The notes under the pieces were generated by a model. The model was not told where the DNA came from. It saw nothing but the letters and a program-made list of their open reading frames with translations, and did not search any database. Source: Acerihabitans arboris (lineage in GTDB: Bacteria; Pseudomonadota; Gammaproteobacteria; Enterobacterales; Enterobacteriaceae). Taken from it: a DNA stretch of 64,000 nucleotides. The position numbers were made by a program, and so were the translations under genes. Positions within the stretch are counted from its first letter, which is position 1. Each line of letters begins with the position of its first letter. Of the stretch, positions 1 through 64,000 are shown piece by piece. The stretch is from contig NZ_WUBS01000009.1 of assembly GCF_010131535.1 (NCBI RefSeq), positions 62,001 through 126,000 on the forward strand, written 5' to 3'.

Positions 1-15
1 GGCGCGGGGTACCAT
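1..15 (-). CDS. Possible 5' end of a leftward gene cut by the window edge
   Basis: On the minus strand a consensus Shine-Dalgarno TGGAGG (26..21) lies five bases before an ATG at 15..13, and the frame stays open to the window edge (M-V-P-R-A). Only five codons are visible, so the product cannot be named. The SD quality and spacing are the only support. Confidence 0.3.
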
Positions 16-422
16 GTTGACCTCCATACCCAGCGGGTCCCGGCAGTGAGGTTATACCCGCCCGGCCGAAGAAAAATCAACCTTCCTATGGGTCTGTGTA
101 GGGTTCGTTTAATCATTTTTTTCAGATCTTCGCAGGGACAAAACCGGAGGGGCTGGCTAAACAAATCACTTATCTCCTACATCACAAGGCGGGAAATGCT
201 ATTTCGCGAGACGCCTGTCCCAGCGCATATTTGCAGACCGGCGGGCGAACCGGCTTTAACGCGCAGATCAAAACAGACCCGGGGTCGTGTCATCTGGGGC
301 CGCGCGGGCATGTTATCGTCATAACTTTGTAATGATTGCGTCAGGCTGGCGTCAGAGCAGGATCCTTAAACTCCTTCATTGAAACCGGGGTAGTTACCCC
401 ATCCCCATCCAGCAAGGAGTTT
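16..422. other. Intergenic region upstream of the hydrolase/two-component operon
   Basis: About 400 bases without a convincing gene. A 92-codon open frame at 46..324 has no SD, is arginine-rich and resembles no family I know, so I treat it as chance. The segment would hold promoters for the rightward operon and, if real, the gene leaving the left edge. Its only structured element is the inverted repeat at 312-325. Confidence 0.5.
312..335 (+). promoter_or_regulatory. Candidate response-regulator site
   Basis: GTTAT-CGTC-ATAAC is a perfect inverted repeat (312-325), followed by TTTGTAATGA. The half-site TTGTAATG resembles the HprR/CusR-type palindrome half (CATTACA..TGTAATG). It lies about 90 bases before the hydrolase start, where autoregulation by the operon's own response regulator would be expected. 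This is inference from sequence similarity only. Confidence 0.25.
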
Positions 423-1202
423 ATGATCATGCGTAATATATTAAACCGCACCGTTTTGTCATCCGTCGTCGCCTCCGCCCTATTGCTTACGGCGGCCACG
501 GTCTCAGCCCAGGCCGCCCCGGTCAGGAACATCGTCCTGGTCCACGGCGCGTTTGTCGGTGGCGCGGGCTGGCGGCCGGTATATGATATTTTAACCAAGG
601 ACGGCTATCACGTGACCCTGGTGCAGGAGCCGCTGACCTCGTTCCCCGAGGATGTGGCCGCCGCCAAACGCATCCTGGCGTTACAGGATGGCCCGACGGT
701 GCTGGTGGGCCATAGCTATGGCGGCGCCATTATTACCGAGGCGGGTAACGATCCGCATGTCGCCGGGCTGGTGTATATCGCGGCCCATGCCCTGGACAAC
801 GGCGAGACCGAGGCCGGCAACGGCAAAAAACTGCCGAACACCGCCCACCCTTTTGCCAGGACGCCCGACGGCTTCCTGTACATCAATCCGGCCAATTATC
901 CGGCGGATTTTGCCGCCGATCTGCCTCGTAGGCAGGCCGGGTTCGAGGCGCGGGCGCAGATGTTGACCTCGGCAAGCGTCTTTACCGCCAATATTGCGGA
1001 TCCGGCCTGGAAAACCAAGCCAAGCTGGTACATGGTGGCGAAAGCCGACAAAATCATCAGCCCCGATCTGGAGCGGATGTACGCGGCGCGGGCGCATAGC
1101 CATACCGTGGAAATCGAAGGGGCGAGCCACTCGGTATACGAGTCGCATCCCAAACAGGTGGCGGCGCTGATAGAACAGGCGGCGCGGCATGCGCTAGACT
1201 AG
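423..1202 (+). CDS. Exported alpha/beta hydrolase (EstC-like)
   Basis: Predicted alpha/beta-hydrolase-fold enzyme of about 259 residues. The ATG at 423 (or 429, two codons on) follows the SD AAGGAG near 414, so these starts are preferred over an upstream in-frame ATG at 336. The N-terminus is a signal peptide (basic MRNILNR, a hydrophobic stretch, an A-x-A type cleavage near VSAQA), implying export. The core shows the oxyanion strand LVHGAF, the nucleophile elbow G-H-S-Y-G-G with the catalytic Ser, an Asp in KADKIISP and the His in GASHSVYE, giving a complete triad. The substrate is unknown; relatives are annotated as esterases. The response regulator begins 33 bases downstream, so the three genes probably form one transcript and the hydrolase may be the output of the two-component system. 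Confidence 0.8.
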   Translation: MIMRNILNRTVLSSVVASALLLTAATVSAQAAPVRNIVLVHGAFVGGAGWRPVYDILTKDGYHVTLVQEPLTSFPEDVAAAKRILALQDGPTVLVGHSYGGAIITEAGNDPHVAGLVYIAAHALDNGETEAGNGKKLPNTAHPFARTPDGFLYINPANYPADFAADLPRRQAGFEARAQMLTSASVFTANIADPAWKTKPSWYMVAKADKIISPDLERMYAARAHSHTVEIEGASHSVYESHPKQVAALIEQAARHALD

Positions 1203-1235
1203 GAAGCGGCCGCGACAGGCCGCGCCGGAGACCAT

Positions 1236-1910
1236 ATGAATATTCTCGTCATCGAAGATGAACCCAAGGCGCGTGAATATATGCGCACCGGCCTGACCGA
1301 ATCCGGTTATGTGGTGGACGTGGCGTCGGGCGGCGTGGATGGCCTGCATATGGCACTGGAAAGCCATTATGACCTGATCCTGCTGGATGTGATGATGCCG
1401 GGAATGGACGGCTGGTCGGTCATGGAGATGATGGACAGGCGGATTGATACCCCGGTAATCTTCCTGACCGCCAAAGGCACCCTGGAAGACAAACTCAAAG
1501 GGCTGGAGCTGGGGGCGGACGACTACCTGGTGAAGCCCTTCTCCTTTGCCGAACTGCTGGCGCGTATTCGCATCGCCTTACGGCGCGGGGGGCAGGTAAA
1601 GCAGGATGAGGTGCTAGCCGTGGGGGATTTGCAAATGGATGTGGCCAAACGCCGCGTGGTGCGCAACGGTACCCGCGTTGACCTGACCAACAAGGAATTT
1701 AATCTGCTGCATCTGTTTATGCTGAGTCCGGGGCAGGTGCTGACCCGTTCGCTGATTGCATCCAGGGTATGGGATATGAACTTTGACAGCGATACCAACG
1801 TGGTGGATGTCGCGGTGCGTCGTCTGCGGCAAAAGATAGACGAGCCGTTCGGCAAACCGTTGATCCATACCGTGCATGGGGTAGGTTACCGCTGTGAAGA
1901 CGAAGCATGA
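1236..1910 (+). CDS. OmpR/PhoB-family response regulator, heavy-metal (CusR/CopR) type
   Basis: 224 residues, the usual length for the family. The receiver domain (1-115) has the acidic pair E7-D8, the phospho-acceptor Asp51 in LILLDVMMPGMDGW, the Thr of FLTAKG and the Lys of LVKPFSF. A linker leads to a winged-helix DNA-binding domain (about 125-222) with the recognition-helix segment VDVAVRRLRQKID and the wing VHGVGYRCE. It resembles CusR, CopR, HprR and IrlR most. The stop overlaps the start of the sensor kinase gene, so translation is probably coupled. The signal cannot be read from the sequence; no metal-export gene lies nearby, only the exported hydrolase. Confidence 0.9.
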   Translation: MNILVIEDEPKAREYMRTGLTESGYVVDVASGGVDGLHMALESHYDLILLDVMMPGMDGWSVMEMMDRRIDTPVIFLTAKGTLEDKLKGLELGADDYLVKPFSFAELLARIRIALRRGGQVKQDEVLAVGDLQMDVAKRRVVRNGTRVDLTNKEFNLLHLFMLSPGQVLTRSLIASRVWDMNFDSDTNVVDVAVRRLRQKIDEPFGKPLIHTVHGVGYRCEDEA

Positions 1911-3310
1911 AAAGCCTCTCGCTCACGTCCCGCCTGTCGTTGATCCTGGCCGCGTTGGTCATGCTGGTGATGGCGACGGTCGGTTACGCGCTGTACCGTA
2001 CCCTCGAGGAACAGCTGATTATCCGTGACGATGGGGCGTTGATTACCCGCGTCGAGCAGATCCGCACCTTGTTGCTCAATGAAGACGTCATGACGCTTAT
2101 CCGTGAGAAGCCGGGCCTGTTTGCCAATATGCTTGGTAATACGGAGTCTTTGTTGGTGTTGCGAATCCCCGGCCGGGCGCCCCTGATCGAAGTGAATCCC
2201 GGCCATTCGCCGATCCCGCAGATTAACGCCGTGGCGGCCGACGCGCCCCTGAGCCTGGCCTCGGTGCACCACGCCATAACCGCCGGCGGCATTCCTTTTA
2301 TCTCGGCGTCCGCCCTGGCAACAATTTCCGTTGCGCCTTATGAGGTTACCATTACCACCGGCCGCCTGATGACCGAACGCACCCGTACCCTGGCCATGTA
2401 TCGCCACCAGATTATCCTGGTGGCGTCGGGGGCGACGGTGCTTACCGCGCTCCTGGCCTGGTTTTTCACCCGCCGGGGGCTAAAGCCGTTGCGCCGCCTG
2501 GCCGATGAGACGGCGTCTATAGATATTCGCTTGCTGTCCCGGCGCATCGGCCTTAAACGCGCGCCGCCCGAGCTGCGGCAACTTATCGATGCGTTTAATA
2601 CCATGCTGGACCGGCTGGAAACCAGCTTTCGCCAGCTTAGCCAGGTATCAGCCGATATGGCCCATGATTTAAGGACACCCATCGGTATCCTGCTCGGGCA
2701 AACGGAAGTCGCGATGCGGCATAAGCGCGGCAATGATTATTATGAAAACCTATTGGGCTCAAACTTCGAGGAGTTGTTGCGTCTGTCAAAAATGATCGAC
2801 AACATGCTGTTCCTGGCCCGCGCCGAAGATGCGGGGCATGCGATCCAGCGCGCGCAGTTATCGGTGGCGGTCGAATTTCAGCGGCTGGCGGACTATTTTG
2901 AAGGACCGGCCGAAGAACGCGGCCTGACTTTGGTATGCGACCATGACGGCGGCGTTTGGGCCGATGCCGAACTGCTGCGCCGCGCCCTGGCCAATTTACT
3001 GGCCAACGCGGTACGTTATGCCGACCCCGGCACCACCATCGTATTACAGGCCGAACAGCAGCCGGAAGGGACGCTGATCGGTGTGGAAAATTCCGGCCCC
3101 ACTATCGCGCCTGAACAGCTTGAGCGCGTATTTGACCGTTTCTACCGCGCCGATGCGTCGCGCATCGGCGCCTCGAACGCCACCGGCCTGGGATTGTCCA
3201 TTGTCCGCAGCATCATGGTGCTGCACCAGGGACGATGGGATGCAACGAGCGGTAATCACCGTACCCGCTTCAGCCTGTTTTTCCCGGCGAAAAGACCCGG
3301 TGGACCATGA
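1907..3310 (+). CDS. Heavy-metal-type sensor histidine kinase (CusS-like)
   Basis: 467 residues, typical of CusS/CopS/IrlS kinases. A first membrane helix (about 9-29) is followed by a periplasmic sensor region (about 30-160) and a second helix (about 163-186, ending AWFFTRRGLKPLRRL at the start of the HAMP domain). The dimerisation/phosphoacceptor domain has the H-box ADMAHDLRTPIG with His near residue 253. The ATP-binding domain shows the N box ANLLANAVRYADP and the G box TGLGLSIVRSI. It overlaps the response regulator by four bases (ATGA). The periplasmic region has no obvious His/Met-rich metal motif, so the ligand may not be copper or silver. Confidence 0.9.
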   Translation: MKSLSLTSRLSLILAALVMLVMATVGYALYRTLEEQLIIRDDGALITRVEQIRTLLLNEDVMTLIREKPGLFANMLGNTESLLVLRIPGRAPLIEVNPGHSPIPQINAVAADAPLSLASVHHAITAGGIPFISASALATISVAPYEVTITTGRLMTERTRTLAMYRHQIILVASGATVLTALLAWFFTRRGLKPLRRLADETASIDIRLLSRRIGLKRAPPELRQLIDAFNTMLDRLETSFRQLSQVSADMAHDLRTPIGILLGQTEVAMRHKRGNDYYENLLGSNFEELLRLSKMIDNMLFLARAEDAGHAIQRAQLSVAVEFQRLADYFEGPAEERGLTLVCDHDGGVWADAELLRRALANLLANAVRYADPGTTIVLQAEQQPEGTLIGVENSGPTIAPEQLERVFDRFYRADASRIGASNATGLGLSIVRSIMVLHQGRWDATSGNHRTRFSLFFPAKRPGGP

Positions 3311-3423
3311 TAATGGCCATTCCCGTTGTCAAAAAACGGCATAATTTTAACGGTTGGTGTGGTCAGGGTATATTTTCAGAAAAAGTGGCGTATCCAAAAA
3401 GGATATTTGATAATTAGTCAAAT

Positions 3424-4323
3424 ATGAAAACGACTCTTGATGAAATGCAGGCGTTTATCGCGGTAGTGGACTGCGGTTCCATCACCGCCGCCGCCGTGCG
3501 GCTGGACCAGACCATCTCGGCCACCAGCCGCACCCTCGGCCGGCTGGAGGAGAAACTGCAAACCACGCTGCTCAGGCGCACCACGCGCCGATTGGAGCTG
3601 ACCGAGGAGGGCAAGGCCTTCCTGGAACGCGCCCGGCCTATTCTGGCCGCGGTCGAGGAGACCGAGGAACTTATGTCCAGGCGGCGCAACCAGCCGTCCG
3701 GCTTGTTGCGGGTGGATGCCGCATCGCCGTTTATGCTGCATGCGATCGTGCCCCTGATCGCGGGCTTTAGGGAGCGATTCCCGCAGGTGGAGCTTGAGCT
3801 GAACAGCAACGAAGGCATCATCGACCTGCTGGAAAAACGCACCGATCTGGCAATACGCATCGGGCACCTGAAAGATTCTACGTTGCATGCCAGGCTTATC
3901 GGCAATAGCCGCATCCGCGTACTTGCCGGCCCCGCTTACCTGGCCGCGCGCGGCACGCCGGAAAATGTGGCGGACTTATCCCGCCATGCGCTGCTGGGTT
4001 TTAACCAGCCCGAAGCGCTTAACGAATGGCCGCTGCTGGATGAGAACGGACTGCCGCTGCATATCCAGCCGGCCATCCGCTCGTCCAGCGGCGAAACGTT
4101 GCGGCAGCTGGCGCTGAATGGCGCCGGTATAACCTGCCTGTCGGATTTTATGACGCGCGCGGATCGCCGGGATGGGCGATTGTGTGAGTTGCTGCAGCGG
4201 CATACGCAGGATGTCCGCCAGCCGATTAATGCGGTTTACTACCGCAATACGGCGCTGTCTTCGCGCATCCAATCCTTTATTGATTACCTGGTTGAAGCCA
4301 TTGGCGCCCGGGGATTTGATTGA
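3424..4323 (+). CDS. LysR-family transcriptional regulator
   Basis: 299 residues with the standard LysR layout: N-terminal winged helix-turn-helix (about 1-60; SITAAAVRLDQTISATSRTL then RRTTRRLELTEEG) and a periplasmic-binding-protein-like effector domain (about 90-290). It sits 113 bases after the sensor kinase in the same direction, but the gap suggests its own promoter. LysR regulators often control a divergent neighbour; here the upstream genes are co-directional, so no target can be assigned. The sequence resembles the DsdC/GcvA-like uncharacterised branch often annotated only as LysR. Confidence 0.88.
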   Translation: MKTTLDEMQAFIAVVDCGSITAAAVRLDQTISATSRTLGRLEEKLQTTLLRRTTRRLELTEEGKAFLERARPILAAVEETEELMSRRRNQPSGLLRVDAASPFMLHAIVPLIAGFRERFPQVELELNSNEGIIDLLEKRTDLAIRIGHLKDSTLHARLIGNSRIRVLAGPAYLAARGTPENVADLSRHALLGFNQPEALNEWPLLDENGLPLHIQPAIRSSSGETLRQLALNGAGITCLSDFMTRADRRDGRLCELLQRHTQDVRQPINAVYYRNTALSSRIQSFIDYLVEAIGARGFD

Positions 4324-4467
4324 CCGGGGAGCGGCGATTTTTCGCGCCCGCCATCCGGCCATTGACAGGGAGGAATGCTATTCTGCGCGGGACCGGATTA
4401 TGCAGCGTTCAACTGCCGGGAACGAGCGAATCGGGGACGGCAATACCGGCATTAACCAGCTATAGGA

Positions 4468-5040
4468 TTAGCTGAACAGGCCGAGATGTTCGATCAGGAT
4501 ATTGCAGCCGATGCCGATCAGCACCACGCCGCCCAGGATTTCGGCCCATTTGCCCATTACCGGGCCCAGGAAGCGGCCGAGCAGCACCCCGGATGAAGCC
4601 ATTACCAGCGTCGCCGTGCCGATGGCCAACGCCGTGGTCAGGATATTGACCTGCAGGAAGGCCAGGCCAACCCCTACCGCCATGGCATCCAGGCTGGTGG
4701 CGATGGCGGTGGTGACCAGAAGCCAGAAGCCATGCTTTCTCCTGGACCGATCGTTTTCCAGCGTTTTTTTGCAGAACCCGTGAATTACCATCCTGCCGCC
4801 CAGGATGGCGAGCAGGGTAAAGGCAAGCCAGTGGTCCCAGGCCACGATGTATTTGCTGGCGGTGATGCCCATCATCCAGCCAATGACCGGCGTGATGGCT
4901 TCCACCGCGCCGAATATCGCGCCGGTTCTCAACGCTTCTTTCAGCCCCGGGCGTTCGAGCGTCGCCCCTTTACCAATAGACGCGGCAAAAGCGTCCATCG
5001 ACATGGCGAAAGCAAGGATCATCGTGGCGTACATATTCAT
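4468..5040 (-). CDS. mntP: Manganese efflux pump MntP
   Basis: Inner-membrane Mn(II) exporter of 190 residues (E. coli MntP 188). Six hydrophobic segments arranged as two three-helix repeats are visible, each repeat with the conserved acidic motif: [16 protein letters not shown] near the N-terminus and [16 protein letters not shown] in the second half. These Asp residues are required for transport in the family. The gene stands alone. Two MntR-like palindromes lie about 145 bases upstream of the start, matching the known MntR activation of mntP in E. coli. The yybP-ykoY manganese riboswitch that precedes E. coli mntP was looked for and not recognised here. Confidence 0.93.
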
Positions 5041-5460
5041 TATTATTTATTACCGGGTGTTGCCAGGTATCGATCCTGCCGCTGTTCATCCCGCGCGGCG
5101 GGCGTATACCGGTTACTCAGGGAAAGAGGGAATAATACAGCGTTATAAAGAGAAAAAAAAGACAATAAAAACATGGGATTAAGTATAGCCCTGGCTATAT
5201 TTCATAGCCAGGGCTGTTTAGCGGCCTAAAATTAATACGCCCGGCGCACAGGCAATAACCTGAGGGTTGAGGCCCGCCGCCGATAAAGCGCTGAACGGAA
5301 AGGGACTTCCCTTTAACTCTATTACCTTAGAAATAACAGGGCCATGCCATTAGCCTCGGTAAATATTGAGCCAACGGGAACGGCCCCTTCCCCCGGTAAT
5401 CGCTGAAGCGGGAAGATTTTTCCTTTCCGCCGGGCATCTATGCATTCAAAGCGACATTTT
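5041..5460. other. Intergenic region between mntP and the MFS gene
   Basis: 420 bases holding the mntP control region and the downstream region of the leftward MFS gene. Besides the MntR-like boxes it contains a short inverted repeat AAAGGGA-CT-TCCCTTT near 5299-5314. The mntP leader has a T-run on the coding strand (A-run at 5153-5160 on plus). No coding sequence or riboswitch consensus was seen. Confidence 0.5.
5184..5217 (-). promoter_or_regulatory. Tandem MntR-like operator boxes upstream of mntP
   Basis: ATAGC-CCTG-GCTAT (5185-5198) has the exact geometry of the MntR box (ATAGC, four bases, GCTAT). A second weaker copy, ATAGC-CAGG-GCTGT, starts 19 bases on (5204-5217), about two helical turns apart. 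The two together also form a 12-bp perfect inverted repeat (5187-5198 with 5204-5215). In E. coli MntR-Mn activates mntP from upstream sites, so the position fits. Confidence 0.6.
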
Positions 5461-6699
5461 TTAACCTGGCCGCCGTTCGCTGCGTCGTCCGATCGCCAGC
5501 ATAATCACCCCGCCGGCCAGCACCGCCAGGGCGCTGTAGGCGATGGCGCCCGGCGCGCCGAGGCCGTCCACCAGCAGGCCGCCCGCCACCGCGCCCAGGG
5601 AGATGGCAATCTGGAATGTCGTCACCAGCAGGGCGCCGGCGGTTTCCGCATGATCGGGCGCCGCTTGCGTATTCCAGGTCTGGAAGCTGACCGGCAGCGC
5701 GCCGAAGGCAAAACCCCAGGTCGCGGTGGCGGCGAACGCCAGGCTCGCCGCCGAACCAAAGAACAGGAGTAAAAACGCCATGATTGACAGCAGGATCGCC
5801 GCCAGCGCAACGGCTATACTGGCGCTGCGTTCGGCGATAAAACCGCCGGCGAGATTGCCGAAAAAACCGCCGATGCCGAAGGCCAGCAGCACCATTGAAA
5901 TCATGCGCACATCAAACCGCGGTACCTGCTCAAGGAAAGGGCGTACATAGGTAAACCCGGCAAAGTGCCCTGAGATCACGAACATGACGGTAAGCAGGCC
6001 GATGCGGATGCCCGGCCGACGCAGCAGCAGGCCGAAAGTGGCGAGGCTCGGCACGTCCCCCGGCGGCAACCGGGGCAGGGTAGCCAGCTGCGCGAGCAAT
6101 GCGGCGATGCCGATGGCGGCGGCCGCCAGGAACGTGGCGCGCCAACCCATGATATCGCCCAGATAGGCGCCCAGCGCCGGGGCGCAAACCGTGGCCGCCG
6201 AGACCCCGGTAAAGATAATCATCATGGCGCGCGGCAGTAGCCGGGCCGGCACCAGGCGCAGGGCGAGGGCGGCCGCCAGCGACCAGACGCCGCCCAGGGC
6301 GATGCCGAGCAATACCCGGGCCGCGATCAGCACCCAAATAGTGGCCGCGACGGCGGCCAGCAGGTTCGACAGCACCAGCAGCAGCGACAAACCCCAGACG
6401 ACCAGGCGGCGGTCAACTTTACCCGTGCCGATCACCACCAGCGGTCCCGCGAGCGCGGCCACCAGCGCCGTCGCCGTTACCGCCTGCCCGGCAGTGCCGT
6501 CCGAGATGCCCAGATCGGCGGCAACGGGGGTCAGCAGGCTGGCGGGCAAAAATTCCGCCGTGACCAGGGCAAAGACGCCGAGCGACAGCGACAGCACCGC
6601 GCTCCAGGCGGCCACGGTTCGTCCGTTATCGGCGCGGGGCGTAGCGCGGGCAGTAGTGCAGGCAAAGATTTCATCGCCGGTACAGGACTTTTCTGACAT
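5461..6699 (-). CDS. MFS transporter, drug/sugar efflux type
   Basis: Major-facilitator inner-membrane protein of 412 residues with about twelve hydrophobic segments. After a polar N-terminal tail of about 30 residues, helix 1 reads VLSLSLGVFALVTAEFLPAS, close to the AraJ/YdhP/SotB-type efflux subgroup (F-A-L-x-T-A-E-F-L-P signature). The loop after helix 2-3 carries GTGKVDRRLVVWG, the MFS motif-A position. The substrate is unknown. The start codon is 82 bases from that of the divergent AraC-family gene, a common regulator/exporter pairing. Confidence 0.85.
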   Translation of the reverse strand: MSEKSCTGDEIFACTTARATPRADNGRTVAAWSAVLSLSLGVFALVTAEFLPASLLTPVAADLGISDGTAGQAVTATALVAALAGPLVVIGTGKVDRRLVVWGLSLLLVLSNLLAAVAATIWVLIAARVLLGIALGGVWSLAAALALRLVPARLLPRAMMIIFTGVSAATVCAPALGAYLGDIMGWRATFLAAAAIGIAALLAQLATLPRLPPGDVPSLATFGLLLRRPGIRIGLLTVMFVISGHFAGFTYVRPFLEQVPRFDVRMISMVLLAFGIGGFFGNLAGGFIAERSASIAVALAAILLSIMAFLLLFFGSAASLAFAATATWGFAFGALPVSFQTWNTQAAPDHAETAGALLVTTFQIAISLGAVAGGLLVDGLGAPGAIAYSALAVLAGGVIMLAIGRRSERRPG

Positions 6700-6781
6700 G
6701 GATTCTCCACGAGATTCTTTTCAAGGGTGGATCCGGATGGTACAGTCGACGGATTGGAACTTCCATGCTAGGAAACCCACA

Positions 6782-7732
6782 ATGCTTGACAATTCGTCCA
6801 AATCTGGCGATCCCCTTACCGATATGCTGCAGGGCCTGCGGCTGGACGGGGTTGAATATGGCCGCTGCAAGCTCGCCGCGCCCTGGGCTTTCGTGTTTCC
6901 GGCCCGTCAGGACGCCTGCTTTCTGTTCGTGGCGGAGCGCGGCTGCTGGCTGCATACCCCGGCCGGCGAATGGCTGCAGCTGAATGCGGGCGACGCGGTG
7001 CTATTGCCGCGCGGCAGCGCGCACGCGCTGGCAAGCGAGCCGGGCGTAACGCCCCAACCCTTTCCCCGCTGGCAGTGCCAGTCCATCACCGGCAATTTTT
7101 TCGATTTAAACGCGGGTGAAGAGGGGGAGAGCTGCATGCTGTTTTATGGCTCCATGCGCTTTAACCTTGATAGCCTGCATCCGCTGCTGCGCATGATGCC
7201 GGATATGATGCGCGCCAACGAACTGATGCGGAACGAGCCGATGATCGCGCATCTGCTTGAGGCCATGGGCTGCGAGGTGGCGATGAACCGGGTGGGCGCC
7301 TGCGGCATGGTAACGCGACTGGCCGATGTCCTGGCCGCCCAGATTATCCGCGCCTGGGTAGAGCACGGCTGCGGAAGCGCGGCCGGATGGATTGCCGCCG
7401 TGCGCAACCCGGAAATCGGCCGCGTGCTGGCCGCCATCCATGCGGCTCCCCAGCGTGACTGGTCATTGTCCGAACTGGCCAAGGTCATGGGCGCGTCGCG
7501 CTCCGGCTTCGCCAGCAAGTTCGCCGCCATCGTGGGTGAAACCCCCGCCCGTTATGTTGCGCAGGTGCGCATGCATCAGGCGCGGCAGTGGATTATGCGC
7601 GACTCCGCGCGCATTTCAGAGGTGGCGCAACGACTGGGCTACGACTCGGAGGCGTCGTTTAGCCGCGCGTTTAAGCGCATTATCGGCACGGCGCCGAGCC
7701 ATTTCCGCACCGGGGCGAAACAGGAGGCCTGA
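6782..7732 (+). CDS. AraC-family transcriptional regulator with N-terminal cupin domain
   Basis: 316 residues from the ATG at 6782; an in-frame ATG at 6737 would add 15 residues, and the open frame runs further upstream only through the antisense of the MFS gene. The N-terminal half is a cupin-type ligand domain (AraC-binding type 1: CFLFVAERGCWLHTPAGEW, then LNAGDAVLLPRGSAHAL). The C-terminal 100 residues hold two helix-turn-helix units (WSLSELAKVMGASRSGFASK; ISEVAQRLGYDSEASFSRAF) and the final KRIIGTAPSHFR signature. The divergent MFS exporter is the likely target. Confidence 0.88.
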   Translation: MLDNSSKSGDPLTDMLQGLRLDGVEYGRCKLAAPWAFVFPARQDACFLFVAERGCWLHTPAGEWLQLNAGDAVLLPRGSAHALASEPGVTPQPFPRWQCQSITGNFFDLNAGEEGESCMLFYGSMRFNLDSLHPLLRMMPDMMRANELMRNEPMIAHLLEAMGCEVAMNRVGACGMVTRLADVLAAQIIRAWVEHGCGSAAGWIAAVRNPEIGRVLAAIHAAPQRDWSLSELAKVMGASRSGFASKFAAIVGETPARYVAQVRMHQARQWIMRDSARISEVAQRLGYDSEASFSRAFKRIIGTAPSHFRTGAKQEA

Positions 7733-7885
7733 CATCAGCCGCCATGGGTTCACCACGTGGCGGAAGCGGGCAGGCCAAATTGACCTGGTCCGGGGTAGCG
7801 GTTAAGCTAAGGGCAAGCGACAATATAGGCGTGGACCGCGGGATCGCCACCGATCCCGATGCTATTGCCTGGAGCAACCCCGCCT

Positions 7886-8593
7886 ATGGATATTCAGCCT
7901 TTTACCGTCAATGTCAGCCAATCGGCGCTGGATGATTTAAGCGATCGGCTGTCACGCACCCGTTGGCTTTCTCCCATCGCGGACGCCGGCTGGAGCGAGG
8001 GAACCGACATCGGTTTCCTGCGCCGGCTGGTGGCATACCTTTGACTGGCGGGCGCAGGAAGCCCGGCTGAATACCTTGCCGCAGTTCAAGGCACAGGTGG
8101 CGGGACAGGAGATTCATTTTGTGCACCAGCGCGGAAACGGGCCCGCGCCGCTGCCGTTGGTGCTGACGCATGGCTGGCCGGGATCCTTTCTCGAAATGCA
8201 GGCTATCATCCCTATGCTTACCGACCCGGCGCGTTTTGGCGGCGATGCGCGCGATGCGTTCCACGTGGTGGTGCCCTCGCTGCCCGGCTATGGATTTTCC
8301 GCCGCGCCGGCGGCCAAGGGCACCGGATCCTATGAGGTCGCCGGGCTATGGGCCGAACTGATGACGGGCCTGGGCTATCAACGGTTCGGCGCCCAGGGCG
8401 GCGATATCGGCGCCGGAGTATCCAGCTGGCTGGCCTGTCGTTATCCCGACAGGATTGCCGGACTGCATCTCAATTTTATCCCGGGATCGTACCGGCCGTC
8501 TCCCGCGGCGGCCATTTTGCCGCCATGGAGCGCCCGGAGGCGCTGGCGCGGGAGATACGGGCGTTTTTCAAGCCGCTGCGAGATAAGGGCTAA
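7886..8593 (+). pseudogene. Broken epoxide hydrolase (N-terminal-domain family), deleted and frameshifted
   Basis: Intact relatives (EHN-domain alpha/beta hydrolases) are about 380-400 residues. The frame opens at ATG 7886 (MDIQPFTVNVSQSALDDL) and hits TGA at 8042-8044 just where the conserved FDWRAQEARLN resumes in the next frame; a few residues before it are also missing. The second frame carries HGWPGSF, VVPSLPGYGFS and the nucleophile segment GAQGGDIGAGVSSW with Asp, and ends in the conserved LHLNFIPG. It then jumps, with loss of the cap and the catalytic His region, into a third frame reading RGGHFAAMERPEAL and AREIRAFFKPLR, the authentic C-terminus. At least two lesions, including one large internal deletion, make an active product very unlikely. 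Confidence 0.85.
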
Positions 8594-8746
8594 GCACCCT
8601 GGCGTGGATGGGGCGCGGTATCCAGCGGGCTGACCACTAGCCAGGCGCCGCAGCGCATACGCCGGCGAACAGGGCGGCGTCGGGGAAGATTTCCCGGCAA
8701 CCGGCGTTGATTATTCAGGCCGGCGTCATCCGCGCAGCGGGCATCC

Positions 8747-9682
8747 TCAGACCAGATGTTCACGCGCCCACTGTTCTACCCCGGTCACGCGTATATGGTG
8801 CCGGGCATTGAAGGTTTGGTTAACATCCCATGCCACCCCGATCCCTTTGGCGAACGCCAACCGATATTTGCGCACCCCATCGTCAGGCGCCCGGGCCAGC
8901 TCGGCGGCGAGATGCGCGAGGTCCCACGCTACGCGGTGAACTTTGCCACCCAGCACGCTATCAACGATATCTGCCAACTGCGCATAGGTGACGGTATCGC
9001 CGGCGGTATACACCACCTGGTTAACGATGCGCGGTGCGGCGAACAGGACCGCCGCGGTCAGGACGCCGATGTCCTCAGGCGTGGTAACGGTGACGGCGTT
9101 ATCCCAGCTTCCCAGGGCGTGCACGGTATGGTTTGCCCCATCGACGATGCCGAACGATGGCTCGAACAGGTAACTGGTAAAGATACCGGTGGAGACGATG
9201 ACCCATTCGGTGCGCGTCTGCGCCCGCAGGAGGTGACGCACGTCCAGCTGCTCGTCAAACAGATCCTGGCCGCTGCCTTTGCCGATCAGGTCGTAATCGA
9301 CGCCGAACTGCCAGGGGAAATAACGCCTTACCCCTGCCTCCAGCACGGCATGGGCAAGTTTAAGCTGTGTACCGCCGCCGGCCGCGAACCCGGTGCAGCA
9401 CACCACCGTATCGAAGGCCCTGAACCGGTCGGCAAGATCGGCAATGGAATCAACCAGCAGATCGCCCGCCAGCAGCCGCACGCCAAGCGTACGCAATTCC
9501 GCAATGTCGCGTTGTTTGCCGGGTTGCCGGCTGGTGATGGATGACGGGCGCAGCAGTACGGTCACCGGGGTGTCGGCGGATAAAGCGGCGTGCCGCGCCA
9601 GGCCGCGGATCACCGCCATGCCGAGCTCGCCGGCGCCAATCACCAGGATGGCGTTTGGGGTGTTTTCAGTGTTGACGTTCAT
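8747..9682 (-). CDS. NmrA/isoflavone-reductase-like NAD(P)-binding protein
   Basis: 311 residues, an atypical short-chain dehydrogenase fold. The N-terminus shows the dinucleotide motif VIGAGELG (G-x-G-x-x-G) right after a beta strand, then VTVLLRPSS at the position that selects NADP in this family. The middle has the conserved FPWQFGVDYD and an ISSTGIF-like strand, as in aromatic-alcohol reductases and NmrA-type redox sensors. It lies divergent from an HxlR-type regulator with 85 bases between starts; such pairs are usually regulator and target. The substrate is unknown. Confidence 0.82.
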   Translation of the reverse strand: MNVNTENTPNAILVIGAGELGMAVIRGLARHAALSADTPVTVLLRPSSITSRQPGKQRDIAELRTLGVRLLAGDLLVDSIADLADRFRAFDTVVCCTGFAAGGGTQLKLAHAVLEAGVRRYFPWQFGVDYDLIGKGSGQDLFDEQLDVRHLLRAQTRTEWVIVSTGIFTSYLFEPSFGIVDGANHTVHALGSWDNAVTVTTPEDIGVLTAAVLFAAPRIVNQVVYTAGDTVTYAQLADIVDSVLGGKVHRVAWDLAHLAAELARAPDDGVRKYRLAFAKGIGVAWDVNQTFNARHHIRVTGVEQWAREHLV

Positions 9683-9767
9683 GCGTTTCTCCTATGTAGT
9701 TGCGTTTAGGTTTGCATCTCTCACGATTGAGAACAAGAAGGCACACCGGTGATACAGGGGTGGAAAA

Positions 9768-10181
9768 TTGGATATGGATGAGATGATTGAACGGTCGCAG
9801 GCCGTGTGCGACGCGTTAAGCGACGACGATGACGGGCTAAAGCGCGAGGTGCTGACACATGCCGGCAACCGCTGGTCGCTCGGCATCGTGCATACCCTGG
9901 GCGTAGGGGGAAGACTGCGCCATGCGGCAATTGCCAGGCGAATGGAGGGCGTCACACAGCGCATGCTCACCCGATCGCTGCGCCAGCTGGAGCGTGACGG
10001 GCTGGTGCTGCGTCATGACTATGTTGAGAAATCCCCGCGGGTGGAATATGAACTTTCGGACCTTGGCAAACGGCTGTTGGCGCAGATGATACCGCTGTGG
10101 CTGTGGGTGGTGGACAATGCCGATCAATTCCGTCAGGCGCGGATGGCTTTCGATAATGCGCAGGATAACGCCCGGCCATAA
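9768..10181 (+). CDS. HxlR-family winged-helix regulator
   Basis: 137 residues, normal for HxlR/MarR-like one-domain regulators. The HxlR pattern is clear: GNRWSLGIVHTLGVGGRLRH (helix 1 onward), then IARRMEGVTQRMLTRSLRQL (recognition helix) and RDGLVLRHDYVEKSPRVEYELSD-type wing, ending SDLGKRLLAQMIPLWLW. A second in-frame ATG two codons on is also possible. It has no cysteine in the N-terminal region, so the redox-sensing mode of some HxlR proteins is not evident. It is divergent from the NmrA-like reductase, its probable target. Confidence 0.87.
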   Translation: MDMDEMIERSQAVCDALSDDDDGLKREVLTHAGNRWSLGIVHTLGVGGRLRHAAIARRMEGVTQRMLTRSLRQLERDGLVLRHDYVEKSPRVEYELSDLGKRLLAQMIPLWLWVVDNADQFRQARMAFDNAQDNARP

Positions 10182-10305
10182 GCAGCCCGCCTGCCGCTCG
10201 CCGGTCCGCCCGCTGATATTATGCGCCTGCGCCGGTTTGTATTAGAGTGGATTCAGGCCGCCTCTTGCCAGTGGCGGCGCCCCGGCATAACCAGGAGATC
10301 TCACC

Positions 10306-10698
10306 ATGCTGACATCGCATATGCGCATCGCCCGTCCGGTCACCGATCTTGACCGCAGCCGGGAACTGTACTGCTCCGGCCTGGGCATGCGGGTATTGGG
10401 CAGTTTCACCGGTCACAACGGCTTTAACGGCGTAATGCTCGGCGCGGCAAATTTGCCCTGGCATTTTGAGTTCACCCTTTGCGAACAGCATCCGGTGATA
10501 CCGACGCCGACGCCGGAAGATCTGCTGGTGCTGTACCTGCCCGATGAGCCGTTATGGCTGCGGTCGTGCCAGCGCCTGGTGGACGCGGGTTTTGATCGGG
10601 TGGTTTCGTTTAATCCCTATTGGGACGCGGCGGGCAGGACCTTTCAGGATCATGACGGCTACCGGCTGGTGCTGCAAAACCGCGCCTGGGGCGATTAA
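10306..10698 (+). CDS. VOC-family (glyoxalase/bleomycin-resistance fold) protein
   Basis: 130 residues, one vicinal-oxygen-chelate domain built from two beta-alpha-beta-beta-beta units. Conserved pieces are MRIARPVTDLDRSRELYCSGLGMRVLGSF at the N-terminus (a first strand and helix ending in the L-G-M-R-V segment), HFEFT in the middle and FQDHDGYRLVLQN at the end. SD AGGAGA lies a suitable distance before the ATG. The metal ligands and substrate cannot be assigned. It is monocistronic between an HxlR gene and a convergent TauE gene. Confidence 0.85.
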   Translation: MLTSHMRIARPVTDLDRSRELYCSGLGMRVLGSFTGHNGFNGVMLGAANLPWHFEFTLCEQHPVIPTPTPEDLLVLYLPDEPLWLRSCQRLVDAGFDRVVSFNPYWDAAGRTFQDHDGYRLVLQNRAWGD

Positions 10699-10788
10699 TA
10701 TGGGCCGCCCTGGCGTGTGCGGGCAGGTGACGGCGCTGGCATCCGATTTCTGCGAAGCCGGCGCGAGCGCTGTTGCACCGGGCGGGGG

Positions 10789-11535
10789 CTAGGCAAGATG
10801 TTGCCAGGTAATTTCCATGCCCAGGCCGAGCAGGCCGAGGAAAAAACAGCGGCGAAATACCCGGTGGCTTAACCTGGCACGCAGATAACCGCCGAAAAAC
10901 ATGCCCGCCAGGGCCGGGATCACCGCCAGCAGCGACAGGCCCAACGCGCTGAACGTCAGTAAATCATGCCAGGCCAGGCTTGCCGCCAGGGCCAGGGTAG
11001 AGACGGTAAACGACAATCCCAGCGCCTGGATTAAATCATCCCGCTCCAGGGCCAGGGCGTTGAGCCAGGGCACGGCGGGGATGACAAACACGCCGGTGGC
11101 CCCGGTCATCAGCCCGGTCACCAGCCCCGCCAATGGCCCAAGCCATTTTTCCGCGGCGGCCGATACCCGCGCCTGCCGGTTAACCAGGCTCACCAGCGCG
11201 TAAACCATCAGCAAAATTCCCAGCATCAGCGAGGTCCACCCGGCCATAGGCCCCGCCATCACGCCGGTGCCGTACCAGGTGCCGAGGCATACGGCCAGCA
11301 GCATCGGCCACAACCGTCGGCATAGCCTTGCCCAATGCGGACCGCTGAACAGTTGCCATATATTCGTCACCAGCGAAGGGATAATCAGCAGCGCGGCCGC
11401 CTGCGCGGGCGGCATGACCACGCCCAGCATGCCCATTGCCACGGTGGGCAGGCCGAGGCCGATCGCGCCCTTTACCGTGCCGGCGGTCAAAAATGTGGCC
11501 CCGATTAACAAGGTATACAGCGTCAATGCCATCAT
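10789..11535 (-). CDS. TauE/SafE-family (TSUP) membrane transporter
   Basis: 248 residues when started at the paired ATG-ATG (11535/11532); a longer open frame to 11757 exists only because it reads back through the 36-bp repeats. About seven to eight hydrophobic helices are visible. The first repeat has the family signature GTVKGAIGLGLPTVAMGML and the second GLVTGLMTGATGVFVIPAVPW; both G-x-G-rich half-motifs are the hallmark of the sulfite/organosulfonate exporter family. The substrate is unassigned. It is divergent from the LysR gene at 11799, a probable regulator. Confidence 0.87.
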   Translation of the reverse strand: MMALTLYTLLIGATFLTAGTVKGAIGLGLPTVAMGMLGVVMPPAQAAALLIIPSLVTNIWQLFSGPHWARLCRRLWPMLLAVCLGTWYGTGVMAGPMAGWTSLMLGILLMVYALVSLVNRQARVSAAAEKWLGPLAGLVTGLMTGATGVFVIPAVPWLNALALERDDLIQALGLSFTVSTLALAASLAWHDLLTFSALGLSLLAVIPALAGMFFGGYLRARLSHRVFRRCFFLGLLGLGMEITWQHLA

Positions 11536-11630
11536 GTGACTATTTTCTGAAAGTGTGGGTGACCCTATTTTTGCCGCGCGATGAATGCGCCACAATGCGT
11601 ATGTTTTTAACCCGGCCTTCGTTATTGCCG

Positions 11631-11802
11631 AAGGGTACGCGGCGCGTAGCACAAATCGTTTAAGCCGCATGATGCGGGGCGGCAACTTCATGCGTTTGAT
11701 TCGCGTGATGCAAGGCGGCGATTTCCCAGGTTTAATTGGCGTGCCACGAGGCGGCAATTTTATACGTTAAAGCCGCATGATATGAGGCGGGCAATGCCAT
11801 GC
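11631..11802. repeat. Degenerate 36-bp tandem repeats, about 3.7 clear units
   Basis: Units start at 11667, 11703, 11739 and (partial) 11775, each exactly 36 bases. Each begins GCRTG and carries a GGCGGCRA core at unit positions 12-19 and a T-rich middle. A more decayed unit may precede them at 11631. The last unit supplies the GAGGCGG sequence that serves as Shine-Dalgarno of the LysR gene at 11799. The period is a multiple of three, so an open plus-strand frame (11585-11770) reads a 12-residue repeat with the core R-G-G-N-F. The units lie between two divergent genes. Confidence 0.8.
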
Positions 11803-12749
11803 ACTTTGACCTGACTGATTTACGGCTGCTGGTATGGGTGGTTGACACCGGCAGCATTACCGCCGGCGCGGAGAAAGCCTGCCTGTCCCTGTCTTCCGCC
11901 AGCGCCCGCATCGCCGGGCTGGAGCAGGAAGCGGGCGTCGGCCTGCTGGACCGGCGCCACCGGGGCGTCACCGTCACGCCGGCGGGACGGGTTATGTACG
12001 ATCACGCCAAAATTATCCTGCGGCAGACCGCGCATCTGTCGGGTGAGCTAAGCGAATTTACCCAGGGTATAAAAGGCCATGTCCGGCTACTGGCAAATAC
12101 CGTGGCGCTGGGGCAATTTTTGCCCGGGCCGCTGTGTGATTTTTTGCGTCTGCATCCCGGCGTCGATATCGACCTGGATGAAATGCCCAGTCTGGATATC
12201 ACCCGCGCGGTGGCGCAGGGCGCGGCGGATATCGGCATCGCGGCGGACCATGCGGACTTCCGCGGGCTGGAGGTCCTGCCGTTCAGGGCCGATCGTTTAG
12301 TGCTGGCGACGCCGCGGGAGCATGTGCTGGGACAGCGCAGGCAGGTGAGCTTCAGCGAGGCGCTGGACCATGAGTTTATCGGCCTGCCGGAGGACAGCGC
12401 CCTGGCGCGCTATATTGCCGGGCAGGCGAGCCGGACCGGCAAAACCATGCGTATACGGGCCAGGGTCCGTGGCCTGGACAATATTCACCGGATGGTGGCC
12501 GGCGGCGCTGGAGTTGCCGTATTGCCCATCGTTATGTCGGTAACCGGGCCGGATAACAGCGGGGTGGCTTTTATCCCGCTTGATGAAACCTGGACCCGGC
12601 GTCAACTGATGATGGTGGTACGTTCGCGTGGCGATCTTCCCCCGGCGGCAAAACGGCTGGTGGATTTTCTCACTGCCACGCGCCCGCAGGCGGTTGCCCT
12701 GGCCGCAGGGAAATATCGCCGGCAAAACCCTACAGATAATGTTCGATAA
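11799..12749 (+). CDS. LysR-family transcriptional regulator
   Basis: 316 residues. The N-terminal HTH (SITAGAEKACLSLSSASARI then LLDRRHRGVTVTPAG) and the effector domain (GHVRLLANTVALGQFLPGPL onward) are complete. The start is supported by a GAGGCGGGC Shine-Dalgarno that lies inside the final 36-bp repeat. The final 20 bases overlap convergently with the 3' end of the hexapeptide transferase. The divergent TauE/SafE transporter is the likely target, and the intervening repeats could be its binding array. Confidence 0.88.
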   Translation: MHFDLTDLRLLVWVVDTGSITAGAEKACLSLSSASARIAGLEQEAGVGLLDRRHRGVTVTPAGRVMYDHAKIILRQTAHLSGELSEFTQGIKGHVRLLANTVALGQFLPGPLCDFLRLHPGVDIDLDEMPSLDITRAVAQGAADIGIAADHADFRGLEVLPFRADRLVLATPREHVLGQRRQVSFSEALDHEFIGLPEDSALARYIAGQASRTGKTMRIRARVRGLDNIHRMVAGGAGVAVLPIVMSVTGPDNSGVAFIPLDETWTRRQLMMVVRSRGDLPPAAKRLVDFLTATRPQAVALAAGKYRRQNPTDNVR

Positions 12750-13332
12750 AGCTGTCCAGATCGCGAAAATCCGCCAGACGCCGTTGCAGCGTGTCATGAT
12801 CCCAGTGCCACCACCCGCTGCGCTCTATACGCTCAATCAGCGCGTCGGGAAACCGGCTGCCGATCGGTTTTGCCGGCACGCCGGCGACAATTGCGTAAGG
12901 GGCGACATCCTTGGTGACCACCGACGCGGTGCCGATCACCGCGCCGTTGCCGATAGTCACCCCGGGCATGATGGTGGCGTTATGGCCGATCCAGACATCG
13001 TGGCCGATGGTGACATGCCTTTCGCGCCGCCAGTCGAAAAACGCCTCGTCGTCGTCGCCCAGCCCGTAGGCCGAGCTGCGATAGGTAAAATGATGCTGGG
13101 CGATGCGTTGATAGGTGGGATGATTGCCCGGGTTGATGCGCACATAAGAGGCGATGGAGACAAACTTGCCGATGGTGGCGTAACAAATTTTGTTATGGCC
13201 GTCGGTATAGGAGTAATCGCCCATATCCACCTCATCCAGGGTGGTGTCATCGGCCAGATGAACATAATTGCCGAGCCGGGTACTGTTTAATATCACGTTA
13301 CTGCCGATTCTTGGTTGCGCCTGCGAGGTCAT
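12730..13332 (-). CDS. Phosphonate-cluster hexapeptide-repeat transferase
   Basis: 200 residues from the ATG at 13332, preceded by SD AGGA; a longer frame to 13440 has no SD. The protein is a left-handed beta-helix transferase (LbetaH): imperfect hexapeptide turns from about residue 10 (IGSNVIL, LGNYVHL) and again at 120-155 (HDVWIGHNATIMPGVTIGNG then AVIGTASVVTKDVAPYAIVAG). The latter is the CAT/xenobiotic acetyltransferase signature. The interrupting loop (NPGNHPTYQRIAQHHFTYRS) matches the subfamily found beside phn genes. It follows phnM by 160 bases in the same direction. It may acetylate an aminoalkylphosphonate, as PhnO does, but this is inference. Confidence 0.82.
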   Translation of the reverse strand: MTSQAQPRIGSNVILNSTRLGNYVHLADDTTLDEVDMGDYSYTDGHNKICYATIGKFVSIASYVRINPGNHPTYQRIAQHHFTYRSSAYGLGDDDEAFFDWRRERHVTIGHDVWIGHNATIMPGVTIGNGAVIGTASVVTKDVAPYAIVAGVPAKPIGSRFPDALIERIERSGWWHWDHDTLQRRLADFRDLDSFIEHYL

Positions 13333-13491
13333 GATCGCTGTTCCTGTGTGGAGAATAACACCTTGGCCGGACGGGCCGCCGTCTGGCTGCATCAGGGCAA
13401 GGTCGCCGGATGGGACCGCCGGCTGTCTGTTTCCCGCCACCGTTTCGGCCGGCAGCGGCGCCGGCGGCCAATGGCGGGGTAACGTCCGCCG

Positions 13492-14628
13492 TCAAAATAT
13501 TTGCCGCCCCTGCCGCCAGACATTTTTCACATACACATGTCCGCTGTGCCGGTGGGCCAGCACCAGATCCGCGCGCCGGCCTTCGGCGATCAGGCCGCGA
13601 TCGCCAAGCCCCAGCGCGCGGGCCGGATTGTCGGTCATCAGCCTCACCGCCTGCGGCAGGGTAAACCCGTTGGTCTCATCGGCCGCGACGCGAAACGCGG
13701 CATCCAGCAGGCTGGCCGGATAGTAGTCGGAGGAGAGAATATCCAGTACCCCGATCGATGCCAGGTGATGAGCCGCCACGTTGCCGGAGTGCGATGCGCC
13801 GCGCACGATATTCGGCGCGCCCATCAGCACCTGCAAGCCCAGATGGTGCGAGGCGCGGGCCGCCGCTTCGGTGGTGGGGAATTCGGCAATGGCGCTGCCC
13901 AGCGCGCGCGATTCCTCCACATGCTCCACGGTGGCGTCGTCGTGGCTGGCGAGGGTGATATTGCGCCGGCGGCAATGGGCGGCAATCGCCGCGCGGTTGG
14001 GTGCCGACCATTGGCGGGCCAGGGCGGTTTGCTCCCGTTCAAACGCATCCATTTGCCGATCGCTGAGATGGTATTTGCCCTGGGTATATTCGCGGTATTT
14101 AACCGGCGAGACAAACTGGCGCTGGCCCGGCGAATGATCCATTAATGACACCAGCGACACCGCCGGCTGGTCCATAAATTGCTCAAATAGCCCGAGGGTG
14201 CTGCTATGGGGCAGCTCACAGCGCAGGTGCAGCCGGTGCTCGGCCCGGGTGGCGCCGGTGGCATGGCTGTCGATGATGGCGTCGATCATCTTTTGCAGCG
14301 TGCCGGCCCGGTGGCCGCCGTCGCGCACATCGCCGATGGCCACCGCGTCCAGCACGGTGGTGATGCCGTTGGCGACCATCAGCGCGTCATGGCTGCTCAT
14401 GGCGGAATGGGCCGGCCAGTCCACGTTCGGGCGCGGGGTAAAAAATTTATCCATGTTATCGGTATGCAGTTCGATTAATCCGGGCAGCAGCCAGCCCCCG
14501 TCGCCGTCCAGCGCCTGGGGCAGCCGGCTGGCGCCTTCGCCATAACGGTAAATCACGCCGTCCCGCGCCTCAAGCGAGCCGTTTATGATTTCATCTTGCA
14601 AAATCAGCTTAACGTTATTGATGATCAT
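13492..14628 (-). CDS. phnM: Ribose 1-methylphosphonate 5-triphosphate diphosphatase PhnM
   Basis: Amidohydrolase-superfamily enzyme that removes pyrophosphate from alpha-D-ribose 1-phosphonate 5-triphosphate in the C-P lyase pathway. From the ATG at 14628 it is 378 residues, the same as E. coli PhnM. The metal-binding motif sits in [14 protein letters not shown], with further ligands in [11 protein letters not shown] and a late Asp in [11 protein letters not shown]. It overlaps phnL by 14 bases, so it is in the same transcript. Confidence 0.95.
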
Positions 14629-15346
14629 CGGGGGTCTTGACCTCGTTGGGCGGTTGCATATCGTAAAGCCTGTCTGCCACCCGCTGGCGGATGGCGTCAT
14701 CATGGAAAATGCCGACAATGGCGGCGCCGCGCTGCTTGGCCTGCTCGATCAGGGCGACCACCGCCGAACCGTTGCGGCCGTCGAGCGACGCGGTGGGTTC
14801 ATCAAGCAGCAGCACCGGGTAATCATTGATAAAACCGCGCGCAATATTGACCCGCTGCTGCTCGCCGCCGGAAAAGGTGGAGGGCGCCAGGTGCCATAAC
14901 CGCCGGGGCACGTTCAGCCGGTCGAGCATTTCCTCGGCGCGGGCCAGACACTGCCTGCGCTCGACGCCCAGCTCCAGCAACGGCTGCATTACCAGGTCCA
15001 GGGCGCTGATGCGGGGGATCACCCGCAAAAACTGGCTGACCCACCCGACGGTGTGGCGGCGTACCGTCAGGATCTGGCGCGCCTCGGCCTGGACCATATC
15101 CAGCCATCCCCCTTGATGCTGTATCCAGATATGGCCCTGGTCGGGCAGGTAATTGGCGTACAGCGAGCGCAACAGCGTGGACTTGCCGCTGCCGGAATGG
15201 CCGTGCAGCACCACGCATTCCCCGCCCCTGACCGTCAGGTTGGCGTCGCGCAATACCGGCAGGCGCACGCCGTTTTGCTGATGCAGCACAAAGGTTTTAC
15301 TGAGATGCTCGACCCGCAATTGCGTATTCATCTGATTGTTCCACAT
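14615..15346 (-). CDS. phnL: C-P lyase ABC-type subunit PhnL
   Basis: 243 residues (E. coli PhnL 226). ABC ATPase-like, with Walker [11 protein letters not shown]-loop [16 protein letters not shown], signature [16 protein letters not shown] and Walker [12 protein letters not shown]. The body is nearly collinear with E. coli PhnL ([24 protein letters not shown]). It acts with the PhnGHIJK core and is not a transporter subunit. The start at 15346 has a GGAGG about 13 bases upstream; an ATG five codons later is the alternative. The gene overlaps phnM. Confidence 0.94.
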
Positions 15347-15366
15347 GGAATAGTTTTGCCTCCGTC

Positions 15367-16155
15367 TCAGGACAAGACCGAAGAGACCAGTAGCTGGGTA
15401 TAGGGATGATGGGGATCGTCCAGCACCCGATCGGTCAGTCCGCTCTCCACCACCCGTCCTTCTTTCATCACCAGCAGGCGATGGGCCAGCAGCCTGGCCA
15501 CGCCGAGGTCGTGCGTCACGATCACCGCCGCCAACTGCATCTCCACCACCAGGTTGCGCAGCAGGTCGAGCAGCCGCGCCTGCACCGACACATCCAGCCC
15601 GCCGGTCGGTTCATCCATGAATACCAGCCGGGGATGGGTGACCAGGTTACGGGCGATTTGCAGCCGTTGCTGCATGCCGCCGGAAAAGGTGGTGGGGAAA
15701 TCATCAATGCGCGATGCCGGGATTTCGACATCCTCCAGCCAGCGGCCCGCCTGTTGCCGAATCTCGCCATAGTGACGCTGGCCGATAGCCATCAGGCGTT
15801 CGCCGATATTGCCGCCGGCGGAGACGCGCGGGCGCAGCCCGTCAAGGGGATGCTGATGCACCACGCCCCATTCGGTGCGCAGCAGGCGACGCCGATCGCT
15901 TTCCGCCATGGCGTAGAGATCGCGCCCCGGCGCCCCCGGCGGGCAATAGATTATCCTGCCCTGCTGGGGAGTGAGCCGGGCGGAAATGGCTTTCAGCAAT
16001 GTGGTCTTGCCCGACCCGGATTCGCCGACGATACCGACCACCTCGCCGGGATAGAGCGTAAACGAGACATCGCCGAATCCTTTACCCGGAGCGTAAAGGT
16101 GCGTGAGGTTTTCAACCGACAGCAGTGGCGCCGGGGAAAGCAGTGCGGAGTTCAT
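15367..16155 (-). CDS. phnK: C-P lyase ABC-type subunit PhnK
   Basis: 262 residues from the ATG at 16155 (E. coli PhnK 252). ABC-type ATPase that docks on the PhnGHIJ core complex. Walker [15 protein letters not shown], signature [17 protein letters not shown], Walker [17 protein letters not shown] and the switch HDLGVARL are complete. The start overlaps the phnJ stop by four bases; the longer open frame upstream is phnJ shadow. Confidence 0.94.
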
Positions 16156-17012
16156 AGCGGTTTCCCCGGGTGCTGTTGCGCCAGCTGTTGCTGGCAAAAA
16201 TCGGTATCGGAGCAGATAAACATGCGATTGCCCACATCGTCGAGCACCACCTCGTCCAGGTAGCTGGCGCGCGATCCGCACAGCGCGCAGGGCTGCTCCC
16301 AGCGCTGCACGCTGAAGGGATGATCGTCGAAATCCAGGCTCCGCACCTTGGTAAAGGGCGGCAGGGCGTAAATACGTTTTTCACGTCCGGCGCCAAACAG
16401 CTGCAACGCCGGCATCATATGCATTTTGGGATTATCGAACTTGGGGATCGGCGACGGATCCATTACATAACGATCGTTGACTTTCACCGGGTAGGCGTAG
16501 GTGGTGGCGATATGGCCGTAACGGGCGATATCCTCATATAGCTTTACCTGCATTACGCCATATTCTTCCAGCGCGTGCATCTTGCGGGTCTCGGTTTCGC
16601 GTGGCTCGATAAAGCGCAGCGGCTCGGGGATCGGCACCTGGTAGATCAGGATCTGATCCGCCGCCAGAGGCGTCTCCGGGATGCGGTGCCGGGTCTGGAT
16701 TAGCGTCGCCAGGGTCGTCCGCTCGGTGGTGGCCACGCCCGCCACCCGCTGGAAAAACCGGCGGATCGATACCGCGTTGGTGGTGTCGTCCGCGCCCTGG
16801 TCGATGACCTTCAGCACATCGGTCCGGCCGATAATGCTGGCGGTCAGCTGTACGCCGCCGGTACCCCAGCCATAGGGCATCGGCATTTCGCGCCCGCCGA
16901 AGGGCACCTGGTAGCCGGGTATGGCCACCGCCTTGAGGATGGCGCGACGGATCATGCGCTTGGTCTGTTCGTCGAGATAACCCGGGTTATAGCCGGCCAA
17001 TGTTTCACTCAT
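16152..17012 (-). CDS. phnJ: C-P lyase radical-SAM subunit PhnJ
   Basis: Catalytic subunit that cleaves the carbon-phosphorus bond of ribose 1-phosphonate 5-phosphate using S-adenosylmethionine and a [4Fe-4S] cluster. 286 residues (E. coli 281). The unusual cluster motif C-x2-C-x21-C-x5-C is intact at the C-terminus (CALCGS ... FICSDTDFC). The glycyl-radical region near residue 32 is conserved (PGYQVPFGGREMPMPYGWG). Of two adjacent ATGs, 17012 has the better spacing from GGAG. It overlaps phnI by eight bases. Confidence 0.95.
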   Translation of the reverse strand: MSETLAGYNPGYLDEQTKRMIRRAILKAVAIPGYQVPFGGREMPMPYGWGTGGVQLTASIIGRTDVLKVIDQGADDTTNAVSIRRFFQRVAGVATTERTTLATLIQTRHRIPETPLAADQILIYQVPIPEPLRFIEPRETETRKMHALEEYGVMQVKLYEDIARYGHIATTYAYPVKVNDRYVMDPSPIPKFDNPKMHMMPALQLFGAGREKRIYALPPFTKVRSLDFDDHPFSVQRWEQPCALCGSRASYLDEVVLDDVGNRMFICSDTDFCQQQLAQQHPGKPL

Positions 17013-18105
17013 CATGGTTCTCCGATCCGATGGCCGCGGCCTGGGCAAATTCCCGGCGCAGCCGTTTCAGCAGTTCGAGCTCGGCCTGGAAATCGACGTA
17101 GTGCGGCAGCTTGAGATGGGACACAAACCCCGCCGCCTCCACGTTATCGGCATGGGCCAGCACGAACTCCTCGTCCTGGGCCGGGCTGTCGACGCTCTCG
17201 CCGTGTTCGCCGCATTGCAGCGCCCGATCGACCAGCGACATTGACATCGCCTTGCGTTCGGCGCGGCCGAAAACCAGCCCGTAGCCGCGGGTAAAATGGG
17301 GCGGCCGGTCCGCGGGATCGACAAAACCGTTGACCATTTCACATTCGGTCAGCAGTATTTCGCCGATATCAAGGGCAAAACCCAGCTCTTCCGGCACTAT
17401 GGCGACGGTCGCGTAACCGCTGCGGATCTCGCCGGCAAAAGGATGGGTGCGGCCATAGCCGCGCTGGCCCGAGTAACTTAACGCCAGCAGGAACCCCTCG
17501 TCGCCGCGCGCCAGTTGCTGCAGACGGGCGGAACGCGAACAGGGATAGGTGGGCGGACGGCGGGTAATATCGTCCGGTATGGCGCCGTCGTCCCGTTCCG
17601 CCGGCGCCAGCTGCTGTTGGGCGAGCAGTTCGAACACATGGCCGCACGACTCCGGCAACGGGTCGTCGGCGCGTGGCGCGACCGGGGCCTGCATGCCCTC
17701 CGCCAGCAGGGCAAAGTCCAGCAACCGGTGGGTATAGTCATAGGTGGGGCCCAGCACCTGGCCGCCGGGCAGATCTTTATACACCGCCGAAATGCGACGC
17801 TCCAGGCGCATATTTTCCGTGGCGAGAGGTTCACTTACCGCCAGGCGCGGCAGGGTAGTGCGGTAAGCGCGCAGCAGGAATATCGCCTCGACCAGATCGC
17901 CGCCGGCCTGTTTTATGGCAAGCGCCGCCAACTGCCTGTCGTAGATGCCGCCCTCGGTCATCACCCGATCCACCGCCAGGCCGAGCTGTTGATCGATTTG
18001 CTCACAGCCGATCGCCGGGATCGCGGCGTCGCCACGGCGCAGGTGTTCTTGTAATTGATGGGCGGCATCAATCGCCTTTTCACCGCCTTTCACCGCAACA
18101 TACAT
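17005..18105 (-). CDS. phnI: C-P lyase core subunit PhnI
   Basis: 366 residues from the ATG at 18105 (E. coli 354). PhnI with PhnG, PhnH and PhnL joins methylphosphonate to ATP-ribose, displacing adenine, and is a nucleosidase on its own. Near-identical stretches to E. coli include MYVAVKGGEKAIDAA, LAVDRVMTEGGI, EAIFLLRAYRTTL and RRISAVYKDLPGGQ. The start is chosen because SD GAGG is seven bases upstream and the ATG overlaps the phnH stop as TGATG; a GTG two codons earlier is less likely. Confidence 0.95.
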   Translation of the reverse strand: MYVAVKGGEKAIDAAHQLQEHLRRGDAAIPAIGCEQIDQQLGLAVDRVMTEGGIYDRQLAALAIKQAGGDLVEAIFLLRAYRTTLPRLAVSEPLATENMRLERRISAVYKDLPGGQVLGPTYDYTHRLLDFALLAEGMQAPVAPRADDPLPESCGHVFELLAQQQLAPAERDDGAIPDDITRRPPTYPCSRSARLQQLARGDEGFLLALSYSGQRGYGRTHPFAGEIRSGYATVAIVPEELGFALDIGEILLTECEMVNGFVDPADRPPHFTRGYGLVFGRAERKAMSMSLVDRALQCGEHGESVDSPAQDEEFVLAHADNVEAAGFVSHLKLPHYVDFQAELELLKRLRREFAQAAAIGSENHDE

Positions 18106-18686
18106 CAGCACACCTCTACATGAGTGGTTCGGGGAATCGCCATCAGGCCGTCGTCGCAGGCCAGCAGGAAATCGAGGCCGAGCGGGAAACGCTGCGGACG
18201 ATCGAGCAGATAAGCCAGCAACGGCGCCGGCAACACCGGGGCGACCCGGCGCTGATGTTCGATGCCCGGGCCGCTCAGGCGCAGCGGCGCGCCTCCGGAC
18301 AGGCTATCGATTTGCACCAATACCGTCGCGCCGAGCTCCGGCGAAATTTCGCTGCCATATGGCAACGCCTGGAGCTGCGCGGCGCTAAGCCGGCTATCGA
18401 GCAGGGCAAGGCAGGCAGCCTGCGGGCGTTCGGCCAGCGGCGCGCCGGTATGGAAACGCAGGCTGTTCAACAAGGTGTCGCCGTCCAGCGCCTGGCAAAG
18501 ATAGAGCGGGGTTTCGCCATCGGCCAGCGTCAGCAGCACGGCGGTCGCCGCCCGCCCGAGCTGGTCCCACGCGTCGTTGCCCGACAGCGTTACCTCGGCG
18601 CCGGGTTCGCTTAATGCCTTGAGGATTAGGCGGAAGGCACGCTGGGACTGGTGAACCGGCTCGGTAAATCCCGGCAGTAACGTCAT
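18105..18686 (-). CDS. phnH: C-P lyase core subunit PhnH
   Basis: 193 residues (E. coli 194). Core member of the PhnGHIJ complex, a fold related to PLP-dependent transferases but without the cofactor lysine. Opening MTLLPGFTEPVHQSQRAFR and the closing GLDFLLACDDGLMAIPRTTHVEVC are characteristic. It is translationally coupled on both sides (TGATG overlaps with phnG and phnI). Confidence 0.94.
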   Translation of the reverse strand: MTLLPGFTEPVHQSQRAFRLILKALSEPGAEVTLSGNDAWDQLGRAATAVLLTLADGETPLYLCQALDGDTLLNSLRFHTGAPLAERPQAACLALLDSRLSAAQLQALPYGSEISPELGATVLVQIDSLSGGAPLRLSGPGIEHQRRVAPVLPAPLLAYLLDRPQRFPLGLDFLLACDDGLMAIPRTTHVEVC

Positions 18687-19132
18687 CAGTTATCCCCCCG
18701 CACCAGGGTAAAGAAATCCACCCGGCTGGCGGCAATTTCCCGCGCCCGTGATTGATGTCGCTCCTGCTGCCGGGCGGCGAGCGGCTCGACTAACTGCTGC
18801 TGCAGGCGTGCATGGTATTGCGGCTGTTGCAGCAGGGCGTCGGCCAGGGCGCACAGCTCGGCATGGGTTTTGTCGCGTCCGGCCACGTAGCTGTAGCCAT
18901 AGGTCCCGTCGTCCAGCCGCACTACCGCCCGGGTTATCGTCATATCGCCCAGGACAAAACGGCGGCCGGTGGCGCCCATGCGCGCTATCAGCTGGGTAAG
19001 GCCGGTTTCCGGCGCGCGGATAATATGAAAAGGAATATTAAGATCCAGCGCCCGCCACCCGGCCTGTAATTCTCCCGCGGGGCTGGATGCCAGTACCGAC
19101 ATCCAGCGCTGTCTTTGCTGTTGGGTAACCAT
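18686..19132 (-). CDS. phnG: C-P lyase core subunit PhnG
   Basis: 148 residues (E. coli 150). Core subunit of the PhnGHIJ complex. Recognisable segments are QRWMSVLASSPAGEL, the FHIIRAPETGLTQLIARMGATG stretch, FVLGDMTITRAVV and the near-invariant GTYGYSYVAGRDKTHAELCALADALL. It begins immediately after the phnF stop with no spacer, and ends overlapping phnH. Confidence 0.94.
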   Translation of the reverse strand: MVTQQQRQRWMSVLASSPAGELQAGWRALDLNIPFHIIRAPETGLTQLIARMGATGRRFVLGDMTITRAVVRLDDGTYGYSYVAGRDKTHAELCALADALLQQPQYHARLQQQLVEPLAARQQERHQSRAREIAASRVDFFTLVRGDN

Positions 19133-19861
19133 TCAGTGCTCCATCGTTAGTTCGATCATATCGGCGCGCGCCAGGGTGAAGGAGTATTCCGCCAGCCGGT
19201 CGCCATCGCCGCAGGTGTTGAGCGTGCGCACGCACAGCAGCGGGACTTGATTGGCGACCTCCAGCAGTTGGCTTTCCTTGGTCTGGGCGCGCCGGGCGCT
19301 GATGCGCGTTTGCCTGCGCGCCAGGCTCTGGCCGAGGCGCGCCTTGATAAATTCATGCAGCGAACCGCTCTCGAACTGCTGCAGGGCGGGCCACCAGTCC
19401 AGATCCGGCAGGTAATGATCGATCACGCTGAGCGGCACGCCGTTCACCCGGCGCAGTGTACGTAAGTGAATAACGTTTTCGCCGGTTTGGCATGACAGCG
19501 CGCTCGCCACCGGCACGCTGCACGGCCGCAGCACCGCCAGCAGCAGTTCGCTGGTGGGATGGCTGCCCTGATCCAGCAGGTTTTGGCTAAAATGCGCCCG
19601 GGCATGCAGCGGATAGTCATAAGGACGCATCAGCACCAGGATGCCGATGCCGTGCCGACGCTGCAGCCAGCCCCGGTCAACCAGCTGATCCACCGCGCGG
19701 CGCAGGGTATGGCGGTTAACCTGATAGCGTTCCGCCAGGCGTTGTTCCGAGGGCAGGTATTCGCCGCAGTGATACTGCGTGCGCAGCTCCTGCTCAAGCA
19801 GCGCCGCAATATGTTGGTAGAGCGTGGGGTAACTGGTCGGATGTCTAGATAACTGTATCAT
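19133..19861 (-). CDS. phnF: GntR/HutC-family phosphonate regulator PhnF
   Basis: 242 residues from ATG 19861 (E. coli 241); a start five codons earlier (19876) lacks an SD, whereas GGAG lies nine bases before 19861. The N-terminal winged HTH (LPSEQRLAERYQVNRHTLRR then GWLQRRHGIG) is followed by a UTRA effector domain (SQNLLDQGSHPTSELLLAVL, ENVIHLRTLRRVNGVPLSVI, ISARRAQTKES, ending RADMIELTMEH), all close to E. coli PhnF. It heads the leftward phn operon. Confidence 0.95.
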   Translation of the reverse strand: MIQLSRHPTSYPTLYQHIAALLEQELRTQYHCGEYLPSEQRLAERYQVNRHTLRRAVDQLVDRGWLQRRHGIGILVLMRPYDYPLHARAHFSQNLLDQGSHPTSELLLAVLRPCSVPVASALSCQTGENVIHLRTLRRVNGVPLSVIDHYLPDLDWWPALQQFESGSLHEFIKARLGQSLARRQTRISARRAQTKESQLLEVANQVPLLCVRTLNTCGDGDRLAEYSFTLARADMIELTMEH

Positions 19862-19978
19862 AATGGAAATCTCCATGGGCGGTGATCACCGGTGCAAAAA
19901 TAATGGGATAACGCGATGTTGTTGAGGCGCATGATAATTAATCCGCTATGGCATTGCGGTACATGATGCGGGTACAAG

Positions 19979-20007
19979 ATGACAGTTCGGTTAATAAAAG
20001 ATGACAT
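19979..20007 (-). promoter_or_regulatory. Pho-box-like site for the leftward phn operon
   Basis: On the minus strand ATGTCAT (20007..20001) and CTGTCAT (19985..19979) are 22 bases apart, two times the 11-bp PhoB half-site period, with AT-rich spacers. The last half-site is 118 bases upstream of the phnF start. This fits phosphate-starvation control of the C-P lyase operon. Confidence 0.5.
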
Positions 20008-20168
20008 GAGAATGAATAATATTCGCGCCGGCGCGGCGGATAAAAAATGCCGGAATCAATCTTGTAACGATGCGCCGTGGGTAATGATATATTCATATTG
20101 AGATCGGTCGCTGGCAATGACATTAAATCCTGGCAGCGTAATCTGAGCATCATAATAACATCATCCTG

Positions 20169-20186
20169 CTGTCATAAATTAATCCG
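20169..20186 (+). promoter_or_regulatory. Pho-box-like site upstream of phnC
   Basis: CTGTCATAAAT (20169-20179) is a perfect PhoB half-site with the AT-rich tail; the next 11-bp unit (TAATCCGT..) is degenerate. It lies 66 bases before the phnC start codon. Support is the single half-site plus gene context. Confidence 0.45.
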
Positions 20187-20234
20187 TTAATAGCAATCCA
20201 TAACGGTTTGGTAGTCTGGCTCGGGAGTAAATAT

Positions 20235-21068
20235 ATGGCACAGGCGATGTTAAAACTGGCGCACCCCGGCCAACCCGGACAGCTGTCGGTACCGCAAACC
20301 AAGGTATTGGCGGTGAAGGGACTCAACAAGCATTTCCAGGCGCAGAATAACGTGCTGAACGATATTAACTTTGATCTGTACGCCGGTGAATTTGTCGCGG
20401 TGATCGGCCGCTCCGGCGCGGGAAAATCCACCCTGCTGCATATCCTCAACGGCTCCCTGCCTGCCTCCGGCGGCGAAATTCTACATTACCCGCCGGACGG
20501 CGCCATCCTGGATATCGCCCGGCTGTCCCCACGCCAGATGCGCCGGTGGCGCGCGCAGTGCGGCATGATCTACCAGGATTTTTGCCTGGTGCCGCGCCTT
20601 GACGTGTTAACCAACGTCCTGTTGGGACGGCTGAGCCAAACCTCGACGTTAAAATCGCTGTTTAAGATATTTGACGATAAAGACCGCGCCAGGGCGATTG
20701 AGCTTTTGCAGTGGCTGAATATGTTGCCCCATGCCCTGCAGCGGGCGGAGCATCTCTCGGGCGGGCAAATGCAAAGGGTGGCCATTTGCCGCGCCTTGAT
20801 GCAAAACCCGAAAATAATGCTGGCGGATGAACCGGTGGCTTCCCTCGATCCCAAGAATACCCGCCGTATCATGGATGCGCTGCAAAAGGTGGCTGAAAAT
20901 AATATTTCCGTGGTGATAAATCTGCATTCCGTCGAATTAGTTAAAGAATACTGTACGCGGGTAATAGGTATAGCACAGGGACGGATTGTGTATGACGGCC
21001 AGCCCGACGGGCTTGATGAGCAGGTCTTGCAGATATTATATGGCGATGAAATCGCCCAGGTTCATTAA
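20235..21068 (+). CDS. phnC: Phosphonate ABC transporter ATP-binding protein PhnC
   Basis: 277 residues (E. coli 262) from the ATG at 20235, which follows GGGAG by seven bases; the frame extends to a TTG at 20208 without SD. Walker [13 protein letters not shown]-loop [20 protein letters not shown], signature [15 protein letters not shown], Walker [14 protein letters not shown] and the switch His in VINLHSVEL are present. It energises phosphonate import with PhnD and the two PhnE subunits. Confidence 0.94.
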
Positions 21069-21161
21069 GTTTCACAATAACATCCGCTGACGGATCAGCG
21101 CAGGCATTAATTAACCAGTGATTGTTTTCATTTCCCCCATAGACACACAAAGGCTATTTTA

Positions 21162-22094
21162 ATGAAAAAAACATATCTTCTGATAAACATCCTGGCCGGC
21201 GCCATCATGTCCTTTAATGCCGGTGCGGCCGATGCCCCGAAAGAACTTAACCTGGGTATCCTCGGCGGGCAGAATGCGACACAGCAAATTGGCGACAATA
21301 TGTGTGTGAAAGACTTCCTGGATAAAAAATTAAATGTCGATACCAAATTGCGCAACTCCTCCGATTATTCCGGCGTAATCCAGGGCTTATTAGGCGAAAA
21401 GGTGGATATGGTGTTGAGCATGTCGCCGTCATCTTTTGCCTCGGTGTATATCGCTAATCCCAACGCGGTAGATCTGGCGGGCATTGTGGTGGACGATTCC
21501 GACCAATCACGAGGTTACCATTCGGTGGTGGTCGTTAAAGCCGACAGCCCATACCAAAAACTGGAAGATTTAAAAGGTCAATCTTTTGGTTTTGCCGATC
21601 AGGATTCAACGTCGGGCTATTTGATACCGGATCACGTGTTCAAAAAGCAATTTGGCGGCAATATCGATAATAAATACAATAACTTTTTCTCCAGCGTTAC
21701 CTTTTCCGGCGGCCATGAGCAGGACATTCTTGGCGTGCTGAACGGTCAGTTCGAGGGTGCGGTGACCTGGGCATCGATGGTGGGCGATTACAATACCGGT
21801 TATAACACCGGCGCCTTTGTCCGCCTGATCAAAGCGGACCATCCCGATTTGATGAAACAAATCCGCATTATCTGGCAATCGCCGCTGATCCCCAACGGTC
21901 CGATATTAGTGCGCCACTCCCTGCCGGCGGATTTTAAGGCCAAACTGGTCGACGCCATCCAGCAGTTGGATAAACAAGACCACCAATGCTTTATCAAGGC
22001 GGTGGGAGGCAAGCAGCATATCGCCCCCACGTCCCTGAAGGAATTCCAGGATATTATCGACCTGAAACGCGATTTGATTAAAGGCAATCGCTAA
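21162..22094 (+). CDS. phnD: Phosphonate-binding periplasmic protein PhnD
   Basis: 310 residues with a cleavable signal peptide (MKKTYLLINILAGAIMSFNAGAADA). The mature protein has the PhnD/SsuA-like fold: LNLGILGGQNATQQIGDN at the first strand, the ligand-binding DMVLSMSPSSFASVYIANP segment, YHSVVVVKADSP and the DQDSTSGYLIP motif whose Ser-Thr-Ser contacts the phosphonate. It sits 93 bases after phnC and 68 before phnE1. Confidence 0.94.
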   Translation: MKKTYLLINILAGAIMSFNAGAADAPKELNLGILGGQNATQQIGDNMCVKDFLDKKLNVDTKLRNSSDYSGVIQGLLGEKVDMVLSMSPSSFASVYIANPNAVDLAGIVVDDSDQSRGYHSVVVVKADSPYQKLEDLKGQSFGFADQDSTSGYLIPDHVFKKQFGGNIDNKYNNFFSSVTFSGGHEQDILGVLNGQFEGAVTWASMVGDYNTGYNTGAFVRLIKADHPDLMKQIRIIWQSPLIPNGPILVRHSLPADFKAKLVDAIQQLDKQDHQCFIKAVGGKQHIAPTSLKEFQDIIDLKRDLIKGNR

Positions 22095-22162
22095 GGCGCG
22101 ATGTTGTTAACCCATGCCGGCCCGTCTGTTGCAGGCGGCCGGCATTTAACCGATGGCCTATT

Positions 22163-23026
22163 TTGAATACTGATTTCAATCACTATTACCAGCAGGTGCG
22201 GCGCAAACATAAGCGCGACACGCTGTTATGGTCCGGGGCGTTGGTGGTGCTGTATCTCGGCGCCGGCAATATCGCCGAATTCAATCTGTACGCCGTATGG
22301 GTTGCCATCCCTCATTTCTTTGACTATCTAGCGCAAACGATACCCGTCCTCCGCTGGCAGGTATTGTTGGCCGACCGCCATACCCTGGGATCGCTGTCTT
22401 ACTGGGGTTACCGGCTGCCTGTCCAGCTGCCGCTGATTTGGGATACGGTGCAGCTGGCGCTGGCCTCGACGATGATTTCGGTACTGGTGGCGAGCGCGCT
22501 GGCGTTTCTGGCGGCCAACAATACCCATAGTCCCCTGCCGGTGCGTATTGCCCTGCGCACGCTGGTGGCGTTCCTGCGCACCATGCCGGAGCTGGCCTGG
22601 GCGGTGATGTTTGTGATGGCGTTTGGTATCGGCGCGTTCCCCGGTTTCCTGACGCTGGCGGTGCATACCGTCGGCAGCCTGACCAAACTGTTTTATGAAT
22701 CCATTGAGTCCGCCTCGGATAAACCCGTGCGCGGACTGGCCGCCTGCGGCGCGGGCACTTTGCAGCGCATGCGCTTCGGCCTGTGGCCGCAGGTGAAACC
22801 GATATTCTTGTCCTACAGCTTTATGCGCCTGGAAGTCAATTTCCGCCTGTCGACCATCCTTGGGCTGGTGGGGGCGGGGGGCATCGGCCAGGAACTGATG
22901 ACCAATATTAAACTCGATCAGTACGATCAGGTCAGCATGACGCTGCTGTTGATTATCCTGGTGGTGGCATTGCTGGATTATATTTCCGCCAGGCTGCGCA
23001 AATGGGTAGTGGAGGGAAAGGACTGA
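22163..23026 (+). CDS. phnE: Phosphonate ABC permease PhnE, first copy
   Basis: 287 residues. The start is a TTG at 22163, because no in-frame ATG or GTG precedes the conserved N-terminus; a six-codon frame ATG..TGA at 22153 overlaps it and could reinitiate. The protein has six hydrophobic segments and the permease EAA-type loop GLAACGAGTLQRMRFGLWPQ followed by LGLVGAGGIGQEL. FLRTMPELAWAVMFVMAFGIGAFPG is typical of PhnE. It overlaps the second permease as TGATG. Confidence 0.9.
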   Translation: MNTDFNHYYQQVRRKHKRDTLLWSGALVVLYLGAGNIAEFNLYAVWVAIPHFFDYLAQTIPVLRWQVLLADRHTLGSLSYWGYRLPVQLPLIWDTVQLALASTMISVLVASALAFLAANNTHSPLPVRIALRTLVAFLRTMPELAWAVMFVMAFGIGAFPGFLTLAVHTVGSLTKLFYESIESASDKPVRGLAACGAGTLQRMRFGLWPQVKPIFLSYSFMRLEVNFRLSTILGLVGAGGIGQELMTNIKLDQYDQVSMTLLLIILVVALLDYISARLRKWVVEGKD

Positions 23027-23937
23027 TGTTAACCAATACGTTGCCGCCACAGGCGCTGGCGCAATTCAAACGCCAGCACCGGGAGATCTTTGCCCGCCAA
23101 AACCGCTACCTGCGCCGGGTGGGGCTGATCGCCGCCGCCGTAGCGCTGTATTATATCTATTTTTTTTCGGCGTTCGGCCTGCCGTGGCCGCGTTTTTTGC
23201 TCGGCTGCCAGCAAATCGGCCACTACCTGGCGCGCATGCTGGTCTGGCATAATGTGGCCAACTGGCCGTTTTCCTACTATCTCGGACAGATATTCCTTAC
23301 CATCGCCATCGTCTGGGTAGGGACCCTTACCGCGACCCTGATTGCCCTGCCCCTGTCTTTCCTGGCGGCGCGCAATGTGATGTCCACGCCGGCGCTGCGG
23401 CCGATAGCCCGGGTGGTCCGCCACGCGTTTGATATTTTTCGCGGTATCGACATGGCCATCTGGGGAATGGTGTTCGTGCGCGCGGTCGGCATGGGACCGC
23501 TGGCCGGGGTAATGGCGATTATCGTGCAGGATGTCGGCCTGCTCGGCAAACTGTATGCCGAGGGACATGAGGCGGTGGATAAATTACCCGGTCGCGGCCT
23601 GGGCGCGGTGGGCGCCAACTATGTGCAGAAACAGCGGTTCGGCATCTATACGCAATCTTTTCCCACCTTCCTGGCGCTCAGCCTGTACCAGATCGAGTCC
23701 AATACCCGCTCAGCCGCGGTGCTGGGTTTTGTCGGCGCGGGCGGGGTAGGCCTGGTGTACGCTGAAAACATGCGCCTGTGGAATTGGGATGTGGTGATGT
23801 TTATCACCCTGGTGCTGGTGGCGATCGTGATGGTAATGGATAAGATCTCGGCCATGCTGCGCAAAAAATATATCACCGGCCAAGAGATCCCATTGTTCCA
23901 GCCGTCGCCGCCGCAGCTAACCCCCGACCAGCCATAG
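23026..23937 (+). CDS. phnE: Phosphonate ABC permease PhnE, second copy
   Basis: 303 residues from the ATG at 23026 overlapping the previous stop. Six membrane segments; conserved FDIFRGIDMAIWGMVFVRAVG, the coupling loop VGANYVQKQRFGIYTQSFP and VLGFVGAGGVGLVYAENMRL. It is clearly paralogous to the first PhnE, so the importer is probably a PhnE1-PhnE2 heterodimer, as in several other proteobacteria. It is the last gene of the rightward unit and is convergent with allophanate hydrolase. Confidence 0.91.
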   Translation: MLTNTLPPQALAQFKRQHREIFARQNRYLRRVGLIAAAVALYYIYFFSAFGLPWPRFLLGCQQIGHYLARMLVWHNVANWPFSYYLGQIFLTIAIVWVGTLTATLIALPLSFLAARNVMSTPALRPIARVVRHAFDIFRGIDMAIWGMVFVRAVGMGPLAGVMAIIVQDVGLLGKLYAEGHEAVDKLPGRGLGAVGANYVQKQRFGIYTQSFPTFLALSLYQIESNTRSAAVLGFVGAGGVGLVYAENMRLWNWDVVMFITLVLVAIVMVMDKISAMLRKKYITGQEIPLFQPSPPQLTPDQP

Positions 23938-24019
23938 TAAACCGTCCCGCGCCAGGCCCGCACTGAGGAGGCGCCCAGGCGGCTTACGCCGTTGGTCTCC
24001 ACGCCTCCCGGGCGGCCCC

Positions 24020-25849
24020 TCAGGCAAGCGGACCCGCCGCCTGCGCCTGGTCGGCGAGGTAAGCTCTCCAGCCGCCGTAGGCGGTAATATCGAGCGCGCT
24101 GCCCAGCGCCAGCGGTTCGCAGATAAAGCCCTTGACGCACCTGCCGTCGGCAAGCGTCAGGGTACCGATGCCCAGCGGCGCCGGGATCTCGGCCACGAAC
24201 TCGCCGAAGCGCGCCAGCGGAATATCCCACAGCTCCACTACAATGCCGGCCCCGGTGTCGGCTTTAACCAGCCCGGGCTTGGGCGGGCGGGTATCGGCCA
24301 GGGCGTACAGCCGGTAGCAGGGGGCGGTTTCGCTGGCTTCCACCAACACCGCGCCGCGCGAGGTGAGCTGCCCGTTCAGCGGCATGCCGGTGAGGTGAGC
24401 GCCCACTACCGCCAGCCGCACCTGATCGGCCGCCGGTGCTTCAACCGCCGCGGCGGCCGCGGGCGGCAGGCGGCGTCCGGTGGCTCCAAGCGGCAGGTCC
24501 AGCCCCTGCTGCCAGCGCCGGCCAAAGCTTGCCAGCGCGCGGTCATGCCATGCCGGCGCAATCAGGGTAATCCCGGCCGGCAGCCCGTCGTCGCGCAGCC
24601 CAGCGGGCAGCGCCAGCGCGCATAAATCCGCCAGGTTGGTAAAGTTGGTATAGGTGCCGAACTGCGAGTTGTACAGCACCGGCTCCCGGCGCATCTCTTC
24701 CAGGGTACGGATGGTGGGAGAAGTGGGTACTAACAACGCGTCAAAAGGCGCCAGCGCCTGGTTGATGGTACGGGCCAGTTCGGCGCGTTGATACTCCGCC
24801 CGCCAGGCGTCGCAGGCGCTGTAATTATCGCCGTTGGCGACAATGGCCGCCACCACCGGATCCATGCTTTCGGGGTGCGCGCGCATAATATCGCCCACCG
24901 CCACGGTGCGCTCCGCCACCCAGGCGCCGGCATACAGCTGTTCGGCCAGGCGGCGGAACGGGGTAAAGTCGATGGGCGCAAGCGCCACGCCCTGCGCTTC
25001 CAGCCCGCGCAGCGCGGCGGTAAACGCCCGTTCGGCGTCCTTATCGCCAAAAAACTCCAGCTGGTCCGGCACGGCAAAACGGGGCGCGGCCCCCATCGCC
25101 GCCGGCGCGGTGGCGGGATGCGGGCGTGAATACGCGTCGCGGGCATCATAACCGCCGGCGATCCCGGCGATGCGATGCGTGTCGCCGACGGTGAGGGCAA
25201 AAATCGATACGCAGTCGTTGAGCCGGCAGGCGGGCAATACGCCGCGGGCGGACAGCCAGCCTTTGGTGGGTTTCAGGCCGACAATATTGTTAAAACCCGC
25301 GGGCACCCGGCCGGATCCGGCGGTATCGGTGCCCAGCGCAAAGGGCACCAGGCCGCGCGCCACCGCCGACGCCGACCCGGAGCTGGAGCCGCCGCTGACA
25401 TAGGCCGGATTAAAGGTATTGGGCACCGCGCCATAGGGTGAACGCGTGCCCACCAGGCCGGTGGCGAACTGGTCCAGATTGGTTTTGCCGATGACCACCG
25501 CGCCGGCCGCCCGCAGGCGGGCCACCACCTCCGCGTCTTCTCCCGCCTGGCGGATAAATGCCGGGCAAGCGGCGCTGGTGGGCCAGCCGCCCACGTCGAT
25601 ATTATCCTTGACCGCAAAAGGAATGCCGTACAGGGGCAGGGCGCGCGGGTCGCCGCCGGCCGCCGCCACCCGTTCGCCGAGTTCCGCCAACTGCAGCTCA
25701 AGCAGGGCCTCGTCGGGCAGGTAAAGCCAGGCGGCGTCATCCATGCTTAAGCTGGCCAGCAGAGCGGCAAGGACCGGTTTTACCCCGTCGGGGTGCCGTT
25801 GATAGAACTGTTGCCACTCTGCAAGGGTGCCGGCGGTGATTGGCTGCAT
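24020..25849 (-). CDS. atzF: Allophanate hydrolase (AtzF-type)
   Basis: 609 residues, the normal AtzF length. It hydrolyses allophanate to ammonia and CO2. The amidase-signature domain (1-about 440) has the catalytic Lys in FAVKDNIDVGG, the cis-Ser in SGGSSSGSASAVA and the nucleophile Ser in LGTDTAGSGRVPAG. The C-terminal domain (about 470-600; LAVVGAHLTGMPLNGQL, YALADTRPPKPGL) is the AtzF-specific module. It is the last gene of the leftward operon, 137 bases after the carboxylase, separated by strong repeats. Confidence 0.94.
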   Translation of the reverse strand: MQPITAGTLAEWQQFYQRHPDGVKPVLAALLASLSMDDAAWLYLPDEALLELQLAELGERVAAAGGDPRALPLYGIPFAVKDNIDVGGWPTSAACPAFIRQAGEDAEVVARLRAAGAVVIGKTNLDQFATGLVGTRSPYGAVPNTFNPAYVSGGSSSGSASAVARGLVPFALGTDTAGSGRVPAGFNNIVGLKPTKGWLSARGVLPACRLNDCVSIFALTVGDTHRIAGIAGGYDARDAYSRPHPATAPAAMGAAPRFAVPDQLEFFGDKDAERAFTAALRGLEAQGVALAPIDFTPFRRLAEQLYAGAWVAERTVAVGDIMRAHPESMDPVVAAIVANGDNYSACDAWRAEYQRAELARTINQALAPFDALLVPTSPTIRTLEEMRREPVLYNSQFGTYTNFTNLADLCALALPAGLRDDGLPAGITLIAPAWHDRALASFGRRWQQGLDLPLGATGRRLPPAAAAAVEAPAADQVRLAVVGAHLTGMPLNGQLTSRGAVLVEASETAPCYRLYALADTRPPKPGLVKADTGAGIVVELWDIPLARFGEFVAEIPAPLGIGTLTLADGRCVKGFICEPLALGSALDITAYGGWRAYLADQAQAAGPLA

Positions 25850-25883
25850 AATTATGATCCTATCGGGTAAGAGTGATAAATAT

Positions 25884-25979
25884 TTTCACGCCGGCGACAT
25901 GCGCCGGCGTGAAACCGGCCGTTATCGGCAAATGCGCCGGGTCTCGCGCCGGCGCGCAGCCGGCCGTTGCCGGCAAACG
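25884..25979. repeat. Intra-operon inverted and direct repeats
   Basis: A 13-bp perfect inverted repeat TTTCACGCCGGCG / CGCCGGCGTGAAA (25884-25896 with 25902-25914, five-base loop) is followed by two copies of a 20-base repeat CCGGCCGTTRYCGGCAAAYG at 25915 and 25960. Between them lies another GC-rich self-complementary run. Together they fill almost the whole gap between the carboxylase and allophanate hydrolase genes. They could form a stable mRNA structure that tunes atzF expression or belong to a dispersed palindromic element. Confidence 0.75.
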
Positions 25980-25986
25980 GGCGGTG

Positions 25987-28900
25987 TCAGTCCTGGTCCT
26001 CTTCCAGCAACAGCAGCAGCTGGCCCGCCTGCACCTGGTGCCCCGCGGCGCGCACGATACGCCGCACCCGCCCGCCCACGGGCGCCAGGATGGGAATTTC
26101 CATTTTCATCGATTCCAGTATGCCCAGCGTTTGCCCCGTGCTAACCCGATCGCCGGGCGAGACCTGCCATTGCCATACGTTGCCGGCGACCTGGCTGTCC
26201 ACGCCGAAATAGCCGTCAGGTATGGTTTCCACATCCGGCGGCGCTTCGTCCCGCAGCGCGCTGTCATAGGTGAACTGGCCGTCGGCGCGCCAGCGCGCCA
26301 GCTCCGCGTCAAACGCCCGCTGGCGCCGCTGCTGGAACAGGTCGATTTGCCCTTGCTGGTCGGCCAGCATGGCCTGGTAATCGGCCAGCCGGAAGCTGCC
26401 CGGCTCGGTGCGCAGGGAGTAAAGGCCATAGGGGAAGCGTTCGCGGATTTCCAGCAGTTCCCGCTGGCTGACCGGATAAAAGCGGATTTGATCAAAAAAG
26501 CGCAGCAGCCAGGGCAGGGTGAAATCGGCGGTTGCGCGATCGCGGTTCCACATTTGCAGCGTGCGGCCGACAAACTGATAACCGCCGGGTCCTTCCATGC
26601 CGTAGACACAAAGATAGGCGCCGCCGATGCCCACCGAATTTTCCGCCGTCCAGGTGCGGGCCGGGTTGTATTTGGTGGTGACCAGCCGGTGTCGCGGGTC
26701 CAGCGGCGTGGCCACCGGCGCGCCGAGGTACACATCCCCCAGCCCCATCACCAGATATCGGGCGTTAAATACCGTTTCCTTCACCTGCGCCACCGACTCC
26801 AGCCCGTTAATGCGGCGAATAAATTCAATATTGTCCGGGCACCAGGGCGCGCCGGGGCGCACCGACTGCATATATTTCCCGATGGCCTGGCGGCAGGCGT
26901 CGTCGTCCCAGCTGAGCGGCAGCCAGACGGTACGCGACGGCACCTCGACCTGGCGCAGATCGCCCAGCGTCCGCTCGGCCAGTTGCAAATGCGCGATCAG
27001 CTTGCCGCGCGGGCAGGCGAGGCTGTCGAAATGCACCTGCAGCGAGCGGATGCCCGGCGTCAGCTCCTGTACCCCGGGCAGGGGGTGCTGTTCCAGCCAC
27101 TGCATCAGCGCATGGGCGCGAAAGCGCAGCGCGATATCCAGCACCTGCTCGCCGTACTCCACCAGTAAAAAACGATCGCCGGCGGCGCGGTAGGTGACCT
27201 CCGGCACCTCCGGCTGCGCCGGCTGGCGCCAGAGGATGGGTGATTCCCGATGGGCGGCCGCGTCGCCGGGCGGGGGCGCCGTCAGCGTGGCAAAGCTGGT
27301 TTCCGCCTGACGCGCCAGCCGGTCGGCCTGCTCCAGGGATACCGGCATAAAACGGATCCGGTCGCCGGCGGCGAGCTGCCCCAGTTGCCATAAATCGGCG
27401 TGGATCACCGTGGCCGGGCAGACAAAACCGCCCAGCGACGGGCCGTCGGGGCCGAGTATCACCGGCATGTCGCCGGTAAAATCCACCGCGCCGAACGCAT
27501 AGGCGTTATCGTGGATATTGGAGGGGTGCATGCCCGCCTCGCCGCCGTCGCCGCGCGCCCACCGGGGTCTGGGGCCGATCAGGCGGATACCGGTGCGGCT
27601 GGAATTGTAATGCACCTGCCAGGTGGCGGCAAAAAAGCGCTCGATATCCTCATGGGTAAAAAACTCCGGCGCGCCGTGGGGGCCGTAAATCACCCGCAGG
27701 GTGCGCACGCCGCTCAGCACGGGCGAGAGGGCGGGCGACAGGGTATTGGCCAGCGCCTTGCCCGGCGCGGCCAGATGCAATACGTCGCCGCTGCGCAACG
27801 CCCGTCCGGCGTGGCCGCCGAAACGGCCCAGGGTAAAGGTGCTGCGGCTGCCGAGGTAGTCGGGGCACAATAGGCCCCCCGCCAGCAGCAGGTAGCTGCG
27901 GCAGCCTGTTTCGCCGACGTTGCCGAGCGAGAGCGTTTGCCCGGAGCGGGCGTGGCACACCTGCCACAGCGGCAGCGGTTCGCCGTCCAGGGTGGCGTCA
28001 ATCGGCGCGCCGGTAATCGCCAGCGCGCAGTCGTGGTTAAAGCGCAGCACCGGCCCGCGCAGGGTAATTTCCAGTCCTGCGGCGCGGACGTCGTTGCCCA
28101 GCAGGCGGTTGCCGAGACGGAACGAGCGGTTGTCGAACGGGCCTGAGGGCGGCACGCCCACATGCCAGTAGCCGGCGCGGCCGGGGAAATCCTGGATGCT
28201 GGTCAGGGTGCCGGGAGACAGCACGTCCAGCGTGCGCGGCAGATATGACATCCGCGCCAGGGTGGACGTCAGTACCCGGCCGTCGCGCACCTGGGGCAGG
28301 CTGAGCAATTGGCGCAGGTATTCCAGGTTGGTCTCGATGCCGTACAGTTGGGTGTTATCCAGCGCGTCGGCCAGCGCGGCCAGCGCGGTCGGCCGATCGC
28401 GGCCATGGGTAATCACCTTGGCCAGCATCGGGTCATACCAGGGCGATATTTCGCAGCCGGTGCCAATCCAGCTGTCGATGCGCAGCTCAGCGTCCGGCGC
28501 CCGCGGCGCAAACTCCACATGGCTAAGCAGCCCGGCGCACGGGCGGAACGCCTTGGCCGGATCCTCGGCATAAATGCGTACCTGGACGGCGTGGCCGCGC
28601 GGTTCGCCTACCGCCAGCCGGTCGAGCGGCGGCAGGGTTTGCGCGCCCAGCTCCACCATCCAGCGCACGATATCCACGCCGTACACCATTTCGGTGACGC
28701 CGTGCTCCACCTGCAGCCGGGTATTCACCTCAAGGAAATAGAACTCGCCGCTGCCGACGTCATAGACATATTCCACCGTGCCGGCGCTGCGGTAGCAGGC
28801 CGCTTCGCCAAGGCGCACCGCGGTATCGCGCAGCGCCCGGCGCACGTGGTCGGGCAGATGCGGCGCCGGCGTCTCCTCCAGTACCTTTTGGTTACGGCGC

Positions 28901-29592
28901 TGGGCCGAGCAGTCGCGCTCGCCCAGGGCGATGACCTTGCCCGCGCCGTCGCCGAAGATCTGCACTTCAAGATGGCGCGCCGCCGCGACAAATTTTTCCA
29001 GGAATACGCCGTCATCGGCAAAATTATTGCCGGCCAGCCGCTTCACCCGGGTAAACGCCTCGCGCAGGTCGCCGGCGTTTTCGCAGCGCTGCATGCCGAT
29101 GCCGCCGCCGCCGGCGGTGCTTTTCAACATTACCGGATAACCGATACGCCCGGCCTCGGCCAGCGCCTGGTCAAGATCGCGCAGCAAGCCGCTGCCCGGC
29201 AGCAGGGGCACCCCCGCCTGCAGCGCCAGCGCCCGCGCGCGGTGCTTCAGGCCGAAGGTGGCCATTTGCCGAGGCGTAGGGCCGAGGAACACCAGGTTTT
29301 CTTGCTGGCAGCGGCCGACAAATTCGGCGTTTTCACTGAGGAACCCGTAGCCGGGATGCACCGCCCCGGCGCCGGAATTCACGGCGATAGCCATTAACTT
29401 ATCCTGATCGAGATAGGTGTCGCGCACGTTGCCGTCGCCAAGGCTATGGGCCTCGTCCGCCAGGCGTACATGCAGCGAATGGCGATCCGCTTCGGCATAG
29501 ACCGCCACCGACCGGATGCCCATGGCTTTAAGCGTGCGGATAATCCGCACCGCGATGGCACCGCGATTGGCAACCAGGATGCATTTGAACAT
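25987..29592 (-). CDS. Biotin-dependent urea/guanidine carboxylase
   Basis: 1201 residues from the ATG at 29592. Domains in order: biotin carboxylase (about 1-450; CILVANRGAIAVRIIRTLK, HPGYGFLSENAEF, the glycine-rich STAGGGGIGMQRC, and FLEVNTRLQVEHGVTE), a KipA/allophanate-subunit-2-like carboxyltransferase half (about 460-770; SIQDFPGRAGYWHVGVPPSG), a KipI-like half (about 840-1040; FLLVEYGEQVLDIALRF) and a C-terminal biotinyl domain with E-S-M-K-M, the biotin Lys near 1163. Family members carboxylate urea to allophanate or guanidine to carboxyguanidine. The ykkC riboswitch and the two DUF1989 genes in the same operon favour guanidine; sequence alone does not prove it. Confidence 0.92.
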   Translation of the reverse strand: MFKCILVANRGAIAVRIIRTLKAMGIRSVAVYAEADRHSLHVRLADEAHSLGDGNVRDTYLDQDKLMAIAVNSGAGAVHPGYGFLSENAEFVGRCQQENLVFLGPTPRQMATFGLKHRARALALQAGVPLLPGSGLLRDLDQALAEAGRIGYPVMLKSTAGGGGIGMQRCENAGDLREAFTRVKRLAGNNFADDGVFLEKFVAAARHLEVQIFGDGAGKVIALGERDCSAQRRNQKVLEETPAPHLPDHVRRALRDTAVRLGEAACYRSAGTVEYVYDVGSGEFYFLEVNTRLQVEHGVTEMVYGVDIVRWMVELGAQTLPPLDRLAVGEPRGHAVQVRIYAEDPAKAFRPCAGLLSHVEFAPRAPDAELRIDSWIGTGCEISPWYDPMLAKVITHGRDRPTALAALADALDNTQLYGIETNLEYLRQLLSLPQVRDGRVLTSTLARMSYLPRTLDVLSPGTLTSIQDFPGRAGYWHVGVPPSGPFDNRSFRLGNRLLGNDVRAAGLEITLRGPVLRFNHDCALAITGAPIDATLDGEPLPLWQVCHARSGQTLSLGNVGETGCRSYLLLAGGLLCPDYLGSRSTFTLGRFGGHAGRALRSGDVLHLAAPGKALANTLSPALSPVLSGVRTLRVIYGPHGAPEFFTHEDIERFFAATWQVHYNSSRTGIRLIGPRPRWARGDGGEAGMHPSNIHDNAYAFGAVDFTGDMPVILGPDGPSLGGFVCPATVIHADLWQLGQLAAGDRIRFMPVSLEQADRLARQAETSFATLTAPPPGDAAAHRESPILWRQPAQPEVPEVTYRAAGDRFLLVEYGEQVLDIALRFRAHALMQWLEQHPLPGVQELTPGIRSLQVHFDSLACPRGKLIAHLQLAERTLGDLRQVEVPSRTVWLPLSWDDDACRQAIGKYMQSVRPGAPWCPDNIEFIRRINGLESVAQVKETVFNARYLVMGLGDVYLGAPVATPLDPRHRLVTTKYNPARTWTAENSVGIGGAYLCVYGMEGPGGYQFVGRTLQMWNRDRATADFTLPWLLRFFDQIRFYPVSQRELLEIRERFPYGLYSLRTEPGSFRLADYQAMLADQQGQIDLFQQRRQRAFDAELARWRADGQFTYDSALRDEAPPDVETIPDGYFGVDSQVAGNVWQWQVSPGDRVSTGQTLGILESMKMEIPILAPVGGRVRRIVRAAGHQVQAGQLLLLLEEDQD

Positions 29593-29713
29593 GATTGACC
29601 CTCTGTCTGTTTGAACGGCAGGTCGTCCTGCGAAAATACATAGCGCGGTGAATAGCGGGACGTCCCGTGGCGCGCATTGACGGGCCGCTGCCATACGGCC
29701 GGCGTAACCGTCA

Positions 29714-30349
29714 TTACCAGACACTGACCTCTATCGGGGTCGGGTTATAACCGTTGCATGGGTTATTGAGCTGGGGGCAGTTGGAAATCAATACTAATAC
29801 GTTCATTCTTGCTATCAGCTCAACATACTTGCCCGGCGCCGAGATGCCGTCCTCGAACGTCAGACCGCCGCCGGCGGTGACCGGCACGTTCATGAAAAAA
29901 TTGATATTGTGGGCAATGTCGCGTTTGGTCAGGCCGTATTCCGGATGTTCGCCGACCGCCAGCATCCAGCTGTCGCGACAGTTGTGCATATGGCGTTTTT
30001 CCAGCGAGTAGCGCACCGTATTGCTTTCGGCGGCGCAGGCGCCGCCCAGGGTATCGTGACGGCCGCAGGTATCGGCGACGATCTCCAGCATCGGCCGATC
30101 GTCGTTGGAGCGCAGCACGCTGCCGGTGGACAGGAACAGATTGTTCTGGCCGCGCACCGTATCCATCATGCTGTAGCGCTCGGCGGTATCGTCGGCGTTG
30201 AAAAACAGCGTATCCGCCGCCTGGTTGCCTTCGCAATCGGTAATGCGCAGCGTGCGCCCGCGGTCCAGGCGATGGAGCCAGTAATCACCGGCGTTGATGA
30301 TTTGGCGATAAAGCGCATCCTGCGGGCGCAGGGAGCTGGTCTTGATCAT
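29714..30349 (-). CDS. Urea-carboxylase-associated DUF1989 protein, probable carboxyguanidine deiminase subunit
   Basis: 211 residues. It shares with its upstream neighbour the DUF1989 pattern: an N-terminal G[15 protein letters not shown] segment, then [36 protein letters not shown], a [11 protein letters not shown] stretch and the closing [20 protein letters not shown] with paired Cys. Paralogous pairs of this type were shown elsewhere to deiminate carboxyguanidine to allophanate. Its start overlaps the upstream gene as ATGA, consistent with two subunits of one enzyme. Confidence 0.85.
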
Positions 30350-31107
30350 GATGGCGCTCCTGAACGGGGAAGGGCTAACCCGGCCATGGGTAGCCCGGCA
30401 TAGTAGAGATCGTTATTGGCCAGGCCGCGGCGGTTCTCCTCATGGCGCAGGCAATGCGCCGGCAGTGGCGCCACCTGCGGCGACAGGGTGATTTGCACCG
30501 GCGCGCGCGGATAGGCGCCCGCGCGATTTAGCGGATGCGGGCAGGTATGCAGCAAGACCAGCGTATCCATGGCGAAACGCAGCGTGACGCCGGCGCCCGG
30601 CAGGGTTTGCGGTTCCAGGCGCAGTTCGCCCTCGTCGTCGGCGCGCACCTGTGAAAACAGGTTCAGGCAGGCGGCCATGTCCCGTTTGCCCAGGCCGTAT
30701 TTCGCCAGTTCCACCAGGAAACTGTCATAGCCGTTTTGATGCCGTTCGTTGCGGGCCTGCTGATAGCCGGACGCGCCGAACCGTCGTTCGGTCAGCCCGG
30801 CGTTCATGGCGCCGCACACCGTGTCATGCCAGCCGGCATCATCCTGTTCGATAGCGCAGAAGATACGGCCCATATCGGAGTACAGGCAGTGTCCGGCGGT
30901 CAGGCGGAAGGTATGCTGGCATTTGAGCGTATCCGGGGCGTTGTAGCGCTCCAGCAGGTTTTCCGGGTTATAGAACAGCATACCGACATTGGCGCCGCCG
31001 TCGATATCGGTCAGGCGCAGCGCAGCGCCGCGCCGCACGCGCAGCGACCAGTGGGCGCCCGCCGGCAGCGTCGTGCTGTATGGGCTTTGCATGGTTTCAG
31101 TCATCAT
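30346..31107 (-). CDS. Urea-carboxylase-associated DUF1989 protein, probable partner subunit
   Basis: 253 residues from the ATG at 31107. A paralogue of the following gene: [62 protein letters not shown] and [20 protein letters not shown] correspond position by position. It begins 18 bases after the transporter ATPase stop and overlaps the next gene by four bases. With its partner it probably forms a carboxyguanidine deiminase; which copy carries the catalytic site cannot be decided by eye. Confidence 0.83.
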
Positions 31108-31125
31108 TCCTCCAGGTAACAAAAG

Positions 31126-31905
31126 TCAGGCCTCGCGCCCGGGCGGGTAAATCATCTCGCTGACCCGCTGCTCAACGCCGGCCGGTTGACGGTCCAGCTG
31201 AATGTCGTAGGTGATGCTGGCGCCCCAGGCGTCGGGGGCCTGCGCGTCGTGATGGATTTTGTCGAATACCCACAGGCGGGATCCCAGCGAAAAACCCTCT
31301 GTTAAATCGTGGGTGATCATAAAAATGGTCAGGTGGTGCCGGCGCCATAAATCGGTCAGCAGCTGATGCATATCGCGCCGGATACCGGGATCGAGCGCGC
31401 CGAAGGGCTCGTCGAGCAGCAGGATGCGCGGTTTTTTAATCAGCGACTGCGCCAGCGCCAGCCGTTGCTGCATGCCGCCGGACAGCTGGTGGGGATACTT
31501 GGCGGCGGCGTGCTCCAGTCCCACCTGCGCCAGCATGGCCCGCGCCCGGTCATTTATAGCGCGCCGCCGGCGTCCCCATACGCGCCCCAGCCAGCGCGCC
31601 TGGACAAACTCCTCGCCCAGCATGACGTTCTCCAGCGCCGTAAGGTGCGGAAACACCGAATAGCGCTGGAACACCACGCCGCGATCCTCCCCCGGCTCCT
31701 GGGGAATAGGCTTGCCGTCCAGCAACAGCTTGCCCCGGCTTGGCGGCTCGATGCCCAGCATCATGTTGAGGAAGGTGGTCTTGCCGCAGCCGGACGCGCC
31801 GACGATGGACACAAATTCCCCTTCCGCCACCTCGGCGTTCATGCGCTCCAGCACCACCTGTTGACCGTAGCGTTTTTCCAGCTGGCGCATACTCAGTAAA
31901 CTCAT
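31126..31905 (-). CDS. Guanidine/urea-associated ABC transporter ATP-binding protein
   Basis: 259 residues, NitT/TauT-type ATPase. Walker A GASGCGKTTFLNMML, Q-loop VFQRYSVFPHLTALENVMLG, signature [16 protein letters not shown], Walker B ILLLDEPFGALDPGI and switch ITHDLTEGF are complete. A family-specific insertion ARWLGRVWGRRRRAINDRA lies after the Q-loop. The C-terminal 50 residues (DAWGASITYDIQLDRQP) are a tail typical of the urea-carboxylase-linked members. It is flanked by the permease (10-base gap) and the DUF1989 pair. Confidence 0.9.
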   Translation of the reverse strand: MSLLSMRQLEKRYGQQVVLERMNAEVAEGEFVSIVGASGCGKTTFLNMMLGIEPPSRGKLLLDGKPIPQEPGEDRGVVFQRYSVFPHLTALENVMLGEEFVQARWLGRVWGRRRRAINDRARAMLAQVGLEHAAAKYPHQLSGGMQQRLALAQSLIKKPRILLLDEPFGALDPGIRRDMHQLLTDLWRRHHLTIFMITHDLTEGFSLGSRLWVFDKIHHDAQAPDAWGASITYDIQLDRQPAGVEQRVSEMIYPPGREA

Positions 31906-31915
31906 CGGAGCACCC

Positions 31916-32728
31916 TTAATTAACGTGATACCAGGGCCACAGGCGGCGGCTAGCCAGCCGCAGCAGCGCGTCCAGGGCGAAGGCCAGCAAGGTTATCCAG
32001 GCAACGTAAGGCAGGATGACGTCCATCGCCAGATAGCGGCGCATCAGGAAAATGCGGTAGCCCAGCCCGTCGGTGGACGCGATGGCTTCGGCGGCGATCA
32101 GGAATAGCCAGGCGGACCCCAGCGCCAGGCGCACCGCGTCCAGCAGGCGCGGCAGCAGCTGCGGCAGGATCACCCGCCACAGGATCTGCGCGCTGTTGCC
32201 GCTGAGCGTCTGCGCCTTGATCAGCTGCTCCCGCGGAATGGCCTGCACCCGCAGCTGCAGATCGCGCGCCACGCAGGGCGTAACGCCGATGACGATCAGC
32301 ACCACCTTCGACAGTTCGCCCAGGCCGAAGCAGATAAACAGGATGGGCAGAATTGCCAGCGGCGGTATCAAGGCGCCCAGCACCACCAGCGGCGAAAACA
32401 GCGCCCGGATCGCCGGCAGCGCGCCGCAAAACAGGCCGAACAGCAGGCCGAGCAGGGCGCTGATGCCAATGCCGGCGAGCAGCCGCGCCAGGCTGGCGGC
32501 GGTATCGCTCCATAACAGGTATTGGCCGGTGCGCGGGTTGGGCTGCAACGCCATCCGGTAAATGGCGTCGCCCATGCTGTTGAACCCCGGCAACAGCTTA
32601 TCGAGCGGGTTCGCCGCCAGGCGGGCATCCGAGGCAACCAGGTACACCAGCACCAGTAGCAGCATCGGCAGCATGCCCAGCAGGCCGCGCGACAGGCGCT
32701 GAGGCTGGTAGTTGATCATCTTGCGCAT
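31916..32728 (-). CDS. Guanidine/urea-associated ABC transporter permease
   Basis: 270 residues with about six hydrophobic segments (LLGMLPMLLLVLVYLVA at the N-terminus). The EAA-type cytoplasmic loop reads AQTLSGNSAQILWRVILPQLLPRLL, followed by LALGSAWLFLIAAEAIAS, as in SsuC/TauC/NrtB permeases. It lies 15 bases downstream of the binding-protein gene and 10 before the ATPase gene, in the same operon under the riboswitch. Confidence 0.9.
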   Translation of the reverse strand: MRKMINYQPQRLSRGLLGMLPMLLLVLVYLVASDARLAANPLDKLLPGFNSMGDAIYRMALQPNPRTGQYLLWSDTAASLARLLAGIGISALLGLLFGLFCGALPAIRALFSPLVVLGALIPPLAILPILFICFGLGELSKVVLIVIGVTPCVARDLQLRVQAIPREQLIKAQTLSGNSAQILWRVILPQLLPRLLDAVRLALGSAWLFLIAAEAIASTDGLGYRIFLMRRYLAMDVILPYVAWITLLAFALDALLRLASRRLWPWYHVN

Positions 32729-32743
32729 CGGACAAGCCCCTGG

Positions 32744-33811
32744 TTATAACTGGCCGGCGGCGGCCAGTTTGACGAACTCATCGCTAAAGCGCAGCTTGAC
32801 GTTGGCGCTGTCGCCCCAGACGCCCGCCGGCGAGCTGATTCCCACCACATCGGCGCTGGGCGCGGCATCGCCCAGCAGTCCGTGCTTAAAGGAGAACTCC
32901 GCCACGCCGCGCATGGTGGTGAGCAGTTGCTTGCCCTGGACGAACTCCAGCGTCTTTTTCGGGTCGGTAAACAGGAAGGTGGCCGCCAGCTGTTCGTCAA
33001 ATCCCTTCAGGTCGGTGCCCGAGCTTTGCCCCATCATGGCCCGGGCTTTTTTAGCGGTATCGCCGTCGCCGCTCATGGTGCGCAGGGTTTCATACCAGGC
33101 GCCGGTCAACGCCTTGCCCAGCTCCGGGTGCGCCTTCAGGGTGGTGGTGTTGACCACCAGCAGATCGAGGATTTCGCCCGGGACTTGGGCAGACGAGAAG
33201 ATTTCATGACTGTCGGGCTGCTGTTTGGCCGCCGCCAGCAGCGGATTCCAGGTCACGATAGCCTTGACGTCCGGGGTGCCGAAGGCCGCCACCAGATCGG
33301 CGTCGGCGGTATTAATCACCTTCACATCCTTTTCGCTCATGCCGTTTTTCTCCAGCGCCCGCGCCAGCAGGTAATGGGACACTGAGAGCTGCACCAGGTT
33401 GACGGGCTGGCCCTTGAGGGAACGGATATCGCCCCGGCCTTTAAGCAGGATGCCGTCGTTGCCGTTGGAGTAGTCGCCGACAATCAGCGCGGTACTGTCG
33501 ACGCCGCCGGCGGCGGGGATGGTCAATGCGTCCATATTGGTCATGGTGCAGCCGGCAAAGCCGCCGGCGGTGTACTGATTCACCGATTCGATGTAATCGT
33601 TGACCTGGACGAACTGGATATCGATACCGTATTTATCGGCCCATTTTTTTACGATGCCGGTTTGCTGGGCATAATCCCAGGGCATCCATCCGGCGTAAAT
33701 GGACCAGCAGATTTTAAAGGCGGGTTTGTCGGCTGCCAGGGCGGCCGGGCCGTAAAGCATTCCGAGGCATAAGGCCCCGAGCAGCAGCAGTCGATTGAAA
33801 ATAGATATCAT
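32744..33811 (-). CDS. Guanidine/urea-associated ABC transporter substrate-binding protein
   Basis: 355 residues, first gene of the operon. The signal peptide is MISIFNRLLLLGALCLGMLYG with cleavage near ALAAD. The mature part has the NitT/TauT binding-protein fold (FKICWSIYAGWMPWDYAQQTG, the FVQVNDYIESVNQYTAGGFAG segment, TMTNMDALTIPAAGGVDST). This is the subfamily found with urea/guanidine carboxylases. The start ATG is about 50 bases after the end of the riboswitch aptamer. Confidence 0.9.
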   Translation of the reverse strand: MISIFNRLLLLGALCLGMLYGPAALAADKPAFKICWSIYAGWMPWDYAQQTGIVKKWADKYGIDIQFVQVNDYIESVNQYTAGGFAGCTMTNMDALTIPAAGGVDSTALIVGDYSNGNDGILLKGRGDIRSLKGQPVNLVQLSVSHYLLARALEKNGMSEKDVKVINTADADLVAAFGTPDVKAIVTWNPLLAAAKQQPDSHEIFSSAQVPGEILDLLVVNTTTLKAHPELGKALTGAWYETLRTMSGDGDTAKKARAMMGQSSGTDLKGFDEQLAATFLFTDPKKTLEFVQGKQLLTTMRGVAEFSFKHGLLGDAAPSADVVGISSPAGVWGDSANVKLRFSDEFVKLAAAGQL

Positions 33812-33861
33812 AGGATCCCCTGACGTTAACTACGGCGAATGGATACAGGAGGTCAGCGGCA

Positions 33862-34000
33862 AGAACAGGTTCTCGCTTTGGCCTCCCGGGCTTTTATCCC
33901 GCCGTGTAACCGCCAGAGGGTGTGAACCGTCAGTGGTGGTCGGTCGCTCTCGGACCAGTCGTCTGCCGTGGCAGACCGGAACCCTAGTGACCCGTTGCAA
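33862..34000 (-). promoter_or_regulatory. ykkC-type guanidine-I riboswitch
   Basis: Reading the minus strand, the three invariant blocks of the guanidine-I aptamer occur in order: CTAGGGTTCCG (33987..33977), CTGGTCCGAGAG (33958..33947), and ACACGGCGGGATAAAAGCC followed by CGGGAG (33907..33883). A variable stem (GTCTGCCACGGCAGAC) lies between the first two and another between the last two. The class senses guanidinium and turns on detoxification or catabolic genes. Here it precedes the transporter-carboxylase operon. The expression platform is unclear; a CTCC-containing segment downstream could pair with the SD of the first gene. Confidence 0.92.
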
Positions 34001-34298
34001 ATTGTGTGGCGATACCGGCTTGCCGGCTATCGCTCCTGCAGGGTTAAAAAAGCAAAAAACCTGCCAGCTTTCAGCCCGTGTTCGAATAACTCAAAAACGC
34101 AACCATAAAACTATTTATTATCAAACAGATAGGATTAAAACCTATTCCATGGTTAGCTGCGTCTCATTGGCGAGCAGTGTGCAACCGCTCCGGCGGCGCT
34201 GCATGGTGGAGCATCATTAAGCGGGAGTTGCACGGCGATGGAGCAGCGGCCGGCGGAAGTCATATGCATAATTTGCTATATAGATCACAAATTTCCCT
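34001..34298. other. Intergenic region between the riboswitch operon and hsp20
   Basis: About 300 AT-richer bases. On plus, GCGATACCGGC-TT-GCCGGCTATCGC (34009-34034) can form a hairpin just upstream of the aptamer. The promoter of the guanidine operon should lie here, but no clear -35/-10 pair was found. No convincing coding sequence; a 141-codon open frame overlapping the riboswitch is chance. Confidence 0.45.
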
Positions 34299-34327
34299 CT
34301 TGAAAACCTGCCGTGAGACCATATTTA
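34299..34327 (+). promoter_or_regulatory. Sigma-32-type heat-shock promoter
   Basis: CTTGAAA (34299-34305), 13 bases, then CCATATTTA (34319-34327) closely follow the sigma-32 consensus CTTGAAA / CCCCATNTA. It lies about 75 bases before the Hsp20 start, so transcription would begin near 34335. Confidence 0.7.
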
Positions 34328-34333
34328 TTTATC

Positions 34334-34404
34334 GAAGGCGAGATTCACCGACGCCTTCAGGTTTGAGCTTTTGAATGTGCTAGACGATATTCAGGAGGTT
34401 AACC
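34334..34404 (+). promoter_or_regulatory. Structured hsp20 leader, possible RNA thermometer
   Basis: The leader has a hairpin GAAGGCG / CGCCTTC (34334-34340 with 34352-34358). A second, weaker element places GTGCT upstream of the SD AGGAGG (34392-34397), similar in layout to the UYGCU-SD pairing of ROSE thermometers that control Hsp20 genes. The pairing is inferred by eye, not folded. Confidence 0.35.
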
Positions 34405-34890
34405 ATGGCACTAAAAACCTTATCCGTAATTCCATCCTTTACCGATTCGTTTTTCGGCGATCGGTTCGACCGTATCGACCGGCTGTTCAGCCAGCTTACC
34501 GGGGATATGCCGCTTTCGGCGACGCCGTCCTATGATATCCGCAGGTATGGCGATAACCGTTACGATTTAACGCTCAGCGTCCCCGGCTGGAGCCAGGACG
34601 AACTGGATATCAGCGCCCAGGGCGGCCAGTTGATCATCAGCGGCAAACGTAATGAAGAAAAAAATGCCCAAGAGCAGGAAGGCTGGCTATACCGCGGCAT
34701 CAGCCGCACGGACTTCTCCCTCAGCTACCGGCTGCCGGAACATGTGAAAGTCGAGGGGGCCGAACTTGACAAGGGTCTTTTAACGGTGAGCCTGCTGCAG
34801 GACATCCCGGAAACCGAAAAACCGAAAAAAATAACCATCCGATATCGCGACGCCAATGCGCCAAAAGCACTGGAACATGATTTAGCCTGA
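34405..34890 (+). CDS. Small heat-shock protein Hsp20 (IbpA-like)
   Basis: 161 residues. N-terminal LSVIPSFTDSFFGDRFDRIDRLFSQL and SYDIRRYGDNRYDLTLSVPG lead into an alpha-crystallin domain (about 38-130), with GWSQDELDISAQGGQLIISG, the GWLYRGISRTDFSLSYRLPEHV strand and the ELDKGLLTVSL end. It resembles IbpA/IbpB but is more divergent than those, so it is probably an additional class A Hsp20. It acts as an ATP-independent holdase in the cytoplasm. SD AGGAGG is well placed; a sigma-32 promoter precedes it and a strong terminator follows, so it is monocistronic. Confidence 0.93.
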   Translation: MALKTLSVIPSFTDSFFGDRFDRIDRLFSQLTGDMPLSATPSYDIRRYGDNRYDLTLSVPGWSQDELDISAQGGQLIISGKRNEEKNAQEQEGWLYRGISRTDFSLSYRLPEHVKVEGAELDKGLLTVSLLQDIPETEKPKKITIRYRDANAPKALEHDLA

Positions 34891-34912
34891 CGGCGCCGCT
34901 CGCGAGCCCCGG

Positions 34913-34939
34913 ACCCCGGTTCATACCGGGGTTTTTTTT
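34913..34939 (+). terminator. Rho-independent terminator of hsp20
   Basis: ACCCCGGT-TCAT-ACCGGGGT (34913-34932) is an eight-bp perfect stem with a tetraloop followed by a run of eight T. It lies 22 bases after the hsp20 stop. Confidence 0.9.
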
Positions 34940-35099
34940 ATCCCCGGCGTCGCCCTATCCCCAGGACCCGCGGCGCAAAGCCACGGATTGGCCTGCGCTT
35001 TTTTACGATTTCCTTTCACTTTCTTAGCACTTTGCGCCCTGAAGGGGGGAGCAGTATGTGCCGATAACCTTAAGCACACATTGTAAAAGGAGGCCCACA

Positions 35100-35435
35100 T
35101 TGTCTAATACTATCACTTCATCGATATCGTCCGCTTCGTCGGGAGGCGGGAATGACGTCGCCGCCCAAATCAAGAACATTACCCAACAAATTACCAAGTT
35201 GACGAAGCAATTGAAAACGGTAACCGAATCCAGCGGCCTGACCGCTGAGCAAAAGCAGGAGCAGGAGCAGCTGATACAGGCGCAAATCAAAATGCTGGAA
35301 TCGCAGATCGCCCAACTGCAACAACAGCAGGCCGAGAAAGCGACCGCTACGCAGGAAACTTCCGTGACCGCCGAGGTTAAAGGCGATGGCGTTAATCGCC
35401 CGACCGATGCCAATCAGGTTGATGTCTACATCTGA
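35100..35435 (+). CDS. FlxA-like coiled-coil protein
   Basis: 111 residues starting at TTG 35100. The start is set by a consensus SD AAAGGAGG (35086-35093) six bases upstream; the open frame extends to 35058, but that start has no SD. After a Ser/Gly-rich N-terminus (SNTITSSISSASSGGG) comes a coiled-coil block (about 20-80) with regular heptads: AAQIKNITQQITKLTKQL, then EQKQEQEQLIQAQIKMLES and QIAQLQQQQ. This pattern is the FlxA-like family, short proteins of unknown function that occur widely in enterobacteria. It is an isolated gene with no signal peptide. Confidence 0.78.
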   Translation: MSNTITSSISSASSGGGNDVAAQIKNITQQITKLTKQLKTVTESSGLTAEQKQEQEQLIQAQIKMLESQIAQLQQQQAEKATATQETSVTAEVKGDGVNRPTDANQVDVYI

Positions 35436-35573
35436 TGGGTGCGCGTTACCTCACCCAGCAGGCCGGCTAACCATGCCGGCCCGCTTTCCCCGCGCCCTTC
35501 GTTAACCCTCATGCCTGTACGCTATACTTATCCTTCAATGTGAAAATGTTTATATTGTGCCTATAAAAAACCC

Positions 35574-35635
35574 ATTGGTTCAAAAATCTTGCCATCGATG
35601 TTAAGCCCCGATAAATTGAACTGATTGGTTCAAAA
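35574..35635. promoter_or_regulatory. Direct and inverted repeats upstream of the aldo/keto reductase
   Basis: ATTGGTTCAAAA occurs at 35574 and again at 35624, exactly 50 bases apart. The second copy is part of an inverted repeat TTGAAC-N6-GTTCAA (35616-35633). They lie 60-120 bases before the reductase start and look like operator half-sites for an unknown regulator. Confidence 0.45.
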
Positions 35636-35690
35636 TGGCGGCATGGCTTGCCGTGGTTTTCCAGACACCAAATCAAGAAGAGGAGCTATT

Positions 35691-36557
35691 ATGAGCACGA
35701 TCAACGCAGCGGCCTCAGGGCAGTTTACGCTGGGCGACATTACTATCAACCGGTTGGGTTTCGGCGCCATGCGCATTACCGGCAAGGGAGTCTGGGGCGA
35801 GCCGGAGGACCGGCAATCCGCGCTGGACACCCTGCGGCGTCTGCCGGAACTGGGCATTAATTTCATCGATACGGCCGACAGCTACGGCCCCGACGTCAGT
35901 GAAAACCTGATACGCGAAGCGCTTTATCCCTATGACGGGCTGCTTATCGCCACCAAGGGTGGATTGACGCGGCACGGCCCGAATATCTGGCAGCCGGTCG
36001 GGAGGCCGGAGTATCTACGCCAGGCGGTTTTGATGAGCCTGCGTAAACTCAAGGTGGAACAAATAGGGCTATGGCAATTACACCGGGTGGATGCCAAGGT
36101 TCCGGAAGATGAACAGTTTGACGCCATCGCCCAGATGCAAAAAGAAGGGCTGATCCGCCACGTCGGGTTAAGCGAAGTCAACGTGCAGCAAATCAAGAAC
36201 GCCCAGCGCTTTTTCCCGGTGGTGTCGGTGCAGAATATGTTTAACCTGGTTTCGCGCGGCCACGAGGCCGTACTGGACTATTGTACTGAAAACAATATCG
36301 GTTTTATCCCCTGGTTCCCGTTGGCCGCGGGTGAATTGGCCAATCCGGGTTCCATACTCGATACGCTGGCGAAGGAAAAGGGCTTTACGCCGGGCCAGAT
36401 TGCCTTGGCATGGATATTAAAGCGCAGCCCGGTGATGTTGCCGATCCCGGGTACCGGCAAGGTTAAGCATCTGGAAGAAAACCTGGAGGCAACCCAGGTG
36501 CAGTTAACCGAGGAAGAATTTCGCCTGCTGGACGATCTGGGCCGCAAGCGGCAGTAG
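35691..36557 (+). CDS. Aldo/keto reductase
   Basis: 288 residues from ATG 35691 (SD GAGGAG; the upstream open frame to 35625 has none). An NADPH-dependent oxidoreductase of the TIM-barrel AKR superfamily. Catalytic residues are visible: Asp and Tyr in [11 protein letters not shown], Lys in [10 protein letters not shown] and His in GLWQLHRVD. The cofactor-binding end is [24 protein letters not shown]. It resembles YajO/oxidoreductase-type members (AKR without a named substrate). Repeat elements precede it. Confidence 0.9.
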
Positions 36558-36565
36558 GCTTCTAT

Positions 36566-36591
36566 GCCAGGCGGCGGCCCAACCGCCTGGC
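36566..36591 (+). terminator. Hairpin after the aldo/keto reductase
   Basis: GCCAGGCGG / CCGCCTGGC (36566-36574 with 36583-36591, eight-base loop) starts nine bases after the stop. It has no T-run, so it may be a transcript-stabilising hairpin or a weak terminator. Confidence 0.5.
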
Positions 36592-36706
36592 CATCCGCGT
36601 CCATCCCGGCCGGTGTTTTTATCGGGTGTTTTTAGGGCTCGCGGGCCGGTCGGGCAGCCATAAGCGGACCTTATGTGATACATGGCCGATGTTGGTAATT
36701 ACAGTG

Positions 36707-37271
36707 TTGACATGCCGATGAAAAAGGGTAGATTGGTTATTAACGCAGGCGCAATCAGTTTCGGAAAGTTTATTTAGCCTGTGTTCCAGAAGTTCATGCG
36801 ATAAAGGCTGCGTAGTGGTAAAAATAGTCGTGATTTAACCAATGAGTTTGCCAAACGGCAGACGTCACGACAGCGGTAAGGCCACGTAATAAAGCTTTCC
36901 ATCGCAGAATGGGGGTTTTAAACGATAGCGCGATACAGTAAGGTCTTGTAGTTGAAGTGAATATTCGTGATTGTGGGTTTGTAGCCAAATAATTGAGAAT
37001 ATCACGGAGAAAGTAAGGTCTTGTAACAAAAGTATATATCGCGATGGGTGATGTGCTGTGTTAGTCGGTTGGCGTTTCGGCTGATTAACCCTATTAGTGA
37101 CGGGAATTTTCATTTAGTAATATATCGGAGGACAGCTCGTTATAAATACTTTTTGCTCCCGTGTAAAAATGTACATCGTGTGAAGTTAGTGTTAAAAAAT
37201 TGAAGTAATTAATGTTAAATTCTAAAATCGTAGCACCCTAAAAGCCCTGACCTCACCGTCAGGGCTTTTTC
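36707..37271 (+). ncRNA. Candidate non-coding transcript
   Basis: TTGACA (36707-36712), a 16-base spacer and TAGATT (36729-36734) form a passable sigma-70 promoter. A strong intrinsic terminator ends at about 37271. Between them there is no supported reading frame but there are the degenerate repeats. A transcript of about 530 bases would result. No known RNA family was recognised. Confidence 0.25.
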
Positions 37272-37273
37272 AT
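37241..37273 (+). terminator. Strong intrinsic terminator
   Basis: AAAGCCCTGAC / GTCAGGGCTTT (37241-37251 with 37258-37268), an 11-bp perfect stem with a six-base loop, is followed by T residues; A residues also precede it, so it may work in both directions. The nearest upstream gene ends almost 700 bases away. Confidence 0.85.
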
Positions 37274-37433
37274 TAGAAACCGCATCGCTCATCAGGCGGA
37301 TTATGGGGAACCCGCTTCGCCGGTCAACGGGTGGCGGTTATATATAGAAGCAAATCAGCCGGGCTGAATGTCGGGCACTTTATCGGCATGTTCTACAATG
37401 ATTAAGGCGATGACCTTTTTGGAGACGTTAACT

Positions 37434-38111
37434 ATGAAGCCTTATATCGTTTGTCACATGATGTCCGCCGTGGATGGGCGCAGCCTGACGGACGGCTGGA
37501 ACCTTGACTATGCCGGGGAGTTGTATGAAACCACGGCGGCCACTTTTAAGGCGGATGGCTGGATTTGCGGGCGCGTGACCATGCAGGAGGTATCGCACGG
37601 TACCGATTATCCCAGGGGCCTGGCAAGTACGCCGTTGCCCCGCACCCATTATTTCGCCAGGCGCGATGCCGGACAGTATGCCATAGCCATCGATCCCCGG
37701 GGGCTGGTGGCCTGGAAAAGCAATACCGCCCTCGATTCCCATGTGATCGAAGTGGTGACAAAACAGGTTTCCGATGACTTTTTGGCGTACCTGCGATCCA
37801 TCGAGGTGTCATATGTGTTCGGCGGCGAGTCGGAAATCAATCTGGCGGCGGTGGTCGAACTGCTGGCCGCCGAGTTGGGCGTCAAGCGGTTGATTGTCGA
37901 GGGTGGCGCCCACGTCAGCGGTGCATTTGTCAACGCGGGCCTGGTGGATGAGGTCAGCGTGCTGATCCTGCCGCTGGTGGACGGCCGTCCCGGCCATCCG
38001 TCCTCTTTTGAGATAGCCAGGGAAGCGTGGAAAACGCCCAATTACCTCAGGCTAGCGTCGGTGGAAAAAACCGATCACGACGGGGTTTGGCTGCGTTATA
38101 CCAAAGTCTAG
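37434..38111 (+). CDS. RibD C-terminal-domain (DHFR-fold) reductase
   Basis: 225 residues from ATG 37434. The fold is that of the RibD reductase domain/dihydrofolate-reductase-like family: opening PYIVCHMMSAVDGRSLTDGW, the GWICGRVTMQEV strand-helix, VSYVFGGES and the conserved LIVEGGAHVSGAFVNAGLVDEVSVLILPLVDG near the C-terminus (NADPH-binding and subunit contacts). The deaminase half of RibD is absent, so it is not the riboflavin enzyme itself. Stand-alone members are reductases of unknown substrate. It is monocistronic, after the AT-rich island. Confidence 0.87.
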   Translation: MKPYIVCHMMSAVDGRSLTDGWNLDYAGELYETTAATFKADGWICGRVTMQEVSHGTDYPRGLASTPLPRTHYFARRDAGQYAIAIDPRGLVAWKSNTALDSHVIEVVTKQVSDDFLAYLRSIEVSYVFGGESEINLAAVVELLAAELGVKRLIVEGGAHVSGAFVNAGLVDEVSVLILPLVDGRPGHPSSFEIAREAWKTPNYLRLASVEKTDHDGVWLRYTKV

Positions 38112-38175
38112 CCCGGTGGGTAAAACGGGCTGGAGCGGCACGTTTTACCCGCGACGCGGGTTAACGCGCCTTTCT

Positions 38176-39627
38176 TCATCTTGGCAAAATGTCTTTATAG
38201 ATATGGCCTGCCTTCATGATCACCACAAAGTTCCTGGCCGGATCCTCGATAAGCTTGATATTTTCCAGCGGATCGCCGTCCACCAGCAGCAGGTCCGCCA
38301 GCGAGCCTTCCTCCACAGTGCCCAGCCGGCCGGGATAGGGATTGATAAACCCGGACAGCGCCATCAGTTCGCCGTTGTCGCCGGTGGCCATCTTCAGCGT
38401 TTCCGCCGGGGTGTACCAACGCACCAGCTTAGCCAACTGCGCGCCCTGGCGGCTGGCCACCCGCGGGTCGAACAGCGCGTCGGTGCCAAAGGCGGTCTTG
38501 ATATGGTATTTCCTGGCGAGTTTATAGGCATTGTCGGTGCCGGCGAATACTTCGAGGGCCTTTTGCCTGGATAGCGGCGTCGGCATCGGCGAGGCGTCCT
38601 CGTCGTCGAGCAGCGGCTGGGTGCTTAGCCATATGCCCTTATCCGCCAGTAATCTGGCGGTAGGCTCATCCATTAACTGGCCGTGCTCGATGCATTTGAC
38701 TCCCGCGTCCACCGCCTGGCGGATTGCCGCCGGGGTATAGGCGTGTACGGTAACATAGGTGCCCCAGTTGGCGGCGGCTTCCACCGCGGCACGGATTTCC
38801 GGTTCGGTATATTGTACCGATTCAATGGGATTATACTGCGAGGACACCCCGCCGCCGCCCATCAGCTTGATTTGGCTGGCGCCCTGGCGTAACTGCTCCC
38901 TGGCCCTGAGGCGAACTTCGTCGGGGCTGTCGGCAATGGCGGCAATGCCCTCTTGTTCAGAATGACTCAATGGGCCCCCCGGCCGGCGGGGCAGTTCAAA
39001 CATAAACCTGAAGTCGCCATGGCCCGAGGTTTGCGAGATAAACGCGCCGGACGGGTAAATGCGCGGGCCTTCAATCACCCCTTCGTCGATGGCGCGCTTC
39101 AGGCCGAACACGGGGCCGCCAAGATCGCGCACGGTGGTAAACCCGCGCATCAACGTCTCGCCGGCCTCATGCGCCGCCCGCAGCTGCAGGTAGGCCGGGC
39201 TGGCGGTCATCAGTAACATTTGCGGCGTTGCCGCCATGAACGCGTGCCAGTGCGCATCGATAAGACCCGGCATCAGCACCCGCCCGTTGCCGGCGATGAC
39301 CTGTGCACGGTCGGAATTATCCACGGCGATGGGGTCGGCCGAAATGCGCGAGACGACGCCGTCCTTGACCAATACGTTGGCCGGCCCCGAGAGGGCGGTA
39401 TTTTTACCGTCAAAGATACGGACATCCTGAAATAAGGTGACTTCGTGATTGACCGACGGCGGCGCGGCCTCGCCGGGTATGACAAAATCGCCTTCATCCG
39501 CCAGGGCGGCATAGGAAAAAAAACAGAGCACGCCCGCCAGGATTAGCCAAGGGTATTTAGTTAAATTGCCGCCAACCGCCGCAACGGCATGGGGCCGGGG
39601 GAATTGCCTATTTATTGTTAAGCTCAT
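38176..39627 (-). CDS. Exported amidohydrolase-family protein
   Basis: 483 residues. A hydrophobic N-terminal segment (about 25-43, WLILAGVLCFFSYAALA) is probably a signal peptide after a long basic leader, or a membrane anchor. The metal-dependent hydrolase motifs are in order: PGLIDAHWHAF (H-x-H), QIKLMGGGG (the lysine that is carboxylated in imidazolonepropionase-like dipeptidases), YVTVHAYTP, CIEHGQLMDE and KTAFGTDALF (Asp). It belongs to the imidazolonepropionase/Xaa-Pro-dipeptidase-like branch, which includes periplasmic prolidases and organophosphate-active enzymes. The substrate is unknown. The closest ATG to the signal segment is the chosen one at 39627. Confidence 0.87.
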   Translation of the reverse strand: MSLTINRQFPRPHAVAAVGGNLTKYPWLILAGVLCFFSYAALADEGDFVIPGEAAPPSVNHEVTLFQDVRIFDGKNTALSGPANVLVKDGVVSRISADPIAVDNSDRAQVIAGNGRVLMPGLIDAHWHAFMAATPQMLLMTASPAYLQLRAAHEAGETLMRGFTTVRDLGGPVFGLKRAIDEGVIEGPRIYPSGAFISQTSGHGDFRFMFELPRRPGGPLSHSEQEGIAAIADSPDEVRLRAREQLRQGASQIKLMGGGGVSSQYNPIESVQYTEPEIRAAVEAAANWGTYVTVHAYTPAAIRQAVDAGVKCIEHGQLMDEPTARLLADKGIWLSTQPLLDDEDASPMPTPLSRQKALEVFAGTDNAYKLARKYHIKTAFGTDALFDPRVASRQGAQLAKLVRWYTPAETLKMATGDNGELMALSGFINPYPGRLGTVEEGSLADLLLVDGDPLENIKLIEDPARNFVVIMKAGHIYKDILPR

Positions 39628-40259
39628 GGTTATCGATCCTTAAGGATATTTTCATCGGGGCGTTCGGCGGGTGAGGGAATTAAAAATGCCGTTACTCAAG
39701 TAACTATGTCACGTCGCCGTATCTCCGGCTTTAGCCATATGCCGTATTTGGGATCTGGTGCGCATTATAAATAAGGGTGTTTTTTTAGCTGGCGCCGGTG
39801 TTGAAAAATAAATTCTTGAACTGTTAGGTTAAATAATAAATCACCATATGAGTAATGCTGGAGTTTTTTAGTCATTATGCATGATATAGTTTATACATTT
39901 TAATCGAATAGTTTTTATTATAAATAATTTTCATCTCACCAAATAAGGTGGAATAAGGCCCTCTCAGGCCGGATTTCCATAATCAACCGGTTGATGCTGC
40001 TGAGCATCGCCTGGCGTAAATGAGGGGCTATTTGGTTAACCAATAAACGCGGGTATCCCGAGGTTCTGATAATTATTCCCTGGGGTATTTTATAAAAAAT
40101 ATTGCTCAATTAATCCTGCTCTTATTGCACGGGCAGCCGGGATCAGACAGTTTTATTAACCACTGCACCATTCTGCATGGGCTAATATCCTGGCCATGAC
40201 TCAGGCCATCATAGACGTTGGCCGGGCGTGCATAAGAGAGCCATTCTGGCGCCTGCCGG
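39628..40259. other. Gene-free AT-rich region
   Basis: About 630 bases, distinctly AT-rich around 39770-39930. It separates two leftward genes. No SD-supported reading frame, terminator hairpin or repeat of note was seen. Confidence 0.5.
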
Positions 40260-41072
40260 CTAGATAAACTCCGGCGGATGCACATGGGAAAACACCACGC
40301 ATTCGTCATACTGTTCCTGTAACGGTATGGTTTCCGCCTCGAATGCGTGGTGATAGGCAATCAGCCCGGCCGGGATGTTTTTATAGGCTATCTGCGCAAA
40401 AGCCTCGCGGTCGTGGTGATAGTCCTCGATGGCATTTTCATCATGGATATCAAAGGAAAATCGCTCCAGGGTGTTATGGCAGGCCGTTCCCGAAGATGCC
40501 ATAAGGGCAATGGAGTGAATGTCCAACCGGCGCTCCCGGAGGTTTTCGGCGGTAGATTTCAGCCGCAGGGAGGGGCATTCCGCGCTGCCGTTTTTCTTGA
40601 TATGCAGGTTATGCATTAAGACCAGGATATTGCGTCCGGGCAGTTTTTTCCGGATAAGCATGATGGCCTTCGCCATATATTTGTCCCGCAGGGCGAAGTA
40701 TCCGGCCTGCGCCTTGATGGCATGGTAGACATCTGCCTGCGCCTGTCTTTCCGACCGCCAGCAAACGCCCGGCGGGAAAGTAAGGATATGGCGACGTGGA
40801 ATGACGTCCGCCCCCAGGCAGATTATATTCTTCTCCCGGGCGCAGGAGAGCAGGCCAAGCATTTCCCGGGTCTGATGGACTTTAGGAAAATTTTCCAGCT
40901 GTTGCCGCGGGGTGTCGCCCAAAAGAAACGAGATATACATACCGAGGCTGTCAGCTTCAAATATCAGGATAGAACCGGGCGCTGACAGGGTCTTGATATA
41001 ATGGCATTTGAAAGAGGTGAATTCAGAAACGCCGTGAATTGATTCGCCAATCATGATGATTTTATTTTCCAT
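40260..41072 (-). CDS. Erythromycin-esterase-like protein, short form
   Basis: 270 residues. It matches the erythromycin esterase superfamily: MIGESIHGVSEFTSFKCHYIKTL carries the conserved G-E-x-x-H-G and E..F..K pattern, FEADSLGMYISFLLG follows, and the second conserved block is RDKYMAKAIMLIRKK with LVLMHNLHIKK (His-Asn-x-His). Family members are usually 390-450 residues; this one lacks much of the C-terminal helical region. Base composition is somewhat more AT-rich than the neighbours. The function is unknown; antibiotic resistance should not be assumed. It is isolated, with long non-coding flanks on both sides. Confidence 0.65.
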   Translation of the reverse strand: MENKIIMIGESIHGVSEFTSFKCHYIKTLSAPGSILIFEADSLGMYISFLLGDTPRQQLENFPKVHQTREMLGLLSCAREKNIICLGADVIPRRHILTFPPGVCWRSERQAQADVYHAIKAQAGYFALRDKYMAKAIMLIRKKLPGRNILVLMHNLHIKKNGSAECPSLRLKSTAENLRERRLDIHSIALMASSGTACHNTLERFSFDIHDENAIEDYHHDREAFAQIAYKNIPAGLIAYHHAFEAETIPLQEQYDECVVFSHVHPPEFI

Positions 41073-41693
41073 TTCCCAAGTTCCAAATAATAAAGTGTAA
41101 ATGTCAGCTTATTATTATAACCGACTGAGTGATGGCGCAGCTGTACCTGTTTGGTTAAATCAGATAATAGAATAATCCACTGCCGTCGTAAATAGTCGGT
41201 TTATCTTTTTCGGCGAATTCTAAAGAGCGCTCTCATTTATCCGGAAGCCCCGAGCATGGCAGATTATCATTAAGGATATCATTAAAGAAATATATTTAAT
41301 AAATACCTCATCATCATGACATTCCGCGATCCCGCCCTGAAAACCGACGGCGGCCCTAATCTTAAGTTATGACGATATGTGCCGCTACAGCCTCAGTGAG
41401 GCAGCGGCTTTCCCCAGCCTTAGCCGGCCTGGGCGGGGACGCCGGCAAATACGTCGTCTCCGCGCCCCTGAGGCCGGTAACCGGGGGGAGCAGCGTGGCT
41501 TGGCGCGTGTTGATAGCGGAATAATCGTCGGAATAATAACCGGACCGCTATTGCCAGCGAGACAGGCGAATGGGACAATCGGCGCCCCTCTGGCAGGGCG
41601 CGGTGGCGCCGCGGGCAAACCAGGAGGTGGCTTATTTCCGGCAATACTGTTTTTTGGCAACACTGTTTTTGAACATAATGGTTATTTTAAATA
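41073..41693. other. Gene-free region upstream of the beta-lactamase-fold gene
   Basis: About 620 bases between divergent genes. It contains two 15-base near-identical copies, GGCAAYACTGTTTTT at 41640 and 41656, just before the downstream gene. A 105-codon frame at 41377 has no SD or family resemblance. Nothing else was recognised. Confidence 0.5.
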
Positions 41694-42920
41694 ATGATAA
41701 AAAATATAATAACAATTTTGTTGATGCTGTTTGGCGCCTTTATCCTGTGCGCCTGCGCCACCCTGTCCAGCATGCCGATTGACAACGTAAAAGTGGCGGG
41801 CCGGGAGTCGGCTGCCCATGGCGATTTAAAAACCCAGGTGGACAATCTGGCGCTGCCCCTGCTTGCCGCCGGTCAAACGCCCGGCCTGGTGGTCGGCGTG
41901 CTGCGGCCCGATGGTGAAAAATTCACCTTTGGTTATGGTGTTACCGATAAGCCGCAGGGTGTTGACATCCGCGGCGATACGTTGTTTGCCGTCGGGTCGG
42001 TAAGCAAGGGTTTTATTGCCGAGGTGACGGTGGTGCTGGTCCATAAAGGGGTGCTGCGCTGGGATGAAACGCTGGACACCTTATTGCCCTCTAGCGTACC
42101 GCTGAGCGCCGACGCGCGCAAAATCACCCTGCTGCAATTAGTCACCCACACGTCCGGCCTGCCCCGGCAAATGCTTTCCGTCGAGATATTAAGTTCTTTC
42201 ATACATTATTTATTTACCGGCGAGAATTTTTACCGGTCGCTGGATAATGAGAAGGTCATGGATTTCCTGGCCGATTTTCAACGGCCCGCAAGCGTGCAGC
42301 CGCGTTATTCCAATCTGGGTTATGCGTTGCTGGATTATATTCTGCAGCACCGCACCGGGAAACAGGTCAACCAGCTGCTGGCGGAAAATATTACCGGGCC
42401 GCTGGGCCTGGAACATACCAGCTACAATGCCCGGTTGCTGCCGGGCTATCCGCGGCGGGCAATCGGCCACGCGGGCGATCAGCCTAAGTTTATCCGCCGC
42501 GGGCAGGTGGTGCCCGACTGGCATTTTTCATCGTTTATGGTGGGCGCCGCCGGCCTTTATACCAATGCCGACGATCTCCTGACCTATGCCCAGGCGCATA
42601 TGCGTCCCACCGGTAATCCCGCCCTTGACTCGGCGCTGCGGGACTCCCTGACCGTGCGTTATGACCGAACCCGTCAAGCCGCGGCGCTTGCCTGGATCGT
42701 GGATGATATCGGCAGCCAGAAAATCACCTACCAGGTCGGTTTTATCGGCGGTTACTCCAGCTATATCGGGCTGGATACCCGGCATAAAATCGCGGTGGTG
42801 GTGCTGCAAAACAGCTTTAACTGGACCAATAATATCGGCCATCGCCTACTGCAGCGCATGGGCGAGGCGGAGGACGAAAAAGCCCGGGCGGCGCAAGGCC
42901 GCGCCGGCGTCCACCCCTGA
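41694..42920 (+). CDS. Beta-lactamase-fold serine hydrolase, predicted lipoprotein
   Basis: 408 residues. The N-terminus is a lipoprotein signal (MIKNIITILLMLFGAFILCAC, Cys21 as the likely lipidated residue). The penicillin-recognising fold of class C/esterase-type members follows: S-V-S-K in FAVGSVSKGF (Ser nucleophile and Lys), Y-S-N in RYSNLGYALL, and a late YQVGFIGGYSS in place of the K-T-G motif. The altered last motif suggests an esterase or peptidase rather than a true beta-lactamase. The SD is weak. It is monocistronic. Confidence 0.83.
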   Translation: MIKNIITILLMLFGAFILCACATLSSMPIDNVKVAGRESAAHGDLKTQVDNLALPLLAAGQTPGLVVGVLRPDGEKFTFGYGVTDKPQGVDIRGDTLFAVGSVSKGFIAEVTVVLVHKGVLRWDETLDTLLPSSVPLSADARKITLLQLVTHTSGLPRQMLSVEILSSFIHYLFTGENFYRSLDNEKVMDFLADFQRPASVQPRYSNLGYALLDYILQHRTGKQVNQLLAENITGPLGLEHTSYNARLLPGYPRRAIGHAGDQPKFIRRGQVVPDWHFSSFMVGAAGLYTNADDLLTYAQAHMRPTGNPALDSALRDSLTVRYDRTRQAAALAWIVDDIGSQKITYQVGFIGGYSSYIGLDTRHKIAVVVLQNSFNWTNNIGHRLLQRMGEAEDEKARAAQGRAGVHP

Positions 42921-43108
42921 CCCGCTGCCATTCGGAACGCCAATATCTTATTGCCCTTTTTTAATCACCAGGCACGTATCGGCGTGCGTGTCGTCACTGG
43001 CGGGTTTCGCCGGCTTGGCATATACCTAACGGTATATTGTTTAACCAGCCTTATCTTCGGCGCAGTCGGGACGGCGGAGCGTCCCGGCGGATAATAAGGG
43101 TATTTTTC

Positions 43109-44734
43109 ATGACTCATGAGCAAAAGTGGTGGCACCGTTCGGTCGTTTATCAAATCTATCCACGCAGTTTTTATGATGCCGACGGCGACGGCATCGGCGA
43201 TCTGCGGGGCATTATCCACAAGCTGGATTATCTGGCCCTGCTGGGCGTGGAGGTGCTGTGGCTATGCCCGGTATACGCTTCGCCCAACGATGACAACGGT
43301 TACGATATTGCCGATTATTACCGCATCATGGACGAGTTCGGCACCATGGACGACATGGATGAACTGATAGCCGAAGCTGGCAGGCGCGGCTTGAAAATCA
43401 TGATGGATATCGTGGCTAACCATACCAGCGACGAGCACCGGTGGTTTTGCGAGGCGCGTAAATCGCCGGATAATTCCTTTCATGATTATTATGTCTGGAC
43501 AAAACAGCCCAACGGGTTAATGTCGGTATTTGGCGGCAGCGCCTGGCAATATGAAGAAAATCTCGGTGAATATTACCTGCATCTGTTCTCGCGCAAGCAG
43601 CCGGACCTGAACTGGAGCAATCCCCAGGTGCGCCGTGAAATTGTGGATGTGCTGGCCTACTGGCTGGAAAAAGGCGTAGGCGGCTTTCGGTTTGATGTGA
43701 TTGATTTGATCGGCAAGATACCTGAACAGCGCATTACCGCCAACGGCCCCCGGCTGCATGACTATGTGCTGGAATTAAATGAGGACGGCTTCGGTCAATA
43801 TGATGACATCTTAACCGTGGGCGAAGCCTGGGGCGCTACTCCCGAGACCGGGGTGCGCTGGAGCGATCCTGACCGGCATCAGCTAAGCATGATCTTCCAA
43901 TTCGGCCACCTGACGCTGGATCAGGCCCGGGCGGAAGGGGAGAAATGGGATATCATTCCCTATGATTTACGCGAATTGAAAACAGTGTTAAGCCGCTGGC
44001 AAACCGAGCTTTACGGCCGGGGATGGAACAGTCTGTTCTGGAACAACCATGACCTGCCCAGGGTGGTATCGCGCTTTGGCGACGAGGGAGAATACCGGGT
44101 CGAGAGCGCCAAGATGCTGGCTACGGTATTACACGGCATGTCCGGCACGCCTTATATCTACCAGGGCGAGGAGATCGGCATGACCAATGTACGTTTCGCC
44201 GATATCGACGATTATCGCGATATTGAAACCCGCAATATGTATCGCGAGCGTCTTGCGGCGGGATACCGCCTCCACGGCGTGATGGCCGCGATTTATGCCA
44301 AAGGCCGCGATAACGCCCGCACGCCCATGCAGTGGGACACCAGTGAACACGCCGGTTTCAGCCTCGGCACACCCTGGATAAAGGTCAATCCCAACTACTG
44401 GGATATCAATGTACTGTCGGCGGTGGAGGATAAAGACTCGGTATTCCACTATTACCGGCGGTTAGTCGCGCTGCGCAAAACGGCGGACTGGTTGGTTTAC
44501 GGCAGTTATCAGCTGCTGTTGCCCGAGCATGGGCAACTGTTCGCCTACTGCCGGCGATATGAACTTGATGAGTATCTGGTGTTTGGTAATTTCAGCGATC
44601 GCACGCTGACCGTCGACCCGGCGGCGCTGCGTCTTTCCCCGCGGGCGGACGTGCTGCTCAATAACTATCCCGACCCGACCGTGCTGGAACACGGCGCTAT
44701 TCGTCCCTGGGAGGCGGCGATCGTTAAACTCTAA
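43109..44734 (+). CDS. GH13 alpha-glucosidase (oligo-1,6-glucosidase type)
   Basis: 541 residues from ATG 43109 (SD AAGGG; the open frame extends to 43037 without SD). The alpha-amylase family regions are complete: region I DIVANHTSDEH, region II GFRFDVIDLIGK (nucleophile Asp), region III LTVGEAWG (acid/base Glu) and region IV FWNNHDLPR (Asp). The N-terminus WWHRSVVYQIYPRSFYDADGDGIGDL is typical of subfamily 31. Val after the nucleophile favours alpha-1,6 bonds. It has no signal peptide, so it acts on imported oligosaccharides. No transporter or regulator is adjacent; a GH31 relic lies just downstream. Confidence 0.92.
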   Translation: MTHEQKWWHRSVVYQIYPRSFYDADGDGIGDLRGIIHKLDYLALLGVEVLWLCPVYASPNDDNGYDIADYYRIMDEFGTMDDMDELIAEAGRRGLKIMMDIVANHTSDEHRWFCEARKSPDNSFHDYYVWTKQPNGLMSVFGGSAWQYEENLGEYYLHLFSRKQPDLNWSNPQVRREIVDVLAYWLEKGVGGFRFDVIDLIGKIPEQRITANGPRLHDYVLELNEDGFGQYDDILTVGEAWGATPETGVRWSDPDRHQLSMIFQFGHLTLDQARAEGEKWDIIPYDLRELKTVLSRWQTELYGRGWNSLFWNNHDLPRVVSRFGDEGEYRVESAKMLATVLHGMSGTPYIYQGEEIGMTNVRFADIDDYRDIETRNMYRERLAAGYRLHGVMAAIYAKGRDNARTPMQWDTSEHAGFSLGTPWIKVNPNYWDINVLSAVEDKDSVFHYYRRLVALRKTADWLVYGSYQLLLPEHGQLFAYCRRYELDEYLVFGNFSDRTLTVDPAALRLSPRADVLLNNYPDPTVLEHGAIRPWEAAIVKL

Positions 44735-44770
44735 CGCCGGAGCCTTATCCCCGGCCTGGCTTCGGCGTGG

Positions 44771-44893
44771 TAATCCTCGGTCGATAGCCGCCTGGTTCCT
44801 GATGAAGACAGGGATGGTGTCGATAGGCGTGTTCGCCTCGATCCAGGCGCCGCCGGGGCGGGTGGCATCAAAAAAGGTCATTTCCTGTTTACT
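44771..44893 (-). pseudogene. Relic of a GH31 alpha-glucosidase C-terminal region
   Basis: On the minus strand about 40 codons read MTFFDATRPGGAW and IEANTPIDTIPVFIRNQAA, the distal beta-sandwich segment of GH31 glycosidases (G-G-x-W-I-x-A-x-x-P-L-D-x-I-P-V-F-I-R). There is no start, no catalytic domain and no proper end; the frame then runs into the antisense of the GH13 gene. It looks like the remnant of a deleted alpha-glucosidase gene. Confidence 0.5.
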
Positions 44894-45025
44894 ATGGCAA
44901 CGGCGCCGGCGATCGTTTTTCCTGAAACCGCATGGCCCGAGTACTAATTACTGGATCTGTCCGCCGCCGCTCTATATAAATAAAAAGATAAGGTTGCTTA
45001 TTATTCGTATAACGGGCGGGCGTCG

Positions 45026-45937
45026 ATGTTAACACTGCGGCAATTACGTCATTTTATTGCGGTGGCCGAGGCCGGCTCCATTTCCGGCGCCGCCCAGGCC
45101 ACCTTTGTCGCCCAGTCCTCGCTGACGCTGGCGGTGCAGCAACTGGAGGAAGAGCTGGAGGCGTCGCTGTTCGAACGGCACGCCAAAGGCATGACGCTGA
45201 CCCACCAGGGCCATCAGTTCCTGCGCCAGGCCAACCTGATCCTGGCCACGGTTGATAATGCCAAATTCAGCGTCAAGCAGGGCATGGCGCGCCTAAGCGG
45301 CAACCTGACGCTGGGGGTGACCAGCCTGGTATCCGGCTATTTTCTAGTGGATATGCTCACCCGCTTTCGCGCCTGTTATCCGGATGTCACCGTCAGCATC
45401 ATCGAAGACGAACGCCGTTATATTGAGCATCTGCTGGTCAACGGCGAGATCGATATCGGCGTGCTGATTTTAAGCAACCTGGAAGACCGCCACGCCCTGC
45501 AGACCGAAGTGCTGGTCCATTCGCCCTACCGGCTCTGGCTGCCGCCGCTGCATCCGCTGCTGGAGCAGGAGGCCATCGCCCTGGGCGACGTCGCGCCTTA
45601 TCCGCTGGTGCAGCTCAACGCCGACGAGATGGACCGGCACGCCCGGCAAATCTGGGCCGGGGCCGGGCTGCATCCCTGCGTCGCCATGCGCACCGCGTCC
45701 ACCGAGGCGGTGCGCAGCATGGTGGCCGCCGGGCTGGGGGTCTCGATCCAGCCGGACATGGCCTACCGTCCCTGGTCGCTGGAAGGCAGCATGATCGAGG
45801 CGCGTCAGCTGTCGGATCTGAACGAGCATCTTAATATCGGCCTGGCCTGGCGGCGGGGCAACAGCCGCCCGGAACTGGTCACGCCGTTCCTGGCGCTGGC
45901 GCGGGAAAAGACCCCGGCGCGCAAGGTTTCGATTTAA
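45026..45937 (+). CDS. LysR-family regulator of the adjacent putrescine locus
   Basis: 303 residues. HTH region MLTLRQLRHFIAVAEAGSIS then AAQATFVAQSSLTLAVQQLE and LFERHAKGMTLTHQG; effector domain from about 90 (GNLTLGVTSLVSGYFLVDML). It lies 118 bases before, and in the same direction as, the aldehyde dehydrogenase and ydcSTUV genes. E. coli controls ydcSTUV-patD by a different regulator type (YdcR/GntR-MocR), so a LysR here is a change of regulator. Its effector is unknown. Confidence 0.87.
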   Translation: MLTLRQLRHFIAVAEAGSISGAAQATFVAQSSLTLAVQQLEEELEASLFERHAKGMTLTHQGHQFLRQANLILATVDNAKFSVKQGMARLSGNLTLGVTSLVSGYFLVDMLTRFRACYPDVTVSIIEDERRYIEHLLVNGEIDIGVLILSNLEDRHALQTEVLVHSPYRLWLPPLHPLLEQEAIALGDVAPYPLVQLNADEMDRHARQIWAGAGLHPCVAMRTASTEAVRSMVAAGLGVSIQPDMAYRPWSLEGSMIEARQLSDLNEHLNIGLAWRRGNSRPELVTPFLALAREKTPARKVSI

Positions 45938-46055
45938 CCGAACGGGGCGTTCGTTATTTAGAATTAGTCGCTGGCGGGCCTGTGGGGATAGTCTCGGTGT
46001 GTAAGCAATTGTACGCAAGTTGTTAACATCTGCGCCAATACCCGAGGGTGACGCC

Positions 46056-47546
46056 GTGACCGACCTGTCCCTGTTAACCGAGACCCGCTGGCTCAACTAT
46101 ATCAACGGCGAAACCCTCGCCGGCGATGGGCGCGCGGAGCAGATCATCAATCCCGCCACCGGCGGAATTCTCCTTGCGCTATGCGAAGCCGGCGAGGAAC
46201 AGGTTATCGGCGCGGTCAACGCCGCCCACCGCGCTTTCCCGCGGTGGGCGGCCACCACCCCGGCCTTTCGCGCCGGCATCCTGCTGGAGATTGCGGCGAC
46301 CATCGACCGCCACGCCGCCCAGTTGGCCGGGCTGGAAGCGCTGAACTGCGGCAAGCCCCTGCACCAGGCGCGGGAGGACGATATTGTCGCCGCCGCCGAT
46401 GTATTCCGCTTTTTTGCCGGCGCCGTGCGTTGCCGGCAGGGGCAACTGGCCGGCGAGTATATCCCCGGGCACACCTCGATGCTGCGCCGCGACGCCCTGG
46501 GCGTGGTGGCCTCCATCGCGCCCTGGAATTATCCGCTGATGATGGCCGCCTGGAAGCTTGCCCCGGCGCTGGCGGCGGGCAATACGCTGGTATTCAAACC
46601 TTCCGAACACACGCCGTTATCGATCCTGGCGCTAATGTCGCGGCTGGACGGCCTGCTGCCGCCGGGCGTGGTTAACGTGGTATTCGGCCGTGGGGAAACC
46701 ACCGGCGCGGCGCTGATCAATCATCCGCTGGTGCGTATGATTTCGGTGACCGGCGATACCGTGACCGGGCAAAAAATTCTCCAGGCGGCGGTCGGCGGCA
46801 CCAAGCGCACCCATCTGGAACTGGGGGGCAACGCGCCGGCGATCGTCTGCGATGACGCCGATTTGGACGCGGTGGTGGCGGGCATCCGCCGTTACGGCTA
46901 TTACAACGCCGGCCAGGACTGTACCGCCGCCTGCCGGGTATATGCCCAGGCCGGTATTTACCCCCGGCTGGTGGACGCGTTGGGTGAGGCGGTGGCCGGA
47001 CTGCGCTATGCCCGCCCCCTGGATGCGGACAACGAGCTTGGCCCGCTGATTTCATCGCGTCAGCGCGACCGGGTGGCCAGTTTTATCGAACGCGCGCTGG
47101 AACAACCGCACATTTCTTTGGTGACCGGCGGCAAGGCCCACGGCGGCCCTGGGTTTTATTATCAGCCGACGCTGCTGGCCGGGTGCCTGCAGCACGATGA
47201 AATCATCAAAAAAGAGGTGTTCGGCCCGGTGGTCAGCGTCACCCGGTTCGAGGATGTCGGGCAGGTGCTGGCGTGGGCCAACGACTCGGAGTACGGTCTG
47301 GCGTCGTCGGTCTGGACCCGCGATGTCGATTTGGCGTTTTTCCTGGCGTCGACGCTGCAATACGGCTGTACCTGGATCAATACCCATTTCACCCTGGTCA
47401 GCGAAATGCCGCACGGCGGGCTGAAAGGCTCGGGCTACGGCAAGGACCTCTCGGGCGAGGCGCTGCAGGAGTACAGCGTGGTGCGCCATATCATGGCCAA
47501 ATTCGATACCCGTTTTCCCAGCCCCCCCTACCCGGACCCGGCCTGA
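46056..47546 (+). CDS. Gamma-aminobutyraldehyde-dehydrogenase-like aldehyde dehydrogenase
   Basis: 496 residues from a GTG at 46056 (GAGGG upstream); the open frame reaches a TTG at 46020. NAD-dependent aldehyde dehydrogenase: [20 protein letters not shown], general base Glu in LELGGNAP, and the nucleophile Cys in [12 protein letters not shown], with the downstream [10 protein letters not shown]. It is clearly paralogous to PatD further along the locus (identical [18 protein letters not shown]-type blocks). It may oxidise 4-aminobutanal or a related amino-aldehyde. The next gene, ydcS, starts 39 bases on, so an operon is likely. Confidence 0.9.
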
Positions 47547-47585
47547 CGCCCAGCCCCGGGTCAACCCAATGACAGGAGACAGGCA

Positions 47586-48749
47586 ATGAATAATATTACG
47601 CAGGTAAGCGCCTTATGTATCAGCGTCTTTTGCGGCAGCGCCCTGGCGCGGGCCGCCGATCTCCCCACTCTGTTGGGCAAGGGCGAGGGGCAGGTGGATA
47701 TCATTGCCTGGCCCGGTTACATCGAGCGCGGCCAGACCGACAAGCAGTATGACTGGGTCACGGCGTTTGAAAAGGAGACCGGCTGCCAGGTTAACGTCAA
47801 GACCGCCGCCACCTCCGACGAAATGGTGAGCCTGATGGCCAAGGGCGGCTACGATCTGGTGACCGCCTCGGGCGACGCCTCGCTGCGCCTGATCCTCGGC
47901 AAGCGGGTCCAGCCGATCAATACCGCCCTGATCCCCAACTGGAGCAAGATCGATCCGCGCCTGGTTGGCGGGGTCTGGTACAACGTCGACGGCAAGACCT
48001 ACGGCACGCCGTACCAGTGGGGTCCCAATCTGCTGATGTACAACACCAAGGTATTTACCACCCCGCCGGACAGCTGGTCGGTAGTGTTCGAGCAGCAAAA
48101 CCTGCCGGACGGCAAAAGCAATAAAGGCCGGGTACAGGCCTATGACGGCCCGATTTATATCGCCGACGCGGCGCTTTACCTGAAGAGCACCCGGCCGCAG
48201 CTCGGCATCAAGGATCCCTACCAGCTTAATGAAACCCAGTACCAGGCGGTGCTGGCGCTGCTCAAGCAGCAGCATCCCCTGATCCATCGCTACTGGCACG
48301 ACACCTCGGTACAGATGAGCGATTTTAAAAACGAAGGCGTGGTGGCGTCCGGCGCCTGGCCCTACCAGGCTAATGCACTGGAAGGCGAGGGGCAGCCGGT
48401 CGCCACGGTGATCCCGAAAGAGGGCGTCACCGGCTGGGCGGATACCACCATGCTGCACAGCGGCGCCGCCCATCCCAACTGTGCCTACCGCTGGATGAAC
48501 TGGTCGCTGGAGCCGAAGGTGCAGGGAGATGTCGCCGCCTGGTTCGGGTCGGTGCCGGCGGTGCCTGAAGGCTGCAAGGCCAGCACCCTGCTGGGGGACA
48601 AGGGATGTGAAACCAACGGCTTTAGCCAGTTCGACAAAATCGCCTTCTGGAAAACGCCGACGGCGAAGTGCGACAGCGGCAACGGCGGCCAGTGCGTGTC
48701 CTATAGCCGCTGGACCCAGGACTATATCGCCATGATGGGCGGCCGTTAA
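47586..48749 (+). CDS. ydcS: Putrescine ABC transporter binding protein YdcS
   Basis: 387 residues (E. coli 381). Signal peptide MNNITQVSALCISVFCGSALA followed by the mature protein, which is nearly collinear with E. coli YdcS: DIIAWPGYIERGQTDKQYDW, VNVKTAATSDEMVSLMAKGG, YQWGPNLLMYNTK, IHRYWHDTSVQMSDFKNEG and the C-terminal SRWTQDYIAMMGGR. In E. coli YdcS is the periplasmic binding protein of the YdcSTUV putrescine importer and also has a role in poly-3-hydroxybutyrate. A consensus SD precedes the ATG. Confidence 0.94.
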   Translation: MNNITQVSALCISVFCGSALARAADLPTLLGKGEGQVDIIAWPGYIERGQTDKQYDWVTAFEKETGCQVNVKTAATSDEMVSLMAKGGYDLVTASGDASLRLILGKRVQPINTALIPNWSKIDPRLVGGVWYNVDGKTYGTPYQWGPNLLMYNTKVFTTPPDSWSVVFEQQNLPDGKSNKGRVQAYDGPIYIADAALYLKSTRPQLGIKDPYQLNETQYQAVLALLKQQHPLIHRYWHDTSVQMSDFKNEGVVASGAWPYQANALEGEGQPVATVIPKEGVTGWADTTMLHSGAAHPNCAYRWMNWSLEPKVQGDVAAWFGSVPAVPEGCKASTLLGDKGCETNGFSQFDKIAFWKTPTAKCDSGNGGQCVSYSRWTQDYIAMMGGR

Positions 48750-48905
48750 CGCGCCGGTTTGCCCTTGCCGGGCGTACAGGCCGGCAAGGAAATCCGGTAT
48801 ACGGCCTGGCGCCAGGGCAGGGTGGGCAACGCCGCTGCCCGGGGACGCGCAGGCCGGTTATTGACGCGCGGCGCTTTCGTCGGGGCGCCGGCAGGAGGAG
48901 TACTG

Positions 48906-49931
48906 ATGAGCAGCGCGGTAAGCCTGGAAAACGTAACCCGCCGTTTTAACGGCGTTCCCGCCGTGGACGGATTGACGCTGGATATTCCCGACGGCGAGTT
49001 TTTTTCGCTCCTGGGGCCGTCTGGCTCGGGGAAAAGCACCTGCCTGCGCCTGATAGCCGGTTTTGAGCAGCCGGACAGCGGCGTTATCCGGCTGCACGGC
49101 ACAGACACCGCCAGCCTGCCGCCCTACCAGCGCGACGTGAATACCGTATTCCAGGACTACGCCCTGTTCCCCCATATGTCGCTGCTCGACAACGTGGCCT
49201 ACGGCCTGATGGTCAAAGGGGTGGGGCGCGCCGAGCGTATGGTCCGCGCCAGGGCCGCGCTGGCGCGGGTGGAACTGCGCGACGTGCTTAACCGCAAGCC
49301 GGCCCACCTGTCCGGCGGCCAGCGCCAGCGGGTGGCGCTGGCGCGCGCGCTGGTCAACGAGCCGCGCATCCTGCTGCTGGACGAGCCGCTGGGGGCGCTG
49401 GATCTCAAGCTGCGCGAACAAATGCAGGGCGAGCTGAAAACCCTGCAGCGCGAGTTGGGCATTACCTTTATTTTTGTCACCCACGATCAGGGCGAGGCGC
49501 TGTCGATGTCCGATCGGGTGGCGGTATTCGACCAGGGGCGCATTGAACAGGTGGATACGCCGCGCCGGCTGTATTTCCAGCCCCGGAGCCGCTTCGTGGC
49601 CAATTTCGTCGGCAGCGCCAACGTTATCGGCGGCGAGCTGGCCCGGGAACTGACCGGCGAAAACGGCGTGTTTGCCGTGCGGCCGGAATTTGCCCGTATC
49701 AGCGTGTCGGACCGGCCGGCGCGGTCCGATGAACTGTCGGTCACGGGCGAGCTGAGCAATATCCTGTTCCAGGGCGCCATCACCCGCTATGAGCTGGTGC
49801 TGGCCGGGGGAACGCGTTTTTCCGTCAGCGAGACCCATCCCGTTCGATCGTCCATCCAGGAAGGGATTGCCCTGGGCCAGCGGCTGACCGCCTCATGGCC
49901 GCGCACGGCCATGAGCGCCCTTGAGGAATGA
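48906..49931 (+). CDS. ydcT: Putrescine ABC transporter ATP-binding protein YdcT
   Basis: 341 residues (E. coli 337) from ATG 48906, preceded by GGAGGAG; the frame is open back to 48759 without SD. Walker A GPSGSGKSTCLRLIAG, Q-loop VFQDYALFPHMSLLDNVAYG, signature [16 protein letters not shown], Walker B ILLLDEPLGALD and switch THDQGEALSM. The C-terminal TOBE domain starts near 250. It overlaps ydcU as ATGA. Confidence 0.94.
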   Translation: MSSAVSLENVTRRFNGVPAVDGLTLDIPDGEFFSLLGPSGSGKSTCLRLIAGFEQPDSGVIRLHGTDTASLPPYQRDVNTVFQDYALFPHMSLLDNVAYGLMVKGVGRAERMVRARAALARVELRDVLNRKPAHLSGGQRQRVALARALVNEPRILLLDEPLGALDLKLREQMQGELKTLQRELGITFIFVTHDQGEALSMSDRVAVFDQGRIEQVDTPRRLYFQPRSRFVANFVGSANVIGGELARELTGENGVFAVRPEFARISVSDRPARSDELSVTGELSNILFQGAITRYELVLAGGTRFSVSETHPVRSSIQEGIALGQRLTASWPRTAMSALEE

Positions 49932-50884
49932 GGATAATGGATATGGGACTGCCGGACCACCCGAAAGCCGCCGTGCGGCCGGGGCGCGTTATCTCGACCT
50001 TCCTCTACCGCCGGCCCACCGTGCTGCTGTTATCGCTGCTGCTGCCGCCGCTGCTGTGGTTTGGCATTGTCTACGTGGGCGCCTTGCTCAGCCTGCTGTG
50101 GCAGGGCGCCTATACTTTTGACGATTTCACCATGACGGTGCTGCCGGATCTGACCACCGCCAACCTCGTCGCGCTGTTCAACCCGGCCAACTACGACATT
50201 ATCCTGCGCACCCTGGCGATGGCGGTGGCGGTGACGCTTGCCAGCGCGCTGCTGGCGTTTCCCCTCGCCTGGTATATGGCGCGTTATACCAGCGGCCGCT
50301 GGAAAGCGTTTTTTTATATCGCGGTGATGATGCCGATGTGGGCCAGTTATATCGTCAAGGCCTATGCCTGGACGCTGCTGCTGGCCCATGACGGCGTGAT
50401 GCAATGGTTTTTACAGCACCTTGGCCTGCAGCCGGCGCTGCAGGCGGTGCTCGCCGTGCCGGGCATCGGCGGCAGCACCTTGTCCACGTCGCATCTGGGC
50501 CGCTTTCTGGTGTTCGTGTATATCTGGCTGCCGTTTATGATTTTGCCGATCCAGGCGTCGCTTGAGCGCCTGCCGCCGTCGCTGATGATGGCTTCCGCCG
50601 ATCTGGGCGCCCGCCCGGGCCAGACGTTCCGGCATGTGGTGCTACCGCTGGCGGTGCCGGGCATCGCCGCCGGCTCCATTTTTACCTTTTCGCTCACCCT
50701 GGGCGATTTTATCGTGCCGCAGCTGGTGGGGCCGCCGGGCTATTTTATCGGCAGCATGGTGTATGCCCAGCAGGGAGCCATAGGCAATATGCCGATGGCG
50801 GCGGCGTTTACGCTGGTGCCGATGGTGTTGATTGCCCTGTATCTCACCCTCGCCAAACGACTGGGGGCCTTCGATGCGCTCTGA
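49928..50884 (+). CDS. ydcU: Putrescine ABC transporter permease YdcU
   Basis: 318 residues (E. coli 313). Six membrane helices in the PotB-type order, the coupling loop [23 protein letters not shown], and the YdcU-like stretches [51 protein letters not shown] and [19 protein letters not shown]. The start overlaps ydcT by four bases and the end overlaps ydcV by eleven. Confidence 0.94.
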
Positions 50885-51680
50885 TCGCGCGCCGCTGGCG
50901 CTGAAACTGGCCGCCTGGGGCGGCATCCTGTTCCTGCATTTCCCCCTGGGGATAATCGCCCTGTACGCCTTCAATACCGAGGACGCGGCGTTTAGCTTTC
51001 CGCCCAAGGGGTTTACCTTGCACTGGTTCGAGCTGGCCGCCGGCCGGCCGGATATTTTGTCCGCGCTGTGGCTGTCGCTGCAGGTGGCCTGCCTGGCGAC
51101 CCTGATCGCCCTGGTGCTGGGCACGCTGGCGGCGGCGGCCCTGTACCGGCGGGATTTCCTGGGCAAGCAGGCCATAACCATGATGATGGTGCTGCCCATC
51201 GCCCTGCCGGGCATTATTACCGGCATCGCCCTGTTGTCCGCCTTTAAGGCGCTGGACGTCAGCCCTGGCCTGATGACCATCGTTATCGGCCATGCCACCT
51301 TCTGCGTGGTGATGGTGTTCAACAACGTTATCGCCCGCCTGCGCCGCACCTCCTTTAGCCTGATCGAGGCCTCGATGGACCTGGGCGCCGACGGCTGGCA
51401 GACCTTCCGTTACGTGGTGATGCCGGGGCTGGCCTCGGCGTTGCTGGCAGGCGGCATGCTGGCGTTTGCGCTGTCGTTTGACGAAATCATCGTCACCACC
51501 TTTACCGCCGGCCATGAACGCACGCTGCCGCTGTGGCTGATGAACCAACTGGGCCGTCCGCGCGACGTGCCTATTACCAACGTCGTTTCACTGCTGGTCA
51601 CCCTGGTGACCATGTTACCCATACTCTGGGCCTACTACCTGACGCGCGGTGGCGAAGGCGTGGCGGGCAGCGGCAAATAA
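50874..51680 (+). CDS. ydcV: Putrescine ABC transporter permease YdcV
   Basis: 268 residues (E. coli 264) from ATG 50874 inside the ydcU end; the longer frame to 50832 is ydcU shadow. PotC-type permease with the coupling loop [20 protein letters not shown] and conserved [33 protein letters not shown] and [20 protein letters not shown]. It precedes patD by 14 bases. Confidence 0.94.
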
Positions 51681-51694
51681 CCAAGGACTTTCCC

Positions 51695-53119
51695 ATGCAT
51701 GACACATTACTGATCAACGGCAGCTCCGTGCCGGGCGCGGGCAAACCGACGCCGGTGATAAACCCGGCCACCGGGGACATTATCGTGACGATTAACGAGG
51801 CCAGCCTGGAGCAGGTGGACGCGGCGGTGATGGCGGCGGACGCGGCGTTTGAACACTGGGGCCAGACCACGCCGAAAACCCGCGCGGCGATGCTCTTGCA
51901 ACTGGCCGCCGCCATCGAACAGCACGGCGAGGCGCTGGCGCGCCTGGAATCGCTGAACTGCGGCAAGCCCTATCACTGCGTGATCAACGATGAAATACCG
52001 GCGGTGGCGGATGTGTTCCGTTTCTTCGCCGGCGCCAGCCGCTGCCTGGGCGGCAGCGCCGCCGGGGAATACCTGGAAGGGCACACCTCCATGATTCGTC
52101 GCGACCCCATCGGGGTGATCGCCTCCATCGCGCCGTGGAACTATCCGCTGATGATGGCGGCCTGGAAGCTGGCCCCGGCGCTGGCCGCCGGCAATTGCGT
52201 GGTGTTTAAACCCGCCGAGCAAACGCCGCTGACCGCGCTCTACCTGGCGCGGCTGATGGCGGTGATCCTGCCGGCCGGCGTGGTCAACGTGCTGTTCGGC
52301 ACCGGCGCGGAAATGGGCGACGCCCTGACCGGCCACGAGCGGGTGCGCATGGTGTCGCTGACCGGCTCGATTGCCACCGGCGCGCATATCCTGTCCCATA
52401 CCGCCGGCGGCGTTAAAAAAACCCATATGGAGCTGGGCGGCAAGGCGCCGGTGATCGTGTTCGACGATGTCGATATCAATGAGGTGGTGGCCGGGGTAAG
52501 GACCTTCGGCTTTTACAATGCCGGCCAGGACTGCACCGCCGCCTGCAGGCTCTATGTGCAGCGCGGCGTCTACGACAAGCTGGTGGAGGCGTTGGGCCAA
52601 AGCGTCGCTTCGCTTAAAACCGGCGATCCGGCCGATGCCGATACCGAACTGGGACCCTTGATTACCGCCGCGCACCTGCGGCGGGTCAGCGGTTTTGTCG
52701 AGCGCGCCAGGGCGCTGCCGCATATCCGGGTGATCACCGGCGGCGCCCCCATCGACGGGCCGGGCTATTATTTTGCCCCCACGGTGCTGGCCGACGCGCG
52801 CCAGGAGGATGAAATCGTCCAGCGGGAAGTGTTCGGGCCGGTGGTCACCGTCACGGTATTTGACGACGAGGCGCAGGCGATCCGCTGGGCCAATGCGTCG
52901 CCTTACGGACTGGCGTCGTCGGTCTGGACGCGGGATATCGGCCGCGCCCACAGGGTCACCGCCCGTTTGCAATACGGCTGCACCTGGGTCAACACCCATT
53001 TTATGCTGGTCAGCGAGATGCCCCACGGCGGCCAGAAGCTGTCCGGCTTCGGCAAGGATCTGTCGATGTACGGCCTGGAAGACTATACCGCCGTGCGGCA
53101 CGTGATGATCCGTCATTAA
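51695..53119 (+). CDS. patD: Gamma-aminobutyraldehyde dehydrogenase PatD
   Basis: 474 residues, exactly the E. coli PatD (YdcW) length. It oxidises 4-aminobutanal to GABA, the second step of putrescine degradation. Diagnostic blocks: [52 protein letters not shown] (Glu) and [14 protein letters not shown] (Cys), ending [20 protein letters not shown]. The start at 51695 is set by SD AAGGA. It is last in the ydcSTUV-patD operon, followed by a GC-rich hairpin. Confidence 0.95.
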
Positions 53120-53134
53120 CCCTTCATCAACCGG

Positions 53135-53166
53135 GGCGGCGGCGAATATCCCGTTTCGCCGCCGCC
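53135..53166 (+). terminator. GC-rich hairpin after patD
   Basis: GGCGGCGGCGAA / TTCGCCGCCGCC (53135-53146 with 53155-53166), a 12-bp perfect stem 15 bases after the stop. It lacks a T-run, so it may be a 3'-end stabiliser or a factor-dependent end. Confidence 0.5.
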
Positions 53167-55007
<1,841 letters not shown>

Positions 55008-55035
55008 GGCCAATCCAGCCCAGCCCATCATAAAA

Positions 55036-55056
55036 AAGGTCTCGCTAAGAGACCTT
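55036..55056. terminator. Bidirectional terminator between patA and satP
   Basis: AAGGTCTC-GCTAA-GAGACCTT (55036-55056) is an eight-bp perfect stem, preceded by an A-run (a T-run for the leftward transcript) and followed by a T-rich stretch. It serves two convergent genes. Confidence 0.85.
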
Positions 55057-55075
55057 ATTGCTTTATTGTCAAGAC

Positions 55076-55633
55076 TCAGCCGACCGGCATCACCTGGCGG
55101 CCCAGCTGTTCGTTTATGACCTGCGCCATGGCCAGATAGATGGCGCTGGCGCCGCAGAACAGGCCGACATACCCGGCAACGACGATGATCTGATGGTTGC
55201 CGGTAATATTGCCGGCGGCCAGCAGGGCAAACAGCACGGTCAGGCTGCCGAACACGATTTGCAGCCCCCGGCTGGATTTAAGGGTACCCAAAAACATAAA
55301 CAGGGTAAAAATGCCCCACAGCGCCAGGTACACGCCCAGGAATACCGCGTCGCTCGGCTCGGCCAATCCCATGCGCGGCAACATCAGTATCCCCACCAGG
55401 CTCAGCCAGAACGCGCCGTACGAGGTGAACGCCGTGGTGCCGAAGGTATTGCCGTGCTTATATTCCATGATACCGGCGATGATTTGCGCGATACCGCCGT
55501 AAAAAATACCCATACTGATAATGATTGAGGTCAAAGGGAAAAAACCAGCGTTATGCAGGTTTAGCAATATGGTGGTCATCCCAAAACCCATTAATCCCAG
55601 CGGGCCGGGGTTCGCCAACTTGTTGGTATGCAT
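55076..55633 (-). CDS. satP: Acetate/succinate transporter SatP
   Basis: 185 residues (E. coli SatP/YaaH 188), a six-helix inner-membrane carrier of the AceTr family. The family signature [23 protein letters not shown] is at the N-terminus. The [42 protein letters not shown] and [20 protein letters not shown] segments follow in order. It imports acetate and succinate with protons. It is a single gene, convergent with patA. Confidence 0.94.
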
Positions 55634-55806
55634 ATATCCTCAGCAGAAAAAGGCAAAATGAAGTGGACTGACTCTCCTTTCGGGGCCCGCGACGGCGAAG
55701 ATGGCTCCCCGCCCGGCGAAGGGCTGCGGCATCATAATGACCTTACTCGGCTGAAACAATGATTTAGATTAGCCTGGAGCGGTTTTTGTCTTTTTTTTCC
55801 CCGGCA

Positions 55807-55833
55807 TGAAAAAAGGGTGCGCCTGAGCGCACC
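55807..55833 (-). terminator. Intrinsic terminator of malM
   Basis: On the minus strand GGTGCGC-TCAG-GCGCACC (55833..55816) is followed by CTTTTTT. It ends the malK-lamB-malM transcript 37 bases after the malM stop. Confidence 0.88.
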
Positions 55834-55869
55834 AATGTTCTGCCAAATATCAGCAGTATCGGGATAACC

Positions 55870-56778
55870 TCACCCCTTGCCTTTTACACTGCTGATAAAT
55901 GTTTGCCGTGCCGATGACGACCCCAGCCGCTCCGCTTCGTTAAGCAGTTTAAGCGCCTTGTCGATATTGCCCTCGCGCACCGCTTGTTTAATGGCTTGAT
56001 TAAAATAGCGCTCGGTATCGGTAAGCATCGGCGCGGCCGGCGCGACAGCCGCCGGAGCCTGGGACGCCACCGGCGCGGCGTTGCCGACCACGACCGGCTG
56101 CGTTTCCGGGCCGGAGAAAATCTGGCCGATGGTAATATTGCCGCTCTTCTGTTCCGCCGCCACGTTTAACCTGAGGGCCCCGGTTTCGCTATGGCGGCCG
56201 ATGGGATCGGGAATATCAGGCACCGCGTTGCCTACCCCCTCGGCGTAGGCTTTGGCCGGATTGGACATGGTGGTGGTGGCCAGCAGATCCTGGCGGGTGG
56301 TGTAGATCAGCAGGTAAATTTGTTTTTGACCCAGGGCGGGGGTGAGCTTAAGCGTGCCCTCCAGCCGGTCCATCGACATGCCCCCCGGTTTTTCATAGGG
56401 AAAATAGCTGCTGGGGAAGAACGCCGCCGGATGCATTTGCTCATCCAGCACCAGCACGTTGGGGGCAAAGACCGACTGGCCTTTCGCCAGGCTGCTCAGG
56501 GTGACGGACAGCGATCCGCGGTTCGCCGGCAGGGTCACGGCGGCCACCGGCCCGGTGATGTCGCCCGCTTGGATCCGGGGCGAGGCGCCGTCGAGGATAA
56601 TTTCCTGTTTAACCGGCGGCATCAGCGTCTGCCAGGGCAACTGTCTCAGGGTGGACTGCGGTATCACCGGCGCTACCGACATATCTTGCGGATTGGTCTG
56701 GGTATCGGCCAGCGTGGCGGCCGGCAGGATGGCGCTCAGTGCGGCCATCAGGCACAGGGAAAGCATTTTTATTTTCAT
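55870..56778 (-). CDS. malM: Maltose operon periplasmic protein MalM
   Basis: 302 residues (E. coli MalM 306). Signal peptide MKIKMLSLCLMAALSAILPAATLA. The mature sequence has the MalM segments LRQLPWQTLMPPVKQEI, VAAVTLPANRGSLSVTLSSL, PNVLVLDEQMHPAAFFPSSY and a C-terminal FNQAIKQAVREGNIDKALKLL tetratricopeptide-like end. Its molecular role is unknown, though it belongs to the mal regulon. The lamB-malM gap carries an eight-bp inverted repeat (56806-56813 with 56834-56841). Confidence 0.93.
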   Translation of the reverse strand: MKIKMLSLCLMAALSAILPAATLADTQTNPQDMSVAPVIPQSTLRQLPWQTLMPPVKQEIILDGASPRIQAGDITGPVAAVTLPANRGSLSVTLSSLAKGQSVFAPNVLVLDEQMHPAAFFPSSYFPYEKPGGMSMDRLEGTLKLTPALGQKQIYLLIYTTRQDLLATTTMSNPAKAYAEGVGNAVPDIPDPIGRHSETGALRLNVAAEQKSGNITIGQIFSGPETQPVVVGNAAPVASQAPAAVAPAAPMLTDTERYFNQAIKQAVREGNIDKALKLLNEAERLGSSSARQTFISSVKGKG

Positions 56779-56884
56779 TATTGTCGCCTTATCAGCGTGA
56801 CGAGCGGCGGGCCGGCGCCGGGCAAGTAGCGCAGGCCCGCCAGGTGCTTATACAGCGCGACCCGTCAACAGGCCGCGCCGGGGG

Positions 56885-58213
<1,329 letters not shown>

Positions 58214-59323
58214 TTATACGCCCGGTTCCTGGTGTAACCGTCGGCAGGCGCTGCCATCCTCACGGAATAAATGGCAACGCTGGGGCGGCAGGCCGATAGC
58301 GAATAGGGCACCCTCGTTGACCAACACCACATCATTCTGGCGATAGACCAGATTGAGGCGGATGGAGGGAATTTGAATATGGATCAGGGTTTCATACCCC
58401 AGTTGCTCTACTACCTGCACCACGCCCTCCAGGACGACATCGGCGATATTGCCGGCCAGCAAATGCTCAGGACGGATGCCCAGCGACATATTGGCGCCGA
58501 CCTCCACCCGGCTGCTCTCCACCGGCAGCCACACCTTCCGCCCGTTGGGCAGCCCGACCTGTACCTGGTCGATGGCGATGGCGGTCACTTTTACCGGCAG
58601 GAAATTCATCTTGGGCGAGCCGATAAACCCGGCGACAAAACGATTGGCCGGGTAGTGATACAGTTCCAGCGGTTTGCCGAACTGCGCAATGCGACCGCCG
58701 TCGAGCACCACGATCTTGTCCGCCAGCGTCATCGCCTCGGTCTGGTCATGGGTGACGTAAATCATGGTGCGCCGCAGACGCTGGTGCAGGCGCGAAATCT
58801 CGATGCGCATCTGCACCCGCAGCGCGGCGTCCAGGTTCGACAGCGGCTCGTCGAGCAGGAACACCTGCGGTTCCGCCACCAGGGTACGGCCGATGGCGAC
58901 CCGCTGGCGCTGCCCGCCGGACAACGCCTTGGGGCGGCGTTCCAGCAGATGGCCGAGCTGGAGAATATCCGCCACCTGGTTCACCCGGAGGTTGATTTCC
59001 TCTTTTTTGACCCGGGCCAGCTTCAGGCCGAAGGACATATTGCCCGCCACCGTCAGGTGCGGATAAAGCGCATAGGACTGGAAAACCATGCCGACCCCCC
59101 GTTCTGCGGGCGGCACCTCGTTCATCCGGCGATCGTCGATTTTCAGCTCGCCGGAGGTAATGTCCTCCAGCCCGGCAATTATTCTCAGCAAGGTGGATTT
59201 GCCGCAGCCCGACGGGCCGACAAACACCACGAACTCTCCTTCGCCGATATCCAGGTTGATATCGCTGAAAATCACGTGGTCACCGTAGCTTTTGCCGATA
59301 TTGCGCAGCGTCACGCTTGCCAT
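58214..59323 (-). CDS. malK: Maltose/maltodextrin ABC transporter ATPase MalK
   Basis: 369 residues from ATG 59323 (E. coli 371); the frame is open far upstream but without homology. ABC domain: Walker [18 protein letters not shown]-loop [20 protein letters not shown], signature [16 protein letters not shown], Walker [16 protein letters not shown], switch THDQTEAM. The C-terminal regulatory domain (about 235-369) contains [12 protein letters not shown] and LGIRPEHLL, which bind MalT and EIIAGlc in E. coli. It heads the leftward malK-lamB-malM operon. Confidence 0.95.
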
Positions 59324-59787
59324 AGGCCCTGGTTCCTGCCTCTCTTTGCCCCGCCGCCCGCCGCCCGGCGGTGCGGCGGCAGGTTGACATCTAGTGTCGG
59401 CAAGTGTGAGTGAAACGCGCGGGAGGGAAATCCTCCGGGGGCGGCTTTTTTCAAGGGGGAGACGGCGGGATGACGTTGCTGAGCAATTGACGGCCATGGC
59501 GGCGGCGAGCCGGTAAAAGCGTGACGGTTGCCGCAAGTATCCAGCATGCTTTTTGTGGCTTGCCGCGCAAATTGCCCATGGAGTGTTAATGCGGTCACAG
59601 CGGGGGACCCAGGGGCGTAGGGCGGGGGAGGATGAGCGTGGCAAAAGTTATGCGCACTATGTCCAGATTGTCGATTCATCACGGTTTTCCGCGCGCCCGG
59701 ACGCCGCCGGCCTGGTTACAGGTCCGGTTCCTGTCGGGGACTCGCTTTCCGCGCCTGCGGGACATCGCCACATGTAAGGATGGAACT
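59324..59787. promoter_or_regulatory. Divergent malK-malE control region
   Basis: About 460 bases. TGTTA-ATGCGG-TCACA (59584-59599) is one mismatch from the CRP core TGTGA-N6-TCACA. MalT-box-like decamers (consensus GGGGAKGAGG) occur at 59456 (GGGGAGACGG), 59466 (CGGGATGACG) and 59628 (GAGGATGAGC), each with 8 of 10 matches. This matches the known E. coli architecture of MalT and CRP sites between malK and malE. An inverted repeat GGAGG..CCTCC lies near 59422-59436. Confidence 0.55.
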
Positions 59788-60981
59788 ATGGCTAGCATCA
59801 CATGCGCTCTTTGTACCCTGACGCTGTCGGCCGTAATCTCGGCGATGGCCTGCTCGCCGGCCTTGGCCAAAATAGAGGAAGGTCGGCTGCTTATCTGGAT
59901 CAACGGCGATAAGAGCTACAACGGCCTGGCTGAAGTCGGCAAGAAGTTTGCACAGGATACCGGCATTAAGGTGAGCGTAGAGCATCCCGATAAGCTGGAG
60001 GAGAAGTATCCCCAGGTGGCGGCGACCGGCGATGGACCGGACATTATTTTATGGGCGCACGACAGGTTTGGCGGTTACGCCCAGTCCGGCCTGCTGGCGG
60101 AGGTCACCCCGGACCAGGCGTTCCAGGATAAGCTGTTTCCTTTTACCTGGGACGCGGTGCGCTACGACGGCAAGTTGATCGGTTATCCCATCGCGGTGGA
60201 ATCCCTGTCGCTGATTTACAACAAAGACCTGATCGGCGCGCCGCCGAAAACCTGGGAAGAGATCCCGGCGCTTGACACCCAGCTGCGCGCCAAGGGTAAA
60301 AGCGCCATTATGTGGAACCTGCAGGAACCCTACTTTACCTGGCCGATTATCGCCGCCGCCGGCGGTTACGCCTTTAAGGCGGAAAACGGCGGCTACAACA
60401 CCCAGGATGTCGGGGTGAACAACGCCGGCTCCCGCGCCGGGCTGCAGTTTATCGTCGATCTGATCAAGAACGGGCACATCAGCGCCGACACCGATTATTC
60501 CGTTTCGGACGCCGCCTTTAACCGGGGACAAACCGCCATGACCATCGACGGACCCTGGGCCTGGGGCAATCTGGAAAAAAGCGGCGTCCACTACGGCGTG
60601 GCGGCATTGCCCACCTTCCGGGGCCAGCCCTCTAAACCCTTTGTCGGCGTGCTCAGCGCCGGGATTAATGCCGCCAGCCCCAATAAGGAACTGGCGAAAG
60701 AGTTCCTGGAAAACTATCTGCTGACCCAGGACGGTCTGGGCGCCATGAATAAAGACAAGCCGCTCGGCGCGGTGGCGCTGAAAAGTTATCAGGCCGGACT
60801 GGCCAGGGATCCGCGTATCGCCGCCACTATGGATAATGCGCAAAGGGGCGAGATCATGCCGAATATTCCGCAGATGAGCGCTTTTTGGTATGCCGAGCGC
60901 AGCGCGGTGGTCAACGCCATCAACGGTAAACAAAGCGTGCAGGACGCGCTGGACGGGGTAAAGGCGCGCATCATCAAATGA
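59788..60981 (+). CDS. malE: Maltose-binding periplasmic protein MalE
   Basis: 397 residues (E. coli 396) from ATG 59788, SD AAGGA; the frame is open back to 59632 without homology. Signal peptide to about residue 27 (SPALA), then [79 protein letters not shown] and [20 protein letters not shown], collinear with E. coli MalE. Maltodextrin-contacting Trp and Asp residues are retained. Confidence 0.95.
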
Positions 60982-61024
60982 CCCGTCGGCCCGGGGCCGT
61001 GCCTGGAGTCGGGTTATCTCCCGC

Positions 61025-61077
61025 CGTCACGGCGCGTGCGGGCCATTGGCTGGTCAACCGTCGTCACGGCGCGTGCG
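61025..61077. repeat. Tandem duplication in the malE-malF spacer
   Basis: CGTCACGGCGCGTGCG occurs at 61025 and 61062, 37 bases apart, and the following bases are partly similar (GGGCCATTGGCTGGTCA versus GAGCAATCAGGTTGTCA). It lies 44 bases after the malE stop, where enterobacteria usually have palindromic elements controlling malE/malF stoichiometry. Confidence 0.7.
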
Positions 61078-61114
61078 AGCAATCAGGTTGTCATTCGCCG
61101 TTATAGGAAGGGTT

Positions 61115-62686
61115 ATGTCAAAACTTGGCTCAGCTCCCCTGTCCCGCAGGTCCGCGCGCCGGTGGCGCCATCGGTACGTGAAGTGGCCGATGGTGGTTTT
61201 TTGCGCCCTGGCCATCGCCTGGATGGTGATACCGATGTATGCCCGGGGCGAATATCTGTTCGCCATGCTGACGCTTATCCTGGCCGGCGCCTGGCTGGCC
61301 ATCTTCGCCAACGCCGGGGCGTATGCCTGGCGCTATGTTTATCCCGGCCTGGCGGGCGTCGGGCTGTTTGTGCTGTTTCCGTTGGCCTGCACCATCGGTA
61401 TCGCGTTTACCAACTACGGCAGCGTGCATCAGCTGACCTTTGACCGCGCGCAATCGGTGTTGCTGGAACGGCAATTACAGTCCGGCAAATCCTACGGCTT
61501 CAGCCTGTATGGCCAGGATGACGCGTGGCGGCTGGCATTGACCGATGACGTGAACGGCGGGCTTTGGGTCTCGCCGGTGTTCACGGCGGACGACGGCCGG
61601 GAGCGGACGTTGGTTATGCAAGCGAGCGACGCGCCGCCAGCGGGGGCGCGGGGTACGCTCAGGGCGGTCACGCGGCATCGCCAGGCGCTGGGGCGGCTGA
61701 CGCTGCAACTGCCCGACGGCGCGCGGCTGCGCATCAGCTCGTTACGGCAGTTTTCCAGCCTGCGGCCGCTGTATGTCCTGGGCGAGCGGGATAGCCTGAC
61801 CGACAGCCATAGCGGGAAAGAATACCGGCCCAACCCGGCCACGGGTTTTTACCAGGCGGTGAATGCCGAAGGACGTTTTGTCGACGGCCAGCTCAGCCCC
61901 GGGTATACCGTGCCGGTGGGCTGGAAAAATTTCATGCGCGTAGTGCAGGACCAGGGGATCCAGAAACCTTTCCTGGCGATATTCGTCTGGACCATCGTGT
62001 TTTCGTTGCTAACCGTGGTCCTGACCGTGGCCATCGGCATGGTATTGGCCTGCGTGGTGCAATGGGAGGCGCTGAGGGGCCGCGCCCTGTACCGGCTGTT
62101 GCTGATTTTACCTTATGCCGTGCCGTCGTTCATCTCGATACTGATTTTCAAGGGGTTGTTTAACCAGAGTTTCGGCGAAATCAACCTGATGCTTAACGCC
62201 CTGTTCGGCATCAGGCCCAGTTGGTTCCAGGCCCCGCTGCTGGCCCGGCTGATGCTGGTGGTGGTGAACGCCTGGCTCGGTTATCCCTATATGATGATTT
62301 TATGCATGGGGCTGCTGAAATCCATCCCCGATGATTTATACGAGGCCTCGGCCATGGACGGCGCCGGGCCGTTGCAGAATTTCTTTGGTATTACGCTGCC
62401 GCTGCTGATTAAGCCGCTGACGCCGCTGATTATTGCCAGCTTTGCGTTTAATTTTAATAACTTTGTGCTGATCCAGCTGTTGACCAACGGCGGACCGGAC
62501 CGCATCGGCACCACCACGCCGGCGGGTTATACCGATTTGCTGGTGAGTTATACCTACCGTATCGCCTTCGAAGGCGGCGGCGGGCAGGATTTTGGCCTGG
62601 CCGCCGCCATTGCCACCATCATCTTCCTGCTGGTGGGCGGGCTGGCGATACTGAACCTGAAAGCAACACGTTTGACGTTTGATTAA
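61115..62686 (+). CDS. malF: Maltose ABC transporter permease MalF
   Basis: 523 residues (E. coli 514) from ATG 61115, SD GGAAGGG. Eight membrane helices with the large periplasmic P2 domain between helices 3 and 4 (about 100-280), as in E. coli. Conserved YVYPGLAGVGLFVLFPLACT, NFMRVVQDQGIQKPFLAIFV, the coupling loop YEASAMDGAGPLQNFFGITL and FNNFVLIQLLTNGGPDRIGT. The P2 domain is the least conserved part. Confidence 0.95.
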   Translation: MSKLGSAPLSRRSARRWRHRYVKWPMVVFCALAIAWMVIPMYARGEYLFAMLTLILAGAWLAIFANAGAYAWRYVYPGLAGVGLFVLFPLACTIGIAFTNYGSVHQLTFDRAQSVLLERQLQSGKSYGFSLYGQDDAWRLALTDDVNGGLWVSPVFTADDGRERTLVMQASDAPPAGARGTLRAVTRHRQALGRLTLQLPDGARLRISSLRQFSSLRPLYVLGERDSLTDSHSGKEYRPNPATGFYQAVNAEGRFVDGQLSPGYTVPVGWKNFMRVVQDQGIQKPFLAIFVWTIVFSLLTVVLTVAIGMVLACVVQWEALRGRALYRLLLILPYAVPSFISILIFKGLFNQSFGEINLMLNALFGIRPSWFQAPLLARLMLVVVNAWLGYPYMMILCMGLLKSIPDDLYEASAMDGAGPLQNFFGITLPLLIKPLTPLIIASFAFNFNNFVLIQLLTNGGPDRIGTTTPAGYTDLLVSYTYRIAFEGGGGQDFGLAAAIATIIFLLVGGLAILNLKATRLTFD

Positions 62687-62698
62687 GGAGGTCCGCCG

Positions 62699-63589
62699 GT
62701 GGCCATAGTTCAATCATCCTCGCGCTTTCTGCGCCTGGCGGCGACGCATGTATTACTGCTGGGTTTTATCGCCATGATCCTGTTCCCGCTGCTGATGGTG
62801 CTGGCGATTTCGCTGCGTATCGGCAACTTTGCCACCGGCAGCCTGATCCCCGGGCAGATTTCCCTCGAGCACTGGCGGCTGGCGCTGGGACTGAGCGTGC
62901 GGCACGCGGACGGCGGCATCACGCCGCCGCCGTTTCCGGTGCTGCTGTGGTTATGGAATTCGGTCAAGGTGGCGTCGGTTACCGCCGTGGGCATCGTGGC
63001 GCTGTCCACCACCTGCGCCTACGCTTTCGCCCGCATGCGGTTTCGCGGTAAAAGCCCCTTGCTCAAGGGCATGCTGATTTTCCAGATGTTCCCGGCGGTG
63101 CTGTCGCTGGTGGCGCTGTATGTACTGTTTGATCGGCTTGGGCAGTACCTGCCGTTTCTCGGTCTTAATACCCACGGCGGGGTGATATTCGCCTATCTTG
63201 GCGGCATCACGCTGCACGTGTGGACCATCAAGGGCTATTTCGACACCATCGAGGGATCGCTGGAGGAGGCGGCCGCCCTGGACGGCGCCACGCCCTGGCA
63301 GTCGTTCCGGCTGGTACTGCTGCCGCTGTCGGTACCGATCCTGGCGGTGGTGTTCGTGCTGTCGTTTATCGGCGCCATTACCGAGGTGCCGGTGGCGTCG
63401 CTGCTGCTGCGCGACGTGGACAACTTTACCCTGGCGGTGGGCATGCAGCAGTATCTCAATCCGCAAAACTATTTGTGGGGGGATTTTGCCGCCGCGGCGG
63501 TGCTGTCCGCCATACCTATTACCCTGCTGTTTTTGCTGGCCCAGCGCTGGCTGGTAAGCGGTCTTACCGCCGGGGGCCTGAAAGGTTAA
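62699..63589 (+). CDS. malG: Maltose ABC transporter permease MalG
   Basis: 296 residues, equal to E. coli MalG. The start is GTG 62699, five bases after a strong AAGGAGGTCC. Six helices; near-identical to E. coli in [40 protein letters not shown], the coupling loop [20 protein letters not shown] and [20 protein letters not shown]. The C-terminal tail GLTAGGLKG, which reaches into MalE's site in the transporter, is kept. Confidence 0.95.
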
Positions 63590-63634
63590 GCCACTGTTGT
63601 TGTAATTTGCGTATATGTCTGTGTCCTGTGTCTT

Positions 63635-63660
63635 TGGCGACGTAATGTCGCCATTTTTTT
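63635..63660 (+). terminator. Intrinsic terminator of malEFG
   Basis: TGGCGAC-GTAAT-GTCGCCA (63635-63653) is a seven-bp perfect stem followed by seven T. It lies 46 bases after the malG stop. Confidence 0.9.
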
Positions 63661-63714
63661 GCCTGATGGCCGGCGCGGCCCCTGGATCGGTTGTGCCGGA
63701 AACAATACCGGTCT

Positions 63715-64000
63715 TTAACGCAATTGACGGCGTCGGTTGATATCCCGCAGCAGCCGGTTAATCCCGGCATTATCAAATATCTCCTCCAGGCTTAGCGTCA
63801 GCTTGCGGCGCCAGTTCGGGTATTCATTGCCGGTGCCGGGCACGTTGACCGGCGCGGCGATATCCAGCCAATCCTCGGGTTGCAATCCCAATAACGTGCT
63901 GGCGCTATCGGCCAGATAGCGGTGTATGGCGCGGTTAAGCACCGGCGACATCGGCAGGGTATCAGCCAGTGGCGAGACCCGCCGCGGCAGGCAGCCGTGG
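63715..64000 (-). CDS. malQ: 4-alpha-glucanotransferase (amylomaltase) MalQ, C-terminal part
   Basis: The last about 95 codons of a gene that continues past the right edge. The end reads HRYLADSASTLLGLQPEDWL, APVNVPGTGNEYPNWRRKL and NRLLRDINRRRQLR, matching the E. coli MalQ C-terminus (GLQPEDWLDMAEPVN, NWRRKL, KLLKDLDRRR). The substrate-site NVPGT-x-x-E/Q-Y-x-NWR motif is intact. It faces malG convergently; in E. coli malQ is instead far away in malPQ. Confidence 0.9.
   Translation of the reverse strand, partial: HGCLPRRVSPLADTLPMSPVLNRAIHRYLADSASTLLGLQPEDWLDIAAPVNVPGTGNEYPNWRRKLTLSLEEIFDNAGINRLLRDINRRRQLR

Follow-up and report, generated by a model that had tools for sequence, protein, structure and literature searches.

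A probable guanidine assimilation operon in Acerihabitans arboris, with a Guanidine-I riboswitch and a Guanidine-II-like element carrying an ACGU loop

Gene content and order of the operon

The stretch of 64,000 nucleotides analyzed here (the window) belongs to the 5.64 Mb genome of A. arboris, assembled in 56 contigs, and contains a set of seven genes on the minus strand, running from 33811 to 24020. Gene content and order were read directly from the sequence, and family matches confirmed the order given in a preliminary description: substrate-binding protein (SBP), permease, ATPase, two DUF1989 proteins, carboxylase and allophanate hydrolase. The first gene (32744..33811) encodes the SBP of an ABC transporter (TIGR03427, 522.9 bits; cut-off 333.9), probably a guanidine importer, for which we infer guanidine specificity from the context. 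It is followed by the permease (31916..32728; PF00528, 62.5 bits; cut-off 26.4) and the ATPase (31126..31905; PF00005, 118.5 bits; cut-off 25).

The two DUF1989 proteins are encoded at 30346..31122 (PF09347, 198.6 bits; UAAP1 family TIGR03425, 289.5 bits; cut-off 205.95) and 29714..30349 (PF09347, 228.1 bits; UAAP2 family TIGR03424, 321.8 bits; cut-off 284.7). We take UAAP1 and UAAP2 to be subunits A (CgdA) and B (CgdB) of carboxyguanidine deiminase, respectively; judged by family matches, both CgdA-like and CgdB-like subunits are present. They are the only DUF1989 matches in the genome. CgdB matches at E ≤ 0.001 were found in 14 of 60 genomes, and in eight of these 14 the best match was at least 63% identical, the A. 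arboris genome being included in both counts. Among five genomes of the same genus, only one (G005) belongs to these eight.

The sixth gene (25987..29592) encodes the putative guanidine carboxylase, annotated as a urea carboxylase (TIGR02712, 1791 bits; cut-off 1303.85). The fusion reported in the preliminary description is present, with biotin carboxylase, carboxyltransferase and biotin carrier parts and a biotin-site motif, while its start needs revision: the reading frame as listed begins with GTG at 29724 and overlaps the preceding cgdB gene, and the likelier start is the ATG at 29592. This would give a protein of 1201 aa beginning with MFKCILVANRG and place its start codon 121 nt beyond cgdB. 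One further CT_A_B match was found in the genome, a frame of 337 aa on another contig, which judged by its length is taken to be a 5-oxoprolinase subunit.

The last gene (24020..25849) encodes an allophanate hydrolase of the AtzF type (TIGR02713, 810.8 bits; cut-off 511.05) with a C-terminal domain (PF21986, 168.8 bits). The 137-nt gap between the carboxylase gene and atzF contains a 13-pair hairpin (25884..25914, minus strand) found in a terminator-like scan, whose total of 11 sites against a shuffled mean of 9.1 supports this hairpin weakly. It is a possible terminator or processing site, and given its position before atzF, this gene may be expressed separately from the upstream genes.

The Guanidine-I riboswitch and a second element before the carboxylase gene

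The riboswitch claimed in the preliminary description proved real. It is a Guanidine-I (ykkC) aptamer (33881..33998, minus strand) that matches RF00442 over the full model (positions 1-107) with 89.9 bits, above the gathering threshold of 63. This was the sole match listed for the genome, and no second Guanidine-I riboswitch was found among the matches listed (150 of 347 first-look candidates scored). The terminator-like scan listed no site on the minus strand between the aptamer and the first gene.

Two hairpins, CGGG[ACGU]CCCG (P1) and GCAGG[ACGA]CCUGC (P2), lie in the 121 nt that separate cgdB from the carboxylase gene and make up a Guanidine-II-like element (29616..29669, minus strand). 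Neither this element nor the hairpin at 25884-25914 is mentioned in the preliminary description. A pair of hairpins with ACG-type loops before a guanidine carboxylase (gca) or exporter gene, as expected of RF01068, is found here, and the ACGR loop sequence is found in P2 and not in P1. The RF01068 score was 17.4 bits, below the gathering threshold of 32 and no better than at several other places in the genome; no Guanidine-II above the Rfam threshold was found in the genome among the matches listed (150 of 688 first-look candidates scored).

A model designated R1 was built from hairpin pairs of the relatives described below, using 45 sequences that we picked from 61 distinct ones, none longer than 60 bases (the other 16 were omitted only to shorten the alignment). 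It gave the window element 27.5 bits and E 0.0008 in a search of the window. When R1 was run on the genome, nothing but the window element was listed at E ≤ 1 (E 0.07; 150 of 2793 candidates scored). For comparison, the E. coli exporter element, which has ACGA in its P1 loop (accessible part of PMC12117010), scored 27.3 bits. At the low end, R1 scores do not separate real from chance matches: an exporter leader (L128) scored 12.2 bits, and L123 and L124, with no gca or gdx frame seen just downstream, scored 12.0 and 13.3 bits.

The best 80 of 582 loci found via CgdB served as relatives. Both hairpins were found downstream of cgdB in 75 of these, with a pattern that left loop position 4 open, and the pair was absent in five; a narrower region gave 74, the additional locus (L031) appearing when the sequence was read further downstream. 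The P1 loop reads ACGA in 67 and ACGG in 8 of the 75 loci, and hence conforms to ACGR in all, and the P2 loop reads ACGA in 61 and ACGG in 14. In the alignment of the 45 sequences used for R1, 90.7% of cells in the two stems are paired, compared with 29 to 50% after sliding, and the covariation score of 0.501 (0.148 in shuffles) was reached in none of 500 shuffles. In the same sequences no excess over shuffles was seen for pairs with both sides changed (7 vs 6.9) or for further pair types (25 vs 23.3), and the outermost P2 pair is unpaired in 30 of them.

A pyrimidine in the P1 loop within the genus

Four of the Guanidine-II-type leaders read in the genus carry a pyrimidine at loop position 4 of P1: those before the carboxylase gene in the window and in G005 (both U), and those before an exporter gene in A. 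arboris (U) and in G001 (C). The exporter leaders of G002, G004 and G005 are canonical. Identity to the A. arboris exporter is 42 to 51% for the exporters of these three genomes, which therefore probably represent another paralogue, and 77% for that of G001.

Among 392 genomes of the family, A. arboris included, the ACGR pattern was matched in 208. The ACGU pattern gave five matches in four genomes. Three of these, all from this genus, lie before gca or gdx, and no such frame was seen immediately after the remaining two (G002 and G154). ACGC was likewise matched in four genomes, one match being the G001 exporter leader; with R1, one of the other three scored 8.1 bits and two gave no score. Reversed control patterns were found in many genomes, at a higher frequency than ACGU or ACGC, so that these counts alone prove nothing and the weight lies with the position before gca and gdx.

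Two accounts of the window element can be set against these data. We tentatively propose, at somewhat less than even odds, that the genus has a working Guanidine-II variant with ACGU or ACGC in P1, located before the guanidine carboxylase gene and one type of exporter gene, with canonical elements on another exporter type. According to the accessible part of the crystal structure report (PMC5486947), the base at loop position 4 is extrahelical and stacked on its partner, and purines should therefore be favoured there; a pyrimidine could weaken binding but not abolish it. Also a serious contender, though at less than even odds, is that the element is a decayed, inactive remnant and that Guanidine-I alone runs the operon. 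Decay would fit the departure of P1 from ACGR, the Rfam score below gathering and the minimum-energy fold predicted for the element in the window, which lacks P2, whereas P2 formed in L008 and L015 among three relatives folded alongside. In G005, however, the two hairpins and the ACGU loop are retained although the gap has diverged over much of its length, and the pyrimidine recurs before two exporter genes of the genus. The extrahelical placement of position 4 also speaks against decay. As to the fold, the 3' side of P2 is predicted to pair with GGGUC before the start codon, and this may reflect decay or may correspond to the off state in the un-masking model that the accessible text of PMC12508155 puts forward for Gd-II.

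If the variant is a working one, the kissing loops would no longer stack purine on purine, which would shift affinity or ligand choice, and the pyrimidine P1 loop would be a natural test of the role of the position-4 purine in a small riboswitch. It would also be an element hidden by the Rfam threshold, in which case surveys based on such thresholds can miss members.

Carboxylase substrate residue and proposed pathway

An Asp at the position of residue 1330 in Kluyveromyces lactis urea amidolyase is the published mark that distinguishes guanidine carboxylase from urea carboxylase (PMC11410670), and a review assigns Asp to guanidine and Asn to urea at the substrate position (PMC12186494; both as far as accessible). 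In the alignment to the K. lactis enzyme (5i8i), Asp748 of the window protein lies opposite Asn1330, and Asp997, within a GLGDV motif, lies opposite position 1584, where Asp is conserved. Both are numbered along the reading frame as listed; the positions were counted along the alignment and the residues then confirmed in the protein sequence. Active-site residues of the carboxyltransferase had been suggested in the preliminary description as a means of telling the two enzymes apart, and the Asp opposite Asn1330 is of the guanidine type by this rule, which derives from published enzymes.

The substrate residue is Asp in 77 of the 80 relatives, the other three (L055, L059 and L067, all short loci) giving no match; the set contains no Asn-type control enzymes, and the count is an association and not a controlled test. 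It was obtained with a pattern anchored on the preceding motif, which replaced a first version that was too narrow (7 of 80). The catalytic Asp was found in 76 of 80 relatives with a loose pattern and in 34 with a narrower one.

Because the Guanidine-I riboswitch, the DUF1989 pair above the UAAP1 and UAAP2 cut-offs and the carboxylase Asp all agree, the locus is most probably a guanidine assimilation operon, a reading to which we assign a probability of about 95% on sequence grounds and which upholds the guanidine-nitrogen pathway suggested in the preliminary description. From these features we infer the substrate and the regulation as follows. Guanidine would bind the leading Guanidine-I element and switch the genes on, and the ABC importer would take up guanidine. 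The biotin-dependent carboxylase would convert guanidine to carboxyguanidine at the expense of ATP, the CgdA/CgdB pair would deiminate carboxyguanidine to allophanate, and the allophanate hydrolase would release ammonia and CO2. The Guanidine-II-like element before the carboxylase gene would probably tune translation of the carboxylase.

We consider it very improbable that the operon serves a substituted guanidine such as methylguanidine besides guanidine. The published Gd-II in the same position does not tell guanidine from methylguanidine, which would suit such a role, but mgdH and mgdL sit between gca and atzF in Vreelandella boliviensis (both from the accessible part of PMC12508155), and the corresponding gap here, the only one considered, leaves no room for them. 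Least probable of all, and rejected, is a true urea amidolyase system, in which urea would be carboxylated to allophanate and then hydrolysed with the DUF1989 genes as accessories: the default names urea carboxylase (TIGR02712, at its 1791 bits) and putative urea ABC transporter SBP (TIGR03427) favour it, while the residue rule (Asp, not Asn, at the substrate position), the riboswitch ahead of the operon and the DUF1989 pair within it speak against it, as does the one urease alpha gene that the genome carries outside this operon.

For the guanidine assimilation operon, then, the NCBIfam names (urea carboxylase, urea amidolyase associated proteins for UAAP1 and UAAP2, and putative urea ABC transporter SBP) are all matched above their cut-offs, and a default annotation based on urea would mislead. 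The warning in the preliminary description about the urea carboxylase label is thereby borne out, and the locus is a clean case of guanidine metabolism hidden under urea names in databases, checked by the residue rule.

Comparison with known systems

The pathway and the gene order with its riboswitches are already in print (PMC11410670, PMC12186494, PMC12508155, each accessible in part). No report of a Guanidine-II variant with an ACGU loop was found in a literature search of mostly openly available papers; an ACGU that appeared in this search belongs to the hatchet ribozyme and not to Guanidine-II. The loop variant is the only part of the locus for which no earlier report was found, and it is the part worth following.

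As described in the accessible part of PMC12508155, V. boliviensis grows on guanidine, and its operon resembles the one in the window in containing ABC importer genes, cgdA, cgdB, gca and atzF, in being preceded by Gd-I and in having Gd-II placed after cgdB and ahead of gca. The window differs in its gca/atzF gap, which is too short for mgdH and mgdL, and in the P1 loop of the internal element, which is ACGU here and ACGA in the V. boliviensis locus (L048). In the operons of Raoultella, Erwinia and Klebsiella, as far as the accessible text of PMC12186494 goes, importer and deiminase genes likewise lie behind Guanidine-I, and the carboxylase and allophanate hydrolase genes behind Guanidine-II, the loop variant being the only difference seen. 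The window element shares with Guanidine-II (mini-ykkC, RF01068) a pair of G+C-rich hairpins, each with an ACGN loop, ahead of gca, and departs from the consensus in the pyrimidine that replaces the purine at position 4 of P1 and in its score below the gathering threshold.

Sequence elements within and around the probable guanidine assimilation operon

A 13-pair hairpin (25884-25914, minus strand) separates the carboxylase gene from that for allophanate hydrolase, lying in the intergenic stretch. The operon is neighboured on the plus strand by ABC transporter genes (20208-23937), for which Pfam matches indicated a permease, an ATPase and, through PF12974, a substrate-binding protein of phosphonate-binding type. 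A fourth ORF in this set gave no match in the Pfam search.

A match resembling the FourU RNA thermometer (34337-34411, plus strand; E 0.0006) lies where a gene of the Hsp20 family (34405-34890) begins. Its score of 35.7 bits is below the gathering threshold of 60, yet its location suits such an element.

Elsewhere in the A. arboris genome, the Guanidine-II-like exporter leader L113 (contig C1:349296-349340) scored 27.4 bits with the Rfam model (gathering threshold 32); its P1 loop is ACGU, and the gene that follows belongs to the small multidrug resistance family (Gdx-type).
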